DNA from: an uncultured Alphaproteobacteria bacterium
GTDB taxonomy: Bacteria > Pseudomonadota > Alphaproteobacteria > RF32 > CAG-239
Length of the DNA stretch: 64,000 nt
Direction: 5' to 3'
Assembly: GCA_944391335.1 (NCBI GenBank)
Contig: CALXTF010000003.1
Location: forward strand, 1-64,000
Below are positions 1-64,000 of the stretch, piece after piece (within the stretch, counting starts at the first letter, position 1; each line of letters begins with the position of its first letter). The notes beneath the pieces are model-generated. The model was not told where the DNA came from and did not search any database. It saw nothing but the letters and a program-made list of their open reading frames with translations. A program made the position numbers and the translations under genes.

Positions 1-54
1 TTTGCTTTAAGCAAAGGTTGAGAACCATCCATGTGGGGCAGCCAGTATAAAAGG

Positions 55-78
55 ACGCCCTAAAGGGGCGTTTTTTTT
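55..78 (+). terminator. Rho-independent terminator at the window's left edge
   Basis: A six-base stem (55-60 with 66-71, five-base loop) is followed by eight T. It reads on the + strand, so it would end a transcript entering from outside the window. A short open frame ending in TAA at 48-50 could be the tail of that upstream gene, but too little is present to name it. The rest of 1-154 shows nothing else I can support. Confidence 0.6.
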
Positions 79-154
79 ATACTTTTGGCAGTCCCTTGGA
101 TTTGAAGCACGAGAAAGTGGTTCAATTGCTAAAAAACATTGAAAAAAAGCTATT

Positions 155-3100
155 TTAAAAATTATATTGCAGACCAAAACTCATCTCTAGTGGAACTGTG
201 CTTTTCCCTCCAAAACGTGTGCCTGCGTCAATATAACTCGTCCAATTGTTTTTAACTTCCATGTTTATCCCAAAACCTAACTCATAACCAGTCGAGGATA
301 TCTTTTCAATAAAAGTGTAATCCGAAAATGCTATCCAAGCCTTGGCATCACTATAATTAACAATTTTGAACCTACTATATATTTGTGTGTCAATCTCATC
401 AAAAATCATAATATCTTTACCAAGGTAAAAACCTATACCGCTTTTTAGTGTGTCATAATTAGAAGTTTTTACCGGTGTATTGAAATTTGTTTGATATTTA
501 ACACCATCTATTCGTAAATAATCAATTCCAATTTGTGGTTCTATGTACCAGTTGTTGGCAAAAATAAATCTTTTTCCGGCAATAAATGATGTTTGCCATC
601 CATGTGGATTATATTTGGCAATAACATCGGTTCCGTCAGGTGTGTAATCAGTCGTTTTTTGATGATGCCAAAAATAACTGCCGAAAATGTCTATAAAATA
701 ATGAGATTGATTGCCATATGTCGCATAAATACCAAGGTTGTTCGTGTAACCCGTGCCTTTCCCGTCAATCGAATATTTTTGCCTGCTGAAGGAATAACCT
801 CCATAAATACCAATGTCAATTACATCATCACCTTTATTCCAAATAGTGTGATTGTAACCTATTTGTGTGCCAAATATATCCGTATGTGTGGCCGTATTAT
901 CCTTAAATTTATCTTTGATTCTACGTCCAAAATTCCTTATCCATAATCCATTGCCGTTTCTTTTTTGATTACGAATACTTTCCAATTGACTATAAAGCGA
1001 CATTATATGCGTTTCAAAAATTGACGGTAAAGATAAAAAAGCATTCTTTGACACATATGAAGAATCGTTTAATTCTTGCGTCTTTACAAGATACCAATCA
1101 CCATCCTGTTCTTCTAAACTATATTCATATGCACCAACATTTACTGCACCGCCAACTAAATAAAATTGATCTTGAGCACCGTTTCGTTCATTAATAATGC
1201 TAAATCTATCAGGAAATTGAGTACTGTTACTGTAATCATGAACAACTAGCCCAAAATCTCCATTGCCGCTTTGTACAATAATTTGATCAGATTTGTTGGC
1301 TGCTATATTACTGCTGATATAAAAACGTCCGCTTCCATTTAAATTGTTGATTGTTAATTGTGAAAATTGAGGAGCCGGAGTCAGATAAACCATCGTGTTG
1401 GTTAAGGTTAAATCAGAAATCTCATTACTGCCAATTATGGTTAAATTTCCATTGTTAATCCGCGTTTGTCCACTTAAAATCCCACCGCTGTTTAAAGTCA
1501 TCCAACCGCCGTTGTCAATAACTGTATTTTCGGCTGTGCCTCCATTATATATCCATATAGCTCCTTTCTCATAAATTATACTGTTTTGTGCAATTCCTCC
1601 ATTACCAATAGTTAATAATCCGTTGGTATAAACTTGACTATCAATGGCTGTGCCTCCGTATATAATTTGTTCAATTCCTTGTGATTTAATAACACTATTG
1701 TATGATGTGCCATTATTGTCTACATATTGTATCCCATACTCGGATATTTCTGTATTATAAGCTGCTCCGCCGTCAGATATTTGTTGGCTGCCTCCTGTTG
1801 ATAAAATCGTATCGTAAGCTTGACCTCCATTTATAATTTGAATCCCTTGATTGCTAATATGACTGCTGTTCGCCATACCATTGCTGTTTATTTGTTGTAT
1901 TCCTTTGTCGTAAACTTCTGTTCCGGTAACATTGCCACCAAAAATTATTTGTTTTCCGCCATTTCCAACTTGAGTGGTTTCAATTGTTCCGCCGTTTATT
2001 CGCTGTTCACCGCCAGATTCAACGATGCTGCCGCTTACTGTCCCATTATTAATTAATTGTATTCCACCAGAATTGATGCTTGTATCGGTTACAATGCCCC
2101 CATTGATGATTTGTTGTCCGCCGCTATTGATAATTGTGTTTGAAGATGCTCCGTCATCTATCTGTTGGATGCCTCCTGAATTAAGGACTGTTTCTAAAGC
2201 TGTTCCCCCGGTTATTAATTGTTTCCCGTTATTTGATATTTGACTGTTCTCGGAAATTCCACCTTCTATTTGTTGTATACCGCCATTCGTTATAATTGTA
2301 TCTGTGGCCGTTCCATTAGTTATTAATTGCGTGCCGCCATCGGTAATGGTGCTGTTTTGTGCAATTCCGCTGCCGCTGATTTGTTGAACACCCTGACCGC
2401 TAACAGTCGCGTATTGTGTTCTACCACCGCTGCGGATGCTTTGTGTGCCTCCGCTTATAGTACCGTAACTGTCTAAACCATAAACCCTTTGTTGTCCGGA
2501 AATAAGGTTGGTATATTTAGATGTCCCACTACTGTTTACTTCCATTCGACCACCGTTTATTATTGTGTTTTGAGCAAAGCCGTCACTTAAAATATTTAAA
2601 ATACCGTTAGAATTAACTGTTGCTCCATTCGTACTGCCAAATATTTTAACAGAACCGCCGTTTATTGTCGTATTTTCACTTTTTCCACCTTCATCAATTT
2701 GTTGCGTGCCGCCTTCAATTGTCGTATTTGATGTTACCCCGCCGCTCTTGACTTCTTGAAGTCCGCTTGTTAATATTGTCCCTGTATCTGTTCCAGATAC
2801 ATATTGTTTACCGGAGATAATTTGACTATTAACAGATGTTCCTCCGGTTAATACATATAAAGTACCGCCATTAATTATGGTCCCTTCGGCATAACCGCCT
2901 TTGTTAATATTCATTGATCCCCTAGTGTCTATGCTCGATGAGTAAGATTTCCCATATACATTTTGCAAGGCGTAGTATTGAATATTGGTATTGTATGAAA
3001 TCCCTCCTGACATAACGTCTTGTTGACCGTAAGGATATAAATTACTGTTATAACTGCTCCCGCCACTCATTATTTGTTGAACACCGGATACGGTAAAATT

Positions 3101-3244
3101 ATTCGTTTGTCCGTAAACTTTTTGGGTGACAACCGAATTAACATCTCCATTGTCAACAATACTTCCAACAGGAACCGTTGTCGTTATAGCTTGCGTCATA
3201 AATGGAAATATCGTCAAAACTAATGTCCAAATATGTCTTTTCAT
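155..3244 (-). CDS. AIDA-type autotransporter adhesin (type Va secretion)
   Basis: Large self-secreting surface protein of 1029 residues. An N-terminal signal peptide (basic MKRH, hydrophobic stretch, cleavage near TQA) is followed by roughly thirty degenerate repeats of about 19 residues (residues ~50-640) built on S-GG-x(n)-NT-x-I-x-x-GG-x-Q-x-I-x-x-GG. This is the AIDA-I-like repeat that folds as a beta-helix. Residues ~760-1029 look like an autotransporter beta-barrel: alternating aromatic strands and a final Phe (QYNF), the usual BAM recognition end. A purine-rich ribosome site (AAAGGGAAAATA) precedes the ATG. It is divergent from the CorC-like gene across a 167-base gap. The family (adhesin, often glycosylated, biofilm) is established; the ligand is unknown. 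The repeats make length variation likely. Confidence 0.9.
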   Translation of the reverse strand: MKRHIWTLVLTIFPFMTQAITTTVPVGSIVDNGDVNSVVTQKVYGQTNNFTVSGVQQIMSGGSSYNSNLYPYGQQDVMSGGISYNTNIQYYALQNVYGKSYSSSIDTRGSMNINKGGYAEGTIINGGTLYVLTGGTSVNSQIISGKQYVSGTDTGTILTSGLQEVKSGGVTSNTTIEGGTQQIDEGGKSENTTINGGSVKIFGSTNGATVNSNGILNILSDGFAQNTIINGGRMEVNSSGTSKYTNLISGQQRVYGLDSYGTISGGTQSIRSGGRTQYATVSGQGVQQISGSGIAQNSTITDGGTQLITNGTATDTIITNGGIQQIEGGISENSQISNNGKQLITGGTALETVLNSGGIQQIDDGASSNTIINSGGQQIINGGIVTDTSINSGGIQLINNGTVSGSIVESGGEQRINGGTIETTQVGNGGKQIIFGGNVTGTEVYDKGIQQINSNGMANSSHISNQGIQIINGGQAYDTILSTGGSQQISDGGAAYNTEISEYGIQYVDNNGTSYNSVIKSQGIEQIIYGGTAIDSQVYTNGLLTIGNGGIAQNSIIYEKGAIWIYNGGTAENTVIDNGGWMTLNSGGILSGQTRINNGNLTIIGSNEISDLTLTNTMVYLTPAPQFSQLTINNLNGSGRFYISSNIAANKSDQIIVQSGNGDFGLVVHDYSNSTQFPDRFSIINERNGAQDQFYLVGGAVNVGAYEYSLEEQDGDWYLVKTQELNDSSYVSKNAFLSLPSIFETHIMSLYSQLESIRNQKRNGNGLWIRNFGRRIKDKFKDNTATHTDIFGTQIGYNHTIWNKGDDVIDIGIYGGYSFSRQKYSIDGKGTGYTNNLGIYATYGNQSHYFIDIFGSYFWHHQKTTDYTPDGTDVIAKYNPHGWQTSFIAGKRFIFANNWYIEPQIGIDYLRIDGVKYQTNFNTPVKTSNYDTLKSGIGFYLGKDIMIFDEIDTQIYSRFKIVNYSDAKAWIAFSDYTFIEKISSTGYELGFGINMEVKNNWTSYIDAGTRFGGKSTVPLEMSFGLQYNF

Positions 3245-3411
3245 TATTTTCCCTTTATACCTAAATTTAAAAAGAACTTTCGGTCTATATAAACCGTAAA
3301 AAACTCTTTTGAAGAGCTAGGTTATAAAAATAATTGAAAATATCGGTTGCAAATAGATTATTTTATTGTTAATTTTATAAATCAATCTTATATTTAATAA
3401 ATGAGGAATAA

Positions 3412-4746
3412 ATGGCAGATTATACCATACTCGAATTACTTCTATTTCAAGTCTTTTTAATTATCCTTAATGCCGTGTTTGCTTGTGCTGAAATTGCAGT
3501 TATTTCTGTTAATGAAGTGAAATTGAAAAAAATGGCGGAAGAAGGAGATAAACGCGCTCAAAGATTATTGATTTTAACCAAAACACCCGCTCGTTTCTTA
3601 GCAACAATTCAAGTCGGCATCACTTTGGCCGGTTTCTTGGGAAGTGCCTTTGCCGCCGATAATTTCTCTGACAGAATCGTTCATTGGTTGGTCTCTATGG
3701 GAGTTACCATATCACCATCAAAATTAGATGTATTGGCGGTTATTTTTATTACCTTTGTGTTATCATATATTACCTTGATATTTGGCGAGTTGGTTCCAAA
3801 AAGAATTGCTATGCAAAATTCCGAAAAAGTCGGTCTTTCCATGTCCGGTTTAATCTATGTCGTCGCCAAAATTTTTGCTCCTCTTGTCTGGTTCTTAACC
3901 GTTTCAACAAATCTCGTGTTGAAAATCTGCGGAATAGATCCTGAAAATAAAAATGATGAAATTACTGAAGAAGAAATCAGAATTATGGTCGATGCCGGTA
4001 GTAAAAACGGTACAATCGACGATATCGAAAAAGTCCTTATTCATAACGTCTTTGAATTTGATGATAAATTAGTCGAAGAAGTTATGACACATAGAACAGA
4101 AGTCGCTTTTCTTGACGCTAACGCTTCCGTTGAAGAATGGGAAAAGGAAATGATAAAAAGCCGATTCTCAGTCTATCCCGTTTTTTTAGGAAATAATGAT
4201 CATATTATCGGTTCCTTGAGAATTAAAGATTATTTTAAATATAAAGGATTAGATAAATCAGAAATTCTAAAAAAAGCCATTCGTCCAGTTCAATTCGTTC
4301 CTGAAACTTTGCATGTCGACGATCTGTTTAAAAGTATGAAAAAAAGCCGTGATCATTTTGCTGTTGTCGTTGATGAATATGGCGGTGTCGACGGTATCGT
4401 TACCATGAATGATTTGTTGGAAGAATTGGTGGGTGAGTTGGAAGATGATATGACCGCTCCTCCCAGTCGTCCGGATATAGAAAAATTAGAAGATGACGTT
4501 TGGCAGATTAAAGGATGTGCGGCAATTAATGATGTTGCCGACGCTTTGAAAATAAATCTCTCGGATACAGAATGTGATACATTCGGTGGTTTCGTTATGT
4601 CTTTAATGGAAAGTATTCCTGAAAATAAAACGGATATCAAGTTATATTATGAAAATCTGGAAATAAAAGTCGTTGAAACTAAAGGTCATCGTATCGAAAC
4701 TACGCAGGTTCGTTTTTGTAATAATAATCAGATAAACAATGAATAA
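3412..4746 (+). CDS. CNNM/CorC (HlyC-TlyC) family membrane protein with CBS pair
   Basis: Integral membrane protein of 444 residues. The N-terminal DUF21/CNNM domain (about 1-190) has several hydrophobic segments and the family signature FGELVPKR at about 124-131. A CBS-domain pair (about 210-335, including DEYGGVDGIVT) and a C-terminal CorC_HlyC transporter-associated domain (about 350-440) follow. Relatives are linked to Mg2+/Co2+ homeostasis; the older 'hemolysin' name is not informative. In many alphaproteobacteria a CBS/CorC gene without DUF21 sits between ybeY and lnt. That slot is empty here, so this may be the only family member nearby, but it is the full-length membrane type. It lies 18 bases upstream of an unknown gene, probably in one transcript. 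Confidence 0.88.
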   Translation: MADYTILELLLFQVFLIILNAVFACAEIAVISVNEVKLKKMAEEGDKRAQRLLILTKTPARFLATIQVGITLAGFLGSAFAADNFSDRIVHWLVSMGVTISPSKLDVLAVIFITFVLSYITLIFGELVPKRIAMQNSEKVGLSMSGLIYVVAKIFAPLVWFLTVSTNLVLKICGIDPENKNDEITEEEIRIMVDAGSKNGTIDDIEKVLIHNVFEFDDKLVEEVMTHRTEVAFLDANASVEEWEKEMIKSRFSVYPVFLGNNDHIIGSLRIKDYFKYKGLDKSEILKKAIRPVQFVPETLHVDDLFKSMKKSRDHFAVVVDEYGGVDGIVTMNDLLEELVGELEDDMTAPPSRPDIEKLEDDVWQIKGCAAINDVADALKINLSDTECDTFGGFVMSLMESIPENKTDIKLYYENLEIKVVETKGHRIETTQVRFCNNNQINNE

Positions 4747-4764
4747 ATTATAAGGATTAAGACT

Positions 4765-6027
4765 ATGAAAGTTTCTTTAAAAGAACCACTCCCTCTAAAT
4801 GATGAAACTTTGAAAAAATTAATACAAAATGATTTAGATACAAATCAACAACCTTATCTTGCCGAGGTCGCTAAACGGTATCATTTGGATTTAAAACTAA
4901 ACCATGAGGTTGTTTTAGAAAAAGCTTATGAAGAACAATTCATGCTTATTAATCAGCAATGTATTGCAAACACGCTGGATGAAAATACTATTGGTTCATA
5001 TGTCTTATTACAGAATATTTGCTATTTTAATAATCAAGATTTGAACTATATTAAAAGTGTTGAAGGGGAAAATTGGGCATTAAATATGGTGCCTTATGTC
5101 GAAAACCGATTGGAAAATGTTCAAATGTTGAAACCTCTTTTCAACTTAACAAATGTCGTTAATGAAGCTATGTTATATTTAACAGATAATTATCTGAATT
5201 TTAGTTCATACAAAGCAAATCAATTAAAAGAAAAACTTGAAAATACAAATATTATCTTCTCAGATGAAGAAAAAGCAAAACTTTATTTTATTTCTTCTAA
5301 ATTATATCGTAAATTAAATGTGCAAAATAAATATTTTAATGATAATTACGTCGATACTCAAGAAAAAGATTGTTTGGATAAAGTTTTATCTTTAACTTCG
5401 GATTATAAATTGATTTCTTATTGCCAAAATAGACTTGGTGAAAATAATTCTGATAAAAAAGTTATAAGAGCTTATAAAAAAGCTTTAACCAAAAAACAAA
5501 CGCGTAATAATAGTTATAAAATTAATAATGAATTAGCAAATATCTATTTTCAACAAAGTAAAAAAATAGGTTATCTGACAACTAATTCGGATAAAGCTTA
5601 TTCTAGTGATCAAGCGATTAAATATTATATGGAAGCTTATCGTTATGCCCAAAAAGAAGATAGACTCCCTTTATTAAAAAAAATGACTGATGTCTACTTA
5701 ATGACCGGAAAAAAACAAGAATGGAAAAATGTCAAAGAAGTTATAGCTATGAAATTTTTAAAAGGTCAGGCTCGTTGTGCCATGTTAAATTCTATTGGTG
5801 ATAAAACTGACGATATTACTTTTTATTTTCGCGCAATTGAAGAATGTAAAAAATCCAAGTTATCGCCTTTTTTAAAACTTGATATTATGGAAAATTCATA
5901 TAAAAAATTACTTGTTAAAGTTAGTGATAAGGAAGAAAAACAAAATATAGAACAACAACTACATGATATTAGTCTGAAAAAAATGAAGTATTTAAGTGTT
6001 AATAAGTTTTGTAAAAAAAATTATTAG
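4765..6027 (+). CDS. Unknown soluble, helical repeat-like protein
   Basis: 420 residues that I do not recognise. No signal peptide or membrane segment is visible. The sequence is rich in Lys, Asn and Tyr and looks all-helical. Segments around 250-330 (e.g. ANIYFQQSKKIGY, AIKYYMEAYRYAQ) resemble degenerate TPR or Sel1-type helical pairs. A GGATTAAGACT ribosome-site region precedes the ATG and the gene starts 18 bases after the CNNM-family gene, so co-transcription is likely. It ends with TAG just before a shared bidirectional terminator. Confidence 0.75.
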   Translation: MKVSLKEPLPLNDETLKKLIQNDLDTNQQPYLAEVAKRYHLDLKLNHEVVLEKAYEEQFMLINQQCIANTLDENTIGSYVLLQNICYFNNQDLNYIKSVEGENWALNMVPYVENRLENVQMLKPLFNLTNVVNEAMLYLTDNYLNFSSYKANQLKEKLENTNIIFSDEEKAKLYFISSKLYRKLNVQNKYFNDNYVDTQEKDCLDKVLSLTSDYKLISYCQNRLGENNSDKKVIRAYKKALTKKQTRNNSYKINNELANIYFQQSKKIGYLTTNSDKAYSSDQAIKYYMEAYRYAQKEDRLPLLKKMTDVYLMTGKKQEWKNVKEVIAMKFLKGQARCAMLNSIGDKTDDITFYFRAIEECKKSKLSPFLKLDIMENSYKKLLVKVSDKEEKQNIEQQLHDISLKKMKYLSVNKFCKKNY

Positions 6028-6044
6028 ACAATGTAACGGACATT

Positions 6045-6074
6045 AAAAAAGCACTGATTTATCAGTGCTTTTTT
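6045..6074. terminator. Bidirectional terminator between convergent genes
   Basis: A-rich arm plus GCACTGAT (6045-6058) pairs perfectly with ATCAGTGC plus T-run (6061-6074). Both orientations give a stem followed by T's, so it can serve the + strand unknown gene and the - strand outer-membrane protein gene. Confidence 0.85.
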
Positions 6075-6090
6075 TAAGCTTTTTATGGTT

Positions 6091-6867
6091 TTAGAATAAA
6101 ACTTTTGCACTTAAACCAAGTGTATAGTCATAGTCTATTATACCATTGTAGTTGCCGCCAAGGTAGTAATCACCAAATAAACCGACAGCAATATTTTCAT
6201 TAACAAAATAGTTTGCTTGAGCTTCTACCCACCATGTGTTGGTGTTTGTTCCGTCCAGTTCAAAATCATAACGGATACCTGCGTCAACAGAATATTTATC
6301 ACCGGTTTTATGTACACCGCCAAACCATGAATAATACATCGGACGGTCACTGTAATCAACACGACTATCAACACTAAAGGAGGTATATGGAAGCCAGCCA
6401 TTTGCCATTTCATAACCGACTTTAACATCAGCATTTACAGATTTATACCATCTTTCATCATTGCCATGATGTCCGTACCAGCTTTTAGGATCATATGTGT
6501 AATAACCTACGCCAATCTGACTTAACCATTGTCCTTGGCGGATATTGTATTTTGCACCGATAGCGTAGTCAAAGTTATGATCATTGTTATATTCTTGATT
6601 GGTAAAACCTTCAAAATCAAATCTGTTACCTATTTCGGCGACAATAGAAAAATTGTTGGTAATACCATAGGTGATTTCTTCTGCTAAGCGTAAATCTTCA
6701 CCAGTTCCAAAGTTATGTTTTAATTTGGTTCTGTCATAAGCCAAAGAAGTATTGGATAAGAGTTGTCCTTCTCCTGGCAAATACATTGGTGAAGTTATAT
6801 CTTCTGCATGAGCAACACCGGCGTAAACAACTGCTGCTGTTGCTAAAAGAATTGTTTTATAGTTCAT
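6091..6867 (-). CDS. Outer-membrane beta-barrel protein
   Basis: 258 residues. A clear Sec signal peptide (MNYKTILLATAAVVYAGVAHA, cleavage after AHA) is followed by alternating polar/aromatic strands throughout (e.g. FSIVAEIGNRFDF, WWVEAQANYF, IAVGLFGDYYLGG), ending in a C-terminal Phe (SAKVLF). These are the marks of a BAM-inserted barrel of perhaps 10-12 strands. It is too short for a trimeric porin of ordinary length and has no OmpA peptidoglycan domain. Its substrate or role is not evident. A strong ribosome site (AAGGAGA, 7 bases before ATG) suggests high expression. Confidence 0.82.
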   Translation of the reverse strand: MNYKTILLATAAVVYAGVAHAEDITSPMYLPGEGQLLSNTSLAYDRTKLKHNFGTGEDLRLAEEITYGITNNFSIVAEIGNRFDFEGFTNQEYNNDHNFDYAIGAKYNIRQGQWLSQIGVGYYTYDPKSWYGHHGNDERWYKSVNADVKVGYEMANGWLPYTSFSVDSRVDYSDRPMYYSWFGGVHKTGDKYSVDAGIRYDFELDGTNTNTWWVEAQANYFVNENIAVGLFGDYYLGGNYNGIIDYDYTLGLSAKVLF

Positions 6868-6893
6868 ATCAAGTCTCCTTGGTGATTAAAACT

Positions 6894-6917
6894 TTTGTGG
6901 ATATTATTACCACAAAA
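6894..6917. promoter_or_regulatory. Inverted repeat in the leader of the outer-membrane barrel gene
   Basis: TTTTGTG and CACAAAA form an inverted repeat about 30-50 bases upstream of the barrel gene's ATG. It could be an operator or a leader hairpin. No known binding site is recognised. Confidence 0.3.
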
Positions 6918-7013
6918 TTACTCTAACAGATAATTAGAAGTTTGCAATATATAAAATCAATAATATAAATACATGTTTACAATTTTAATGTCTTTAATTA
7001 AATAATTGTTTTA

Positions 7014-7619
7014 TTAATAAATGAATTTCCTTGATTTTTTTAAAAAACGACATAAAGTCATTCGACTGACTTTAAGTTCTTGTGCTATTTGAGTTTGAGT
7101 GAAATTTAGTTTTATCATTTCATCAATTTGTTCTTTATAATCATTTAATTTTAATTTTCTATTATTACAGCCATTGGGGCGGCCTAATTTTTTACCTTCT
7201 GATTTTATTCGAAGAAGAGCCTCTTTAGTCCTCTGCGATATTAAATTTCGTTCAATTTCTGCCGATAGGCCAAAGGCAAAAGCTAGAACTTTTGATTGAA
7301 TATCGGTACCTAAACGATAGTTATCTTTAATCGTCCATACTTGTGCATTAGTGCTAAGACAATAATGTAAAATAGTCATAATTTGCAGCATATTACGGCC
7401 AAAACGAGAAATTTCAGAAGCTATAATAATATCATTTTTGGTTAGTTTTTTTAATAACTTACCTAATTTTCGACGATTATAATCAATACCTCCTGATAAA
7501 GTTTCTTCAATCCAATTATTGATTGATATTCCATTCCTTTTAGCAAAGCGTTTAATTTCAAAACGTTGGTTTTCAGTTGTTTGTTTATCTGTACTAACCC
7601 TAATATATCCATATATCAT
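7014..7619 (-). CDS. Mpi-family serine recombinase (DNA invertase)
   Basis: 201-residue small serine recombinase. The resolvase catalytic domain (about 1-135) carries the nucleophile in GYIRVST (Ser9), the SEISRFGRN arginine motif and the long helix E (SAEIERNLISQRTKEAL). A GRPNGC linker and a C-terminal helix-turn-helix (about 165-195, FTQTQIAQELKVSRMTL) complete it. From memory, the start (MIYGYIRVSTDKQTTENQ) and the WTIKDNYRLG segment match the 'master DNA invertase Mpi' family, which in Bacteroides fragilis flips capsule promoters. It lies immediately upstream of, and divergent from, a polysaccharide operon. No transposase or phage genes accompany it. Invertase versus resolvase activity is inferred from family resemblance. 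Confidence 0.88.
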   Translation of the reverse strand: MIYGYIRVSTDKQTTENQRFEIKRFAKRNGISINNWIEETLSGGIDYNRRKLGKLLKKLTKNDIIIASEISRFGRNMLQIMTILHYCLSTNAQVWTIKDNYRLGTDIQSKVLAFAFGLSAEIERNLISQRTKEALLRIKSEGKKLGRPNGCNNRKLKLNDYKEQIDEMIKLNFTQTQIAQELKVSRMTLCRFLKKSRKFIY

Positions 7620-7920
7620 AATATAATCCTTTTTACTATAAAGTTATCTTTTGTTTTAAGACTTTGTAGTATATTTCATAATTTTTATTCTTAGAGCAGA
7701 TAAATTATTTTGATACTTTTAATTGTTTATTTTGGTTAGTAAAAAAATGTAAAAAAAATTATTTGCAGACGGTGAAATTTTAAAACTCTTGATTATATGA
7801 GGAGAAAATTATTTTTTTCCTATAAGGTATTTCTTATGACATCTTGGGATTAAATATAATTTTTTTCAAAATTAGGTATCAATATTTTATAAAATAACAG
7901 TTAAAATTAAGAGGTTTTTT
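7620..7920. other. 301-base AT-rich intergenic region between invertase and polysaccharide operon
   Basis: No ORF or RNA gene is visible. It must hold the divergent promoters of the invertase and the UXS gene. An AGAGG ribosome site lies just before 7921. I could not find a convincing long inverted-repeat pair that would define an invertible promoter here. Confidence 0.5.
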
Positions 7921-8886
7921 ATGAAAACAATACTTGTAACTGGTGGAACAGGTTTTTTGGGGTCTAATCTTTGTCATAGATTAGTTAATGATGGTCATAA
8001 AGTTATCTGTATGGATAATAATTATACGGGACGAATGTCAAATATAAATGATTTATTATCTTGTGATAATTTTCGTTTTATTAAACATGATATTTGTGAA
8101 ACTTTTAGTATAGATGAACATTTGGATCAGATTTATAATTTAGCGTGTCCAGCCAGTCCGCCGGCTTATCAGGGAAAACATTCAATTACAACGACAAAAA
8201 CATGTGTTTTTGGGGCAATAAATATGTTGGAATTGGCGAAAGTTCATCAAGCGACAATTCTACAAACATCAACCTCCGAAGTTTATGGTGAACCTTTGAT
8301 GCATCCTCAAGTCGAAAGTTATCGAGGAAATGTTAATCCGATAGGAATTCGCGCTTGTTATGATGAGGGTAAGCGTTGTGCGGAAAGTTTGTTCTTTGAT
8401 TATTACCGCCATGAAGGGGTAGACATTAAAGTTATTCGCATTTTTAATACTTATGGACCTAATATGGATCCACATGATGGACGCGTCGTCAGTAATTTTA
8501 TATGTCAGGCGTTGAAAGGTGAGAATATTACAATTTATGGCAATGGTTTACAAACACGTTCATTTTGTTATGTCGATGATTTAATTGAAGCTATGGTAAG
8601 AATGATGAATTCTCAAAAAGGCTTTACTGGTCCGGTTAATACAGGTAATCCCGGTGAGTTTACAATTAAAGAATTAGCGGAAAAAGTTGTTGCTCAAACA
8701 GGAAGTTTATCAAAAATCGTTTATAAGGATTTACCGGCGGATGATCCTACACAACGTCGTCCGGATATATCTTTGGCTAAAGCTAAACTTGATTGGGAGC
8801 CTCATGTTTGTCTTGATGAAGGTTTGAAACGAACAATTGAGTATTTTAGAAAAGAAATTATCCAATTATCAGCGGCGGCAGAGTAG
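7921..8886 (+). CDS. UDP-glucuronate decarboxylase-type (UDP-xylose synthase) SDR enzyme
   Basis: 321-residue extended short-chain dehydrogenase. The NAD-binding TGGTGFLG lies at residues 7-14. The active-site Tyr-Lys pair is in ACYDEGKR (Tyr147, Lys151), and YDEGKR with the nearby IRIFNTYGP and GRVVSNF segments is typical of UXS (UDP-GlcA to UDP-xylose plus CO2). A related dTDP-glucose-dehydratase-like epimerase cannot be fully excluded. First gene of the six-gene polysaccharide operon, 44 bases before galE. It would supply a pentose nucleotide sugar in the cytoplasm. No UDP-glucose dehydrogenase gene is present in the window. Confidence 0.85.
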
Positions 8887-8930
8887 GGATAATTATAACT
8901 TTTAATTTTAACTATCGAGGGGAATAAAAT

Positions 8931-9899
8931 ATGATACTAATTATGGGAGGTGCCGGCTATATTGGTTCGCACACGGTAAGACATTTATTGGATTGTGGTT
9001 ATGAATGTGTGGCTGTCGATAATTTAATTTATGGGCATCGTCAAGCTGTCGATAAACGCGCGGCTTTCGTTCAAGCCGATTTACTTGATAAAGATTCTTT
9101 AAAAAAGGTCTTTGACGATTTTAAACCAGAAGCTGTCATTCATTTTGCCGCATTTGCTTATGTTGGCGAAAGCGTCCTTGATCCGCAAAAATATTATCTT
9201 AATAACGTTATTGGAACATTTAATTTATTATCCGTAATGCAAGAGTTTTCAGTTAATAAAATTGTTTTCTCAAGTACTTGCGCCACCTATGGTGAACCAA
9301 AATATATGCCGATTGATGAACAACATCCTCAAAAACCAATAAATCCTTATGGCCGTACAAAATTGATGATTGAAAAAATTATGGCTGATTATCGGCAGGC
9401 TTACGGATTAAAATATATTGCATTACGTTATTTCAACGCAGCGGGTGCAGCAAAAGATGGTTGTATAGGCGAAAGTCATCAACCGGAAACTCATCTGATA
9501 CCTCTTGTTTTACAGGCAATAAAAGGACAACAAAAGTCCATAAAAGTCTTTGGTAATGATTATGATACACCTGACGGAACATGTATTCGTGATTATATTC
9601 ATGTGGAAGATTTGGCGCAGGCACATCGGTTAGCCTTAGAAAAAGTCAATGATTTTAGTGGTTGTCTTAATCTTGGTACAGGTAAAGGAACAAGTGTAAA
9701 TGAAATTATTAACGCCGCAGAAAAAATAAGCGGTTTAAAATGTCCGGTCGAATATGCATCTCGACGTTTGGGCGATCCTGCGCGTTTATGCGCTAATAAT
9801 GAAAAAGCAAAAGAAATTCTTGGTTGGAAACCGGAATATACTGATATTGATGATATTGTCCGTACAGCATGGAATTGGGAAATAAACAGAAAGTTTTAA
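8931..9899 (+). CDS. galE: UDP-glucose 4-epimerase
   Basis: 322-residue SDR enzyme interconverting UDP-glucose and UDP-galactose. NAD-binding GGAGYIGS at residues 6-13; catalytic Tyr140/Lys144 in NPYGRTK; SSTCATYGEP and the late GTGKGTSVNE segment are GalE-like. Length is slightly below the usual 330-340. It supplies UDP-Gal to the next gene, glf, from which it is separated by three bases. GGGGAATAAAAT precedes the ATG. Confidence 0.93.
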   Translation: MILIMGGAGYIGSHTVRHLLDCGYECVAVDNLIYGHRQAVDKRAAFVQADLLDKDSLKKVFDDFKPEAVIHFAAFAYVGESVLDPQKYYLNNVIGTFNLLSVMQEFSVNKIVFSSTCATYGEPKYMPIDEQHPQKPINPYGRTKLMIEKIMADYRQAYGLKYIALRYFNAAGAAKDGCIGESHQPETHLIPLVLQAIKGQQKSIKVFGNDYDTPDGTCIRDYIHVEDLAQAHRLALEKVNDFSGCLNLGTGKGTSVNEIINAAEKISGLKCPVEYASRRLGDPARLCANNEKAKEILGWKPEYTDIDDIVRTAWNWEINRKF

Positions 9900-9902
9900 A
9901 TT

Positions 9903-11027
9903 ATGGAAAAAGTAAAAAATCTTGTCGTCGGTTGCGGATTGTCAGGAATTGTTATTGCTGAACGTCTGGCTGAAGAAAAAAAAGAAAAAGTACTGATAAT
10001 CGATAAAAGAAAACATATAGGGGGTAATATCTTTGATTACAAAGATCGAGAAACAGGAATTATGGTTCATAAATACGGTCCTCATGTTTTCCATACTAAT
10101 GAAAAAAAAGTTTGGGATTATCTTAGCCGTTTTACTCAATGGCACCCGTTTATGTATAAAGTAAAAGCACTAATTGATGGAATAGAAGTTAATATTCCGT
10201 TTAATTTAGATAGTTTGCATAAAGTTTTTCCTAAACATATGGCCGAAAAATTTGAAAATAAATTAATCGAAAAATTTGGTTTTAATAAAAAAGTGCCTAT
10301 CTTGGATTTAAAAACCAGCGGCGATGTTGATTTACAATTTTTAGCACAATATGTTTATGAAAAAGTCTTTTTAGGATATACCTTAAAACAATGGGGCGTA
10401 AAACCAGAAAATTTAGATTCTTCGGTAAGTGCGCGCGTTCCTGTTTTTATCAGTCGGGATAGTCGATATTTCCAAGATAAATATCAAGCCATACCGGCGG
10501 AAGGTTATACGCAAATGGCGGCTAATATGCTTAAAAATCCATTGATCGAAGTTCGTCTGGGAAATGATTATAAAGATATCAGAAATAAAATAGAATATGA
10601 AAAATTATTTTATAGTGGTGCTATTGATGAATTTTTTGATTTTGAGTTTGGGGCTCTTCCTTATCGAAGTCTTGATATAATGTTGAAAACCTTTAATAAA
10701 ACATTCGTTCAATCTGGTCCTCAGATAAATTATCCTGAAAATTACGATTACACTCGTTCGGTTGAATACAAATATTACTTGGATGAAATAAGCGATAAAA
10801 CTGTCGTTTCTTATGAATTTCCATGCTCATTTAAAATAGGAAAAAATGAAAGATATTATCCTATTCCTGCAAAAGATAATGAAGTTATCTATCAAGCGTA
10901 TAAACAAAAAGCACTAACATTAAATAATGTTTTCTTTTTAGGTCGACTTGGCGATTATAAATATTACAACATGGATCAAGTCGTTTCACGAGCTTTAGAT
11001 GTGTTTAAAGGAGTAGCTGATGCGTAA
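9903..11027 (+). CDS. glf: UDP-galactopyranose mutase
   Basis: 374 residues, normal for bacterial Glf, which converts UDP-galactopyranose to UDP-galactofuranose using reduced FAD. The N-terminal flavin-binding VVGCGLSGIVIAERL (about 8-22), DKRKHIGGN, the HKYGPHVFHTN segment and the C-terminal FLGRLGDYKYYNMDQV flavin contact are diagnostic. Translationally coupled on both sides: three bases after galE and an 8-base overlap with the DUF4422-GT8 gene. It implies a galactofuranose-containing polysaccharide, with one of the downstream transferases as candidate Galf transferase. Confidence 0.95.
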   Translation: MEKVKNLVVGCGLSGIVIAERLAEEKKEKVLIIDKRKHIGGNIFDYKDRETGIMVHKYGPHVFHTNEKKVWDYLSRFTQWHPFMYKVKALIDGIEVNIPFNLDSLHKVFPKHMAEKFENKLIEKFGFNKKVPILDLKTSGDVDLQFLAQYVYEKVFLGYTLKQWGVKPENLDSSVSARVPVFISRDSRYFQDKYQAIPAEGYTQMAANMLKNPLIEVRLGNDYKDIRNKIEYEKLFYSGAIDEFFDFEFGALPYRSLDIMLKTFNKTFVQSGPQINYPENYDYTRSVEYKYYLDEISDKTVVSYEFPCSFKIGKNERYYPIPAKDNEVIYQAYKQKALTLNNVFFLGRLGDYKYYNMDQVVSRALDVFKGVADA

Positions 11028-12999
11028 AAATCCTAAAGTGAAAATTTTAATAGGTTATCATAAACCTGCATATTTGTTAAAAGATGATGTATTAACCCCT
11101 ATTCATTTGGGAAGAAAATTATCTACGGAAGTATCCAAAGACGGCGATGTGTCGCAAGAAGATTGTCAATGGATGAAAGAGAATATGATAGGCGATGATA
11201 CTGGAGACAACATTTCTTCTGAAAATCGAAAATATTGTGAATTGACAGCTCTTTATTGGGCGTGGAAAAATTATGATAAACTAGGTAATCCTGATTATAT
11301 AGGTTTTATGCAATATCGACGTCATTTTATTTTTGATGATAATTTTGATCAATCTGAACATGAAAAATTCTGGGGATGTTATCGTTTTGAAAAGGCAAAT
11401 CAAAATTATTGTCAACAGATAAAATTAAACGGAAAAGATATTGTTGAATATTTAAAAAAACATCCGGTTGATGTTTTAACAACAAAAGAAGTTGATTTTA
11501 ATCAAAGCGTTGCAGAACATTTTTCTCAAACTCTTTCTTTTCTCAATCGTGATGATTTGAAAATATGCGTTAAAACAACAGAAAATTTATTTCCTGAATA
11601 TAAAAATGTTATTAATCAATATATGAAATCTAAAAAACACTATTGGTATCATTGTTTTATAATGAAAAAAGAAATATTTTTTGAATATTGCCAATGGCTG
11701 TTCGGTGTTTTATTTGCTGTGGAAAAACAAATTGATTATACTGGTTATACAATAGCGGCTAAGAGAACTATTGCTTATCTTGGCGAACGTATGTGGGGCG
11801 TTTTTCTGAATGCTAAAAAGGATAAACTTGTTATCGATAATCTCGATTTAACTTTTATTGATGAAACCTCTTATCAATTCATACCAAAGCCTTTCTTCGA
11901 TAAAAACAATGTGGCTGTAGTTTTTGCTTGTGATAATAATTATGTTCCTTATTTATCAGTAGCCATACAATCAATTGTTGATCATAAAAAACTTGAAAAT
12001 AATTATGATATTATCATTTTAAATAATGGTATTATACCTTATTATCAGAAACTTCTAAAAGAAACTTATCAATGTAATAATGTTAGTATTCGTTTTTATG
12101 ATGTTTCTAATTTGTATTACACTTATCATAATTTGTTTTATAGTCATACTTATTATTCTCCGACAGTTTATTTTCGTTTTTTTATTCCCGAAATTTTTAC
12201 ATCATATTCACATATCATATATCTTGATTGTGATTTAATATGTTTAAGGGATGTGGCAGATCTTTATCAACAAAAACTTGGAAATAATTTACTTGGAGTA
12301 GTTCGAGATATTGAATATTTGCGCATTTATAATGAAAATAAAAATGTTAGGGAATATTGTGATAATGTTTTGCAAATGAAAGATTATATACATTATTTTA
12401 ATTCTGGCGTTTTATTATTTAATATTAAACAATGTCAAAAATTTAATTTATCGCAAAAACTTTTACAACAATTGCAATGCATCGGAAAACCAATGATTGT
12501 CGATCAAGATATTTTAAATTCTGTATGTGAAGGAAAAGTATTGTATCTTGATCAATGTTGGAATGTTGAATGGCATTCTTATTATCTTTATGGAAATCTT
12601 TTACCATATCAAGTACCAGATATATTTTATGGTCAATATTTGAAAGCAATAAAAAATCCATTTATACTGCATTATGCCATAGATGTTAAACCTTGGGATT
12701 GTCCGGAGCATTGTACGGCAGAGATTTTTTGGCATTATGCCGCAAAAACACCTTTTTTTGTTCAAATTATATATAAGCATTTTGAACAAAAAATCTATGC
12801 GTTAGCTCAAAAGTTAGAGCAATTGCCAATAAATAATGTTCAAACCAATCATCAGAAAAAGAACCATAATAATCTGTTTAAATACTATAAATATAAAATT
12901 TTATCTGCAATTTTGTTTGGTGAAAAAAAACAATATTATCAACAAAAAAAGAAAATAATTAAACAGCAAATTAAAGCTCAACGGAGAAATATCGCATGA
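11020..12999 (+). CDS. Two-domain glycosyltransferase: DUF4422 fused to GT8
   Basis: 659 residues. Residues ~8-255 match DUF4422, a glycosyltransferase-like domain common in capsule loci (ILIGYHKPAYL, ELTALYWAWKNY, GFMQYRRHF). Residues ~295-545 are a GT8 domain with the metal-binding DCD at 403-405 (YLDCDLICL), DQDILN and HYAIDVKPW. The sugar transferred cannot be deduced; GT8 enzymes often use UDP-Glc or UDP-Gal and retain configuration. A basic tail (about 620-659) carries the KYKILSAILFGEKKQYY motif shared with three other enzymes in this window. Overlaps glf by 8 bases and the next gene by 4 (ATGA). The two domains may perform consecutive transfers. Confidence 0.88.
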   Translation: MRKNPKVKILIGYHKPAYLLKDDVLTPIHLGRKLSTEVSKDGDVSQEDCQWMKENMIGDDTGDNISSENRKYCELTALYWAWKNYDKLGNPDYIGFMQYRRHFIFDDNFDQSEHEKFWGCYRFEKANQNYCQQIKLNGKDIVEYLKKHPVDVLTTKEVDFNQSVAEHFSQTLSFLNRDDLKICVKTTENLFPEYKNVINQYMKSKKHYWYHCFIMKKEIFFEYCQWLFGVLFAVEKQIDYTGYTIAAKRTIAYLGERMWGVFLNAKKDKLVIDNLDLTFIDETSYQFIPKPFFDKNNVAVVFACDNNYVPYLSVAIQSIVDHKKLENNYDIIILNNGIIPYYQKLLKETYQCNNVSIRFYDVSNLYYTYHNLFYSHTYYSPTVYFRFFIPEIFTSYSHIIYLDCDLICLRDVADLYQQKLGNNLLGVVRDIEYLRIYNENKNVREYCDNVLQMKDYIHYFNSGVLLFNIKQCQKFNLSQKLLQQLQCIGKPMIVDQDILNSVCEGKVLYLDQCWNVEWHSYYLYGNLLPYQVPDIFYGQYLKAIKNPFILHYAIDVKPWDCPEHCTAEIFWHYAAKTPFFVQIIYKHFEQKIYALAQKLEQLPINNVQTNHQKKNHNNLFKYYKYKILSAILFGEKKQYYQQKKKIIKQQIKAQRRNIA

Positions 13000-14042
13000 C
13001 TGATAGAATAAATGTAAGTTTTACGGTTAATGATGCTTATGCAAAATATTTAGCAACGGCAATAACTTCTATTTTAGAAAATGCTCATGAGGATGATGAT
13101 TTATATTTTTATATCATAACCAGCGATCTTAGTTTGGAAAGTAAAAGAAAAATTGAGACATTAAAAACAATAAAAAATTTTAGCATTGAATATATTACAT
13201 TATCATCTGATGACATTCCGGCAATACCGGAAAATAACAATGCTCATGTTACTCAGGAAACTAATTTTCGTTTAAGAATTGCCAGCTTAAAACCAGATTT
13301 AGATAAAATTTTATGTCTTGATTGTGATTTGGTTGTCGTTTCTTCTCTTTCAAAACTTTACAACATTGAACTTAATGACTATTGGGCGGCTTGCGCTATT
13401 GATGCTCCGAATTATGGCGGTTGTAATAATGAATTTATTTTGAAAGCCGATTTGAAACAATATTTTAATACCGGTGTTTGTTTGATAAATCTCAAAGCTT
13501 GGCGAAAAAATAAGGTGGAAGAGAAAATTTTTGATTGTTTACATAAGTATTCATCAATACTGCGATATCCGGATCAAGATTTACTTAATCTTGCTTTAAA
13601 TGAACATGTTTTAGAATTAAATCATCAATGGAATGTATTTGTTGGGTGTTTAGATTTATTCTATCCTCTTGATATACAAAAATTTATTTTACAAAATCCA
13701 CGGATTATTCATTGGGCAGGTCGAGAAAAACCGTGGAAATATCCAACAGTGGCTTTGAGTGATTATTTTTGGAAATACGCAAGACAAACGCCTTTTTATG
13801 AGGAAATATTGTTTAATAATTTGACACAAAAAATCTTACCACAATCAATCGTACAAGAAAAAATATCTTATACGGATGATTATTTACTAACTAAACTGAA
13901 ATATGCAAAATGTAAGTTACTTTCAAAATTTACTTTTGGAACAAAAAGATCTTTATATCGTCAGCGAAAAAAAGAATTAAAAAAACAACTTAAACTTATT
14001 AAACATAAGTATAAAGAGCAGGAAAAGCAAAAAGAGTCTTGA
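12996..14042 (+). CDS. Glycosyltransferase family 8 protein
   Basis: 348 residues. The GT8 fold covers about 5-275: DCD metal site at 109-111 (CLDCDLVVV), FNTGVCLINLKAW, YPDQDLLN and HWAGREKPW. It resembles the GT8 half of the preceding fusion, so the two probably arose by duplication. The C-terminal tail carries KCKLLSKFTFGTKRSLY (residues 305-321), the shared motif. The start overlaps the upstream stop as ATGA and the following gene begins at the next base, so the three transferases are translationally coupled. Acceptor and donor sugars are unknown. Confidence 0.9.
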   Translation: MTDRINVSFTVNDAYAKYLATAITSILENAHEDDDLYFYIITSDLSLESKRKIETLKTIKNFSIEYITLSSDDIPAIPENNNAHVTQETNFRLRIASLKPDLDKILCLDCDLVVVSSLSKLYNIELNDYWAACAIDAPNYGGCNNEFILKADLKQYFNTGVCLINLKAWRKNKVEEKIFDCLHKYSSILRYPDQDLLNLALNEHVLELNHQWNVFVGCLDLFYPLDIQKFILQNPRIIHWAGREKPWKYPTVALSDYFWKYARQTPFYEEILFNNLTQKILPQSIVQEKISYTDDYLLTKLKYAKCKLLSKFTFGTKRSLYRQRKKELKKQLKLIKHKYKEQEKQKES

Positions 14043-15146
14043 ATGATGATTAAAATTTCAATTATACTTCCTGTCTATAATACGGCCAAATATCTTGAAA
14101 AATGTTTGAAGGCATTAGCAGATCAAACATTACATGAAATTGAAATATTATGCGTTGATGATGGTTCCACGGATGATAGTTATAATATTTTGCAGAAATA
14201 TGCTGATTTAGATTGTAGATTTAGAATATTTAAACAATCTCATTTAGGACCTGCGGCGGCGCGAAATATCGGATTAAATTATGCTTTGGCACCATATATT
14301 ATGTTTTGTGATGCGGATGATTGGTATGAACCGGATTATTGTCGGATAATGTATGAAATTATGGAAAACAATCAAGTAGATGTTGCTGTTTGTCATACAA
14401 ATCTTGTTTTTGAAGATAAAAATGATTATTTACGTCGACAAGAGACCAAGGAAGAATTATATAATTCCTCTTATGAAGGAAAACTTCTTTTAGACCATTG
14501 TTTATTACATAAAACAAGTGTCGTTTTGTGGAATAAAATTTTTCGTAAAAGTATTATTGAAGAACAAGAAATATTTTTCCCCGACGGATGTGATCATGAA
14601 GATGACGCTTTTTGGATACTCTATGGACTTCAAGCCCAAACGATCTTTTTTTTATCAAAAAAACTTTATAATTACCGTATTCGTCCAAATTCTATTATGA
14701 GCAGCTATTTTATTCATCAACCTAAAAATAAATATGAACGTTTTAAAATATGTAATTTTGTGTATAATATTTTAAAAAGAAAAAATATATTAAATCAAAA
14801 ACTATCTGTTGTTTCAGAGTTTTTTAAAAGGCAGATGGAAATGATATTTTTTGAATTATTTTCCCCTCAAGAATTACAATCAATGGCTTTTGTCCTTAAC
14901 CGATATCAAAAGGATTATATTTTTATTGAAAATAAAGGTCAAATATTTATAGCTCCGATTGTAGGTATTCAAGCAGCAAATAAAATTCTTTTTATCAAGT
15001 ATTGGCTGCTTTCTAAAATTTGTATTGGTTTTAAAAGAAAAGAGTATAAAGAAAAAAGAAAAATCATACGCAATCAAATAAAAATAAAAAAAATAATAAA
15101 TAAAAAATATTCATCTGATTTTAACAAATATTTGAACCTTAATTGA
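14043..15146 (+). CDS. Glycosyltransferase family 2 (GT-A) protein
   Basis: 367 residues. Typical GT2 start (ISIILPVYNTAKYLEKCL), DDGSTDD near 39-45, the metal-binding DADD at 90-93 and a late HEDD probable base. The donor is not predictable from sequence; processing of UDP-Gal or UDP-Galf is possible from context. The C-terminal basic tail carries KYWLLSKICIGFKRKEY (residues 319-335), the motif shared with the two preceding transferases and the pyruvyl transferase at 55.7 kb. Last gene of the operon. The transferase genes look more AT-rich than the housekeeping genes, which suggests horizontal origin. Confidence 0.92.
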   Translation: MMIKISIILPVYNTAKYLEKCLKALADQTLHEIEILCVDDGSTDDSYNILQKYADLDCRFRIFKQSHLGPAAARNIGLNYALAPYIMFCDADDWYEPDYCRIMYEIMENNQVDVAVCHTNLVFEDKNDYLRRQETKEELYNSSYEGKLLLDHCLLHKTSVVLWNKIFRKSIIEEQEIFFPDGCDHEDDAFWILYGLQAQTIFFLSKKLYNYRIRPNSIMSSYFIHQPKNKYERFKICNFVYNILKRKNILNQKLSVVSEFFKRQMEMIFFELFSPQELQSMAFVLNRYQKDYIFIENKGQIFIAPIVGIQAANKILFIKYWLLSKICIGFKRKEYKEKRKIIRNQIKIKKIINKKYSSDFNKYLNLN

Positions 15147-15219
15147 ATAATGTAAAAGATATAAAATAAAGTTGACAAGTTTAAAAAAATATGTCATTTA
15201 CAAAAAGGTTTTTGAAATT

Positions 15220-15296
15220 GCGCTCCTAGCTCAGCAGGATAGAGCAACAGCCTTCTAAGCTGTGGGTCGGGCGTTCGAATCGCCCGGAGCGCGCCA
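15220..15296 (+). tRNA. tRNA-Arg (anticodon TCT)
   Basis: 77 nt with CCA encoded. The acceptor GCGCTCC pairs with GGAGCGC, the D arm is GCTC/GAGC, the anticodon stem ACAGC/GCTGT encloses loop CTTCTAA (anticodon TCT, reads AGA), and the T arm GGGCG/CGCCC holds TTCGAAT. A TTGACA box at 15172-15177 is a likely -35 element; the -10 is poor. Confidence 0.97.
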
Positions 15297-15342
15297 TTTC
15301 TTAATCCATAGTTCCCTTGTTTTTGGATATATATTATAAAAT

Positions 15343-15371
15343 AAAACCAAATACTAAAAGTATTTGGTTTT
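15343..15371. terminator. Bidirectional terminator after tRNA-Arg
   Basis: A perfect 12-base stem (15343-15354 with 15360-15371, loop TAAAA) begins with A's and ends with T's. It can terminate both the tRNA transcript and the small membrane-protein gene on the - strand. Confidence 0.85.
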
Positions 15372-15395
15372 ATTAATTGGGAATAATATATCAAG

Positions 15396-15620
15396 TTATT
15401 TAGATTGTGATATCATTTCTTCTTGATGATTTTTTTCTTGTTTTTCATTAAGGGCTGTTTTAGCTTTGTCCATTAATTTTTCAGTTCCTTGAGCGATATC
15501 GCTGCCGACTTGACCGACTGTACTGTTTTGAGTTATTTGTCCATCATAAATACCTTTTGCTATTAAAAAAATAACAACAATTAAGACGATATAAAAAATA
15601 TATTTTAATAAAGTTCCCAT
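15396..15620 (-). CDS. Small single-pass membrane protein, unknown function
   Basis: 74 residues. One N-terminal transmembrane segment (about 6-22, YIFYIVLIVVIFLIA) is followed by a hydrophilic, helical tail rich in Lys, Glu and Gln (about 40-74). The ATG is preceded by a GGAG-like site. It lies downstream of mlaC on the same strand, but a gap of about 90 bases makes operon membership uncertain. I recognise no family. Confidence 0.6.
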   Translation of the reverse strand: MGTLLKYIFYIVLIVVIFLIAKGIYDGQITQNSTVGQVGSDIAQGTEKLMDKAKTALNEKQEKNHQEEMISQSK

Positions 15621-15710
15621 AATTATTTCTCCCGAAAATATAACCTCTATTGAGATAGTCAGAAAATATAAATTTTCAAGTTGATAATTAAAGATTATGA
15701 TATTTTAAAA

Positions 15711-16316
15711 TTAATTTTGTTGTGTTTTTTGTTTAAGATTGTTGATTAAACCATCAATTCCGGTAGGAGAATTTTTGATAAAAGAAGTATATTCGCTTCT
15801 GGCCGTAATTGCTAAACTGACATTTTCAATGATAATATCTACAATTTTATATTTATCTCCGGTTTGTTTCACTCTCCAAATTACAGTTGCGGGTTTTCCT
15901 TCATCCATGGGAACTTTTGAATTAACAAATATCTGATTGGCGGAATTAGAGGGAGATGTTCCTTCAAAAATAAATTCCTTTCCTTTAAATTCATCAAAGC
16001 GTTTGGACCATGTTTGCACATTAAGTTGACGATATATATTTATAAATTCTTCTTTTTGTTTAGGAGAAGCCGTACGCCAATAACGTCCCAGCACGAATTG
16101 TCCAATATATTTTAGATCAAGAGCTTGATTAAAAAGTTTAGCGAAGCGTTCATCTTTTTCTTTTTGAGATACGTTGGAATTGATAATTTCCGTTAATCCT
16201 TCGTTTGTAATTTCTTTTACGAAATTTTCTGCCTCAAGGTTATTGACAGAGGCATGAGTATTATGGATTTCCATTAAAAAGAAGGTTGTGATAAAAATAA
16301 CAAGAAAGTTTTTCAT
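15711..16316 (-). CDS. mlaC: MlaC-type periplasmic phospholipid-binding protein
   Basis: 201 residues with an N-terminal signal peptide (cleavage near THA) and the MlaC/Ttg2D fold: FVKEITNEGLTEII, the LGRYWRTASPKQKEEFINIYRQL segment, then the VIWRVKQTGDKYKIVDIIIENVSL ligand-pocket strand region. MlaC ferries phospholipids between the outer-membrane MlaA complex and the inner-membrane MlaFEDB transporter. It follows mlaA by 11 bases. The MlaDEF genes are not in the window, so the pathway must be split across loci. Confidence 0.9.
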   Translation of the reverse strand: MKNFLVIFITTFFLMEIHNTHASVNNLEAENFVKEITNEGLTEIINSNVSQKEKDERFAKLFNQALDLKYIGQFVLGRYWRTASPKQKEEFINIYRQLNVQTWSKRFDEFKGKEFIFEGTSPSNSANQIFVNSKVPMDEGKPATVIWRVKQTGDKYKIVDIIIENVSLAITARSEYTSFIKNSPTGIDGLINNLKQKTQQN

Positions 16317-16327
16317 TTAAGTTTTCC

Positions 16328-17086
16328 TTATTCAAATTCAAATTCTTCATCAACATCGAAGTCAAAATCATAACTAGGAGTGTTATTTTGATTTTGATGA
16401 GAGCAATAATTGTTCAATTTTTGGCGATTTTGAATATAAGCAGAGCGAATAGTGCTATAATAATCGACAGAGCCTCTTTCTATATCATCAAGTAAATCGA
16501 GACCGCGTTCACGAGCATGAATAGCAACAATTGCAGCATAACTGAAAGAAATTTTATCGGCGTAATTTTTATCATTTCGAGGCAGCCAGTACATGGGGCT
16601 GACAAAAGCATCTGCGGTATAGCTAGCTAAAGAACGGGGAGTAAAGGGACCTAGAATAGGAACAACAATGAAAGGACCGTCAGGAACACAGTAATGAGCC
16701 AAAGTATCGTCGAAACCGGTTAGATTTTTTTTAAGTCCCCAACCGGAAGCAACATCAAACATTCCACCAAGTCCTAGTGTTGAATTAATTAAGAATCTAC
16801 CAAGGGAGACAAAAGTTTCTTTAATATTTCCTTGTAAAGTATGATTGACTACGGTAAGAGGTTCGCGTATATTATCAATAAAGGAATCCACTCGGTAACG
16901 CATATCAGGAGTTGTAATTGCCCGATAGCCTTTTGCCAGAGGCTTAAAGGCGTATTTATCTAATTGATAATTGAATTCAAACATGGAACGATTATAACTT
17001 TCCAACCAATCATTATTTTCTGATGCTTGAGAGTTCGGAATAAATACGATTAATGAAAAAGTTAGTAATGTGATATATTTTAACAA
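16328..17086 (-). CDS. mlaA: MlaA/VacJ family outer-membrane lipid-asymmetry protein
   Basis: 252 residues. The core matches MlaA: NDWLESYNRSMFEFN, YAFKPLAKGYR, FLINSTLGLGGMFDVA and GPFIVVPILGPFTPRS. MlaA removes mislocalised phospholipid from the outer leaflet and passes it to MlaC. The start codon is TTG, supported by AAAGGA six bases upstream. The N-terminus is a cleavable-looking signal (PNSQAS) with no Cys, so the lipobox normal for enterobacterial VacJ is absent. The C-terminus adds an Asn/Gln-rich stretch and an acidic end. Co-transcribed with mlaC. Confidence 0.9.
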   Translation of the reverse strand: MLKYITLLTFSLIVFIPNSQASENNDWLESYNRSMFEFNYQLDKYAFKPLAKGYRAITTPDMRYRVDSFIDNIREPLTVVNHTLQGNIKETFVSLGRFLINSTLGLGGMFDVASGWGLKKNLTGFDDTLAHYCVPDGPFIVVPILGPFTPRSLASYTADAFVSPMYWLPRNDKNYADKISFSYAAIVAIHARERGLDLLDDIERGSVDYYSTIRSAYIQNRQKLNNYCSHQNQNNTPSYDFDFDVDEEFEFE

Positions 17087-17298
17087 AACAAGTCCTTTCT
17101 AATCCTTATTTAATTAATTTAACTTTAATATAACAAGATATTAATTTAATATCAATGGTAAAAAAAATATCAAGAGTAAAATATTTTCATAAAGAATCGC
17201 AGATAAAATGTTACAATCAGAAATTTTTTGTGTTTTGCGTTTATAAAATGTTTATTGTACAAGTAAAGCCAGTTGAAATTTAAAAAGGAACTTTTATT

Positions 17299-18456
17299 AT
17301 GAATACGCCTAAAAAACCCATTATGTTATTTGATTGTAAAACATCTCAGTCTATTATTGGCCGCGAGAATTTTTTAAATGCTTTTGAAAAAATATTAGAT
17401 CATGGTGCATATTGCCAAGGACCTGAGACGCGTGAATTAGATGCAAAATTAGCCGCTTATTCCAATGTAAAATATTGTTCCACTTGTGGTTCAGGCACAG
17501 ATGCGTTGACGCTTGCTTTAATGGCATGGGATGTCAAACCCGGAGATGCGGTTTTTGTATCTTCATTTACTTTTGTTTCTTCTGCCGAAGCACCTGTTTT
17601 ACTTGGAGCGACGCCTATTTTTGTTGATTCCGAAGCGGATACTTATACAATGGATCCTAAAGATTTAAAACGAGCGATTGAAGAAGTTAAAAAAGAAGGG
17701 AAATTGCGGTTAAAAGCCGTTATTCCCGTTGATATATTCGGATCACCTTGTAAATATGATGAAATTATTAAAATAGCGCATGAAAACGGAATGAAAGTTC
17801 TTTCAGATTCTTGCCAATCCTATGGTTCTGTTTATAAGGGTAGGAGATGTTGTTCAATTGCCGATATGAGTGCAACGTCATTTTATCCAACAAAGCCTTT
17901 AGGCGGATATGGAGATGGCGGAGCTGTATTTTCGAATAATGAAGAAGAAGATGCTTTAGTTCAATCTTGTCGTGTTCATGGAATGAGCAAAGAAGATCAT
18001 TATGATAATGTACGTTTAGGCATGACAGGACGTATGAATACTTTTCAAGCAGCGGTTTTATTGCAAAAACTAAAGGTTTTTGATCAGGAATTAAAAGATA
18101 GATATCGTGTTGCAAAACGTTATGATGAAGAATTGAGTGATTATTACGGTAAACAGAAAATATTGGATGATTGTCAATCCGCATACGCTCTTTATACAAT
18201 ACATTGTCCGGATCGAGATGAACTTATGTCGTATTTAAAAGAGAACGGTATTCCTTGTGGAACCTATTATCCTCGACCGGTTAATGTTCAAACGGCTTAT
18301 GAAAAATGGAACACTCGTTCATTACCTATTTGCGAAAATTTATCAAAAACGGCCTTATCTATTCCTATGACGCCTTATCTTGATGATGAGGATCTTGATT
18401 ATATTATTTCCAAGATGAATGAATTTGCTGCCAAAAAAATCAATCGAGCAGCTTAA
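17299..18456 (+). CDS. DegT/DnrJ/EryC1/StrS family PLP aminotransferase
   Basis: 385 residues. Fold-type I aminotransferase acting on nucleotide-linked keto sugars. The PLP lysine is Lys199 in SFYPTKPLGGYGDGG; CGSGTDALTLAL binds the cofactor phosphate and VDIFGSP carries the ring-contact Asp. The late GIPCGTYYPRPVN segment is typical of the WecE/PseC/WlbE-like group. It stands alone with its own long terminator rather than with a sugar dehydratase, so its substrate cannot be assigned. It would make an amino sugar for a surface glycan. An AAGGA site precedes the ATG. Confidence 0.9.
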   Translation: MNTPKKPIMLFDCKTSQSIIGRENFLNAFEKILDHGAYCQGPETRELDAKLAAYSNVKYCSTCGSGTDALTLALMAWDVKPGDAVFVSSFTFVSSAEAPVLLGATPIFVDSEADTYTMDPKDLKRAIEEVKKEGKLRLKAVIPVDIFGSPCKYDEIIKIAHENGMKVLSDSCQSYGSVYKGRRCCSIADMSATSFYPTKPLGGYGDGGAVFSNNEEEDALVQSCRVHGMSKEDHYDNVRLGMTGRMNTFQAAVLLQKLKVFDQELKDRYRVAKRYDEELSDYYGKQKILDDCQSAYALYTIHCPDRDELMSYLKENGIPCGTYYPRPVNVQTAYEKWNTRSLPICENLSKTALSIPMTPYLDDEDLDYIISKMNEFAAKKINRAA

Positions 18457-18470
18457 TTGATATAAAGGAA

Positions 18471-18514
18471 ACACACAAAAGCCTCCTGCCGTTAAGAAGG
18501 AGGCTTTTGTGTGT
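18471..18514 (+). terminator. Strong hairpin terminator after the DegT aminotransferase
   Basis: A perfect 17-base stem (18471-18487 with 18498-18514) with a 10-base loop and the usual TTTT within the descending arm. The extended arms make it unusually long. Confidence 0.8.
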
Positions 18515-18641
18515 AAAATAAGAAAGCTTGTTGCACTTTTAGAAAATCTAATTTATATCTGACTTGTACAAAGAAAAGAGAAAATATATAAAAGAAATGA
18601 GGGTGTTTTTTTTATATTAAGAAGGAATTTTTTTCTTACAG

Positions 18642-18671
18642 TTGCACTTTAAATATAATTACCTATATATT
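18642..18671 (+). promoter_or_regulatory. Putative promoter of lon
   Basis: TTGCAC (18642-18647) and TATATT (18666-18671), 18-base spacing, 29 bases before the lon ATG. It resembles a vegetative sigma-70 site. I see no clear alphaproteobacterial heat-shock (sigma-32) consensus, though Lon is usually heat-induced. Confidence 0.4.
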
Positions 18672-18700
18672 GTATATCGTGTTTTAATCGGGAAAAAGTA

Positions 18701-21034
18701 ATGAGTAAAAAAATATATCCAATTCTTCCGCTGCGGGATATTGTTGTATATCCTAAGATGATTGTACCGCTTTTTGTTGGTCGTGAAAAATCAATTAAAG
18801 CATTGCAATCGGCAATAGATAATGATCAAAATATTGTTTTGGCGACACAAAAAGACGCAGCTACGGAAGATCCAACAGAAAATGATATTTTTCATGTGGG
18901 AACATTAGGTACAGTTGTGCAATTGGTTCGTTTACCTGATGGTACAGTTAAAGTATTGATAGAAGGTGTAAGCAGGGTTCGTATAGAAGAGTTTATACAG
19001 GCAGATGATTTTATGAACGTATCTGTTGAAGTTATACCGGATGATATGACGCATGATATAGAGGTTGAAGCATTATCACGGGCGGTTCTTTCTCAATTTG
19101 AGGAATATGTTAAATTAGGAAAAAAAGTTCCGCCGGAAGTTTTTGTTTCGGTCAGTCAAGTAGAAGATTTAAATAAATTAGCGGATACAATAGCCTCACA
19201 TCTTTCGTTGAAAATAGAGGAAAAGCAAGCTTTACTTGAAGGGAAAAGTTTAAAAGACCGTTTTGAGAAAATTTTAGAATATATGGATGCCGAAATTACA
19301 TTGCTTGAAGTTGAAAACAAGATTAAATCTCGCGTTAAGAAACAAATGGAGAAAAGCCAAAAAGAATATTATTTAAATGAGCAAATGCGGGCTATTCAAA
19401 AAGAATTAGGCGATGGCGATGAAGAAAATGAAATAAATGCCTATATGCAAAAAATTGAAAAGACGAAACTTTCAAAAGAAGCTCGAGAGAAAGCCTTATC
19501 AGAAGTCAAAAAATTAAAGACGATGAGTATGATGTCTGCCGAAGCGACGGTTGTACGTAATTATTTAGATTGGTTATTGGATATACCATGGCACAAACGT
19601 TCCAAAGTCAATAAAGATTTACAAAAAGCGGCAGAGATTTTAGATGCGGATCATTATGGTCTTGATAAGGTAAAGGAACGGATAATAGAATATTTAGCGG
19701 TTCAGAGCCGTGCGGATAAAGTTAAAGGTCCTATTTTATGTTTATTTGGTCCTCCGGGTGTTGGTAAGACCTCTTTAGGTAAATCGATAGCTCGGGCAAC
19801 GGGAAGAAGTTTTGTACGCACGTCTCTTGGCGGTATGCGGGATGAAGCGGAGATAAGAGGGCATAGACGGACTTATATAGGATCCATGCCGGGAAAAGTT
19901 ATTAAAGGAATGAAAAAGGCCGGTACATCTAATCCTTTATTTTTGCTTGATGAAATAGATAAATTAGGTAATGATTGGCGTGGAGATCCTTCATCGGCAT
20001 TGCTTGAAGTGTTGGATCCGGAACAAAACAATACATTTAACGATCATTATTTAGAAGTTGATTATGATTTATCAGATGTTATGTTTGTTACAACTGCCAA
20101 TAGTCTTGATATGCCGAGGCCGCTTTTAGATAGAATGGAGATTATTCGACTTTCTGGTTATACAGAAGATGAAAAGATTGAAATAGCAAAACGTCATTTA
20201 TTACCAAAGATATTTTCAGAGAATGCGGTTAAGGCGGAAGAATTATTTATAAGTGATGATGCTATTCGAGACATTATTCGTTACTATACTCGTGAAGCAG
20301 GAGTTCGTAATTTAGAAAGAGAGCTTTCGAATATCGCTCGCAAAGCGGTTAAAAATTTATTAATGAACAAAAAAGTCGGAAGAATAGATGTTACGAGCAG
20401 TAATTTAGAAGAATATCTTGGCGTTAAGAAGTACCGTTATGGTGAAGCGGAAGATGAAGATCATATAGGTGTTACGACGGGTTTAGCATGGACGGAAGTT
20501 GGTGGTGACATATTATTTATTGAAGCTGTAGATATGCCGGGCAAGGGTATTGTTAAGCAGACCGGCAAGCTAGGGGAAGTTATGAAAGAATCTATAGAAA
20601 CAGCTTATTCTGTTGTACGTTCACATGCCAAGAAGTTAGGTATTAAGCCGGAAGTTTTTGAAAAAACGGATATACATGTTCATGTGCCGGAGGGAGCCAC
20701 TCCTAAAGATGGACCGTCTGCGGGTATAGCGATGTATACGACGTTGGTCTCTGTTTTAACGAAGATACCTGTGCGCAAAGATGTTGCCATGACGGGAGAA
20801 ATCACGCTTCAGGGTAGAGTTCTTCCAATAGGGGGATTAAAAGAGAAGTTATTATCTGCGCTCAGAGGTGGAATAAAAACAGTGATTATACCGAAAGATA
20901 ATGAAAAAGACTTGGTTGAGATTCCGGACAACGTAAAGAAAGGATTAAAGATTATTCCTGTTGAGAATGCAGACGAAGTTTTGGATATCGCCTTACATAA
21001 GAGCTGTAAATTACCCAAAAAAGAGAAAAAATAA
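18701..21034 (+). CDS. lon: ATP-dependent protease Lon
   Basis: 777 residues, near the usual length. The N-terminal substrate domain (about 5-200, [14 protein letters not shown]) is followed by a coiled-coil linker, an AAA+ module with Walker [10 protein letters not shown] (Lys356) and Walker [10 protein letters not shown], and a C-terminal protease domain. The Ser-Lys dyad is Ser673 in [10 protein letters not shown] and Lys716 in GGLKEKLL. It degrades misfolded and regulatory proteins as a hexamer in the cytosol. In Caulobacter Lon degrades CcrM, DnaA and SciP, so it ties functionally to the cell-cycle genes gcrA, hdaA and cckA found here. Monocistronic, with its own terminator. Confidence 0.98.
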
Positions 21035-21053
21035 AATTTTGATTTTTTAATAA

Positions 21054-21084
21054 AAAAAACGTGGGAGATAATCCCACGTTTTTT
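21054..21084. terminator. Bidirectional terminator between lon and the large autotransporter
   Basis: The stem AAAAAACGTGGGA/TCCCACGTTTTTT (five-base loop) is symmetric, with A's before and T's after, so it serves both convergent genes. Confidence 0.88.
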
Positions 21085-21097
21085 AGGTTTTGAAAGT

Positions 21098-24000
21098 CTA
21101 GAAAGCGTAATCTAAACCAAGGCCAAAGGCGGAACCTTCATAATCTGTGCCAAAGGTATAGTTCGCCCAACAATAAGCAGAAAGATTGTCTGTGAAGCTG
21201 TAGCTTCCTCCCATTTCTATCCGGCCTAATGTCGCATCTTCTATTGCGTCAACATTATCCATATTTGTAACATGAACATCTCCGCCGGAAATTAAAGTTT
21301 GGACAATACTTGGCTTAATATAAGCATTCGCATATCCTTCATCCATCATAAAGGTCTTGGTTAGTTTCAGACCAGCCTCTAATTCAACTTCATCTATATT
21401 GTCATATCTGGCTTCTTTACCAAAGCAATCTTTTAGATTGTCGTAATCGATATGTGTATAGTAAACACCTAATTCCGGCGTCAGATATAGCGTGTCGCTT
21501 AAAGCGTAATCATAGCCGCCTTCAACGCTTGCGCCAAACTCATATCCATCCGTATCCGCTTTCATGCCGTCGTCTGTTTTAAAGTCTGCTTTCTGAATAC
21601 CACCGTATAGAGTTCCAAAACCCCACCAATTGTTCTTATCATAACGATAATATAAACCAGCTATATAACTGTCTATATCTATCTCTGAACCAATCGTTGA
21701 ATAATATCTGTCTCCAGCTCCATCCATATCATAGTTACCTTGACGATATGAAACAAATATACCTAAACGGTTGTTGATATCATGTTGAATGTCTCCTCCG
21801 GCTTCAATCCCCCATATTTTGGCATCAATATCAACAGGTGAATCAATATTGGAAACATAATATGTCGGATTTACCCATAAATTGTAATAAGGTTCGCCAT
21901 TCCAATGACTGTCAACAAAACTGCAAGATTTGCTGTATACACGGCTGTTCTTTACTTGATTGCTGATGTTGTCAATCATACCGCGGGTTTGTTCTAAAGC
22001 TGCGGCAGGTAAGGCATCATAAGCTATAACTTCTGCATATACAAGATTTGTTGTACTTGGTATGTCGCCGCTTGGTTCATCGGCATCAGGTTCGTCTGTG
22101 CCAGGTTCATCTGTGCCAGGTTCGTCTGTGCCAGGTTCATCTGTGCCAGGTTCATCTGTGCCAGGTTCATCAGGTTCTTCAACCATAAAATCTTCATTTT
22201 CTACATCATTCATAAACAATGACCATTCATGTTCTGTCGTTCCTTCTCCGGTCATCGCAATATCAAACATGTATGGACTTTGATAAACACGATATACTTC
22301 AAAGGATTCTTCACCACCTTCGTTATCATTAGTAGATTGAGCAAAGACAATACTTTCTCCACGAATATCCGCATCAGAGCTTGGATGTATAATCAATTGC
22401 GTCGTTCCTTCAACATCACCGGTTATATGAAGTTCATCTGCTTTCATATTTTCAACGTCAACATCTATGTGCAGAAAGTTCGTTCCTGTCGAAGCATTCC
22501 AGCCTGCAAGATTAATTGTGTCATATAAATTGTTATGGATATCTAATGTCGCGTTTCTTAGTGTTAAAACCGTAACAGGTTCTGATCCATCTCCTGTCGT
22601 GAAATTACCTACACTCGCTTGTGCCTCATCGTCATATTGATGTTTTCCTAACCGAAGTGTCGTACCTTCAACCAAAACCTGATTAGCGTTGATAATATCG
22701 TTGTTCATACTGATGTATTGAGTTGTGTGTCCTGTACTGGTGTCTCCTTGAATCTTGTCGGTAACAGGTACTTCATCACCGATAAATGCAAGATTATAGT
22801 AATAACCATCATAGGTTACAGAACTTCCATCTTCAAAACCACCCTCAATACTGTCATTAATAACCCAATTACCGCCATCACTTACATCAAAAGTAATCGT
22901 TGGTGCTGTATCTGAGCTGTTTGAACCTTGTATATATATCGCATTATAATCTTTACCTTCACTATCTTGAGTATAGTTCCCTGATATAAGTCTATCTTGT
23001 CCGTTAGTGGTAAAGGTTAAATTCTGAGATGTATATACCGCGCCACCAAATGCAAGATTATCAGCATTTGTTGTTTTAGCATAGTTATTGGTAAAATCAC
23101 CGCTAATGCTATCTATGGTGCCGCTGCCGCCGCTATAAAATGCTCCTCCGCGTGCAGAAGCTTGTGTGCTTTGGGCATAGTTGCCGCTAAAATCACCCGT
23201 AATGGTTCCAAGAGATGAATCATGATTATATATAGCACCACCTTCAGCTCCCAAAGCTGCCTCTACATTATTGTCTGTAAAGTTACCGGTAATGCTTGTA
23301 ATCGCATTCGGTGCAGCTAAATTATAAATAGCTCCGCCTTGGGCATAAGCTGTCTGTGAAGTTGCCGTGTTTCCTTCAAAATCTCCAGAAATAGATTGAA
23401 TGATTCCGCGATTGTGTACAGCTCCTCCTTGGGCATAATTGCTGCTATCTACCGTGTTATTCGTAAAATCTCCCGTAATATTACCTATTGTGTTAGTGGA
23501 TGAGTAATTATAAATGGCTCCTCCAAGAGCTATTCCATTAGTTCCTGTTGCGGTATTGTTTTCAAAATTACCATCTATATCACCTATTGCACCATTGTTA
23601 AAAATAGCTCCTCCTTGGGAATCGGTATTTCCTGTAGCTTGGTTGTTGCTAAAGTCGCCTATAATTTCATCTATTGTAGCAGAGGAAGATTCATTATATA
23701 TGGCTCCGCCTTGTGCGTAAATTGTATTTGATTGTACGGTATTCCCATCAAAATTACTGGTAATTGTTCCAATTGAACCATGGTTGTTAATGGCTCCACC
23801 TAAAGCCGTGGTTTGTGCTGATGTGGAATTATTCGCAAAATCACCATTTATTTCTGTAATTGAACCACTAACATTGTATATGGCTCCACCCCATGCCGCC
23901 ATATTCGTACTTGTCGCGGTGTTATCGGTAAAATTACCGGTAATGGTTCCTATTTGATTTGTATTGTAGATGGCTCCGCCATGTGCATCATTGTTCGCCA

Positions 24001-25933
24001 TCGTCGAATTACCGTCAAAATCACCTTCAATATCCTCAATCGTGCCGCCATAATTATATATTGAGCCACCTAAAGACGCAGCTGTTTTACTTGTGGAGGA
24101 GTTGTTTGTAAAATCGCCCGTAATGTTGCCTATTGAGGCATTGTAGTTATAAATGGCTCCGCCAAACGCATCCGTTGAAGCTGTAATGCTGTTATTGCTA
24201 AAATTACCGCTAATATTACCTATACTTGTTGTGGCTCCTTCTTGTGTCGTAAGATTGTTATATATTGCACCACCGTATGCTGTGCCAAGATTTGAAACGA
24301 CCGTGTTGTTGGTAAAGTCTCCTTCAATATCTTTAATATTGCTGGTGTTGTATATCGCACCGCCTAAAGCATTTGAGTTCGCTTGGACTTTATTGCCGAT
24401 AAAATCACCGGTGATGTTCTCAATACCCGTTGTAACTCCTTCTTGATCGCTTGTTTCGTTATAAATCGCGCCACCATAGGCGTAATTACCCGTTGATGTG
24501 ACGCTATTGTCTATAAAGTTACCGGTAATATTACCTATGATGCTGTTATTGTCTATCGCACCGCCATCGGCTTCATTATTGGCAGAAACTGTATTTCCTA
24601 TAAAACTACCCGTAATATTGCCAATTTCACCATAATAGTTGTTGATAGCTCCGCCATATGCGTTGTTTCCTGAAACAGAATTGCTAATAAAATCTCCGGT
24701 AATACTGCCAATATAACTACCTTTAGGATTGTTATCTATCGCACCGCCGTCGGCGTAATTTGTATCTGAATGGGCCGAATTGCCTATGAAATCTCCGGTA
24801 ATGCTGTCAATCCATCCTTGATTGATGATTGCTCCTCCTTTGACATATCCATTACTGCTTGTAGCAGAGTTGCCAATGAAATTACCTGTTATATTTCCTA
24901 TTTTACTATCGGGATTGGCGTCATCTGTGCTATCAAAATTAGCAAGTGCGCCACCAAAGCCAAAGGCTTGATTGTTCACGGAACTGGTGGAGTTACCGAT
25001 AAAATTACCCGTAATATCTCCTGTCGTACCGCTATTATAGATTGCTCCGCCAATTGATTGTATATTATCTCCGCCGGGAACTTTATTGCCGACAAAATCA
25101 CCGCTGATGTTGCCTATAGCTCCATCATTGTTAATGGCTCCGCCTTGTGAGTTGCCTTCGCTTGGTGAAGCTGTGTAGTTGTTTACAAAATCTCCTGTGA
25201 TATTACCAATTGTATGATCGCTGTTATTATTAATTGCTCCGCCATATTGTCCCCAATCGTTACCGCCATACAAACCGGTAAAGTCAGCATTTACATCTCC
25301 ACTTAAACTGTTTTGAAAATGTTGTTGATTGTTGTATTGGGTGTCCCCATCATTATTTGAATATGCATAATAAAGGGTTTGTTTGCCTCCTCCGGGAAGA
25401 TTAACTTCTACGGAACCGGTAATGCTTCCGCTTATTGGTTGGGTACTCCAACTAATATTTTCTGAGGTGGCAAAAGTTTCTGGTTTTAATGTGACTTTAT
25501 AGTATTGAGTTGTTAAATTGCCATCAGCGTCATTTTCTTGAATCGTAAAATTATAATCATTTTCTGATCCTTGTGTATATTCAAATGCGCTAGAAGGAAG
25601 TGCCGCTGTATTGAAGTTGTATTTTGTTCCATTTAAGTCAAAAATACCATTAACATCTTCTATTAAATTACTTGCGGGTGTACCTGATAGTATTGTTAAA
25701 AGTGCGGCATCATTTCCTGAAGGTGTAAAATAGTATGTTCCTCCGTTGATTTCAACTTGTGCCGCTCCTTCCGGCAATGTGCCGTCCAGAGATGTTAAGT
25801 TATATTCTCCACTTAAAGATGCGCCTTGTGACTTTAGAGTGTCTAAAGTCGGTGTTATATCAATTGCCCATGCCGGAGCGGATAAAATTGTTCCTGCTAA
25901 TAAGGCGTAATATAGTTTTTTAGATTTTATCAT
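21098..25933 (-). CDS. Giant autotransporter with 24 GGAIYN-type repeats
   Basis: 1611 residues. A signal peptide (cleavage near AWA) leads to an N-terminal domain (about 24-200) related to the truncated gene at 45.4 kb. Residues ~225-960 hold 24 repeats of about 28-37 residues, each GGAI(Y/N)N-x(n)-IGNITGDFxxN, predicted to form a beta-helix reminiscent of polymorphic-outer-membrane-protein repeats. A (G/D)-T/A-D-E-P linker (five full pentamers plus variants) precedes the barrel (about 1340-1611), which ends in GLDYAF. Two lone Cys occur near the barrel start (SKSCSF) and in a loop (DCFG). Function is probably adhesion or surface shielding; the ligand is unknown. Upstream DNA is AT-rich and holds its promoter. 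Confidence 0.9.
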   Translation of the reverse strand: MIKSKKLYYALLAGTILSAPAWAIDITPTLDTLKSQGASLSGEYNLTSLDGTLPEGAAQVEINGGTYYFTPSGNDAALLTILSGTPASNLIEDVNGIFDLNGTKYNFNTAALPSSAFEYTQGSENDYNFTIQENDADGNLTTQYYKVTLKPETFATSENISWSTQPISGSITGSVEVNLPGGGKQTLYYAYSNNDGDTQYNNQQHFQNSLSGDVNADFTGLYGGNDWGQYGGAINNNSDHTIGNITGDFVNNYTASPSEGNSQGGAINNDGAIGNISGDFVGNKVPGGDNIQSIGGAIYNSGTTGDITGNFIGNSTSSVNNQAFGFGGALANFDSTDDANPDSKIGNITGNFIGNSATSSNGYVKGGAIINQGWIDSITGDFIGNSAHSDTNYADGGAIDNNPKGSYIGSITGDFISNSVSGNNAYGGAINNYYGEIGNITGSFIGNTVSANNEADGGAIDNNSIIGNITGNFIDNSVTSTGNYAYGGAIYNETSDQEGVTTGIENITGDFIGNKVQANSNALGGAIYNTSNIKDIEGDFTNNTVVSNLGTAYGGAIYNNLTTQEGATTSIGNISGNFSNNSITASTDAFGGAIYNYNASIGNITGDFTNNSSTSKTAASLGGSIYNYGGTIEDIEGDFDGNSTMANNDAHGGAIYNTNQIGTITGNFTDNTATSTNMAAWGGAIYNVSGSITEINGDFANNSTSAQTTALGGAINNHGSIGTITSNFDGNTVQSNTIYAQGGAIYNESSSATIDEIIGDFSNNQATGNTDSQGGAIFNNGAIGDIDGNFENNTATGTNGIALGGAIYNYSSTNTIGNITGDFTNNTVDSSNYAQGGAVHNRGIIQSISGDFEGNTATSQTAYAQGGAIYNLAAPNAITSITGNFTDNNVEAALGAEGGAIYNHDSSLGTITGDFSGNYAQSTQASARGGAFYSGGSGTIDSISGDFTNNYAKTTNADNLAFGGAVYTSQNLTFTTNGQDRLISGNYTQDSEGKDYNAIYIQGSNSSDTAPTITFDVSDGGNWVINDSIEGGFEDGSSVTYDGYYYNLAFIGDEVPVTDKIQGDTSTGHTTQYISMNNDIINANQVLVEGTTLRLGKHQYDDEAQASVGNFTTGDGSEPVTVLTLRNATLDIHNNLYDTINLAGWNASTGTNFLHIDVDVENMKADELHITGDVEGTTQLIIHPSSDADIRGESIVFAQSTNDNEGGEESFEVYRVYQSPYMFDIAMTGEGTTEHEWSLFMNDVENEDFMVEEPDEPGTDEPGTDEPGTDEPGTDEPGTDEPDADEPSGDIPSTTNLVYAEVIAYDALPAAALEQTRGMIDNISNQVKNSRVYSKSCSFVDSHWNGEPYYNLWVNPTYYVSNIDSPVDIDAKIWGIEAGGDIQHDINNRLGIFVSYRQGNYDMDGAGDRYYSTIGSEIDIDSYIAGLYYRYDKNNWWGFGTLYGGIQKADFKTDDGMKADTDGYEFGASVEGGYDYALSDTLYLTPELGVYYTHIDYDNLKDCFGKEARYDNIDEVELEAGLKLTKTFMMDEGYANAYIKPSIVQTLISGGDVHVTNMDNVDAIEDATLGRIEMGGSYSFTDNLSAYCWANYTFGTDYEGSAFGLGLDYAF
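22089..22163. repeat. 15-base tandem repeat in the autotransporter linker
   Basis: Five units of GGTTC(A/G)TCTGTGCCA in a row (+ strand), plus a partial sixth. On the coding strand each unit encodes the pentapeptide G-T-D-E-P. Multiples of three keep the frame, so slippage would change linker length without disrupting the protein. Confidence 0.92.
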
Positions 25934-26133
25934 AGTCTATAACCCCTTGTTAATAGTTATATTTCACAATTATTTTTATTATTATATCTGCATTATATTA
26001 CAAAATTTTACAAAATACAAATGTTTTTTAAGTTTTTATTAATGTTTTATTGCTAATCACTCTAATTTTAATAAATACATTATAAAAACTGCATTTAGAT
26101 GTTTAAATTTATCTATTAATTGATGATAAAAAT

Positions 26134-26158
26134 AATCCTGCTGTTTGTCAGCAGGATT
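26134..26158 (-). terminator. Terminator of the accB-accC operon
   Basis: A ten-base perfect stem (26134-26143 with 26149-26158, loop of five). In the - strand direction it is followed by a T-rich tract, directly downstream of the accC stop codon. Confidence 0.85.
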
Positions 26159-26164
26159 AGATAA

Positions 26165-27514
26165 TTATTTTTTATTTTGATTCCTTTTCATGTAGTGTTC
26201 CAACCAATGAATATTATACATTCCATCAATATATTCTTGTTGAGAGATAATTTCTTGATGCAGAGGTATGGTTGTTTGAACGCCGTCAATTACAAATTCT
26301 TCTAAAGCGCGTTTCATACGCATGATAGCAGCGTTGCGTGTAGGCGCGTGGACGATTAATTTAGCAATCATACTATCATAAAATGGTGGAATGGAATAAC
26401 CGGAATATATTTCTGAATCAACTCGTACGCCGAGTCCACCTGGAGCATGCCATTCTGTAATTTTTCCGGGGCAAGGGGTAAATGTTTCCGGATTTTCTGC
26501 ATTGATCCGGCATTCAATGGCGTGACCATTGAAATGAATGTCTTTTTGTTCAAAACTTAAAGGTGCTCCACTGGCTATTCTTATTTGTTCGCGAACAATA
26601 TCTATACCGCTGACGGCTTCTGTGACAGGATGTTCTACTTGTAAACGGGTGTTCATTTCCAGAAAATAAAATTTACCGTCTTCGTATAAAAATTCCAATG
26701 TGCCGGCGTTAAAATAACCAATTTTAGCAATTGCTTTGCGAACAATTTCTCCAATTTCTTCTCTTTGTGCTTGATTAAGAGCAGGAGAGGGGGATTCTTC
26801 TATAACTTTTTGATTGTTTCTTTGAATGGAACAATCGCGTTCTCCAAGATGTACAACATTGCCATATTTATCGGCTAGAATCTGCATTTCAATATGGCGG
26901 GGTTTTTGTAGATATTTTTCCATATAAACAACATCTGTTGGAAAAGCCGCTTTAGCTTCGGCTCGAGCCATTGTATAGGCTTCTTCAATATCGTCGTCGC
27001 CGAAGGCAACTTTCATTCCTTTACCGCCACCGCCGTCTTTTGCTTTTATGATAACGGGATATCCTATTTCGTTTGCCCATCTTTTAGCATCTTCAAGTGT
27101 TTCAAGTGAGGGGGAACCAGGAGTTACCGGTATGCCTGCTTCAATAGCAGCTTGGCGAGCCGTAATTTTATCACCCATTTTCCTCATTTGTTCTGCGGTG
27201 GGTCCTATGAATGTTATTCCGTGTTCTTCAACCATATCGGCAAAATCAGCATTTTCTGAAAGAAAACCAAATCCAGGATGAATAGCATCAGCTCCTGTAA
27301 CCAGAGCTGCGGAAATAATAGCTGATTTATTTAAATAAGAATCTATTGAACGTGCGGGACCTATGCAAACTGCTTCATCGGCTAAGCGAACATGCATTGC
27401 ATTGGCGTCTGCTTCAGAATGCACGGCTACTGTCCGAATTCCCATTTCTCGACATGCACGATGTATGCGTAAAGCAATTTCTCCACGATTGGCTATAAGT
27501 ACTTTTTCAAACAT
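26165..27514 (-). CDS. accC: Acetyl-CoA carboxylase, biotin carboxylase subunit
   Basis: 449 residues, the standard length. Carboxylates biotin on BCCP using ATP and bicarbonate, the first half-reaction of malonyl-CoA formation. The N-terminal pre-ATP-grasp domain (FEKVLIANRGEIALRI), the glycine-rich ATP loop KAKDGGGGKGMKVAF and the catalytic region FLEMNTRLQVEHPVTE followed by GHAIECRINAENP are all present. Cytosolic. Lies 24 bases downstream of accB in the conserved accBC operon. Confidence 0.98.
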   Translation of the reverse strand: MFEKVLIANRGEIALRIHRACREMGIRTVAVHSEADANAMHVRLADEAVCIGPARSIDSYLNKSAIISAALVTGADAIHPGFGFLSENADFADMVEEHGITFIGPTAEQMRKMGDKITARQAAIEAGIPVTPGSPSLETLEDAKRWANEIGYPVIIKAKDGGGGKGMKVAFGDDDIEEAYTMARAEAKAAFPTDVVYMEKYLQKPRHIEMQILADKYGNVVHLGERDCSIQRNNQKVIEESPSPALNQAQREEIGEIVRKAIAKIGYFNAGTLEFLYEDGKFYFLEMNTRLQVEHPVTEAVSGIDIVREQIRIASGAPLSFEQKDIHFNGHAIECRINAENPETFTPCPGKITEWHAPGGLGVRVDSEIYSGYSIPPFYDSMIAKLIVHAPTRNAAIMRMKRALEEFVIDGVQTTIPLHQEIISQQEYIDGMYNIHWLEHYMKRNQNKK

Positions 27515-27538
27515 AATATTTCCTTTAGATGGGTGGGC

Positions 27539-28033
27539 TTATTCAATTATAATCAAAGGTTCTCCATATTCAACCGGATCCCCGCTTTCAACCAAAATTT
27601 TAGTGACTTTGCCTGAGGTGTGGGCTTTGACGGGATTAAATGTTTTCATCGCTTCAATTAGGCATACGGTGTCTCCTTGCGAAACAGTATCCCCGATTTT
27701 AACGTAATTTTGTGCATTAGGGTCACTTGATAGATATACAACACCAACCATCGGGGATTTTACACAACCGGGAAGCTTTGATAAATCTTCCATATCAATA
27801 TCGGTAGAAGGAGAATTGTCTGTTGTGTTTGTTGTCGTTGGTAAAACTGTTTGCGCCAATGGTGCTGCAGGTGCTACTGGGGCATAAGCCGCAGGTGGTG
27901 TAGGGGGGGTAGGACGATGTTTAATTAGTGAAATACGGCAATTTTCTGTCTCATATTCAATTTCACTTAAATCATTTATTTTTAAAATTGCGGCCAAGCG
28001 GCTAACTAGTTTGGTATCTATTGATTCAGACAT
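27539..28033 (-). CDS. accB: Biotin carboxyl carrier protein of acetyl-CoA carboxylase
   Basis: 164 residues. N-terminal helical region (about 1-45), a Pro/Ala-rich mobile linker (about 48-80, coded partly by a run of C's), then the biotinyl domain with the modified Lys130 in EAMKTFNPV. Carries carboxybiotin between AccC and the AccAD carboxyltransferase. First gene of the accBC operon; AroQ, which often precedes accB, is not present here. Confidence 0.97.
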   Translation of the reverse strand: MSESIDTKLVSRLAAILKINDLSEIEYETENCRISLIKHRPTPPTPPAAYAPVAPAAPLAQTVLPTTTNTTDNSPSTDIDMEDLSKLPGCVKSPMVGVVYLSSDPNAQNYVKIGDTVSQGDTVCLIEAMKTFNPVKAHTSGKVTKILVESGDPVEYGEPLIIIE

Positions 28034-28206
28034 TTAATTTTCTCTTAAAAGTTAATTTTACACTAAACAATTTTTATTTACCCTAATGTACTCTTTAAAA
28101 CAACAAAAATATTAAAAAAATCATCTTTTTTTTAAAAAAATATGCAAAAATCATCGAAAAATAAGTGTTTTTTGGTGTTTTTTGCGTTGGGATAAAATCT
28201 AATTGT

Positions 28207-28941
28207 TTATCGTCTTTGGTATTTTAAAAATACTGGTCGACGACCTTCTCTTAACGCTTTTTGTTGATATTTCGTAGAAACCCAGTCTTTAGGTTCTTGA
28301 CGCCAATCATTTCCACATCGGGCTGTCCAATAAAAATCATTTGAGTCCCTTAATTGTTCTAATGTCCAACGTTTATAGATCGGATGATCCGTTGCTATTA
28401 GTAATTCTCCGTCTTTCTTTAATATCCTTGCCATCTCTGTTAAGTTGTCAGGGTTGATAAAACGGCGGCTTGCATGGCGTTTCTTCGGCCAGGGGTCAGG
28501 AAATAATAAATATATATTATCAATTGATGCTTCCGGTATAAGAGGAAACAAAAGCCTTATATCATCGTTAAAAATGCGAATATTGTCTCGATATTGAGGT
28601 AAATGTTTTATGTCGCCGACAATATCTTTTCCCTCTTTTATTCCTGTTATAAGGCTTAATAGGTTTGCAACCCCGTTTTGAAAAACTTCCGCACCAATAT
28701 AGCCGTTTTCCGGATGACGAAGTGCTAAACCGGCTAGATGAGTTCCATCGCCAAATCCTATTTCCAAACATACCTTTTTAACGGGATATGCAAATGATAA
28801 GGGGGCTTGGGGATTTAAAATTATTTTAGGTAAAAAATTGGTTAGTAATGCTGATTTAGCTTTACGTATGCGTCGTCCGATGCGGCGGCCAAAAAAATGC
28901 GGTTCTGTGTTCATAGGTGTTTCTTTGCGAATCGTTTCCAT
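28207..28941 (-). CDS. trmB: tRNA (guanine-N7-)-methyltransferase
   Basis: 244 residues as listed. Methylates G46 in the tRNA variable loop using SAM. LEIGFGDGTHL is the SAM-binding loop, IYLLFPDPWPKKRH is the TrmB signature, and GELLIATDHPIY follows. An internal Met at residue 10 (28914) begins the conserved MNTEPHFFGRRIGRR sequence and may be the real start, since neither ATG has a good ribosome site. In many alphaproteobacteria metK precedes trmB; metK is absent between it and the XRE gene here. Confidence 0.95.
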   Translation of the reverse strand: METIRKETPMNTEPHFFGRRIGRRIRKAKSALLTNFLPKIILNPQAPLSFAYPVKKVCLEIGFGDGTHLAGLALRHPENGYIGAEVFQNGVANLLSLITGIKEGKDIVGDIKHLPQYRDNIRIFNDDIRLLFPLIPEASIDNIYLLFPDPWPKKRHASRRFINPDNLTEMARILKKDGELLIATDHPIYKRWTLEQLRDSNDFYWTARCGNDWRQEPKDWVSTKYQQKALREGRRPVFLKYQRR

Positions 28942-28978
28942 TATTTTTAATATTATAATTTATTTGTTTATAAATAAT

Positions 28979-29009
28979 AAAAAGCCGGCCGTCAATTCGC
29001 CAGCTTTTT
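28979..29009 (-). terminator. Terminator downstream of the XRE regulator
   Basis: An 11-base stem with one wobble, which pairs as G-U only when transcribed from the - strand, followed by five T. This orientation fits the XRE regulator gene ending at 29032. Confidence 0.7.
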
Positions 29010-29031
29010 ATCAAAATCGCTTTTTATTTTA

Positions 29032-29541
29032 TTAAAATTCTTCCATATCCATTATATCGTTGCTGCGTTCCGTACTGCTTTTGGACATTGTAATAATTAA
29101 ATCAAACAGGTATTTTGCAGCTTTTCTATTAGGTATTTTATAATATGCTTTTACTAATTCAAGTGTTTCCTGACGTTTCATCGGATCCATATCTATATCG
29201 TTGTTTTCTTCTTCAAAACATAATGTCGTTTCCGGTGCGCTGAAAGCTCGAGGACTTTGTTGGGCTACTTCTTTATCCATATCTTCATAGAAAAAATCAA
29301 CGGGGACATTTAAAACTTTACTTATATCCCATAAACGACTGGCTCCTACGCGATTGTTTCCACGTTCGTATTTTTGTACTTGTTGAAAAGTAAGACCAAG
29401 CATTGAAGCTAACTTCTCTTGCGAATAGCCAAGTAATGTTCTGCGCAGACGAATCCTGTTGCCTACATGTACATCAACAGGATTAGGTTGACCACTGGGG
29501 GTGCGACCGCGACTAATTTTTTTTGATTTTATTAAATTCAT
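29032..29541 (-). CDS. XRE-family helix-turn-helix regulator
   Basis: 169 residues. The HTH_XRE domain lies at about 24-80 (VGNRIRLRRTLLGYSQEKLASMLG, FQQVQKYERGNNRVGASRL) after a basic N-terminus. The C-terminal part (about 85-169) is acidic, then helical (LVKAYYKIPNRKAAKYLFDLI). This architecture and its place between lnt and trmB match a conserved alphaproteobacterial regulator in the same neighbourhood. Its targets here are unknown. A homologue group in Rhizobiales affects exopolysaccharide or stress genes, but that is family-level knowledge only. Confidence 0.9.
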   Translation of the reverse strand: MNLIKSKKISRGRTPSGQPNPVDVHVGNRIRLRRTLLGYSQEKLASMLGLTFQQVQKYERGNNRVGASRLWDISKVLNVPVDFFYEDMDKEVAQQSPRAFSAPETTLCFEEENNDIDMDPMKRQETLELVKAYYKIPNRKAAKYLFDLIITMSKSSTERSNDIMDMEEF

Positions 29542-29676
29542 GTGTTTACTCCGCTTAAATTACATATTTGCATAATGCAATTTTTAGTGGTTCATGTCAA
29601 TGTTTTTATATAATATTTTATATAAATAATTTGTTTTATTTTTTTATGAAATATTTTTTCGTTTAGAATCAAAAGC

Positions 29677-31212
29677 TTATTCTATGTGTCGAGAAGAAAA
29701 ATAAGCTGTTATTATAAATAGCATACATAACAATATAATCGTTAGATTATAATATTTAGTATATAAAGTTTGTGTGTGTAGTTCCTGCGGCAAATAAAAA
29801 TCGAGTATTCCTTTTTGATTATAAGAAAGCATATCAATTACGACTCCTGTTTTTGATATAAGGCCGCTGATACCGGAGTTGGCGGCTCGTACAATTGTTA
29901 TTCCTTCTTCAACCGCCCGCATACGGGTTGCCGCAAAATGTTGTTGTGGACCTGAGCTATCTCCATACCAACCGTCATTAGTTAAATTTATCAACCATTC
30001 CGGACGATTCTTATGATCAGTTACCGCCCCGGGAAATATTATTTCATAACATATGGCTACACTAAAAGGAGGTATTTTCGGAATATAAAATGTTTCAATT
30101 CCATTACCGGGCATAAAATCGGCTATTACATTTGTGACAGGTTTTAATTTATCCGGCAAGTAATTGCGAAAAGGTATGTATTCCCCAAAAGGAACCAAAT
30201 GGGATTTACCATATGATGTATAAATTCCATTTTGATCTAAAACCTGCATTGCGTTTATCGGACGCCATTTTTCACCATCATAAACATAATCAAGAGTTCC
30301 GGTGATTAAATATCCGTCTTCGGGTATGGCTGGTTTTAGAACATCAAAGTATTCAGGTTCAAAATTAAGGGCAAAAGGATTAGCTGTTTCTCCCCATATA
30401 ACTGCTGATAAAGGTTTATCTGTCGGTTTTTTAGACATATTTATATAAGTTTGTAGATTTGCAGTTAAACTCTCTTTTTGCCATTTTAATTGTTGGGGAA
30501 TGGAAGGTTGAACAATTCTAATTTGAATATTTGAAAACGAATCGTTTGAATATTTTTGTAATCGATGCCAACCATAGGTAAATAAAAATAATGGAATAAA
30601 CACTATAATACTTATAGAAATTATAATGTCTTTCTTTTTAGGAAAAAAGAAGAAAACACACGGTGCCGAGGCAAATAAAACTGTAAATAATGATAAACCA
30701 TATGTACCGAAGATACTTGCCGCTTGAATCGCGCTATCGCTAAATATCCATATCGTTCCTAAAAGATTCCAAGGAAAACCCGTAAATATAAAACTACGCA
30801 GCCATTCACAAAGCGTCCATGCGGTGGAAAGAGCAAAAATTTTTGCCAATGGCTTTCTGAAAAAAAAACTAAAAAAACAAGGAATAGCTATAAATAAACC
30901 AAAAAAACCGCCGCTTAAAATGAAAACAAAAGGAATAAGCCATCCCAATCTTTCCGGATCAATCAAAAGGGCGTGAATAATCCAAGAAAATCCTACGGCA
31001 AAATGAGTAAAACCAAACCAATAACCAATGCCAAATGCTTGTTGGGATGATTTAGAAAGTTCTATAAGAATTACCAGACCGCTTAGTCCAATAATTAAAC
31101 ACGGTATAAAACAATATGGCGGAAGTGCCGCTGCGGTTAAGGCTCCTAAAGATAAAGAGCATAATCTTGGAAATTTTTGTAAAAATTTTTTTATATTTGC
31201 AATTATAGCCAT
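29677..31212 (-). CDS. lnt: Apolipoprotein N-acyltransferase
   Basis: Adds the third acyl chain to the N-terminal Cys of lipoproteins in the inner membrane. An N-terminal set of transmembrane helices (about 1-210) is followed by a periplasmic nitrilase-like domain and a final helix. The catalytic triad is Glu275 (IWGETANP), Lys336 (YGKSHLVPFGEY) and Cys388 (AICYEIIFPG), close to the E. coli spacing. I chose the ATG at 31212 (511 residues), four bases after the ybeY stop; an upstream ATG at 31251 would overlap ybeY by 35 bases. Part of the miaB-phoH-ybeY-lnt operon. Confidence 0.95.
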   Translation of the reverse strand: MAIIANIKKFLQKFPRLCSLSLGALTAAALPPYCFIPCLIIGLSGLVILIELSKSSQQAFGIGYWFGFTHFAVGFSWIIHALLIDPERLGWLIPFVFILSGGFFGLFIAIPCFFSFFFRKPLAKIFALSTAWTLCEWLRSFIFTGFPWNLLGTIWIFSDSAIQAASIFGTYGLSLFTVLFASAPCVFFFFPKKKDIIISISIIVFIPLFLFTYGWHRLQKYSNDSFSNIQIRIVQPSIPQQLKWQKESLTANLQTYINMSKKPTDKPLSAVIWGETANPFALNFEPEYFDVLKPAIPEDGYLITGTLDYVYDGEKWRPINAMQVLDQNGIYTSYGKSHLVPFGEYIPFRNYLPDKLKPVTNVIADFMPGNGIETFYIPKIPPFSVAICYEIIFPGAVTDHKNRPEWLINLTNDGWYGDSSGPQQHFAATRMRAVEEGITIVRAANSGISGLISKTGVVIDMLSYNQKGILDFYLPQELHTQTLYTKYYNLTIILLCMLFIITAYFSSRHIE

Positions 31213-31216
31213 AGCT

Positions 31217-31726
31217 TTAATCTTGTTCACTATATGGATTGCTGATATCAAATAAAGTTAAAATACGAATTTCCATATCTTCCATTTCTTGCCGCTCATC
31301 TTCTTCAATATGGTCATAACCAAGTAAATGCAAAATCCCGTGTATTAAAATGTGTATATAATGATCATGAAAACTTATTTCTTGTTCTTTACTTTGTTGT
31401 TCCATTGTTTCAAAAGCAATAATAATGTCACCGAGTTCAATTGTTTCCATTTTATCAAGGGAATTAACAAAGTCTTCATCATCAATATTGGCAAATGACA
31501 GAATATTCGTGGCTTTATCTAAATGGCGGAAATATTTATTTAATGATTGTATTTCTTTATCGTCGCTTAATTGAAGATTAAGGGAGATTTCTTTTTTGTT
31601 TTGCAAAAACGAAGGATTGATGAAATTAAGAGTGGTTTGCAGCACCTCTTGTGATAATTCCTCTATTCGCGGTAAAAGTTGCTTCCAATGTTTATCTTCT
31701 ATATTTACATTAAGCTTTATTGTCAT
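31217..31726 (-). CDS. ybeY: Endoribonuclease/rRNA maturation factor YbeY
   Basis: 169 residues from the ATG at 31726 (MTIKLNVNIED). The longer open frame upstream lies inside phoH and is unlikely to be translated. The zinc-binding H-x3-H-x5-H motif is in HILIHGILHLLGYDH. Involved in 16S rRNA 3'-end maturation and ribosome quality control in the cytosol. Overlaps the end of phoH by 17 bases, indicating translational coupling. The CorC gene that commonly follows ybeY in alphaproteobacteria is absent. Confidence 0.95.
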   Translation of the reverse strand: MTIKLNVNIEDKHWKQLLPRIEELSQEVLQTTLNFINPSFLQNKKEISLNLQLSDDKEIQSLNKYFRHLDKATNILSFANIDDEDFVNSLDKMETIELGDIIIAFETMEQQSKEQEISFHDHYIHILIHGILHLLGYDHIEEDERQEMEDMEIRILTLFDISNPYSEQD

Positions 31727-32690
31727 GTTTGCTACTTTCGTGATGAGATTTTTTTTGTTCATAGGCGCGGACGATTTTAGCAACCAAACCATGCCGCACA
31801 ACATCATTTGCGGTAAAAGTAACAGAACTAATGCCTTTTATTCCTTCCAACGTATTTAAAGCATCTTGCAAACCTGATATTGTGCCTCGTGGTAAATCTA
31901 TTTGACTTAAATCTCCATTGACAACCATACGCGAATTTTCTCCTAAACGGGTTAAAAACATTTTCATCTGCATAGGAGTGGTGTTTTGCGCTTCATCAAG
32001 AATAACAAAAGCATTAGATAACGTGCGTCCCCGCATAAAAGCAAGAGGCGCGATTTCTATTTCTCCGATAGCCAATTTTTTATCCACTTGTTCTGAGGGC
32101 AGCATTTCATATAAAGCATCATATAAAGGACGCAGATAGGGATCGACTTTATCTTTTAAATCTCCGGGAAGAAAACCTAAATTTTCTCCGGCTTCAACGG
32201 CTGGTCGGGAAAGAATAATTTTATCGATTGCTCCTTCTAGCATCATTGTGACAGCTAATGCTACGGCAAGATATGTTTTACCTGTTCCGGCCGGTCCTAA
32301 TCCAAAGACAAGTTCGTTATTCATCATTTCCATAATATATTCGGCTTGTGTTGCCGAACGTGGATAAATATGTCTTTTTTTAGTTTTTAAAACGATATCG
32401 TCTATATTAACTTTATTTTTAATTTTTTCATCTGTTGCATTAAGGCGTACAGCAGCCAGTACTTCTTGTTCTCCTATGGTTATTCCCCGACTGACTTTTA
32501 AATAAAGCGCATCAAGAGTATTTTTAGCCTGATTAACGGCATCTTCATTACCGGTAATATGAATTTGGTTGCCAAAAGTTGATATTTCTACATTTAAGGC
32601 TTGTTCAATGATTTTTAAATTACTGTCTTGAGGACCGACAAGTTGTTGAATCAGTTGATTATTGAAAAGTTCAAATTCTATTTCTGCCAT
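31710..32690 (-). CDS. phoH: PhoH-like ATPase
   Basis: 326 residues from the ATG at 32690, which has GGTGA a few bases upstream; an ATG four codons earlier (32702) lacks such a site. The N-terminal KH-like region (about 15-75) is followed by the PhoH P-loop domain with GLGPAGTGKTYLAVAL and the Walker B FVILDEAQN. A predicted RNA-associated NTPase or helicase of the cytosol, almost always genetically linked to ybeY. The exact substrate is unresolved across the family. Confidence 0.94.
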   Translation of the reverse strand: MAEIEFELFNNQLIQQLVGPQDSNLKIIEQALNVEISTFGNQIHITGNEDAVNQAKNTLDALYLKVSRGITIGEQEVLAAVRLNATDEKIKNKVNIDDIVLKTKKRHIYPRSATQAEYIMEMMNNELVFGLGPAGTGKTYLAVALAVTMMLEGAIDKIILSRPAVEAGENLGFLPGDLKDKVDPYLRPLYDALYEMLPSEQVDKKLAIGEIEIAPLAFMRGRTLSNAFVILDEAQNTTPMQMKMFLTRLGENSRMVVNGDLSQIDLPRGTISGLQDALNTLEGIKGISSVTFTANDVVRHGLVAKIVRAYEQKKSHHESSKHDNKA

Positions 32691-32705
32691 GATAATCACC
32701 ATATA

Positions 32706-34037
32706 TTATTGTTTGACGATAATGCCGCTTAATGAATTTTGTGTGGCATCGGTTATTTTTATGGGTAAAATTTGATTGAGAGTATCTATCGGTGCTTGAA
32801 CGTGTATATTTTGCATATAAGGTGTACGACCAAACATTTGTTCTTTTTTTCTTCCTTTACTTTCAAAAAGTACAGGCATAATTTTGCCAATACAGTTTTT
32901 ATTAAAAGTTAATTGCATGGAAAATAATTTTTCTTGTAAAATATTTAAACGTTGTGTTTTTATTTTTTCCGGAATTTGATTAGGAAAAACAGCGGCTGGT
33001 GTTCCTGCCCGCCGACTGTATTTAAAAGAAAATGATTGAATATAACCTACTTTATCAATCATATTGAGAGTTTGTTCAAAATCATCATCTGTTTCACCGG
33101 GAAAACCGACGATAAAATCTGAAGAAAAACCAAGATCCGGTTTGGCTGTCCGCAGTTTGTCAATAATTTCTAAATACCGGCCGGCTGTATGTCTTCGGTT
33201 CATAGCCTTAAGGATTTTATCAGATCCGGATTGTAAAGGAAGATGTAAATAAGGCATTAAAATATCTATTTCTTTATGACAGGAAATTAAATCATCGGTT
33301 ACATCGGCGGGATATGATGTTGTATAACGTAAACGTTTTAAACCATCAATTTCCGCTAAACGGCGTAATAAATAGGCAAAATCACGTTCCTTGCCATAAG
33401 CATCTTCACCATGATATGAATTCACGTTTTGACCAAGAAGATTAATTTCCAATGTTCCTGTTTTAACAAGTCTTTGTGCTTCTTTTAACACATCTTCAAC
33501 CGGTCTTGATGTTTCAACTCCGCGCGTGTAAGGAACAATACAATAGGTGCAAAAATTGTTGCAGCCTTCTTGTACTGCCAAAAAAGAACATACGCCATGA
33601 GAATGGTTTTCCGGTAAGAAATCAAATTTACTTTCGGCAGGGAAATCTGTATCAATAACGCATAAATTTTTATGCCGAGCTATTTTTTGTAATATTTCCG
33701 GCAAGCGGTAATAGGTGAGGGGACCGGTGGCAAAATTTATATATGGAACACGTTTTGTAATTTCTTCATCTTCGGCTTGAACAACACAGCCGACGACACC
33801 GATAATTGTTTCTTTTCCTTGTTGTTTTCTCTCCTCTTTTATAAGGTTAATCCGACCAAGATCGGAGAAAAGCTTTTCCGCCGCTTTTTCACGAATATGG
33901 CAGGTGTTGAAAATAATTAAATCAGCCTCTATGGGCGTCTGAGCCGCTTGATAACCCATATTTTGTAAAATATCGGCAATGCGCTGTGAATCATATACAT
34001 TCATCTGACAGCCAAATGTTTTAATATAATATTGCAC
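32706..34037 (-). CDS. miaB: tRNA-2-methylthio-N6-isopentenyladenosine synthase MiaB
   Basis: 443 residues. Radical-SAM methylthiotransferase acting on i6A37 of tRNA. The N-terminal UPF0004 domain holds three cluster Cys (FGCQMN, NTCHIREKA, VVGCVV), the radical-SAM loop is CNNFCTYCIVPYTRG, and a C-terminal TRAM domain (about 375-440) binds tRNA. First gene of the minus-strand run to lnt, with no ribosome-site anomaly. The presence of MiaB implies a miaA gene elsewhere. Confidence 0.97.
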   Translation of the reverse strand: MQYYIKTFGCQMNVYDSQRIADILQNMGYQAAQTPIEADLIIFNTCHIREKAAEKLFSDLGRINLIKEERKQQGKETIIGVVGCVVQAEDEEITKRVPYINFATGPLTYYRLPEILQKIARHKNLCVIDTDFPAESKFDFLPENHSHGVCSFLAVQEGCNNFCTYCIVPYTRGVETSRPVEDVLKEAQRLVKTGTLEINLLGQNVNSYHGEDAYGKERDFAYLLRRLAEIDGLKRLRYTTSYPADVTDDLISCHKEIDILMPYLHLPLQSGSDKILKAMNRRHTAGRYLEIIDKLRTAKPDLGFSSDFIVGFPGETDDDFEQTLNMIDKVGYIQSFSFKYSRRAGTPAAVFPNQIPEKIKTQRLNILQEKLFSMQLTFNKNCIGKIMPVLFESKGRKKEQMFGRTPYMQNIHVQAPIDTLNQILPIKITDATQNSLSGIIVKQ

Positions 34038-34207
34038 GGTTTCTCCATTCTTTTAATAAACAAAAATATGTTATCTTTTTATCCTTTATTTTTCAACTGT
34101 TTTTTGTTCTAATGATTTAATTTAATAAATTTGTTTTTTTGTTGCTAAAATAAAAGTTGTTTGTTAACATCTAAAACGAAATAATTAATTAAATAAGGAG
34201 AATGTTT

Positions 34208-34645
34208 ATGGATGCCTATTTAGAAGAAATGCTTAAAATGAGTGAGGATAATCGAATTGCTTATTTAAAAGCTTTTGCAAAGTTAGCTTGTACCGATGGT
34301 GGATTTGATGAAAAAGAAAAACAATTTATTAAAAAATTAGCAACAACATATCAAATCTCGGAAAATAGGATCGATGAAATATTTAATTGTGGTTCTGGTG
34401 AAGAAATTATTGAAAAAGTAAAAAAAATAGATAATCGTAAAATCGCATTGGGTTTAATTAAAGAATTATGTATCCTTGCTCACGCAGATGATACCCTTTC
34501 CGATGAAGAAACATTGTTTATAGGACGTGTCGGTCAAGCGATGGGGATCGAACTTGATAAAATCGAACAAATTAGTAATTGGGTTATTGATAAAATTATT
34601 CTGGCAGAAGAAGCAAAAATTATTTTTGAAGATATCAAAAGTTAA
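34208..34645 (+). CDS. TerB-like protein
   Basis: 145 residues. All-helical TerB/DjlA-like fold with the paired acidic signatures CTDGGFDEKEKQFI (about 28-41) and HADDTLSDEETLFI (about 95-108), which bind metal in characterised TerB domains. The ATG at 34208 is chosen because AAGGAG lies seven bases upstream; an ATG at 34202 would sit almost on top of that site. No other tellurite-resistance (ter) genes are near, so a tellurite role should not be assumed. Followed after 29 bases by an unknown acidic protein. Confidence 0.75.
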   Translation: MDAYLEEMLKMSEDNRIAYLKAFAKLACTDGGFDEKEKQFIKKLATTYQISENRIDEIFNCGSGEEIIEKVKKIDNRKIALGLIKELCILAHADDTLSDEETLFIGRVGQAMGIELDKIEQISNWVIDKIILAEEAKIIFEDIKS

Positions 34646-34674
34646 AGAATAACCTTGTCTTGGGAGCTTTAATC

Positions 34675-35775
34675 ATGCCTAACTTAAATAATAAAACAAA
34701 CAACAGATTAGAACAATTGCGCCAAATGCAAATCAGCCGCTGTGATAAACTCGAAAATTCTAAAACAATTATCATGAAAGCTGTTGAAAAAAAATATCCC
34801 GATGTTACTCACTCCGAAGCAGAAAAAATAACTCGTGAATTGGTGCTGGCTCCTAAAAATTCAAGTATTAAAATCGGCGATAATGACGTTCCTGTTGCAG
34901 ATTTATCTTTTCAAATAGCCTTGACAATAGAGTCCCTCGGTGCGGAAACTTCATCTGAAGGAGAGTATTTTCAATGGTTTACTGAATCAGAAGAAATCAT
35001 TCGAAATATGAACGATGGTTTTGTTTCCGAAGAAGATTTAAACGAAAAAAATGAGTGGATTAAAGATTCTTATGGTCGTGAAGCTGAAATTATGATTTGT
35101 CTCGGCTTGTTTCAAAATAGTCAGTTTCCTGAAGCTAAAAAGCATTATAACAACCTTTATAATAAATTGGTCAAGTTACGTCAAATACGAAGCAGTATTA
35201 AAGAAACAACCGCTAATAAAACAGATGAAGTAAAACAAGTCAATATGACAGAAAAAGAAAAATCATATAAAAAAGCTGTGGTCTATGTTGCTGCACTGCG
35301 TGAATTTATAAAACAACAACCACGTTGGAATATGCCTCGCCGTACACTACAGAAACTAAATGTTGATCATGGTGATGATGACGACTTACTGGATGACTAT
35401 GATGATTTTTATAGCTTTTATGAAAATGATGATTTGCGTTTTGATGCCGAACAAGAAAAACTTTATCAAGATGAATTAGATGCACAGTTTAATCCTCTTT
35501 TCCATTTTGATGATAAATTAAAAGAAGATATCCTTTTCCATTGGGATGATGATAATGTACAAACATTTGAGCATAGTATGGCAGAAGAATTTATACAAGA
35601 GTCTTATTCTATTCCTGCAAAAGAAAATATTGAAGATATTCGCGAACGTATTGCCAGACTTTCCGGACGAAGACCTCCAATTAAAGAACATCCATTGAGT
35701 TATGATATGGATCGTGCAAAGGCTTTTGATGGAATATATTATCGTTCATTAACAGAAAATAGGCAAAACGCATAA
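34675..35775 (+). CDS. Unknown acidic cytosolic protein
   Basis: 366 residues from the ATG at 34675, which has GGGAG eight bases upstream; an in-frame TTG at 34660 is less likely. I do not recognise a family. The N-terminal ~130 residues are mixed, about 140-190 are helical, and about 240-320 are strikingly Asp/Glu-rich with aromatics (DDDDLLDDYDDFYSFYEN). The end (about 325-366) is basic-acidic mixed with RIARLSGRRPPIKEHP. No signal peptide or membrane segment. Likely co-transcribed with the TerB-like gene. Confidence 0.7.
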   Translation: MPNLNNKTNNRLEQLRQMQISRCDKLENSKTIIMKAVEKKYPDVTHSEAEKITRELVLAPKNSSIKIGDNDVPVADLSFQIALTIESLGAETSSEGEYFQWFTESEEIIRNMNDGFVSEEDLNEKNEWIKDSYGREAEIMICLGLFQNSQFPEAKKHYNNLYNKLVKLRQIRSSIKETTANKTDEVKQVNMTEKEKSYKKAVVYVAALREFIKQQPRWNMPRRTLQKLNVDHGDDDDLLDDYDDFYSFYENDDLRFDAEQEKLYQDELDAQFNPLFHFDDKLKEDILFHWDDDNVQTFEHSMAEEFIQESYSIPAKENIEDIRERIARLSGRRPPIKEHPLSYDMDRAKAFDGIYYRSLTENRQNA

Positions 35776-35781
35776 AATAAC

Positions 35782-35810
35782 TGGACATATTAATAAAAAT
35801 TAGTTAAATT
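35782..35810 (+). promoter_or_regulatory. Possible promoter of the yggT-folD run
   Basis: TGGACA (35782-35787) and TAAATT (35805-35810), 17-base spacing, 34 bases before the yggT ATG. Matches to consensus are moderate. Confidence 0.35.
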
Positions 35811-35844
35811 AAAATGACAATTATAACTTTAAGGAGTTTATTAA

Positions 35845-36147
35845 ATGGGTGCTATATTTGAACCGTTCGTTTGGATGTTGAGTGTTATTGTCAATATCTA
35901 TTTTGCCGTTGTCTTGGCTGAAGTCGTTATTCACTGGTTAATTCATTTCAAAATAGTTGATACAAAAAATGCTTATATAGCTAAAATTGTAGAAATATTA
36001 ACCAGATTAACGGCACCGGTCTATAAAAAAATTGCTGAAAAAGTACCGCCTTTTTCGGGTATTGATTTTTCACCTTTTATTTTGTTATTAGCTTTGTTGT
36101 TTATTGGTCGTATCCTTTATAGACTTGATGTTATGCTAATGATGTAA
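35845..36147 (+). CDS. YggT family inner-membrane protein
   Basis: 100 residues with two hydrophobic blocks (about 8-30 and 68-92) and the family's LTAPVYKKI loop (LTRLTAPVYKKIAEKVPPFSGIDFSPFI). YggT proteins are small membrane proteins linked to osmotic shock tolerance and, elsewhere, cell division or photosystem assembly. In alphaproteobacteria yggT, DUF167 (yggU) and folD are commonly adjacent, as here. AAGGAG precedes the ATG. A terminator separates it from the DUF167 gene. Confidence 0.9.
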   Translation: MGAIFEPFVWMLSVIVNIYFAVVLAEVVIHWLIHFKIVDTKNAYIAKIVEILTRLTAPVYKKIAEKVPPFSGIDFSPFILLLALLFIGRILYRLDVMLMM

Positions 36148-36168
36148 ATAAAAACTAAAAAATAATTG

Positions 36169-36195
36169 GGGCAGCATTCTGCTGCCCGTTTTTTT
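36169..36195 (+). terminator. Terminator after yggT
   Basis: A perfect 8-base stem GGGCAGCA/TGCTGCCC with a three-base loop and a following T7 run. It lies between yggT and the DUF167 gene and shows that an apparent in-frame extension of the latter back to 36166 is not coding. Confidence 0.85.
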
Positions 36196-36207
36196 GTAAA
36201 AAGAAAA

Positions 36208-36534
36208 ATGTTTTTTGAAAAAAATGAAAATTCAATCCTGTTAAGCGTTAAATTAACCCCAAAAGCTGCAAACGCTGCAATTAAAGGAACTACCCTTGAT
36301 GATAAAGAAAATGAATTTTTAAAAATTTCTGTTGTCAGTCCTCCGGAAAAAGGTCGTGCAAATGAGGAATTAATTAAAATAATTGCTCAAAAACTAAATA
36401 TTACAAAATCATCAATTAAAATTGTCAGTGGTGAGGCTTCGCGTTATAAAAAATTAAAGATTATCGAGGTATCAGAAACTACCTGCCATCAATTAGAAGA
36501 ATGGAGAAATGAATTTGACAGCAAAAATTATTGA
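36208..36534 (+). CDS. DUF167 (YggU) family protein
   Basis: 108 residues from the ATG at 36208 (MFFEKNENS); the longer frame back to 36166 crosses the yggT terminator. The domain (about 10-95) has LTPKAANAAIKG, VVSPPEKGRANEELIKIIA and IKIVSGEASRYKKLKI. Small alpha/beta protein of unknown biochemical role. Overlaps folD by 26 bases, suggesting translational coupling. Confidence 0.9.
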   Translation: MFFEKNENSILLSVKLTPKAANAAIKGTTLDDKENEFLKISVVSPPEKGRANEELIKIIAQKLNITKSSIKIVSGEASRYKKLKIIEVSETTCHQLEEWRNEFDSKNY

Positions 36535-37369
36535 CGGTAAAGCCATGGCTTTGGATATACGCCAAAAATTGGCGGAAAAAATCACTTCTTGTTGTGATAA
36601 ACCTTATTTAGCCGTTATTCTTGTCGGTGATGACCCTGCTAGCCTTGTGTATGATCGAAATAAGCAAAAAGCAGCTCTGTCTATGGGAATGAAATGCGAT
36701 ATTTATCACCTGGAAAAACATACCTCTGAAGATGAATTAATTAAACTTATTCACAAATTGAATCTTGATGATCATGTCAATGGTATTCTCGTACAAATGC
36801 CTTTACCTAATCATATAAATCCTTTGCATGTTATTGAAACAATAGCTCATGAAAAAGATGTCGATGGTTTCGGGCCATATAACGCAGGATTGTTGCATGA
36901 AAATGATACACGCGCCATGGTAGCGGCTACACCAAAGGGAATTTTATATATCTTAGAAAAAGAACTTGGAAATTTAACGGGAAAACATGCTGTGATTATC
37001 GGTCGTTCAAATATTGTCGGACGTCCGCTTGCTTCTTTACTGTTAAACCATAATTGTACTGTAACAATTACTCATAGTAAAACGGTTAATTTGCCCAAAA
37101 TAACAAGACAAGCCGATATCCTTATTGTCGCTTGCGGTTGTCCAAAAATGGTCAAAAAAGAATGGGTGAAAAAAGGTGCTGTTGTTATCGATGTCGGTAT
37201 TAATCGAGTGGATGGAAAATTATGTGGCGATGTCGATTTCGATGATGTCAAAAAACAAGCTTCACTAATTACTCCCGTTCCAGGCGGAATTGGTCCCATG
37301 ACCATAGCAATGCTCTTGGAAAATACATATACGGCATATCTAAACCAAAAAAACAAGATTAAAAAATAA
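36509..37369 (+). CDS. folD: Methylenetetrahydrofolate dehydrogenase/cyclohydrolase FolD
   Basis: 286 residues, standard length. Bifunctional enzyme making 10-formyl-THF for purine and formyl-Met synthesis. The active site lies around YDRNKQKAA with the catalytic Lys; VQMPLPNHIN and EKDVDGFGPYNAG are signatures, and VIIGRSNIVGRPLASLLL binds NADP. PVPGGIGPMTIAMLLENT closes the fold. Cytosolic. Begins inside the DUF167 gene. Confidence 0.97.
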   Translation: MNLTAKIIDGKAMALDIRQKLAEKITSCCDKPYLAVILVGDDPASLVYDRNKQKAALSMGMKCDIYHLEKHTSEDELIKLIHKLNLDDHVNGILVQMPLPNHINPLHVIETIAHEKDVDGFGPYNAGLLHENDTRAMVAATPKGILYILEKELGNLTGKHAVIIGRSNIVGRPLASLLLNHNCTVTITHSKTVNLPKITRQADILIVACGCPKMVKKEWVKKGAVVIDVGINRVDGKLCGDVDFDDVKKQASLITPVPGGIGPMTIAMLLENTYTAYLNQKNKIKK

Positions 37370-37421
37370 TTTATTGTGATTATATTTAACTCCATAACAT
37401 ATTGATGGAGGAAATATAACC

Positions 37422-38048
37422 ATGGAACAATCAAATCGCATTTTTATGATTGATAATATTTATCAAACAGATAAACATTGGCGTCATATCCTTGAAAATC
37501 ATGGTTATGAAGTTTTTGAAACAAATAATGCCTATCAATTAATACGTTATGCTGATGAGCTTAAACCTCATCTTTATATAATGGATAATAATGCGGAAGA
37601 TGTTGATATAAAACAGATATTACAATATCTTGGTAAATATCATTATTTGGAATATGCTCCCGCCGTTGTTTTAAATAATGAACACAAACAACTTGTAACC
37701 AATAGTGCGGCTCATTATATTTCTTCAAAGGAAAGTGAAAGTCGGCTCTTGGAAATAGCTGATGTTTATTGCCGCGGTGGAACAAATTATTATATGTTGA
37801 TGCTTGAAAATTATTCTCCTTTTTCTAAAGAAGCTTTTAAAGAAACTAATGAATTTAATGTTTCTTATTTTCAAGTTTATAATCCCAGTAGTGCAAAAAT
37901 TTTTTTACAACATAATTTTCCTCAAGTCCTAATGATACATTGCCTTTTCAACGATTATGATAAAATTCGTAAACAAATTGGTTTTAAAAATACTTTTTTT
38001 GTGGAAAATCACGATAATGTTGAAAATTTAATTTCTTTTTTGAATTGA
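37422..38048 (+). CDS. Atypical receiver-domain protein
   Basis: 208 residues. The N-terminal 120 residues fold like a response-regulator receiver: strand IFMIDN, Asp55 in LYIMDNN at the phospho-acceptor position, AVVLNN and the lysine-containing YISSKES. The usual acidic pair before helix 1 is reduced to a single Asp, so phosphorylation may be weak or lost. The C-terminal ~85 residues have no recognisable output domain. GGAGG precedes the ATG. The role is unknown; it could be a degenerate or phosphate-independent regulator. The neighbours (folD, DedA-like) give no hint. Confidence 0.55.
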   Translation: MEQSNRIFMIDNIYQTDKHWRHILENHGYEVFETNNAYQLIRYADELKPHLYIMDNNAEDVDIKQILQYLGKYHYLEYAPAVVLNNEHKQLVTNSAAHYISSKESESRLLEIADVYCRGGTNYYMLMLENYSPFSKEAFKETNEFNVSYFQVYNPSSAKIFLQHNFPQVLMIHCLFNDYDKIRKQIGFKNTFFVENHDNVENLISFLN

Positions 38049-38091
38049 TTCATGTTATAAATGTGCCTGTAATATCAGGAAGGAACGATAT

Positions 38092-38676
38092 ATGAAAATT
38101 TTGCATAAAATGTATAATTGGTTAATTAACGCAGCTTCTGGACAATATGCCATGTTTGTCTTGTTTGCTGTTTCTTTTACCGAAAGTTCTTTTTTTCCAA
38201 TTCCACCGGATGTTATGCTTATTCCTATGGTTCTTGCCGCTCGCGATCGTGCTTGGGTTATTGCCGGTGTGGCAACAACTGCAAGTGTTATGGGAGGGTA
38301 TTTCGGTTATGCGATCGGTTATTATGGATATGATTTAATTGCAAAACCGATTTTAGAATTTTATGGGTATATTCATCAGTTTGATGTTTTTAAAGGATAT
38401 TACCATCAATGGGGTGCTTGGATTGTTTTTGGGGCAGGCTTAACACCTTTTCCTTATAAAGTTGTAACAATAGCAAGTGGCGCAGTACATTTAAATTTAT
38501 GGGTGTTTGGAGCCGCATCAATTATAGCTCGCGGTATGCGTTTTTTCTTGGTCGCGTGGCTGCTTAAAAAATATGGTTTGCCTATCAGAACATTTATTGA
38601 AAAAAACTTAGGGATTTTAACAATAATATTTCTATTGCTTTTATTGGGTGGTTTTGCTTTAATTAAATATGTATAG
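38092..38676 (+). CDS. DedA/YqaA (SNARE-associated, VTT) family membrane protein
   Basis: 194 residues with four or five hydrophobic segments. The sequence SFTESSFFPIPPDVMLIPMVLAARD followed by GAGLTPFPYKVVTIASGA matches the YqaA branch of the DedA/VTT family, whose members move or flip lipids (undecaprenyl phosphate or phosphatidylethanolamine) across the inner membrane. Substrate is not assigned here. Monocistronic, with AGGAACG before the ATG, convergent with infA. Confidence 0.88.
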   Translation: MKILHKMYNWLINAASGQYAMFVLFAVSFTESSFFPIPPDVMLIPMVLAARDRAWVIAGVATTASVMGGYFGYAIGYYGYDLIAKPILEFYGYIHQFDVFKGYYHQWGAWIVFGAGLTPFPYKVVTIASGAVHLNLWVFGAASIIARGMRFFLVAWLLKKYGLPIRTFIEKNLGILTIIFLLLLLGGFALIKYV

Positions 38677-38705
38677 CAAACAACGTACAGAGTAAAAGTA
38701 ATTTT

Positions 38706-38924
38706 TTATTCTTTATGACGGAAAGTGATTCTTCCTTTAGTTAAATCATAAGGTGTCATTTCAATATCAACTTTATCTCCGACCATTACGCGAATGCGGA
38801 ATTTTCTCATTTTTCCAGCTGTATGAGCTAAAATTTCTACATCGTTTTCTAATTTTACTCTAAACATGGCATTAGGTAGTTTTTCAATAACCGTGCCTGT
38901 AAGTTCCAGCAATTCCTCTTTCAT
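38706..38924 (-). CDS. infA: Translation initiation factor IF-1
   Basis: 72 residues, the exact usual size. Single OB-fold (S1-like) domain: [27 protein letters not shown], then [31 protein letters not shown] and GRITFR. Binds the ribosomal A site with IF-2 and IF-3 during initiation. In this class it is often next to maf and rne-type genes, not seen here. Confidence 0.98.
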
Positions 38925-39086
38925 AAATTATTACCTCATTATTTTTTTTTGATTAGTGTATAAACCTTAATTTTTATTTTGGCAAATTATTTTTTTCATC
39001 AATAGGTATTTTTATTGATAAAATTAAAAAGAAGATAGAAAAATGATTTTAATTTTGGATAAAATAAGAAATTATTTTATGATAAT

Positions 39087-40904
39087 TTAATCATTTTTTT
39101 TTGCTTTTATTTCTTTTTTTTCTAATTGAGTAATTTGTTCATTTATTTTATTTTTATCAAAAGGTTGAATAAGAGGAGATTTCAATCCCTGTTTGATTTT
39201 TTCTTCTGTTGTTTGCCGATTAAATTCACCGCTGTGATCTTTTAAATTTAGAGCGTGATTCCATTGAAAACGAGCTTCGCGTTTACGTCCCACTTGCCAA
39301 TAAGCATCGCCGAGGTGATCGCAAATAACGGCTTCAGATGGAGCAAGGTTAGAAGCCTTTTCCAAGTATTCGACGGCTTTATCGTAATAACCTAATTGAT
39401 AAAAAGCCCATCCTATGCTATCAGTAACACTTCCGTCATCAATGGTCGGATTATATGCAGATATAATTAAATCAAAAGCTTCTTCTATATTTTTGTTTTG
39501 CAAGAGGAGAATATATCCGAGATGGTTTTGTGTTATTTTGTTAGGTTTAATTTTTAAGACTTTGCGTAAATAATCTTCTGCTTTGGCATTATCTCCGGCG
39601 GAACTGTATGATAGTCCAATAGCAAAATATAAGGGCCAAATATCGGCAATATCATTTTGAGGATAATAGTCTATGGCTTGTTGGTAGAAGTATATGGCAT
39701 CTTGATAGCGTCCGTTAATACGGGCAATTTCGCCTAGATTTGTAAGGATATCAGGATTAGGAGGATATATATCATAAAGTTTTTTAAATATTTTTTCAGC
39801 TTGATCGTTTTTTCCCAAACGAATTAAATTTTTTGCGGTATGAAAGAGAGCGTTATAATATGCGTAACTATCAGTAGAGATATTGGCATAAGTTTTGTTA
39901 GCTTGTTCGTAAAGTTCACGTTCTTCTAGGATTGTTGCGATAAGCAGTTGAGGCAGAGGATAATCCGGAGAACAATAAGAAGCTAAAGAAGCAAAAAGAA
40001 TAGCGAGATCATCATTATTATCATCTTGGTGTATAATTACGGCAATATTAAATAATCCGTCAGCTAATCCAATTTCTGGAGATTGAAGAATAGGTTGTAC
40101 ATTAGTATTTGATTTTTTTATATTATCAATGATTGTTTTCATCATTAGATTATCTTTATTAATCGCGAAACTTGCGGCTCGCAGAGCTTTATCAGGTTCT
40201 CCCTGTCGTAAATAAAAATTAGCGATGACTTGTAAAGAAAAAATGGGTAATTCCATATTATTGAGCTGCATAAGGGATGTATAATGCTGTTGAGCTTCTG
40301 TTGTATTACCGAGATAATCGTTAATTGCTCCGGCATGGAAAATATAAAAAGGAAGCAAGGTTGAGTTTTTAGTGAGAGGAAGAAGGGCTTTAACAGCATT
40401 TTCCTGATCGTTAAGAGCAGCATAAGTCCATGCAGAGATGAGGGGACTAAAGAAATTTTTTGCAGCAGGAAAATCGGATTTATTAATAACCTCAATAGCT
40501 TCTTGGTATTTTCCGTTTTTAATTAGGTTGATAGCCTTGATTGTGTATATAAAAGGACTTTTATCTCCTTGATTATAAGCAAGATCAGCATATTTTACCG
40601 CTTCATCAATTCTTCCTTGAGATGTTAATATAATATAAAGCTGACTTGGCAGCATTTGTTTATCAGGAGCATAAGGGACAGATTGTTTATAATAATCGGC
40701 GGCGGTATTAAGATCGTGGCGGAGAATAGCAATACGACCGGCAAGATAACTTCCATAATTATGATAGTTATTATCATCATCATCATTTATTTTTGTTTGT
40801 GCGATATTTTCATTAATATCTTGCTGAGGCATAAAACAAGCGCAAGAATTGGCAACAATAATGCCGATAAAAATAGATAGAAGATAAGCGGCTTTTTCAA
40901 TCAC
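39087..40904 (-). CDS. TPR-repeat protein, exported or membrane-anchored
   Basis: 605 residues. The N-terminus (about 1-25) is hydrophobic and ends near NSCACF, so it is a signal or a lipoprotein-like anchor, although the lipobox is not canonical. At least ten tetratricopeptide repeats follow from about 50 to 560 (e.g. YADLAYNQGDKSPFIYTIKAINLIKNGKYQEAI, NLGEIARINGRYQDAIYFYQQAIDYYPQN), then a Lys-rich end. It resembles alphaproteobacterial TPR proteins sometimes found near ispE or electron-transfer genes. Probably a periplasm-facing scaffold; partners unknown. Confidence 0.85.
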   Translation of the reverse strand: MIEKAAYLLSIFIGIIVANSCACFMPQQDINENIAQTKINDDDDNNYHNYGSYLAGRIAILRHDLNTAADYYKQSVPYAPDKQMLPSQLYIILTSQGRIDEAVKYADLAYNQGDKSPFIYTIKAINLIKNGKYQEAIEVINKSDFPAAKNFFSPLISAWTYAALNDQENAVKALLPLTKNSTLLPFYIFHAGAINDYLGNTTEAQQHYTSLMQLNNMELPIFSLQVIANFYLRQGEPDKALRAASFAINKDNLMMKTIIDNIKKSNTNVQPILQSPEIGLADGLFNIAVIIHQDDNNDDLAILFASLASYCSPDYPLPQLLIATILEERELYEQANKTYANISTDSYAYYNALFHTAKNLIRLGKNDQAEKIFKKLYDIYPPNPDILTNLGEIARINGRYQDAIYFYQQAIDYYPQNDIADIWPLYFAIGLSYSSAGDNAKAEDYLRKVLKIKPNKITQNHLGYILLLQNKNIEEAFDLIISAYNPTIDDGSVTDSIGWAFYQLGYYDKAVEYLEKASNLAPSEAVICDHLGDAYWQVGRKREARFQWNHALNLKDHSGEFNRQTTEEKIKQGLKSPLIQPFDKNKINEQITQLEKKEIKAKKND

Positions 40905-41039
40905 TATAAATTACTCCGTATTAATTTAATTGATTATATTTTATATTTATCTTAATCTTTTTTATCTTACAACATAAATATAATAATATGAAGATAAAAT
41001 AATTATTTGTTTGCAAAAGAACAGAGATCGTCATACGAT

Positions 41040-41816
41040 ATGAACATGATGAATGAAAAAGAGTTGTTAGAATGGTATATCATGTCAGGAGTTGACGCCT
41101 TTGTAAGCGATACTTCTGGGTGTGTTCAAGAGAATCGTGGTATATTAAATGAAGAAGTTGTTTATAGTGACATACAACGTCCAGCCATGACGGATTTGGC
41201 GCAAATGAGCGTTAAAGCCTGTAAGAATGCATATGAAACAGCGGCTGGTGCGTCCACTCTTGAAGAATTGAGAAAAGTTGTTGAAAATTTTGAAGGTTGT
41301 TCATTGAAAATGACGGCTAACAAAACGGTTTTTGGCGGAGGAAATCCCTTATCAAAAATTTTAATAGTAGGTGAGGCGCCCGGAGCTGATGAAGATAGAA
41401 TCGGGGAACCTTTTGTTGGTCGAAGCGGTCATTTATTGGATAAAATGCTTGCCGCAATTGGATTAAACCGACAAACGGTATATATTACCAATGTTTTACC
41501 CTGGCGTCCCCCCGGAAACAGAACGCCGACAAATGCTGAAGTTGCTGTTTGTTTACCTTTTCTTAAGCGTCAAATTGAGTTAATATCACCCAAAATTATC
41601 TTGGTTCTTGGAAGTAGTGCCGCTAATAGTCTGCTTGACAATGAAGAACCCATATCTCGATTAAGAGGTAAATGGTTTCAATATTGTGTTTGTGCGGAAC
41701 AAACGATTGATCTTATGGCAAGTTTTCATCCGGCCTATTTGTTAAGAAATCCGGCTCAAAAAAGCAAAGTTTGGATTGATTTGTTACGCCTATTAAAAAA
41801 AATGGAGAATAATTAG
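41040..41816 (+). CDS. Uracil-DNA glycosylase, family 4/5 type
   Basis: 258 residues from the ATG at 41040; an upstream TTG at 41007 is possible. Removes uracil from DNA. The motif [21 protein letters not shown] and motif [11 protein letters not shown] are diagnostic, with [13 protein letters not shown] typical of the alphaproteobacterial group. The Cys pattern (FEGCSLK, AVCLPFL and a later CVC) would support a 4Fe-4S cluster, but the classical CxxC near the motif is reduced to one Cys, as I recall for other alphaproteobacterial members. Monocistronic. Confidence 0.92.
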
Positions 41817-41900
41817 CTTTTTATTCATATTTTGTTGGTAAAATAAAAAAAATGAATTATTATTCAAGAGATGATGTAAATAACTTTTAAGGAAAGCAAC

Positions 41901-42683
41901 ATGAGTATTAGTAAAAAAGTTTTTAGTTTGGCTCTCGGAACGCTGCTTGTAACCAGTGTTAGTCCCGTTTATGCTCAACGAGCCGTAAATAACGCAGCTA
42001 ACAAAGCAAATCAAACTGCAAAAACGGTAACACATGATGAAGCAGATAAAACAGAGGAAGTATTATTTAAAATTCATAATATTGTACCGGTGAAAAATAG
42101 TGAAAATGAAGTCGTGGCGTGCGATTTTGATACGACTTTTTATAACCGATCTCCATATAACATTAAAGAAGCTTCTCTTGAGTTGAAATGGAAAGATACT
42201 TCTATTGAAGATGTCATCGAAAATGAAAAAGCGGAAAATAAAGAAAATAAGCGAAATACCGGACGTTCTTATTCCGAAACGCAAAGACGCACTTCCGAAG
42301 ATATTAGTGTGGTTATAGATGTACCTGCGGTTAATAATTATAAACAAGTTACCGTAAACAACCGTATTAATACGGATCGTTGTTTCTTACTGATAGAAAA
42401 TGTTGATTTTTCTGTTTCAAATTGTTTTGCAGAAAATCTAGCCGGCTCTAGCGGTCGTACGACACGTCGTAATAACAGGAGCAGTGCTTGCAGTCGACTC
42501 TTTAAATATGTTTCGCCGGAAGATGCTCAATATTATCTTGAATTTAAAGAAATAACTCCGGAAGAGGAAAATACTCGGGAAGAGGCTGAAAAACAAGCAT
42601 CTAAAAAAGAGACCAATGATATTTATACCAAAACGGTTAATTCCTTAAATTCTGCAAGCAGCACTATTATGACCATTAAATAA
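41901..42683 (+). CDS. Unknown secreted protein, related to the next gene
   Basis: 260 residues. Sec signal peptide (SLALGTLLVTSVSPVYA) then a beta-rich region with LKWKD and single Cys residues (ACDF, RCFLL, NCFA, ACSRLF). It shares the order LKWKD - xxCxx - FKYVSPE/IRWITPK with the following gene, so the two look like diverged paralogues. The middle is Glu/Arg-rich low complexity and the C-terminus is helical. No known domain recognised. AAGGAAAG ribosome site. Followed by its paralogue after 21 bases and a lytic transglycosylase, forming a likely three-gene operon. Confidence 0.75.
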   Translation: MSISKKVFSLALGTLLVTSVSPVYAQRAVNNAANKANQTAKTVTHDEADKTEEVLFKIHNIVPVKNSENEVVACDFDTTFYNRSPYNIKEASLELKWKDTSIEDVIENEKAENKENKRNTGRSYSETQRRTSEDISVVIDVPAVNNYKQVTVNNRINTDRCFLLIENVDFSVSNCFAENLAGSSGRTTRRNNRSSACSRLFKYVSPEDAQYYLEFKEITPEEENTREEAEKQASKKETNDIYTKTVNSLNSASSTIMTIK

Positions 42684-42704
42684 TGGTATATAGGAGAAAA
42701 GCTA

Positions 42705-43400
42705 ATGAAAAAAACTTTTCCTTTACTCCTGTTAGCGGCAATTGTAAATATTTTATGGTTGTCTTCTGTCCATGCCCAGTATTTTGGAACGCAAACGAAC
42801 TCAACAGCGGCTAATAACCAAAATCCACAGGCGACTGGTAATAATGAGCAATCGTCTGTGGTTAATAAGATAAAAGATGATGAAAAATATTCTGCGGTTG
42901 AACAAGTATCCTCTCAAGAAAACGAAGGACCGCAGAAACAAGAAGTTCGTTCTCCTTTTGATTATGAACAATCACAGGGTAAAAAAGCCGATCAAAAAAA
43001 TCAACAGCCTCAAAAACGATATACAACTGTTGGCGGAATTACTGTGGAAACAGATGATGAAGATGATGATGATCAATTAATTCTTCTTTATATGAAGAAT
43101 TATAGTGTGTATAACAGTCCTTCCGGTAGAACGCGTTGTAGTATGAGATTTGCTGTTGCGACAACGTTAAAGGAAAAACTTTCTAATATCAGCTACCGTT
43201 TAAAATGGAAAGATATGGAAACAGTATTAAGTTTCAGCAGTGTTCCTCCGGGAGTAGAGAATTATTTTGATTATGAGTTGCTAGGCGATGGTTGTTATAA
43301 TATGGATAAACGTCCGAACATAGTTGTAAACCGTTGTCGTGTTAAGGGTTTAACACAACAAGAATGTGCCAATAAGATTCGTTGGATTACCCCAAAATGA
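42705..43400 (+). CDS. Unknown secreted protein, second member of the pair
   Basis: 231 residues. Signal peptide (cleavage near VHA), then a Gln/Asn-rich, probably disordered stretch (about 25-115) and a compact C-terminal domain (about 120-231) with YRLKWKD, four or more Cys (RTRCSM, DGCYN, NRCRVK, QECANK) and a final IRWITPK. The C-terminal domain parallels that of the preceding gene. The Cys suggest disulfide bonding in the periplasm. Function unknown. Confidence 0.75.
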   Translation: MKKTFPLLLLAAIVNILWLSSVHAQYFGTQTNSTAANNQNPQATGNNEQSSVVNKIKDDEKYSAVEQVSSQENEGPQKQEVRSPFDYEQSQGKKADQKNQQPQKRYTTVGGITVETDDEDDDDQLILLYMKNYSVYNSPSGRTRCSMRFAVATTLKEKLSNISYRLKWKDMETVLSFSSVPPGVENYFDYELLGDGCYNMDKRPNIVVNRCRVKGLTQQECANKIRWITPK

Positions 43401-43420
43401 AAAACATATAGAGAATAAAA

Positions 43421-45166
43421 TTGAAAAGAGTTCTGATATTAGTGTTAACGCTGTTTTTTCTCCTAAACGGAGAGAGAACAGCGTTAGCATATTTTAAAGT
43501 AATTGATGAACCTTTACGTCATGAAATTATGTTAAGGACCGGTGTTAATGAACAGGATATAATCCTTTATCGTGATATTTTTAGTGCGATACGCGATGGG
43601 AAATGGCAGCAAGTTGATAATCTACAAAAAAGACTTGGCACTACGGCGTTAAACGGACATTTACTTGCAGAAAAATATTTACATAAAGATTACATTTCCA
43701 CATATGAAGAATTACAAGATTGGTTAAAGAAATATCCTTATCTTCCGCAATATCCATTAATAAAATCCTTAAGTATAATTAAAGCTCCGGGGTATAATCC
43801 GCCTAAGCCTCAAAAAGAAAAGAAAAAACTTTATGCTTCTTATGACTGGTATAAAGATAAATATAATTATCTTTCTGCCAAGCAAAGGACATATGTCAGA
43901 AAGAAGAATGATGAATTTTTACTTGCAATTCGTCAGAGCAGATTTGATAAAGCCGAGAAGATATTATCGGATCAACATTTTAGAGAGATTATATCTATTA
44001 AAAATTATGATGATATGGCTGCGACGCTTGCTTCGGCTTATTTTTTAGAAGGAGACAATAAAAAAGCTTTAAGCTGGAGTCGTGAACCTATTATTCGCAG
44101 TAAAAACGTTACAGCATTATGGTTTGGTGGATTAGCGGCATGGGATGAAAAAAAATATCAATTAGCTGCAGATTATTTTCAACGACTGGCAAAATCCTCT
44201 AATAATGATAAATGGATAGTTGCGGCAGGAGCTTATTGGGCGTATCGAACGAATAAGAAGTTGAGGAGAAATGATGAAGCTTTAAGTAATTTAAGAATTG
44301 CCGCTTCTTATCCTCGAACTTTTTACGGTATTTTAGCAAAATACATATTATCGAATGATATGGTTATAGATTGGCGTCCTCAAAGTTTGTATAATCGTTT
44401 AGATGATCGTTCTTACAAAAGGCAAATTTTATCCGTTCCTTCCATGCGTCGAGCTCTTTTGCTTATTTTTGCCGGTGAAAATGAATTAGCTGAACGTGAT
44501 TTTCGTTATAATTACAATAAATTTAATCTTCAACAAAAAGAGTTGTTAATGTTTATAGCGGCTCAATACAGTTTACCTAATTTAAGTTATATAACGGCCA
44601 ATCAATTAAAGGATGAGCAAAAAAATATAAATTATGACAGTTTTATGTATCCCTTACCGGAATGGTCCTTAAAAGGGGAAGGGCAGGTTAATCCTGCGTG
44701 GATTTGGGCTTTAGTTCGTCAAGAATCACTTTTTTTACCTTCTGTACAGAGTCATGCGGGGGCCTGTGGTTTAATGCAGATTATGCCTGAAACGGCGGTG
44801 GAAGTTACGGGTAATAAGAATTTTAGAAAGGACAAACGTTCTTTATTTGATAAAGATATTAATCTTTCTATTGGACAAGATTACGTAACAATTTTAAAAG
44901 AAAAGGATTTTATAGGCAATAATTTAGTTTTTTTAGCTGCTTCTTATAATGCGGGGCCTCATAATTTAAAAAAGTGGATAGAAAATGTAAATTATGAAGG
45001 CGATCCTTTATTATTTATAGAAATGATACCTTGGAAAGAGACAAGATTATATGTGAAAAAAGTTATAACGAATTATTGGATTTATTCTTCTCGTTTAGGA
45101 TATAAGCCTCAAAGTTTGAGTCAGCTTGCACATGGTCATTGGCCGCTTTTAGATGAAAAGAATTAA
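43421..45166 (+). CDS. Soluble lytic transglycosylase
   Basis: 581 residues with a TTG start and a signal peptide ending near ALA. A long helical superhelix (about 30-400) precedes the SLT catalytic domain (about 415-540): catalytic Glu435 in LVRQESLF, then AGACGLMQIMPETA and ASYNAGPHNLKKW. This matches Slt70-like enzymes, which cleave peptidoglycan to 1,6-anhydro-muropeptides in the periplasm. The preceding paralogous secreted pair, 21 bases upstream, may assist or regulate it. Confidence 0.93.
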   Translation: MKRVLILVLTLFFLLNGERTALAYFKVIDEPLRHEIMLRTGVNEQDIILYRDIFSAIRDGKWQQVDNLQKRLGTTALNGHLLAEKYLHKDYISTYEELQDWLKKYPYLPQYPLIKSLSIIKAPGYNPPKPQKEKKKLYASYDWYKDKYNYLSAKQRTYVRKKNDEFLLAIRQSRFDKAEKILSDQHFREIISIKNYDDMAATLASAYFLEGDNKKALSWSREPIIRSKNVTALWFGGLAAWDEKKYQLAADYFQRLAKSSNNDKWIVAAGAYWAYRTNKKLRRNDEALSNLRIAASYPRTFYGILAKYILSNDMVIDWRPQSLYNRLDDRSYKRQILSVPSMRRALLLIFAGENELAERDFRYNYNKFNLQQKELLMFIAAQYSLPNLSYITANQLKDEQKNINYDSFMYPLPEWSLKGEGQVNPAWIWALVRQESLFLPSVQSHAGACGLMQIMPETAVEVTGNKNFRKDKRSLFDKDINLSIGQDYVTILKEKDFIGNNLVFLAASYNAGPHNLKKWIENVNYEGDPLLFIEMIPWKETRLYVKKVITNYWIYSSRLGYKPQSLSQLAHGHWPLLDEKN

Positions 45167-45352
45167 TCAATTTATAAATTTATTGGATTGATAGATTAAG
45201 CTTTAAAGTTATGGTATATGGTTAGGACGCTTTCTTTGTATAGAAGGGATAAATTTGTTTTGGGTGAAGGTTGGGTGAGTGTGGTAAAGCTGCCAGATTG
45301 TTTGGAGTGGAGAGGGAGAAGAGGGTGGAGTTAAGCCAAATTAAGAGAGAAT
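45167..45352. other. Extremely G-rich spacer beside the truncated autotransporter
   Basis: No gene is supported. The + strand of 45241-45360 holds 46 G but only 6 C by hand count, with a purine-rich GGGTGAAGG/GGGAGAAGAGGG character. It marks the point where strand composition reverses (see findings). Confidence 0.6.
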
Positions 45353-45616
45353 TTAGCAAGAGTTTTTTATTAGAAAAACAAATAAGGAAGCGTCGTTGCC
45401 TTGCGGAATAAAATAATATTTAACATTATCAATTGTGACTTCAACCGCTCCCGCGGGCAGATCCGTATCGACTTGAGTTAAGGCGTAATCACCGCTTAAA
45501 ACAGAACCTTGCGCTTTCAGCGCGTCTAACGTCGGTTCAAATACTGCCGCTGTTGCCGAGGTTGAAAATATCGTCCCCGCCAATAAAAGATAATAAAATT
45601 TGTTTGATAGTTTCAT
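45353..45616 (-). pseudogene. Truncated autotransporter (N-terminal fragment)
   Basis: 87 residues. The first ~78 residues align with the start of the 1611-residue autotransporter at 21.1-25.9 kb: similar signal peptide (FYYLLLAGTIF versus LYYALLAGTIL), PTLDALKAQGSVLSGDYALT versus PTLDTLKSQGASLSGEYNLT, and GNDASLF versus GNDAALL. After that the sequence diverges and stops (FLIKNSC). No repeats or barrel follow, so no functional surface protein can be made. Remnant of a deletion or replacement. Confidence 0.8.
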
Positions 45617-45997
45617 AGTCTTAGCCTATTTTTTAGTTAAAACAACAAAATTTTTTGAAAAAGCACCATCGTTTTTCAGTTGTAAGTATTATTATATCCT
45701 ATCTTATCAATTGATTCAAGAAATGTCGTTAATTTTATGTTAAACATTTTTAATTAAAAATTAAGCGCAATTTGGATAGCCAAATACAATTTTATCATTG
45801 ATTTAAAATATGGAAAACTTCTGTCAAAATAAAATACCGCTGATACATAGCATACTTAAAATATTTTAATTTTAAAATTTTTTTGTCGTACCTATTGACA
45901 AAAGATGTCGGACGTTGTAAAATAAATTAAAAATATGATAAATATTTTAACTAATACTTAACAAATATATGGTAGCTATCAAAAATAGGAGATTGTT
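45617..45997. other. 381-base AT-rich intergenic region
   Basis: Contains the start region of the truncated autotransporter on the - strand and, at its right end, a near-consensus promoter for the + strand gene at 45998. Otherwise no ORF, RNA or long repeat is visible. Confidence 0.5.
45895..45923 (+). promoter_or_regulatory. Near-consensus sigma-70 promoter
   Basis: Perfect TTGACA (45895-45900), 17-base spacer, TAAAAT (45918-45923). Transcription would start about 65 bases before the gene at 45998. Confidence 0.75.
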
Positions 45998-46435
45998 ATG
46001 AGAATACAAAATAGACAAGAAATGGCAGAACGCTTCACATCATCTGAAAATACACAGGTTAAAGCTGGTAAAAGCTTTTTCGAAAAAGCTAAAAGTGCTA
46101 TGGTGGAAGCAAATAAAAATATGAAAAACGGCTGGAAGGAATTTAAAAACAGCGGTAAAGCGGATAAATTAGTCGGTTATGTGTCTGCCGGTTGTGCCGT
46201 CATAGGCGCCGGAACATTTTTATATGAGGCTGTTAGTAATCCGGAAATCTTTAATGCTTCAAGCAACGTGGTTAGAGAAGCAAGTGAAGTGTGGGAAGCT
46301 ATGGTCGGCGGTTTGACTGTCGTGCCGGCATCTATCTATGCAATTAAGAAATATATTGACGGCAGCAATAAAGCAGAAGAACATAACGAACAAAAGTTGA
46401 TTAATAAAAAATTGGTAGAACAAGCAAGAGGTTAA
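45998..46435 (+). CDS. Small membrane-associated protein, unknown function
   Basis: 145 residues, not recognised. The N-terminal ~60 residues are charged and helical (FFEKAKSAMVEANKNMKNGWKEF). Two hydrophobic segments follow (about 67-85, LVGYVSAGCAVIGAGTFL, and about 105-122), then a charged tail. AGGAG lies 9 bases before the ATG. It is followed by another orphan after six bases, and both are framed by a strong promoter and a terminator, so they form a compact two-gene unit. Confidence 0.65.
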   Translation: MRIQNRQEMAERFTSSENTQVKAGKSFFEKAKSAMVEANKNMKNGWKEFKNSGKADKLVGYVSAGCAVIGAGTFLYEAVSNPEIFNASSNVVREASEVWEAMVGGLTVVPASIYAIKKYIDGSNKAEEHNEQKLINKKLVEQARG

Positions 46436-46441
46436 AGTTTT

Positions 46442-46864
46442 ATGTCTTTAGAACAAATTATAGTCGATGATTTCGAATTTCTTGTAAATAAAGATGAAGT
46501 GGCAATCGCTATCGATCTTAACGAAGGAAATGTTACATCCGCTGAACTCCTTTATGATGGTCGTAATTGCGCCGTCTTAATCAGAAATAATGAAAAAATG
46601 TTCTTGTTGACAAATATTATCCCACCTATGAGGGAAAAACTCAAAAATATGGATACTGTCTTTGTCCTCGAAAGAATTGGAACTAATCACGAAATCGTCA
46701 ACGCTTATACTGTTGATATTCATCATGTCAGCGAAATGCCTTATCCGGATAATTTTATCGAAGATACTAAAAAATATTATCAGGAAATAACCGCTGAAAT
46801 CGGTAAAGATAATATGGATAAATTCTTAAATGATCTGGAAAAAGTATATGCTAAAGAACAATAA
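46442..46864 (+). CDS. Small soluble acidic protein, unknown function
   Basis: 140 residues, not recognised. No signal or membrane segment. The alternating pattern (VAIAIDLNEGNVTSAELLYDG, NCAVLIRNNEKMFLLTNI) suggests a beta-rich fold with a helical C-terminus. Second gene of the two-gene unit; a hairpin terminator follows about 30 bases later. The coding strand is C-rich, unlike the upstream SLT gene, matching the skew change nearby. Confidence 0.65.
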   Translation: MSLEQIIVDDFEFLVNKDEVAIAIDLNEGNVTSAELLYDGRNCAVLIRNNEKMFLLTNIIPPMREKLKNMDTVFVLERIGTNHEIVNAYTVDIHHVSEMPYPDNFIEDTKKYYQEITAEIGKDNMDKFLNDLEKVYAKEQ

Positions 46865-46895
46865 TATTCTTGTCTAAATCTTTGCGTAAAAATGT

Positions 46896-46917
46896 AGGGT
46901 GGTTTTTATGCCACCCT
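46896..46917 (+). terminator. Terminator-like hairpin after the two-gene unit
   Basis: Seven-base stem AGGGTGG/CCACCCT with an eight-base loop. The following GTTTCTT is a weak T tract. Confidence 0.6.
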
Positions 46918-47043
46918 GTTTCTTATGCATTAATATATTAGTGTGAAATTAAAACTAAGCTTCGGCAATCTTTAATCCTTTTTCTTTGACAGTCATAAAT
47001 AATTTAATATCTTATAAAATAACTTAATATGAGAATATGAAAA

Positions 47044-48036
47044 ATGAATATTGATGATACGATAAAATTAATCAAAAATATGTCAAAAGAAGAAAAAGAT
47101 GTTTTCTTCTCTCAAGAAGCTCAAAAAGCTGATTTTAAAGGTCAGACTGTCGGACAAAAATTATATGGTTTAATTTCTTCTTATATAGATGTGAAATATC
47201 CTTTTGATAATAAACTTACTTTAATAAAAGAAATGGAAAAACATAAGATATTATTAGAAAACAAATTATCATCAGTCGTCGGCTCCGATTATCTTAAAAC
47301 ATATCTTCATGGTTTGCAGGTTTTAAAAGAAATACGATCACAACAAATTTTGAAAAATACTCAGCATTTATATCATTTTTCACAATCTACTCCTGAGGAA
47401 ATAGGAGAATATTTGACACCAATGATACAAGAAAAAGGAAACGCTTTTGGGGAAAATGTCGAAGAAAAATTATGCTAGGCAGCAACAAATAAAACATCAC
47501 TTTATATTCTAAAGCCTGCTTCTAATAAAGCAGAAACGTATAAAAATTTCGCAGTTTATATGGATCAGCCATGTGCGGTTATAAGTGGTATTGAATTTTC
47601 AAATTATATAAAAAATTTAAAGCCATCATATCGTTATGAGGTGGATAAAGATGGCTTTGCTCCGGTTGTTAGACTCGATGGTAATTTTTCTAATGAATAC
47701 GAAGCAAAAACTAAAGTGAAAATTATTAATTATGATGGTCCATTTACAATAGAAGATGTATATGAAAAATGGAAATTACCAATATACTATATTCCTCATA
47801 AGAAAGATAAAAATTTTCTTAAAAATCTTTATTCTCAATATATGAAAGAAGGAATGTCTCGATATGAAGCTTTAGAAAAGGTTAGTTCCGAGTTTCCTGA
47901 TAAAATGAAAAATCTCAATACAGATGATGAATTACAAAAAATTATTAAAGAAAACTCAAAAAAAACAGAAAAAATTGATCAATAGATGATTGATGATAAT
48001 ATTAAGAATATTATAAATGCTCGTGGATCTTATTAA
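47044..48036 (+). pseudogene. Unknown ORF interrupted by in-frame TAG codons
   Basis: The frame is open from ATG 47044 to TAA 48034-48036 except for TAG at 47476-47478 and TAG at 47983-47985. The halves (144 and 168 sense codons between stops) read as one continuous hydrophilic, Lys-rich protein across the first TAG (EEKLC-stop-AATNKTSLYILK). After the second TAG, 16 more codons follow. No family is recognised. Most likely a gene disrupted by a nonsense mutation; the second TAG may be the original stop. Programmed readthrough is the alternative. Host genes such as the UXS gene (8884-8886) and the glycosylase gene use TAG as a normal stop. Confidence 0.65.
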
Positions 48037-48272
48037 AAAATCCTATATGTAAAAAATCATAATTTTTTCATTATCAAATCATTGTTCTAAAAAAATTAAA
48101 AGCTCCTATCTTCTTTGAGAACATCTTGTCTTCAAAATAAGTTTTTGAATTTTTAAAAAAGAAAGTGTATCAAATTAAATTAACCTGTTAATTTTCTTAT
48201 TCAACACAAAAAATACTTCATTAAAATAATATTATTTTAATGCGTTTTAACTCTTAATAAAAATTGTTTAAA

Positions 48273-48749
48273 CTACTTTTTGTTTGGTTTTACATACGCA
48301 ATTGCCGCGTGTTCTTCACAATATGTTTGACCGACTCGCACTTTCTTACCGCAAAAACTAAAATTCTCATCCTTAGGATCACCTAATGGCCAACGACATG
48401 TGTGATTATCTAAATCCGTTAATTGGATAATCCCCTTCTTCTTAAAATTTTCTACCGGTTTAATATCTATTTTTTCCTCTGTGTCGATAGATGGACAAAT
48501 GCTCTCTTTTGTATCTTCAATATCTTTCTCTTTTTTAATAGGTAATTTCTCTAAAACCTCTTGGTCTTTGGAAATTAAAGTATCCTCTTTCTTCTTGATC
48601 GGTGACGGACGAGCATCCAGTTGAAGACGATGGACTTTGCCAACAATCGAATTCTTTGAAACACCAAGCCTCTTCCCAATCTCTCCGGTTGTTAAACCTT
48701 GTTTCCACATAATCTTAAGATCTTCAACCATTTTTTCCGTCCATGCCAT
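48273..48749 (-). CDS. gcrA: GcrA cell-cycle regulator
   Basis: 158 residues. The N-terminal DNA-binding helix-turn-helix (about 1-45, MAWTEKMVEDLKIMWKQGLTTGEIGKRLGVSKNSIVGKVHRL) is the diagnostic GcrA signature. A charged linker (about 48-105) leads to the C-terminal region (about 112-150, CRWPLGDP and FCGKKVRVGQTYCEEHAAIAY) that contacts sigma-70. In Caulobacter GcrA activates promoters carrying CcrM-methylated GANTC. Its presence anchors the window to the Alphaproteobacteria. Monocistronic. Confidence 0.96.
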   Translation of the reverse strand: MAWTEKMVEDLKIMWKQGLTTGEIGKRLGVSKNSIVGKVHRLQLDARPSPIKKKEDTLISKDQEVLEKLPIKKEKDIEDTKESICPSIDTEEKIDIKPVENFKKKGIIQLTDLDNHTCRWPLGDPKDENFSFCGKKVRVGQTYCEEHAAIAYVKPNKK

Positions 48750-48894
48750 GCCTTAATTCTCCCTATAAAAAATTATTGATTGTATACTAAATCAATATTT
48801 TTACCAAGTCTAGTATTTTCTTTATATCTTGAAATCTTATTCTTTTCATTGTAAATTTATTGTAATAGAAAATTTAAGGGATGTATTTAATTTT

Positions 48895-50136
48895 ATGCGT
48901 AATTTTATAATTATATTGTCTTATTTGATTTTAATCCTTGCTTCTCCGTCTGTTGAGGCAATCTCACCGGCAGATTATGAAAACCGCTTTAAAATCGATA
49001 TGAATGCTAATATCCCTCCCATAAATGATTTACGCGTTAAATTCGCTCCACCACCTGTCTATGATCGTAAATTCGACTATTTCTGGAATATCGGTACAAC
49101 TTTCGATAAAGAATTTGCTCAAACCATTAAAAATTACGGAAATCGTCAAACACGCTTAAAATGGGATTCTGAAGATATCCTCCTCGAACAAATCAAAAAT
49201 ACTCCGCCTGAATATTATCCTTATATTGGACCTTATCTTCACACCGTTCCTGGTATTTCTGAAAAAATACTCAATCTTCCCGGAATTAAAGAAACTAAAA
49301 ATCAATTCCCTCAACGTATCGCTCCTAAATTTGCCGATATTGAAAATTTAGAGTTTATGTCACCGGCCCTTTATTTCGTCTTAATGCCGGAAATTTGGCA
49401 GGAAACAAACCTTACTCATGAAAAAATCCGTTTCCAAACTTTGCCTCAAAAAAATCATTACGATACAGCATATATTGCAAATGTAATGAAGTGGGTGCCG
49501 CCGGAAAATTTTGCTCCGGATAAAAATATTCAAGAACCTTTGAAAAGTAAATTAAGAACCATTTCCCCAAACGCTTCTTCCCCTCTTACCTCTAAAGATG
49601 TTCAAGCTGTCGCCAGAAGCCTCGAAGCACTCTCTGATTATGGAAATAATATCTATAATAAAGCTAAAATTATAGAAGCAGGAAATCTCCTCGATAAATG
49701 GGAAAATTCACAAAATATCGGCACCTTCGTTCCTTATCTTAAAGACCTTGTCCATCCATGCCAAAGATTGGTGCAAAAACTTAAAATGCAAAATATGGAT
49801 AAGGAATTTGCTCAACTTATCGCCCCTCAAGGATTTAATCTCGAAGAATGGGCCTATACTTGCGATAAAACAATAAAAGCGTATCGCGTCTTGAAAATGT
49901 CTTCTCCTGAACTTATAACACTTCTCCTCTATAAAAAAAATGTTTATGAAAAGCAACTCAATCTCTATTCCGATAAAGTCGCCCCCAGCATCGCTGCAAC
50001 AATGCAAAGCGTGATCGAAATGTATAAAGCTCCTATTAATGATGTTTTAGAAGTCAAAAAAAATCAGGAAACTATAAAAAAAGCCTTTGAAAAAATTAAT
50101 TACCGAATCGTCTTTCAACCCATATATATAAAATAA
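48895..50136 (+). CDS. Unknown exported protein
   Basis: 413 residues from the ATG at 48895, which begins a clean signal peptide (MRNFIIILSYLILILASPSVEA); an in-frame TTG at 48829 would add 22 residues with no signal character. The mature part is Pro/Asn-rich at first, then largely helical (about 230-400), with two lone Cys (HPCQRL, YTCDKT). No recognised family. It precedes rpoZ but is separated from it by a clear promoter. Probable periplasmic protein. Confidence 0.72.
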   Translation: MRNFIIILSYLILILASPSVEAISPADYENRFKIDMNANIPPINDLRVKFAPPPVYDRKFDYFWNIGTTFDKEFAQTIKNYGNRQTRLKWDSEDILLEQIKNTPPEYYPYIGPYLHTVPGISEKILNLPGIKETKNQFPQRIAPKFADIENLEFMSPALYFVLMPEIWQETNLTHEKIRFQTLPQKNHYDTAYIANVMKWVPPENFAPDKNIQEPLKSKLRTISPNASSPLTSKDVQAVARSLEALSDYGNNIYNKAKIIEAGNLLDKWENSQNIGTFVPYLKDLVHPCQRLVQKLKMQNMDKEFAQLIAPQGFNLEEWAYTCDKTIKAYRVLKMSSPELITLLLYKKNVYEKQLNLYSDKVAPSIAATMQSVIEMYKAPINDVLEVKKNQETIKKAFEKINYRIVFQPIYIK

Positions 50137-50182
50137 TAATGCCTAAATACAAAATATTAGCTTATTGTAAATGAGATTTTTA

Positions 50183-50211
50183 TTGCAATCCGAAAATAAT
50201 AAGGATATAGT
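50183..50211 (+). promoter_or_regulatory. Promoter of rpoZ
   Basis: TTGCAA (50183-50188), 17-base spacer, TATAGT (50206-50211): a good sigma-70-type match, about 50 bases before the rpoZ ATG. It probably drives rpoZ and relA/spoT together. Confidence 0.65.
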
Positions 50212-50261
50212 CTGATAAAATCGTTTTAATATAACTTAACAATATAATAAAGGTAAAAAAA

Positions 50262-50759
50262 ATGGCTCGAGTTACAGTAGAAGATTGTATCGATAAAATC
50301 CCTAATCGTTATGAGTTGCTCATGATCGCAACTCAACGCGCAAAAGATATTTCCGCAGGCGCTCCAATTATGGTTTCTCGCGATAACGATAAAAATCCAG
50401 TGGTCGCTTTGCGCGAAATCGCCGAGGAAAAAGTCAATATTGAAGAACTACAAAAATCTTTGGTGCTTGGTTTGCAAAAGTATGTCGAAGTTGAAGAACC
50501 CGAAGATGAGGAAATCGAAATCCTCGCCGCTGAAAAAGAATTGGCAGGCCTCGATGAACAATTTAGTAATGTTATGCTCGATAGCGAAATGTCTAGCAAT
50601 ATGCAAATCCACGAAGATGACGATGCTCTGGATATGGATGTCGATGAAACCGTCGATGATGCCCTTGATGTCGATATTGACGCAGAAGGTGATGATTTGG
50701 GGTTTGATGATGATATAGATATGGATGACGATAATCTCGATGATTTCGATGAGGAGTAA
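50262..50759 (+). CDS. rpoZ: RNA polymerase omega subunit with long acidic tail
   Basis: 165 residues, longer than the usual ~90 or the ~120-130 of many alphaproteobacteria. The conserved core (about 1-65: MARVTVEDCIDKIPNRYELLMIATQRAKDIS, VVALREIAEEKV) binds beta-prime and aids polymerase assembly. From about 80 the sequence is strongly acidic, and the last 55 residues are mainly Asp with few interruptions. Acidic extensions are known in the class, but this one is long. Followed by relA/spoT after 20 bases, the conserved arrangement linking ppGpp to omega. Confidence 0.93.
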   Translation: MARVTVEDCIDKIPNRYELLMIATQRAKDISAGAPIMVSRDNDKNPVVALREIAEEKVNIEELQKSLVLGLQKYVEVEEPEDEEIEILAAEKELAGLDEQFSNVMLDSEMSSNMQIHEDDDALDMDVDETVDDALDVDIDAEGDDLGFDDDIDMDDDNLDDFDEE

Positions 50760-50779
50760 TCTAAAGGCGATATTAATCT

Positions 50780-52918
50780 ATGCTGCGTCAATATGAATTA
50801 GTTGATCTCGTTAAATCCTATGATCCGGATGCCGATGAAGATGCCTTAAACCGTGCTTATGTCTTCGCTATGAAAAAACACGGCGCGCAACTTCGCGCTT
50901 CCGGAGATCCTTATTATTCCCATCCTGTCGAAGTGGCCGGTATATTAACTCGTTTTAGACTTGATTCTGCCTCAGTAATCGCCGGTCTTTTGCATGATAC
51001 GGTCGAAGATACGGATACAACTGTTGAAGAAGTTCGCCGCCTCTTCGGTGATCAAGTCGCCTCTCTTGTCGATGGTCTAACTAAATTGGCTATGATTGAA
51101 CAAAAATCTGTTGATACTAAACAAGCCGAAAATTTCCGAAAATTGCTTTTGGCTATGTCTGAGGATATTCGTGTTCTGCTCATTAAATTGGCTGATCGTC
51201 TCCATAATATGAGAACACTTAATTTCTTGCCTCAGGAAAAAAGAACCAGAATCGCGCGCGAAACCTTGGATATCTACGCTCCTTTGGCTGAACGCATCGG
51301 TATGCAGGAAGTTAAAAGCGAATTGGAAGAACGAGCTTTTTGCGAACTCTATAAAGATGCTCATGATTCTATTATTACTCGACTTAATTTCTTGCGCGAA
51401 CAAGGAAGTAATTTAGTTCCTAAAATTATCGAAGCTTTGAAAAAAGATATGGATGATAATGGTGTTAAATGTCAGGTCACCGGACGTGAAAAAACACCAT
51501 ATTCCATTTGGCGTAAAATGCAACAGAAAAACGCTTCTTTCGAACAATTGTCCGATATTATGGCTTTCCGTATATGCGTCGATGATGTGGCAACCTGTTA
51601 TCAAGCTTTAGGAATTATTCACAGTAAATATCATATGGTTCCAAGACGCTTTAAAGATTATATATCGACACCTAAACCAAATGGTTATCAGTCAATTCAT
51701 ACCGGTGTTATCGGCCCGTATAATACTCGGATTGAGGTGCAAATCCGTACTTATGAAATGCATGAAATCGCCGAAAAAGGAATTGCTGCTCATTGGGCTT
51801 ATAAACAAGGGCAAAAAACCGAAGGTAAAAATTTCCGTTGGATACGCGAATTACTCGAAATTCTCGAAAGAGCCTCTAATCCAGAAGAATTTATGGAAAA
51901 TACAAAACTTGAAATGTATAATGATCAAGTCTTTTGTTTTACCCCTAAAGGTGATCTTATTGGTCTACCGGTTAATTCAACCCCTATTGATTTTGCTTAC
52001 GCTGTCCATTCAACAGTCGGAGATACATGCGTCGGTGCAAAAATTAACGGTGAAATTCGTCCGGTTCGAACAATCCTGCAAAACGGCGATCAAGTCGAAA
52101 TCTTGACCTCAAAAGCCCAACATCCTTCAACCGAATGGGAACGTTTCGTCGTTACCGGTAAGGCTAAAGCAGCTATTCGCCGTTATATCCGCGCTTCTAA
52201 ACGTGATCAATTCATCGTCCTTGGGCAAGAAATCCTCGAAAAAATGTTCAAAAACGAAGGACTGGAGTTTTCTGAAAAAGCATTGTTGCCGCTTCTCTCA
52301 CAATTCGAAGCCGAAACAATTAATGATGTTTATGCTAAAGTCGGTGAGGGGTTGATTACCGGATGGGATGTCATGAAAGCCGTCTATCCCGCATATAAAC
52401 AGTCAAAATTAGAAAAAGTCGTTAAAGCAATTAAAGTACCAACTTTCAAAAAAAATAAAAAGAAAAATACAGACCCCCTTAAAATTGAAGGACTTATCCC
52501 CGGTATGGCCATGCATTTCGCAGGTTGCTGCCATCCCTTGCCAGGTGATCCAATCGTGGGGATCGTTACAACAGGTAAAGGTGTCGCTGTTCATCGTGCA
52601 GATTGTAAAGCTTTAGAACGTTTCGCAAATGAACCGGAACGTTGGTTGGATATTACTTGGGGAAAAGGTGCGGAAGACCAAAAACATATCGGACGATTGA
52701 AACTCGTCCTTAGTAATGAACCAGGAAGCTTGGGAGAGGTCTCGAATTTAATGGCGCGTCATGAAGCTAATATTTCAAATCTAAATATCGTTTATCGAAC
52801 AGTCAGTTATTTCGAAATTATTGTCGATGTTGAAGTTAAAAATCTCGAGCATTTAAATGTAATCATCTCTGATCTTAAATCATCAAAAGTGGTTAGTTAT
52901 GTCGCTCGTTCCGCATAA
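50780..52918 (+). CDS. Bifunctional (p)ppGpp synthetase/hydrolase (RelA/SpoT homologue, Rsh)
   Basis: 712 residues. Makes and hydrolyses (p)ppGpp. The HD hydrolase domain (about 25-180) keeps His72-Asp73 in LLHDTVEDT, so hydrolysis is probably active. The synthetase domain (about 235-350) has RFKDYISTPKPNGYQSIHT. The TGS domain (about 385-445), a zinc-finger/helical region with CCHPLPGD and HRADCK, and a C-terminal ACT domain (about 640-712) complete the full-length architecture. The single Rsh of many alphaproteobacteria. Lies directly after rpoZ. Confidence 0.96.
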   Translation: MLRQYELVDLVKSYDPDADEDALNRAYVFAMKKHGAQLRASGDPYYSHPVEVAGILTRFRLDSASVIAGLLHDTVEDTDTTVEEVRRLFGDQVASLVDGLTKLAMIEQKSVDTKQAENFRKLLLAMSEDIRVLLIKLADRLHNMRTLNFLPQEKRTRIARETLDIYAPLAERIGMQEVKSELEERAFCELYKDAHDSIITRLNFLREQGSNLVPKIIEALKKDMDDNGVKCQVTGREKTPYSIWRKMQQKNASFEQLSDIMAFRICVDDVATCYQALGIIHSKYHMVPRRFKDYISTPKPNGYQSIHTGVIGPYNTRIEVQIRTYEMHEIAEKGIAAHWAYKQGQKTEGKNFRWIRELLEILERASNPEEFMENTKLEMYNDQVFCFTPKGDLIGLPVNSTPIDFAYAVHSTVGDTCVGAKINGEIRPVRTILQNGDQVEILTSKAQHPSTEWERFVVTGKAKAAIRRYIRASKRDQFIVLGQEILEKMFKNEGLEFSEKALLPLLSQFEAETINDVYAKVGEGLITGWDVMKAVYPAYKQSKLEKVVKAIKVPTFKKNKKKNTDPLKIEGLIPGMAMHFAGCCHPLPGDPIVGIVTTGKGVAVHRADCKALERFANEPERWLDITWGKGAEDQKHIGRLKLVLSNEPGSLGEVSNLMARHEANISNLNIVYRTVSYFEIIVDVEVKNLEHLNVIISDLKSSKVVSYVARSA

Positions 52919-52939
52919 AATAAATTATAAAGGATAAAA

Positions 52940-53338
52940 ATGATTGTCGGCTTGGGTATAGATATTTGTAATAGTGAAAGAATTCAAAAAACTTATGATC
53001 ATTTCGGCTTAAGGTTTATTCATCGCTGTTTCGGTCTTAATGAATTAAAAGAACTTAATTCAATTGAAAATAATAAGTCACGATTAATCGCTTCTCTGGC
53101 AAAAAGATTTGCCGCTAAGGAAGCTTTCGTTAAAGCCCTTGGTTCCGGATTTCGTCAGGGAATTATGTGGACAGATATTGAAGTTATTCATCATGCTAAT
53201 GGACAACCGGAATTGAAAGTATCCGGTCATTCTGCAGAAATACTCAGACAATTGGCTCCTCATTATCAATTGTGGGTTAGCTTAAGTGATGATAAATCAT
53301 TAGCTCAGGCCGTTGTAATTATTGAAAATAAAAATTAA
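52940..53338 (+). CDS. acpS: Holo-[acyl-carrier-protein] synthase
   Basis: 132 residues, standard. Transfers 4'-phosphopantetheine from CoA to ACP. The motifs GLGIDICNSERI (Mg-binding Asp8) and KRFAAKEAFVKALGSGF (Mg-binding Glu) are present, and WVSLSDDKSLAQA is the third region. Lies 21 bases after relA/spoT and upstream of lepB, as in many alphaproteobacteria (where pdxJ may intervene; absent here). GGATAAAA ribosome site. Confidence 0.96.
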   Translation: MIVGLGIDICNSERIQKTYDHFGLRFIHRCFGLNELKELNSIENNKSRLIASLAKRFAAKEAFVKALGSGFRQGIMWTDIEVIHHANGQPELKVSGHSAEILRQLAPHYQLWVSLSDDKSLAQAVVIIENKN

Positions 53339-53375
53339 ACTAATATAATGTGGTAAATGTATAGGGAGAATAAAT

Positions 53376-54107
53376 ATGGAAAAAGAAGAAAGCTTGTTAG
53401 AAACAATTAAAACAATAATATTAGCTGTGGTTATTGCCGTTTTAATAAGAAGTTTCTTATTTGAACCTTTCAAAATTCCCTCAAGTTCCATGTATCCCAA
53501 TCTTTATATCGGTGATTTCTTGTTCGTTTCAAAATATACTTACGGGTATTCACGTCATTCTTTTCCTTTTAGTTTTCCTCCCTTTTCCGGACGTATTTGG
53601 AGTGATAAACCTCAACGCGGTGATGTTGTCGTTTTTAAATTTCCAAAAGATAATCGAACCGATTTTATTAAACGTATCATAGGTCTACCCGGTGATAAAA
53701 TTAAATTGGAAAACGGACGCTTATACATTAACGGTAAAATGCTGCCAAGAGAAAAAGGAGAAGATTTCGTTTTGCGTAATTCTTTCGGACATGCCGAAAG
53801 ATATCATCGCTATAATGAGACTCTGCCAAACAATGTTAAACATGATATATTAGAAATTTCTGATGAGGAAATGGAAGATGATTTTGCCGAAGTTGTTATA
53901 CCAGAAGATAATTATTTCGTTATGGGGGATAATCGAGATCGTTCTGATGATAGTCGTGTAAGTGTTGGATTTGTCCCTTTTGAAAATTTAGTGGGAAAAG
54001 CCCGTTTTCTCTTCTTTTCATACGATCCTGACGAAGGTGCTTGGTATAAACCTTGGACTTGGGCAAAAAAAATCCGTTGGAGCAGGTTGTTTAACAAAAT
54101 AAATTAA
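53376..54107 (+). CDS. lepB: Signal peptidase I
   Basis: 243 residues. Cleaves Sec and Tat signal peptides on the periplasmic side of the inner membrane. One N-terminal transmembrane segment (about 10-28) precedes the nucleophile Ser38 (IPSSSMYP) and general-base Lys99 (DFIKRIIGLPGD). The box FVMGDNRDRSDDSR is conserved. The catalytic core follows after about 70 residues of substrate-binding insert. Begins 37 bases after acpS and is followed by rnc after 13 bases. Confidence 0.97.
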   Translation: MEKEESLLETIKTIILAVVIAVLIRSFLFEPFKIPSSSMYPNLYIGDFLFVSKYTYGYSRHSFPFSFPPFSGRIWSDKPQRGDVVVFKFPKDNRTDFIKRIIGLPGDKIKLENGRLYINGKMLPREKGEDFVLRNSFGHAERYHRYNETLPNNVKHDILEISDEEMEDDFAEVVIPEDNYFVMGDNRDRSDDSRVSVGFVPFENLVGKARFLFFSYDPDEGAWYKPWTWAKKIRWSRLFNKIN

Positions 54108-54120
54108 CACAGGAGCCTTA

Positions 54121-54780
54121 ATGCAAAAATTAGAAAATATATTGCAATACCATTTTGAAAATAAACATTTATTACATCAATCCTTAACACATTCCAGTAT
54201 AACTAACAGATTGTCTGAAAATTATGAACGATTGGAATTCTTAGGAGATCGCGTCTTAGGCGTTGCTGTCGCAGAATTGGTTTATCAAATGTTTCCAAAT
54301 GAACCGGAAGGAAGTTTGTCACAACGATTTATGGCTCTTGTCTGTAAAGAAACTGTCGCCGAAATGGCCTTAAAATTAGGTCTGGACGCCTATATAAACG
54401 CAGAAAGTTTAGATATTCATCATAATGATAATGTGTTGTGTGATGTTTGTGAAGCTGTGATTGGTGCAATTTATCTTGACGGAGGATGCAAAACAGCTGT
54501 TGATTTTGTTCAAAAAAATTGGCGCCCTTTACTGGATACTCATACAAATCCTCCTAAAGACGCTAAAACAAAATTACAGGAAATCGCCCATGAAAAAGGA
54601 TTATCTGCCCCTAAATATATTGAAATCAGTAAAGAAGGAGCTGAACATAATCCTGTTTTTCATGTGCAGGTGGAAATAAATGGAATTCAATCACAACAAG
54701 GAAGCGGACATAATAAAAAAACAGCAGAACAATCCGCTGCTGAAAACATGCTTAAATTATTGGGAGTAAAAAATGGATAA
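54121..54780 (+). CDS. rnc: Ribonuclease III
   Basis: 219 residues. Cleaves double-stranded RNA (rRNA precursors, regulatory duplexes). The RNase III domain (about 5-140) has the signature ERLEFLGDRVLG and the Asp/Glu metal site (DVCEAVIGAIYLDGG). A double-stranded RNA-binding domain fills about 150-217 (AKTKLQEIAHEKGLSAPKY, GSGHNKKTAEQSAAENML). Its end overlaps era by 8 bases, giving the conserved lepB-rnc-era coupling. Confidence 0.97.
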   Translation: MQKLENILQYHFENKHLLHQSLTHSSITNRLSENYERLEFLGDRVLGVAVAELVYQMFPNEPEGSLSQRFMALVCKETVAEMALKLGLDAYINAESLDIHHNDNVLCDVCEAVIGAIYLDGGCKTAVDFVQKNWRPLLDTHTNPPKDAKTKLQEIAHEKGLSAPKYIEISKEGAEHNPVFHVQVEINGIQSQQGSGHNKKTAEQSAAENMLKLLGVKNG

Positions 54781-55675
54781 TCAGATAAAACGTTGTGGTT
54801 TTGTTAGTTTAATCGGAGCTCCAAATGTCGGAAAATCAACAATTACAAATGATTTTGTCGGTTCAAAAGTATCTATCGTTTCTCCTAAAGCGCAAACAAC
54901 ACGAACTTTGATAAAAGGAATAGGTGTTTATGAAAACACACAAATTATTTTTTTAGATACTCCTGGTATTTTTAAACCTAAACGACGTTTTGATCGTTCA
55001 ATGGTCGCTTCTGCATGGAATGGAGCCGCAGATGGGGATATTCTGGTCTTGGTCGTTGATGCTCGGCGCGGCTTTGATAATGAAACAAAAGCTATTGTCG
55101 ATGAATTAAAACTTAAACAGCAAAAAATGGTTCTGTTGCTAAATAAAATTGATCTTGTTCATAAAGAAAAACTTTTGCCTCTTGCTGAAGAAATTAATCA
55201 AACAGCTCTTTTCTCCGAAACATTTATGGTTTCAGCGGCAACAGGGGAAAATATGAAGGATTTTTATCACTATCTGGCAGAAAATCTTCCTCAATCACCA
55301 TGGTATTATCCTGAAGAACAAATGTCTGACTTGCCGCTTAGATTATTGGCGGCAGAAGTCGTAAGAGAAAAGTTGTTTTTATATTTGCAAGAAGAAATCC
55401 CTTATTCTTTAACCGTCGAACCGGAACTATGGGAAAGACGTATAGATGGAAGTATTCGTACGGAAATAACAATATATGTCGAACGAGAGGGCCAAAAAAA
55501 AATTATTATCGGGCATAATGGGGAAATGATAAAAAAAATAGGACAAACAGCACGATTGGAATTAGAAAAAATGTTGGATGAAAGAATCCATTTGTTTCTA
55601 TTCGTTAAGGTACGGGAAAACTGGAGTGAAGATCCTGCTCGCTACCAGGATTGGGGATTAATTTATAATGTCTAA
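54773..55675 (+). CDS. era: GTPase Era
   Basis: 300 residues. GTP-binding protein needed for 16S rRNA processing and 30S assembly. G1 GAPNVGKST, G2 KAQTTR, G3 DTPG, G4 NKID and G5 SAA are all present in order, followed by a KH domain (about 215-285, with HNGEMIKKIGQTARLEL) that binds the 16S 3' end. Overlaps rnc. The usual downstream recO is replaced by a polysaccharide pyruvyl transferase gene 28 bases later. Confidence 0.98.
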   Translation: MDNQIKRCGFVSLIGAPNVGKSTITNDFVGSKVSIVSPKAQTTRTLIKGIGVYENTQIIFLDTPGIFKPKRRFDRSMVASAWNGAADGDILVLVVDARRGFDNETKAIVDELKLKQQKMVLLLNKIDLVHKEKLLPLAEEINQTALFSETFMVSAATGENMKDFYHYLAENLPQSPWYYPEEQMSDLPLRLLAAEVVREKLFLYLQEEIPYSLTVEPELWERRIDGSIRTEITIYVEREGQKKIIIGHNGEMIKKIGQTARLELEKMLDERIHLFLFVKVRENWSEDPARYQDWGLIYNV

Positions 55676-55703
55676 AAATCTTGTATGATATGGAACTAAA
55701 ATA

Positions 55704-57020
55704 ATGGATTTGAAATCTAAAAAACAAATATTACCATCTAAAAATGAAACAGATATTTTTATTTTTAATTTATGGTGGTCATTGAATTATGGAGCAATAT
55801 TAACTGCTTATGCGTTACAACAAAGTTTAAATGATTGGGGGTACAAAAGTAAGTTAGTACATTATGTGCAGGATTGGTGTCGTATTCATTTTCCCAACAG
55901 TTTTTCGGAAAAATTTGCTAAACGCCATTTACAAGTTACCGAACCTTTCGATAATTATGAAGATATTATTCGATTAAATCAACAGGCTAATACTTTTATT
56001 GTTGGTTCGGATCAAGTGTTTAGGCAAAAATACAACCAACAACAAGGTTTTTATTTTTATCTTCCTTTCGTCGATCCAGATAAGAAAAAAATTGCTTGCG
56101 CGGCTAGTTTCGGAATCGATCATTTGGAAGGAAACAGTTACGATAACCGCCTGAAAAAATATTATTTATCTTGTTTTGATGCCGTCTCTGTTCGGGAAAT
56201 ATCGGGAGTTAAAATTTGCCACGATGAATTAGATTGTTATGCTGAAAAAATTCTTGATCCTGTCTTTTGGCTTTCGGCAGATCATTGGCAAAAACTCGCC
56301 GAATTATCCGATTTAAATTGTAAAAATTATGTCTTTTCATACGTCCTTGACAATAGTAGTGAAATAAAACATCAATTAGAGAATATCTACGGCAAAATAA
56401 ACGAACAAGAAATTATAACTTTAGGTAAAGGGCAAAAAAAAGAAATTGGTACTATCTCTCCGGAAGATTGGATCTATTATATTAAAAATTGCAATTTCCT
56501 AATAACAGATTCTTTTCACGGGGTATGTTTTGCCATTATTTTTAATAAGCCTTTTATTTGTTTAGTAAATCAAGAAAGAGGTCTAACTAGATTTGAAAGT
56601 TTGTTCGCAGATATTGGAATTGATTTACATGATTATCATAATGAAAAATTAGATTTTACGTCAATTGATTATAAAAATGTCAATAGTAAATTACAAGAAA
56701 AAATAGCCTATTCAAGAGAGTGGATGCGTCAAGCTTTGGCTCGTCCTAAATCAACACTTTCCGAAAATAAAGAAATATTTTCTTTTTTTATGCAGCAATT
56801 GGATATCTGTCATTGGAAACTTGCTCAACAAAAACATCAAATTAATGAAATTCGTAAAATTTTATCAATAAGCGGAACTCTATGGCCTTATAAATTACGT
56901 TGTTGGCGGTATAAATGTTATTCTTTATTGTTTCAAGGTAAAAAAAGACAAAAATATAAAATCAAATATAACGAATATAAGCAAAAACTTGAAATGTTTA
57001 TGAATATCAATTGTGATTAA
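55704..57020 (+). CDS. Polysaccharide pyruvyl transferase family protein
   Basis: 438 residues. PF04230-type (CsaB-like) fold: the start IFNLWWSLNYGAILTAYALQQSL, NTFIVGSDQVFR, ACAASFGID, SVREISG, DPVFWL and ITDSFHGVCFAIIFNKPF are characteristic. Enzymes of this group add pyruvate ketals to sugars of exopolysaccharide or LPS, or transfer related groups. The C-terminal tail (about 385-438) is basic and carries RYKCYSLLFQGKKRQKY (residues 402-418), the same motif as the three glycosyltransferases at 11-15 kb. It opens a second envelope cluster directly after era. Acceptor unknown. Confidence 0.88.
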   Translation: MDLKSKKQILPSKNETDIFIFNLWWSLNYGAILTAYALQQSLNDWGYKSKLVHYVQDWCRIHFPNSFSEKFAKRHLQVTEPFDNYEDIIRLNQQANTFIVGSDQVFRQKYNQQQGFYFYLPFVDPDKKKIACAASFGIDHLEGNSYDNRLKKYYLSCFDAVSVREISGVKICHDELDCYAEKILDPVFWLSADHWQKLAELSDLNCKNYVFSYVLDNSSEIKHQLENIYGKINEQEIITLGKGQKKEIGTISPEDWIYYIKNCNFLITDSFHGVCFAIIFNKPFICLVNQERGLTRFESLFADIGIDLHDYHNEKLDFTSIDYKNVNSKLQEKIAYSREWMRQALARPKSTLSENKEIFSFFMQQLDICHWKLAQQKHQINEIRKILSISGTLWPYKLRCWRYKCYSLLFQGKKRQKYKIKYNEYKQKLEMFMNINCD

Positions 57021-57096
57021 TAAATTATTTTTATTATTTTCCTTCAAAATTTATTTTTTATATTCTATATTATAATAAATAATATAAGGAAAAAAT

Positions 57097-57756
57097 ATGG
57101 TAGAATATATAAAAACAGCTTTGGTTTCTGATTTTGACGGAACAATTAGTGATGATGATTTTTTTAATTATGTCTGTCATCAATATCTTGGTCAAGAGGC
57201 TCTTATTCCATGGCAAGAATATTTACAAGGGAAAAAAACTCATTTTGAAGCCTTAAAAGAAATTTTTTCATCTCTAAGGGTTAATCAAAAAGAGTTTGAT
57301 GAATTTATTTGCCAAATCCCGATTGATGAATATTTTTTTAAAACAGCAGCTTTTTGCAGACAAAAAGAAATTCCCGTATATATTTGCTCAGCCGGTTGTG
57401 ATTATTATATACAAAAAAGATTAGGCGATAAAATTAAAAATCTTAACTTGAAACTTATTACTAATCATGGAGTGTATAATTCTCAAACAGGTCTTATCAT
57501 AACTCCTTTACCTCTTAACAGTCCTTTTTATGATCCGGATACTGGTGTTAATAAAGCATCTATCGTTCATTATCTTCAATTACAAGGGTATAAAGTCGTT
57601 TATTGTGGAGATGGTAAACCTGATATACCTGCGGCAATTCAAGCAAATATCGTTTTTGCTCGAAAAACACTTCTTTCTCAATGTAAACAATTAAAAATAC
57701 CAATTATGCAATTAGAAAATTTTAATCAAGTTTATCATTTTTTGAAAGGTGAATAA
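57097..57756 (+). CDS. MtnX-like HAD-IB phosphatase
   Basis: 219 residues. HAD motifs are visible: I DFDGTISDDD (about 12-21), II CSAG, III a lysine in the middle region, IV GDGKPDIPAA. The cap and spacing resemble MtnX/phosphoserine-phosphatase-like enzymes. The substrate is probably a small phosphomonoester. The next gene starts one base after its stop and is a glycerol-1-phosphate-type dehydrogenase, so a glycerol phosphate derivative is a reasonable guess. An AAGGA site precedes the ATG. Confidence 0.85.
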   Translation: MVEYIKTALVSDFDGTISDDDFFNYVCHQYLGQEALIPWQEYLQGKKTHFEALKEIFSSLRVNQKEFDEFICQIPIDEYFFKTAAFCRQKEIPVYICSAGCDYYIQKRLGDKIKNLNLKLITNHGVYNSQTGLIITPLPLNSPFYDPDTGVNKASIVHYLQLQGYKVVYCGDGKPDIPAAIQANIVFARKTLLSQCKQLKIPIMQLENFNQVYHFLKGE

Positions 57757-57757
57757 A

Positions 57758-58840
57758 ATGAAAAAAATCCTTCCCTATATGCTTACGGCAAGACAAATAA
57801 ATATTCCTTATCTGCTTAAAACAGGTGAAGGGAAAATTAGAAAAATAGGTAAGTATTTATTTGATAAAGATATGATGGAAATTGCTTTATTTTGGGGAGA
57901 AGGAATAGAAAATCTTCTTGGGCAGAAATTAAATCAAGGGTTAAATGAAAATCATATAAAAATTCTATCGGAGAATACAATAACAAGTATTGCTATTGAA
58001 GATATTATAACTTCGGCTTTTTCGTTACCAGCGGGAATTAAAGCAATTGTTGGTATCGGCGGTGGAAAAGTCCTTGATTTTGCAAAATATACCGCTCACT
58101 TGTTAAAATTACCTTATATCAGCGTACCAACCTCAATGTCAAATGATGGTTTTTGTTCACCGACGGTTTCACTTACGGTAAAGGGGGAGCGCAAAACTGT
58201 AAAAGCTTCTATTCCATATGGCGTTGTTATCGATTTAGATGTTATAGCTGGATGTCCTAAAAGTTTTCTTTATTCCGGCGTCGGTGACATGATTGCTAAA
58301 GTCAGTGCTTTATGGGATTGGAAACATGCCGCGGAAAAAGGATTAGAGAGATTTAATGATTTCGCGTCGATGATGTCATATAATTCACTTGATTTATTGT
58401 TTTTGCGCCATAGCAGTGATTTATCATCTCCACGTTTTCAACGAAGTTTGGCAACTTCACTTCTTTATAGCGGTATTGCCATGGAAATAGCTGGCACATC
58501 AAGACCGGCCAGTGGATCAGAACATTTAATTTCTCACGCCTTAGATCAACTTTCTGCTAAACCTAAGATGCATGGATTGCAAGTCGGTACAGCCGCATAT
58601 TTATGTGCCAAGCTTCAAAAAAATCCAGAAGTTGATGGTATTAGAGATATTTTATCGGCAACAGGCTTTTTTGATTTTGTTGCTCAAGATCCTTTCGATA
58701 AAACAGAATTTATTCGTGCTGTTGAAATGGCTCCCGAAATTAAACAAAACTATTATACAATCCTTTCTGAGCCGCAAAGTTTGCCCAAAGCTATACGTTT
58801 GTTGGAAGAAGATGAAATTTTACAACGGCTTGTTAAATAA
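57758..58840 (+). CDS. sn-Glycerol-1-phosphate dehydrogenase-like protein (AraM/EgsA type)
   Basis: 360 residues from the ATG at 57758. The iron-type alcohol dehydrogenase fold has GIGGGKVLDFAKY for NAD(P) binding and the diagnostic VPTSMSNDGFCSPTVSL segment, with metal ligands in GVGDMIAK, GSEHLISHALDQ and MHGLQVG. These features match G1P dehydrogenases, which reduce DHAP to sn-glycerol-1-phosphate. The pathway is archaeal in membranes, but in bacteria AraM/EgsA homologues occur in other contexts. Neighbouring a HAD phosphatase and pyruvyl transferase, it more likely supplies a glycan substituent than a membrane lipid. Convergent with the next gene, with a single intergenic base. Confidence 0.82.
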   Translation: MKKILPYMLTARQINIPYLLKTGEGKIRKIGKYLFDKDMMEIALFWGEGIENLLGQKLNQGLNENHIKILSENTITSIAIEDIITSAFSLPAGIKAIVGIGGGKVLDFAKYTAHLLKLPYISVPTSMSNDGFCSPTVSLTVKGERKTVKASIPYGVVIDLDVIAGCPKSFLYSGVGDMIAKVSALWDWKHAAEKGLERFNDFASMMSYNSLDLLFLRHSSDLSSPRFQRSLATSLLYSGIAMEIAGTSRPASGSEHLISHALDQLSAKPKMHGLQVGTAAYLCAKLQKNPEVDGIRDILSATGFFDFVAQDPFDKTEFIRAVEMAPEIKQNYYTILSEPQSLPKAIRLLEEDEILQRLVK

Positions 58841-58841
58841 A

Positions 58842-59900
58842 CTAAACAACTATTTGCCATAAATGTTGAGGCTTAGGATTATTATCAAATAATAATTCCA
58901 TCATCCATGCCGTAACTAATTTATTATTAAATTCGCGATAATATGCGTCATAACCTATTTTTGCTGCTTTCATCCGAGCTTCGGGATTGTTTTTATAAAA
59001 ATGCAGTTTATCTATAAATTCTTGTTCTGTACTAAAAAATGCAGCTCCGTCTTCAGATAGAATTTCGTTAAATCCGGCCTCTCTTTCTAGTAAAGCCAAT
59101 TGTCCGTTGCCTATAATATGAGCCAATCTATCAGAACTGTATAAATAAACATTGTTTCGTCTGCTAAAACTAAACCCTATACCGGCTTTGTTAAATGCTT
59201 CTAAATAATCCGCTCCGTTAAAGGGAGAGGAATTACGAATATGTCCTCCAAGCAGCCATTTTATATCTGGAATTTTTTCTTCTGTTTTATTAATAACGTG
59301 TTCGACACTTTGATATAAGCCGCAAAATTCCCGATTATCCGTATTTGCGCAAAGAAAAACATCAAATGGAAGATCGTGTTTTGTAAAAGTTGTTCCGGTT
59401 TCTATTGCCGGATCAACCATATTTGGAATATGCGCCACTGGTTTTCCGTTGCGTGAAAATTGTTTAAGTAATTCTTTATCACCGGTAGAAATCATGGTTA
59501 CGTCAACGACATCAAGTTTATTATTAAGAGCATCAATATTGTGTTGGCATTCTTTTGAATGATAAATTGAATCACAATTCCATTGCATTATTCGTGTTTT
59601 GGGAAACTTTTTTCTGATTTTGATAATTGTTTCAGTTGAAATTGTATCGGCATGGCCAAATAAAATAGCATCTGGACGAACGGTTTGGCAAAATTCAAGG
59701 AGATGTTTATTGACACGATATCGTCCAAGAGCATTCATATGTCCATAACCAAACATCCGGCATAAATCTCTGTCTGCATAATTAATGACTTCATATCCGT
59801 TTTTTATGAGGCCGGTTGAAATTTTTACAGGAAACCCACATTGGAAACAACCTTTTAGACGTAGGGAGTTGAAATTAGCGACATGAAGAATACGGCTCAT
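58842..59900 (-). CDS. CgeB-like glycosyltransferase family protein
   Basis: 352 residues. Rossmann GT-B-like fold with a CgeB-type (glycosyltransferase family 1-like, PF13524) C-terminus: GIGFSFSRRNNVYLYSSDRLAHIIGNG, the EREAGFNEIL segment and FYKNNPEARMKAAKIGYDAY. The donor and acceptor are unknown. It overlaps the upstream gene by four bases (ATGA on the - strand) and is convergent with the dehydrogenase gene. Probably acts in the same envelope cluster. It lacks the shared 17-residue C-terminal motif of the other transferases. Confidence 0.82.
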   Translation of the reverse strand: MSRILHVANFNSLRLKGCFQCGFPVKISTGLIKNGYEVINYADRDLCRMFGYGHMNALGRYRVNKHLLEFCQTVRPDAILFGHADTISTETIIKIRKKFPKTRIMQWNCDSIYHSKECQHNIDALNNKLDVVDVTMISTGDKELLKQFSRNGKPVAHIPNMVDPAIETGTTFTKHDLPFDVFLCANTDNREFCGLYQSVEHVINKTEEKIPDIKWLLGGHIRNSSPFNGADYLEAFNKAGIGFSFSRRNNVYLYSSDRLAHIIGNGQLALLEREAGFNEILSEDGAAFFSTEQEFIDKLHFYKNNPEARMKAAKIGYDAYYREFNNKLVTAWMMELLFDNNPKPQHLWQIVV

Positions 59901-60589
59901 TTATTTTTGCTCCATAATTTTAGAGTAATATTAATATTGGCGATAATTTTTAGTAAAGGTTTTAAAATCTTGGGTGAGGCTCCGGCAGCACTAAAACGTA
60001 CAGCAACACGAGGCAGTTTACATTCAACAGCTATTCCCATTCGATGATGGCCTTGATTAACAGTGTCTTTAATTCCCATCATTCTTAGCAACATAATGTC
60101 TAAAGGGAAATTATCATCATAACCTTTTTGCATTGATTTGTATAATTCGTCGTATCTTTTTTTTCGTTCATTAGCGTCAAAATAATATAAAGGGTTGCTA
60201 AATATATATGCGTTCTTGCGGGTGCGGATATTTCGTTCAATTTTAAGATGTCTGATATCCATGGGGTTCATATGGTATATATTGGAAGAAAAAATTTTAT
60301 AGTGAGCGCGCAGGGGTTTGATGAATACGGTAAAAATATCAAAACGATTTATTTTAGTAATAAAGGCAAAGCGGATTGGAATAAAAGGTATGTTATTTTT
60401 GATAGCCTCAAGAATTATTTCACGTCCGCAGAGGAGGGTATCTTTTTGTCCAGCTTGACTATCTCCGATAAGAACAACGACTTTGTCTTTTAATTGATGT
60501 TTAAAGTCTTCAAGAGGCCCATCTTTTAAGATATTGATATCATAAGGATCGACAGGGTAGAGTTCGGATGATTGACAAAGTTCGTGCAT
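59897..60589 (-). CDS. Unknown protein of the envelope cluster, ParB-like motif
   Basis: 230 residues, no signal peptide. The middle-to-C-terminal part reads DELYKSMQKGYDDNFPLDIMLLRMMGIKDTVNQGHHRMGIAVE. The GHHRMG motif after a short basic helix resembles the catalytic GxHR box of ParB/sulfiredoxin-like domains, but I am not certain of the assignment. A glycosyltransferase-linked ParB-like family would be consistent with its neighbour, whose start overlaps its stop. Precise role unknown. Confidence 0.6.
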   Translation of the reverse strand: MHELCQSSELYPVDPYDINILKDGPLEDFKHQLKDKVVVLIGDSQAGQKDTLLCGREIILEAIKNNIPFIPIRFAFITKINRFDIFTVFIKPLRAHYKIFSSNIYHMNPMDIRHLKIERNIRTRKNAYIFSNPLYYFDANERKKRYDELYKSMQKGYDDNFPLDIMLLRMMGIKDTVNQGHHRMGIAVECKLPRVAVRFSAAGASPKILKPLLKIIANINITLKLWSKNK

Positions 60590-60760
60590 ATAGTTCTCCT
60601 TTTACGGAAAAATTATAAGATATTTCTCTTAAATTGGCAAATAAATATTTATTTTATACAATAAATTTTTTTATTTTAAAATATGTTTTTTATTGTAGAA
60701 ATATGAATTTTATGTTAAAATTTAAATATATAAAATATAATTATGAAAAGGAGACGAGCC

Positions 60761-61261
60761 ATGACAAATGAAATGATAGATAAAACTTTTGGTGAAGGCT
60801 TTCTTCTGGCTGTTGAAAAATCCCAAAATCAACAGAAACTTTTTGCTGTATTGGAGGATGCTGTATCACAATTTTATCCTCAATATGATTTATCAGCTCA
60901 ACTGGTAAGACTTTCTGATTTTGAATCTGTGGCTATCTATCAGAATAAATTAGCGCGCATAAGAATTGATTATAACGCTAAAGCTGTAAGGGAAATATAT
61001 CAACGTTTAATTGGATTGAAAAATTTTGGTAATGATAATTATAAATATAAAGAAAAAATAATTCGGAAGCTTAATCTCTTAATTAATAATTATCCAACTA
61101 TCGATGAAATTATTTATATTGTCATGGCTGCATATGTTATGTGTGGTTATGGAAATGTAAAAAAATTTAAAAAAGAATTATGTGCATATATTAATGAGAA
61201 TTCCGCAACTAATTTACATAACCAATCTATTTTTGAAAAAGTTCATGCCTTAAATCCTTAA
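60761..61261 (+). CDS. Unknown small soluble protein
   Basis: 166 residues from the ATG at 60761, which has AAGGAGA eight bases upstream; an ATG at 60743 overlaps that site and is rejected. The composition is mostly helical with two Tyr/Asn-rich segments (NDNYKYKEKIIRKLNLLINNYP). No signal or membrane segment, no recognised domain. It lies convergent with the eptA-like gene. Confidence 0.7.
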   Translation: MTNEMIDKTFGEGFLLAVEKSQNQQKLFAVLEDAVSQFYPQYDLSAQLVRLSDFESVAIYQNKLARIRIDYNAKAVREIYQRLIGLKNFGNDNYKYKEKIIRKLNLLINNYPTIDEIIYIVMAAYVMCGYGNVKKFKKELCAYINENSATNLHNQSIFEKVHALNP

Positions 61262-61285
61262 TTGATATTAATTGAGGTCGTATCG

Positions 61286-62887
61286 TTAATGACGGCAAGC
61301 CGCAAGAATATCAAGGCGTGAGTTATAAAATGGCGATGTTACCCGACTTAAACCTAGTAATGTGTGAAAAACATTGTCATGTGAAAATCTTTGCTTACTA
61401 ATTCTGCGAATACATTCCATATCTAAATTGTTGCTTTTTATATAATTGGCAGAAAACCAAAATAGTGTGGGAATGTGTTTTTGTTCATCAGGGGCTGTGT
61501 CATAAGGCGCAGAATGCATATAAATATTATTTTCACCTAAAGATTGACCGTGATCGGAAGTAAAAAATAATGCAATGTCATATTCATCAGAAAGTTTTTT
61601 TAACTTCTCAATTGTTTGAGCCAACATATATGAGGTATAATAAATTGTATTATCATAAGCATTTACAATTTCTTCACGAGTGCAGTTTTGTAAAAATTTT
61701 TGTTTGCAAACAGGAGTATATATTTCAAATTTTTTAGGATATCTCTGCGCATAAAGAGGACCATGGCTTCCTCTTTGATGAAGGACAATTAAGGTCGGTT
61801 GGTTTGTACTTTTAATTTTTGAAATGAAATCCTTTAATAAAATTTCATCAGGACATTCTTTAACATGACAAAACCGTTCTTGCTCAATGCGGTTACAATT
61901 ATCTTTGCAATCTGTGTTATTTTCGCGCCACAAAAGTTTATAACCGGCATGGTCGATAATATCTAAAACGTTTTCGGTATATTTTTCACTTTCAGGTTTA
62001 AATTTTACTCTTGGATAGGGAGAAAAAATACAAGGTACGGAAATAGCTGTTGCTGTTCCGCAAGAATAAAAATTATTAAAATAGATAAGTTCATTTTGAT
62101 ATTTTTCTAAAGGTTCATTGGTTCTTCTTTTATATCCGGAGAGGGAAAAATTTGCATCACGAGCCGATTCTCCAATAACAACAACAATTAAGTTTTTTTT
62201 GCTTTCCATGGGGGCGGGAAGCATTTTTGCGCCATCTGAAATTTTTTTTAGTTTAATGCCAATATATTTTGTTTTAATTTTTATAACAGAAATAATTGCT
62301 CCAATATAATTGGCTGGAACTAATGAATTTTTTAAATATTTACGTTGCCTTAACATTTGAGAGTTATCTAAAAGACCGATACCAATAATACTGCCGCAAA
62401 TAAGTAAATAGATACTACTCATGAGTAATCGAAAATAAATTTCTTGTTTTTTAGGGATATAAACAATATGGGTTTTATAAATAATATATGAAGGGAAAAC
62501 AAATAAAACTAATAAATATAAAATCATTTTTAAATTGAGCATATCAGATACTTCATAAATATCTGTTTGTAAAACATTTAAAAGCATAATTTTATCTATC
62601 ACAATTCCATATGCGTTCATAAAATAAAAAGCAGAAGTATTTAAAAGACAAAATGTTATAGCCAGTGGTTTAGTTAGGTTGCGGATAAATAAAATTGAGG
62701 TAATAATATTTAATATGGCAAAAACACATATTGTTGTTAATATTGTGGCTAAAAATGAATAATCATGATGAAAAACAGTTTTAATAAAAGGAATATTATA
62801 AGCTGCCATAGTAAAACAGCAATAAAGGAAATTAAAACGAATGCTTGAAACAGACCATAAATAACGTGATGTTTGAGTTAGAAACAT
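61286..62887 (-). CDS. Lipid A phosphoethanolamine transferase-like protein (EptA/MCR family)
   Basis: 533 residues. Five predicted transmembrane segments (about 15-215) precede a periplasmic alkaline-phosphatase-like domain. VIGESARDANFSLSGY and YFNNFYSCGTATAISVPC match the EptA signature, placing the nucleophile at Thr280; FTSDHGQSLGENNIY and HIPTLFWFS provide the other zinc ligands. Transfers phosphoethanolamine from phosphatidylethanolamine to lipid A (family knowledge), lowering negative charge and raising resistance to polymyxin and host peptides. Chromosomal and not flanked by mobile elements. Activity here is untested and a glycan acceptor is possible. Confidence 0.9.
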   Translation of the reverse strand: MFLTQTSRYLWSVSSIRFNFLYCCFTMAAYNIPFIKTVFHHDYSFLATILTTICVFAILNIITSILFIRNLTKPLAITFCLLNTSAFYFMNAYGIVIDKIMLLNVLQTDIYEVSDMLNLKMILYLLVLFVFPSYIIYKTHIVYIPKKQEIYFRLLMSSIYLLICGSIIGIGLLDNSQMLRQRKYLKNSLVPANYIGAIISVIKIKTKYIGIKLKKISDGAKMLPAPMESKKNLIVVVIGESARDANFSLSGYKRRTNEPLEKYQNELIYFNNFYSCGTATAISVPCIFSPYPRVKFKPESEKYTENVLDIIDHAGYKLLWRENNTDCKDNCNRIEQERFCHVKECPDEILLKDFISKIKSTNQPTLIVLHQRGSHGPLYAQRYPKKFEIYTPVCKQKFLQNCTREEIVNAYDNTIYYTSYMLAQTIEKLKKLSDEYDIALFFTSDHGQSLGENNIYMHSAPYDTAPDEQKHIPTLFWFSANYIKSNNLDMECIRRISKQRFSHDNVFHTLLGLSRVTSPFYNSRLDILAACRH

Positions 62888-62914
62888 GGTAAAATCCTTA
62901 ACAAACAGATTATA

Positions 62915-63637
62915 TCAAAGAAAAAAATCTCTTTGAGTATCATTGTTTAATTCATTAATAGCTTCTTTAACAATGGAAATTGATATAGCACGTTTATAGG
63001 CCAGAGATATATTATCAATTTTATCCACTAATTTTTGGGCATAAATAAATGAACGTTGCATATTTACCAAAATATATTTCACAATGTCAAGAGAAACTGT
63101 TATTTGTCTATCCATAAAAAGTTTAATGATTAAAGCGGATAAGAGTTCATCATCGGGAGCTGATATTCTTATAGCAGGAACAACGTTTAATCTGGATTTG
63201 AGATCAGGTAGGCTAATGTTTAATTGAGTAGGAGGAAAATCAGCCGTAAATAAGATATTTCCCCCCTCATTATTGTAAAGATTATAGAGATGAAACATCG
63301 CTTCTTGATTAATATTATCGTTTAAGTTTTCAACAATTAAACAGCGATGTTTTTCAAATAATAGGGGGGGAAGTTCAAGTGTTAATTTTTGTGCTTCTAT
63401 TCTTGGTATAGGGTAGGGATAGTTTGTGGCTAATGAAACGTTATCAGCATAAATATGTGTTAAATGGGTTTTACCACACATTTTAGGGCCATAAATACAT
63501 AGTGAAAAAAAAGGCCAAACGGGCCAATGATTAATTGCATCATATGCTTCTTTATTACAAGCAGAAACAATAAAATCATCACGTTCCATATAGGGATGAT
63601 GGGGAAATTCAAGCGGTATTTGATGTCGATTGATCAT
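62915..63637 (-). CDS. hdaA: DnaA-related regulatory protein HdaA
   Basis: 240 residues. The N-terminal QIPLEF motif resembles the beta-clamp-binding sequence of Hda. A DnaA-like AAA+ domain follows (GPKMCGKTHLTHIY, a modified Walker A; ENLNDNINQEAMFHLYN, sensor LPDLKSRLN) without a DNA-binding domain IV. In Caulobacter HdaA promotes inactivation of DnaA-ATP when bound to the clamp. Overlaps the end of the CckA-like gene by four bases, so the two are translationally coupled. Confidence 0.9.
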   Translation of the reverse strand: MINRHQIPLEFPHHPYMERDDFIVSACNKEAYDAINHWPVWPFFSLCIYGPKMCGKTHLTHIYADNVSLATNYPYPIPRIEAQKLTLELPPLLFEKHRCLIVENLNDNINQEAMFHLYNLYNNEGGNILFTADFPPTQLNISLPDLKSRLNVVPAIRISAPDDELLSALIIKLFMDRQITVSLDIVKYILVNMQRSFIYAQKLVDKIDNISLAYKRAISISIVKEAINELNNDTQRDFFL

Positions 63638-64000
63638 ATTTGTTTATCTCCTTGATTGAGTACATCAAATATTTTCTTTGTTAAATCCCCTAAACTAAAT
63701 GGTTTAGCCATAAATGTAAAGTTTATTGTTGTATCTATTTCACTTCGAGTAATTTCTTCGGAGTATCCGGAGGCAAGAATAATTTTAATATTGGGTATAA
63801 TTTCACGGACACGGCGTGCTAATTCCAATCCATTCATACCCGGCATAACCATATCTGTAACAAGCAATTGAAAATTTTGCTCTTGTGAGAGTTGTTCTAA
63901 TGCGTTTTCTGCGGAATTACAACCGATAACTTCATATCCTTTTTTCTTTAAGGCGCGTAAAGCAAAACTACGAACAGAATCTTCATCTTCAACAAATAAT
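63634..64000 (-). CDS. cckA: Histidine kinase CckA, C-terminal receiver domain (partial)
   Basis: The frame stays open to the window edge. Reading toward the stop it begins LFVEDEDSVRSFALRALKKKGYEV, then TDMVMPGMNGLEL with the phospho-acceptor Asp, LASGYSEE and FMAKPFSLGDL. This is a complete response-regulator receiver, matching the C-terminus of the hybrid kinase CckA (the SFALRALKKKGYEV and GYSEE segments are CckA-like). CckA controls CtrA phosphorylation in alphaproteobacteria. The kinase body lies outside the window, so a related receiver protein remains possible. An internal ATG at 63867 is not the true start. Confidence 0.8.
   Translation of the reverse strand, partial: LFVEDEDSVRSFALRALKKKGYEVIGCNSAENALEQLSQEQNFQLLVTDMVMPGMNGLELARRVREIIPNIKIILASGYSEEITRSEIDTTINFTFMAKPFSLGDLTKKIFDVLNQGDKQI

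Follow-up and report, generated by a model that had tools for sequence, protein, structure and literature searches.

Does an Mpi-type recombinase gene that lies 301 nt from a divergent glycan operon, in the genome of an uncultured alphaproteobacterium, invert the promoter of that operon, or does the enzyme act on other sites? Mpi-type switching is best known in Bacteroides, where such enzymes switch capsules. The gene, its paralogs, its relatives and its neighbours are taken in turn below. The window referred to throughout is the whole stretch of 64,000 nucleotides that was analysed, which lies on contig C3 of the host genome; its features are collected in Table 1, together with paralogs from related genomes. 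The reading that we favour, with a probability of roughly 0.6, is that the window enzyme would be an orphan invertase acting elsewhere in the chromosome, likely on surface-gene promoters, and that the neighbouring operon is not its target.

An Mpi-family gene and its setting

The window protein scored 299.6 bits against the NCBIfam model NF009949 ("master DNA invertase Mpi family"; cut-off 272), with the next best NCBIfam model reaching 38 bits, and it scored 112 bits against Pfam Resolvase. Residues R7, S9, R72 and R75 were unvarying in an alignment of the protein with about 15 relatives, and helix-turn-helix matches were found at residues 154-195, at scores under Pfam's own cut-offs. Judged by the curated cut-off, its small size, the catalytic serine and arginines and the C-terminal helix-turn-helix, this is an intact, genuine gene for an Mpi-family small serine DNA invertase. 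The family assignment made in the first-pass annotation is thereby borne out, and by profile score (299.6 versus 38 bits) the protein does not group with plasmid and transposon resolvases, a grouping that would have counted against that annotation. The same annotation had correctly described a divergent polysaccharide operon of six co-directional genes beside the recombinase (7921-15146) and autotransporters in the window, whose beta-domains lie at 224-946 and 21173-21844.

Table 1. Coordinates of features in the window and of dead Mpi paralogs in related genomes.
Feature	Coordinates	Strand	Basis or remark
258-aa protein with N-terminal signal-like stretch	6091..6867	-	No Pfam match; downstream neighbour of Mpi
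Spacer between Mpi and 6091-6867	6868..7013	-	Promoter-like TTGCAA..TAGAGT and 5' UTR, both also present in G010
Mpi-family serine recombinase, 201 aa	7014..7619	-	Catalytic residues R7, S9, R72, R75 intact
Divergent gap, 301 nt	7620..7920		Repeat scan: no inverted-repeat pair above chance
Conserved promoter-proximal block CGGTGAAATTT..GATTATAT..GAAAATTATTTTTT, ~50 nt	7767..7817	+	Comparison with two congeners
NAD-dependent sugar epimerase/dehydratase, operon gene 1	7921..8886	+	Pfam; copies 78-87% identical in L044, L137, L138
GalE-like NAD epimerase	8931..9899	+	Pfam
UDP-galactopyranose mutase	9903..11027	+	Pfam
DUF4422 + GT8 glycosyltransferase	11020..12999	+	Pfam
GT8 glycosyltransferase	12996..14042	+	Pfam
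GT2 glycosyltransferase	14043..15146	+	Pfam
Dead paralog	L062:2670-3254	+	Active-site arginines replaced
Dead paralog	L047:7211-7786	-	Active-site arginines replaced
Dead paralog	L055:7034-7639	-	Active-site arginines replaced
Dead paralog	L041:3719-4273	+	Active-site arginines replaced
Further dead paralogs	L250-L256, L270-L272		Active-site arginines replaced

In a tree of 127 rows, the window protein groups with the copies from two congeners, G004 and G010 (support 100/98), and lies outside the 36-row clade (99/89) that holds all 20 Bacteroidota rows alongside Clostridia, Treponema and others; the alphaproteobacterial rows are scattered across several deep clades. The rows are the top-scoring matches to an alphaproteobacterial query, a sampling that favours its near relatives, so which way any ancient exchange ran cannot be read from the tree. 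Its topology does speak against a recent import of the window gene from Bacteroidota; the first-pass annotation had raised transfer from Bacteroidetes as a possibility.

Inverted repeats beside Mpi genes

Neither the divergent gap nor the entire window contained an inverted-repeat pair better than those of shuffled sequence, in agreement with the initial remark that the gap held no clear pair, and the window gene lacks the adjacent pair that marks a local promoter-invertase cassette. Repeats were also absent from the flanks of its two closest orthologs, those in G010 (75% identical) and G004 (74%). Elsewhere in the host genome, no sites belonging to the window enzyme turned up in some 140 kb of sequence from surface loci and Mpi regions, no pair was common to the chosen stretches of surface loci that were read, and a pattern search of the genome for paired AACGNAC sites gave none; the same search gave matches in G004 and G010, including the already known pair at locus L060.

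The host genome encodes six resolvase-domain genes, three of them Mpi-like, on contigs C3 (the window gene), C22 and C29. The C22 paralog does have an adjacent pair, a 22-nt inverted repeat with arms 111 nt apart (one arm TACATAAACCACCGTCTATTTG; L037:2500-2655), which is located between the recombinase gene and a divergent lipoprotein-like gene, and which encloses a TTGCAA-18-TATAAT sequence that, as assembled, points at the recombinase. This segment is the best candidate for an invertible promoter in the host genome. The third Mpi-like gene, on C29 (L038), has an integrase-like gene and another resolvase on its contig, and the locus looks like an integrated mobile element.

Of the 33 genomes from the same family, 26 had Mpi matches, usually several per genome, whereas in sampled genomes outside the family the matches were at 33% identity or less. 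Just 3' of some of these genes in the relatives lies a repeat-flanked segment of 67-141 nt, followed by glycan genes. At L060, a 27-nt perfect pair just 3' of the recombinase precedes a gene for an aminotransferase that looks DegT-like by eye, while at L044, in G002, a 17-nt perfect pair with arms 106 nt apart is followed by a GT2-like gene and then by an epimerase 78% identical to that of operon gene 1. At L047, L062, L055 and L041, the pair is followed by a second recombinase-like gene and then by glycan genes; at L063, it separates the recombinase from an Opacity/OMP_b-brl outer-membrane gene; at L066, it lies ahead of a gene with a hexapeptide-transferase repeat; and L147 has a 23-nt pair. 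The repeats of L047 and L060 contain AACGTTCGT, which resembles what we take to be the B. fragilis Mpi site, ARACGTWCGT. With a repeat-flanked segment adjoining the gene, the C22 paralog and the enzymes of L044, L060, L047 and L041 are like the local invertases Hin or B. fragilis Tsr19/BF2766 (PMC4747536), whereas the window gene, which has no such adjacent segment, is unlike them.

Strong and unmistakable pairs (score of at least 13, a cut-off set after inspection, with arms 40-250 nt apart) lay beside only 8 of 51 Mpi genes, as compared with 3 of 181 control genes (Fisher p=0.0003); with a shuffle-based cut-off, pairs were found at 11/51 and 21/181, respectively (p=0.10). Among 80 genome loci, a set that overlaps the 51 genes only partly, contig ends fell within 700 nt of the Mpi gene in 22 cases against about 5 expected, and four contigs (two of G028 and one each of G011 and G022) start within or at an arm of a repeat. 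Such ends would fit a variable orientation of the segments, although other repeats would cause the same. A strict sigma-70 scan of the repeat-flanked segments was not significant overall; a looser pattern, TTGN3-N16..18-TATA, chosen afterwards and at most suggestive, was present in 5 of 11 segments where 1.5 were expected (7 of 1000 shuffles). Overall, the sister enzymes in the host genome and in its relatives look like neighbours of flippable promoters for surface genes, and the earlier idea that this lineage may switch its surface with Mpi-type enzymes is supported by the candidate segments at C22 and in the relatives, though not for the operon adjacent to the window gene.

An apparent inversion between L156 and L051/L056 was rejected, as the difference consists of a tRNA gene in opposite orientations; a tRNA gene (anticodon CGT, read by eye) lies just 3' of Mpi at all three of these loci, in either orientation. 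Upstream of Mpi at L174, L188, L196 and L178 there is a homologous stretch whose orientation is opposite between loci, and its peptide resembles, by eye, a restriction-enzyme specificity region, making it a possible invertible specificity domain.

The second recombinase-like gene appears to be a catalytically dead Mpi paralog, in which R7, R72, R75 and E123 are lost in every readable copy and S9 in most, and which scores only 50-95 bits against NF009949. Six genomes of the family carry ten copies between them, and the host genome of the window has none. In all ten cases, sugar-nucleotide or glycosyltransferase genes (part named by eye) come directly next on the same strand, and four of the dead paralogs are closely preceded by an active Mpi gene and a segment with flanking repeats. 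A dead paralog leading glycan operons is the most novel association that we saw, its role being putative.

Could the window gene be a passenger, that is, a resolvase or an inactive leftover of a mobile element without a substrate in the host genome? The failure to find sites for the window enzyme in the window and in the ~140 kb of the same genome would fit this explanation, as would the position of some Mpi relatives beside a tRNA gene and the integrase-like gene and second resolvase on the contig of the C29 paralog; we nevertheless think it unlikely, since the Mpi invertase model scores far above resolvase and transposase models and the gene is intact and, at 74-75% identity, conserved across three congeners, which points to selection.

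The two neighbours of the window gene

The complete six-gene operon is found in two congeners (G010:C2 and G004:C87), with the first gene 85-87% identical. The stretches fetched around these operons, 10.7 and 11.1 kb in length and both bounded by a contig end that lies a few hundred bases 5' of the operon, contained no Mpi match. Directly upstream of the operon, the conserved promoter-proximal block has the same orientation in the host genome, G004 and G010, and since this holds at congener loci without an Mpi match in those stretches, the operon promoter looks fixed. Part of this block, AGACGGTG at 7767-7774, was first read as a half-site because it forms the core of the C22 repeats, recurs at the L044 repeat, and is found outside open frames in the host genome only here and in the two C22 repeat arms. 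Its interpretation as a relic half-site was rejected, since the block recurs upstream of the operon in G004 and, as a less exact match in which CGGTGAAATTT is kept, in G010, with no Mpi gene adjoining.

These observations bear on the proposal that degenerate or distant sites allow the enzyme to invert the promoter of the neighbouring operon. Adjacency speaks for it, as do the AGACGGTG that the gap shares with the C22 and L044 repeats and the arrangement in G002, where an Mpi gene 65% identical to that of the window is followed by the 17-nt pair and by an operon with the operon gene 1-like epimerase as its second gene; yet we consider it highly improbable, because the gap AGACGGTG is part of a block conserved where Mpi does not adjoin, no partner site for it was found, and the gap has no repeat pair. 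Control of the adjacent operon, as envisaged in the first-pass annotation, is thus unsupported: block orientation is conserved at congener loci with no Mpi match in the stretches fetched, the gap lacks repeats, and the adjacency itself is not conserved. The window Mpi does not appear to flip the neighbouring glycan operon in cis, and their adjacency would be a neighbourhood accident of the host species.

On the other side of the recombinase, the product of 6091-6867 is probably an outer-membrane protein, and of the 12 genus relatives searched, 11 have its gene, each in one copy. The Mpi ortholog of G010 likewise precedes the ortholog of this gene, and that of G004 adjoins neither it nor the glycan operon. 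Within the 5' UTR, a palindromic element TTTTGTGG..CCACAAAAG (6890-6920), kept in G010, could form a regulatory hairpin. That the enzyme switches this downstream neighbour, as relatives may do with the gene past their Mpi, is highly improbable despite the shared adjacency in the host genome and G010 and the repeat pairs just 3' of the recombinase at other Mpi loci, since the promoter-like sequence of the spacer has one orientation in both species and no flanking inverted repeats, and since the gene is found in most genus relatives, several of them without any Mpi match. Because the operon block keeps its orientation and the promoter region of 6091-6867 matches between the host genome and G010, neither neighbour of the window Mpi looks switched.

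A putative orphan enzyme and a tentative family-wide system

An orphan "master" invertase that acts elsewhere, the reading we prefer, would dimerise on short, imperfectly palindromic sites, bring together two inverted sites, separated by about 70-160 nt, at another place in the chromosome, and flip the segment between them, most likely surface-gene promoters. Action in trans is in line with two glycan loci that have site-like repeats in genomes, G017 and G015, whose Mpi genes lie elsewhere: at L256 (G017), where the nearest 1.5 kb are free of Mpi genes, there is a ACGGTCGTTT pair (p=0.015), and at L253 (G015) there are several AACGTT/CGTTCGTT motifs, whose best pair falls short of significance (p=0.34). 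Upstream of the dead paralog of L253, whose 1.5-kb flanks contain no Mpi gene, a stretch of 130 nt takes in three AACGTT/CGTTCGTT-like motifs; this cluster is a possible multi-site, trans-acted promoter.

Mpi of B. fragilis is a serine invertase that acts as master of at least 13 invertible regions (PMC5903667, citing Coyne 2003). The window enzyme is like it in belonging to the same curated family and in that adjacent repeats were not found; it is unlike it in that the alphaproteobacterial clade lies outside the sampled Bacteroidota clade (B. fragilis Mpi itself not being among the rows) and in that the glycan operon beside it is apparently not switched.

For the family as a whole, we put forward a more tentative scheme, to which we give somewhat less than even odds, in which these gut alphaproteobacteria have their own Bacteroides-like system. 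Active Mpi enzymes would flip short promoter segments upstream of glycan operons, the dead paralogs that lead many of these operons would bind the same sites and control inversion or transcription, a role comparable to that of UpxY/UpxZ in Bacteroides, and the window orphan would be a trans-acting member. A read-based survey from 2018 detected inversions in none of four alphaproteobacterial datasets (PMC5903667), and none of the inverton papers that our literature search brought up names Alphaproteobacteria. If the cassettes of the relatives do flip, small-genome gut alphaproteobacteria would vary their surface sugars and outer-membrane proteins via the same enzyme family, and the switching system, if real, would include an unusual dead-invertase leader gene.
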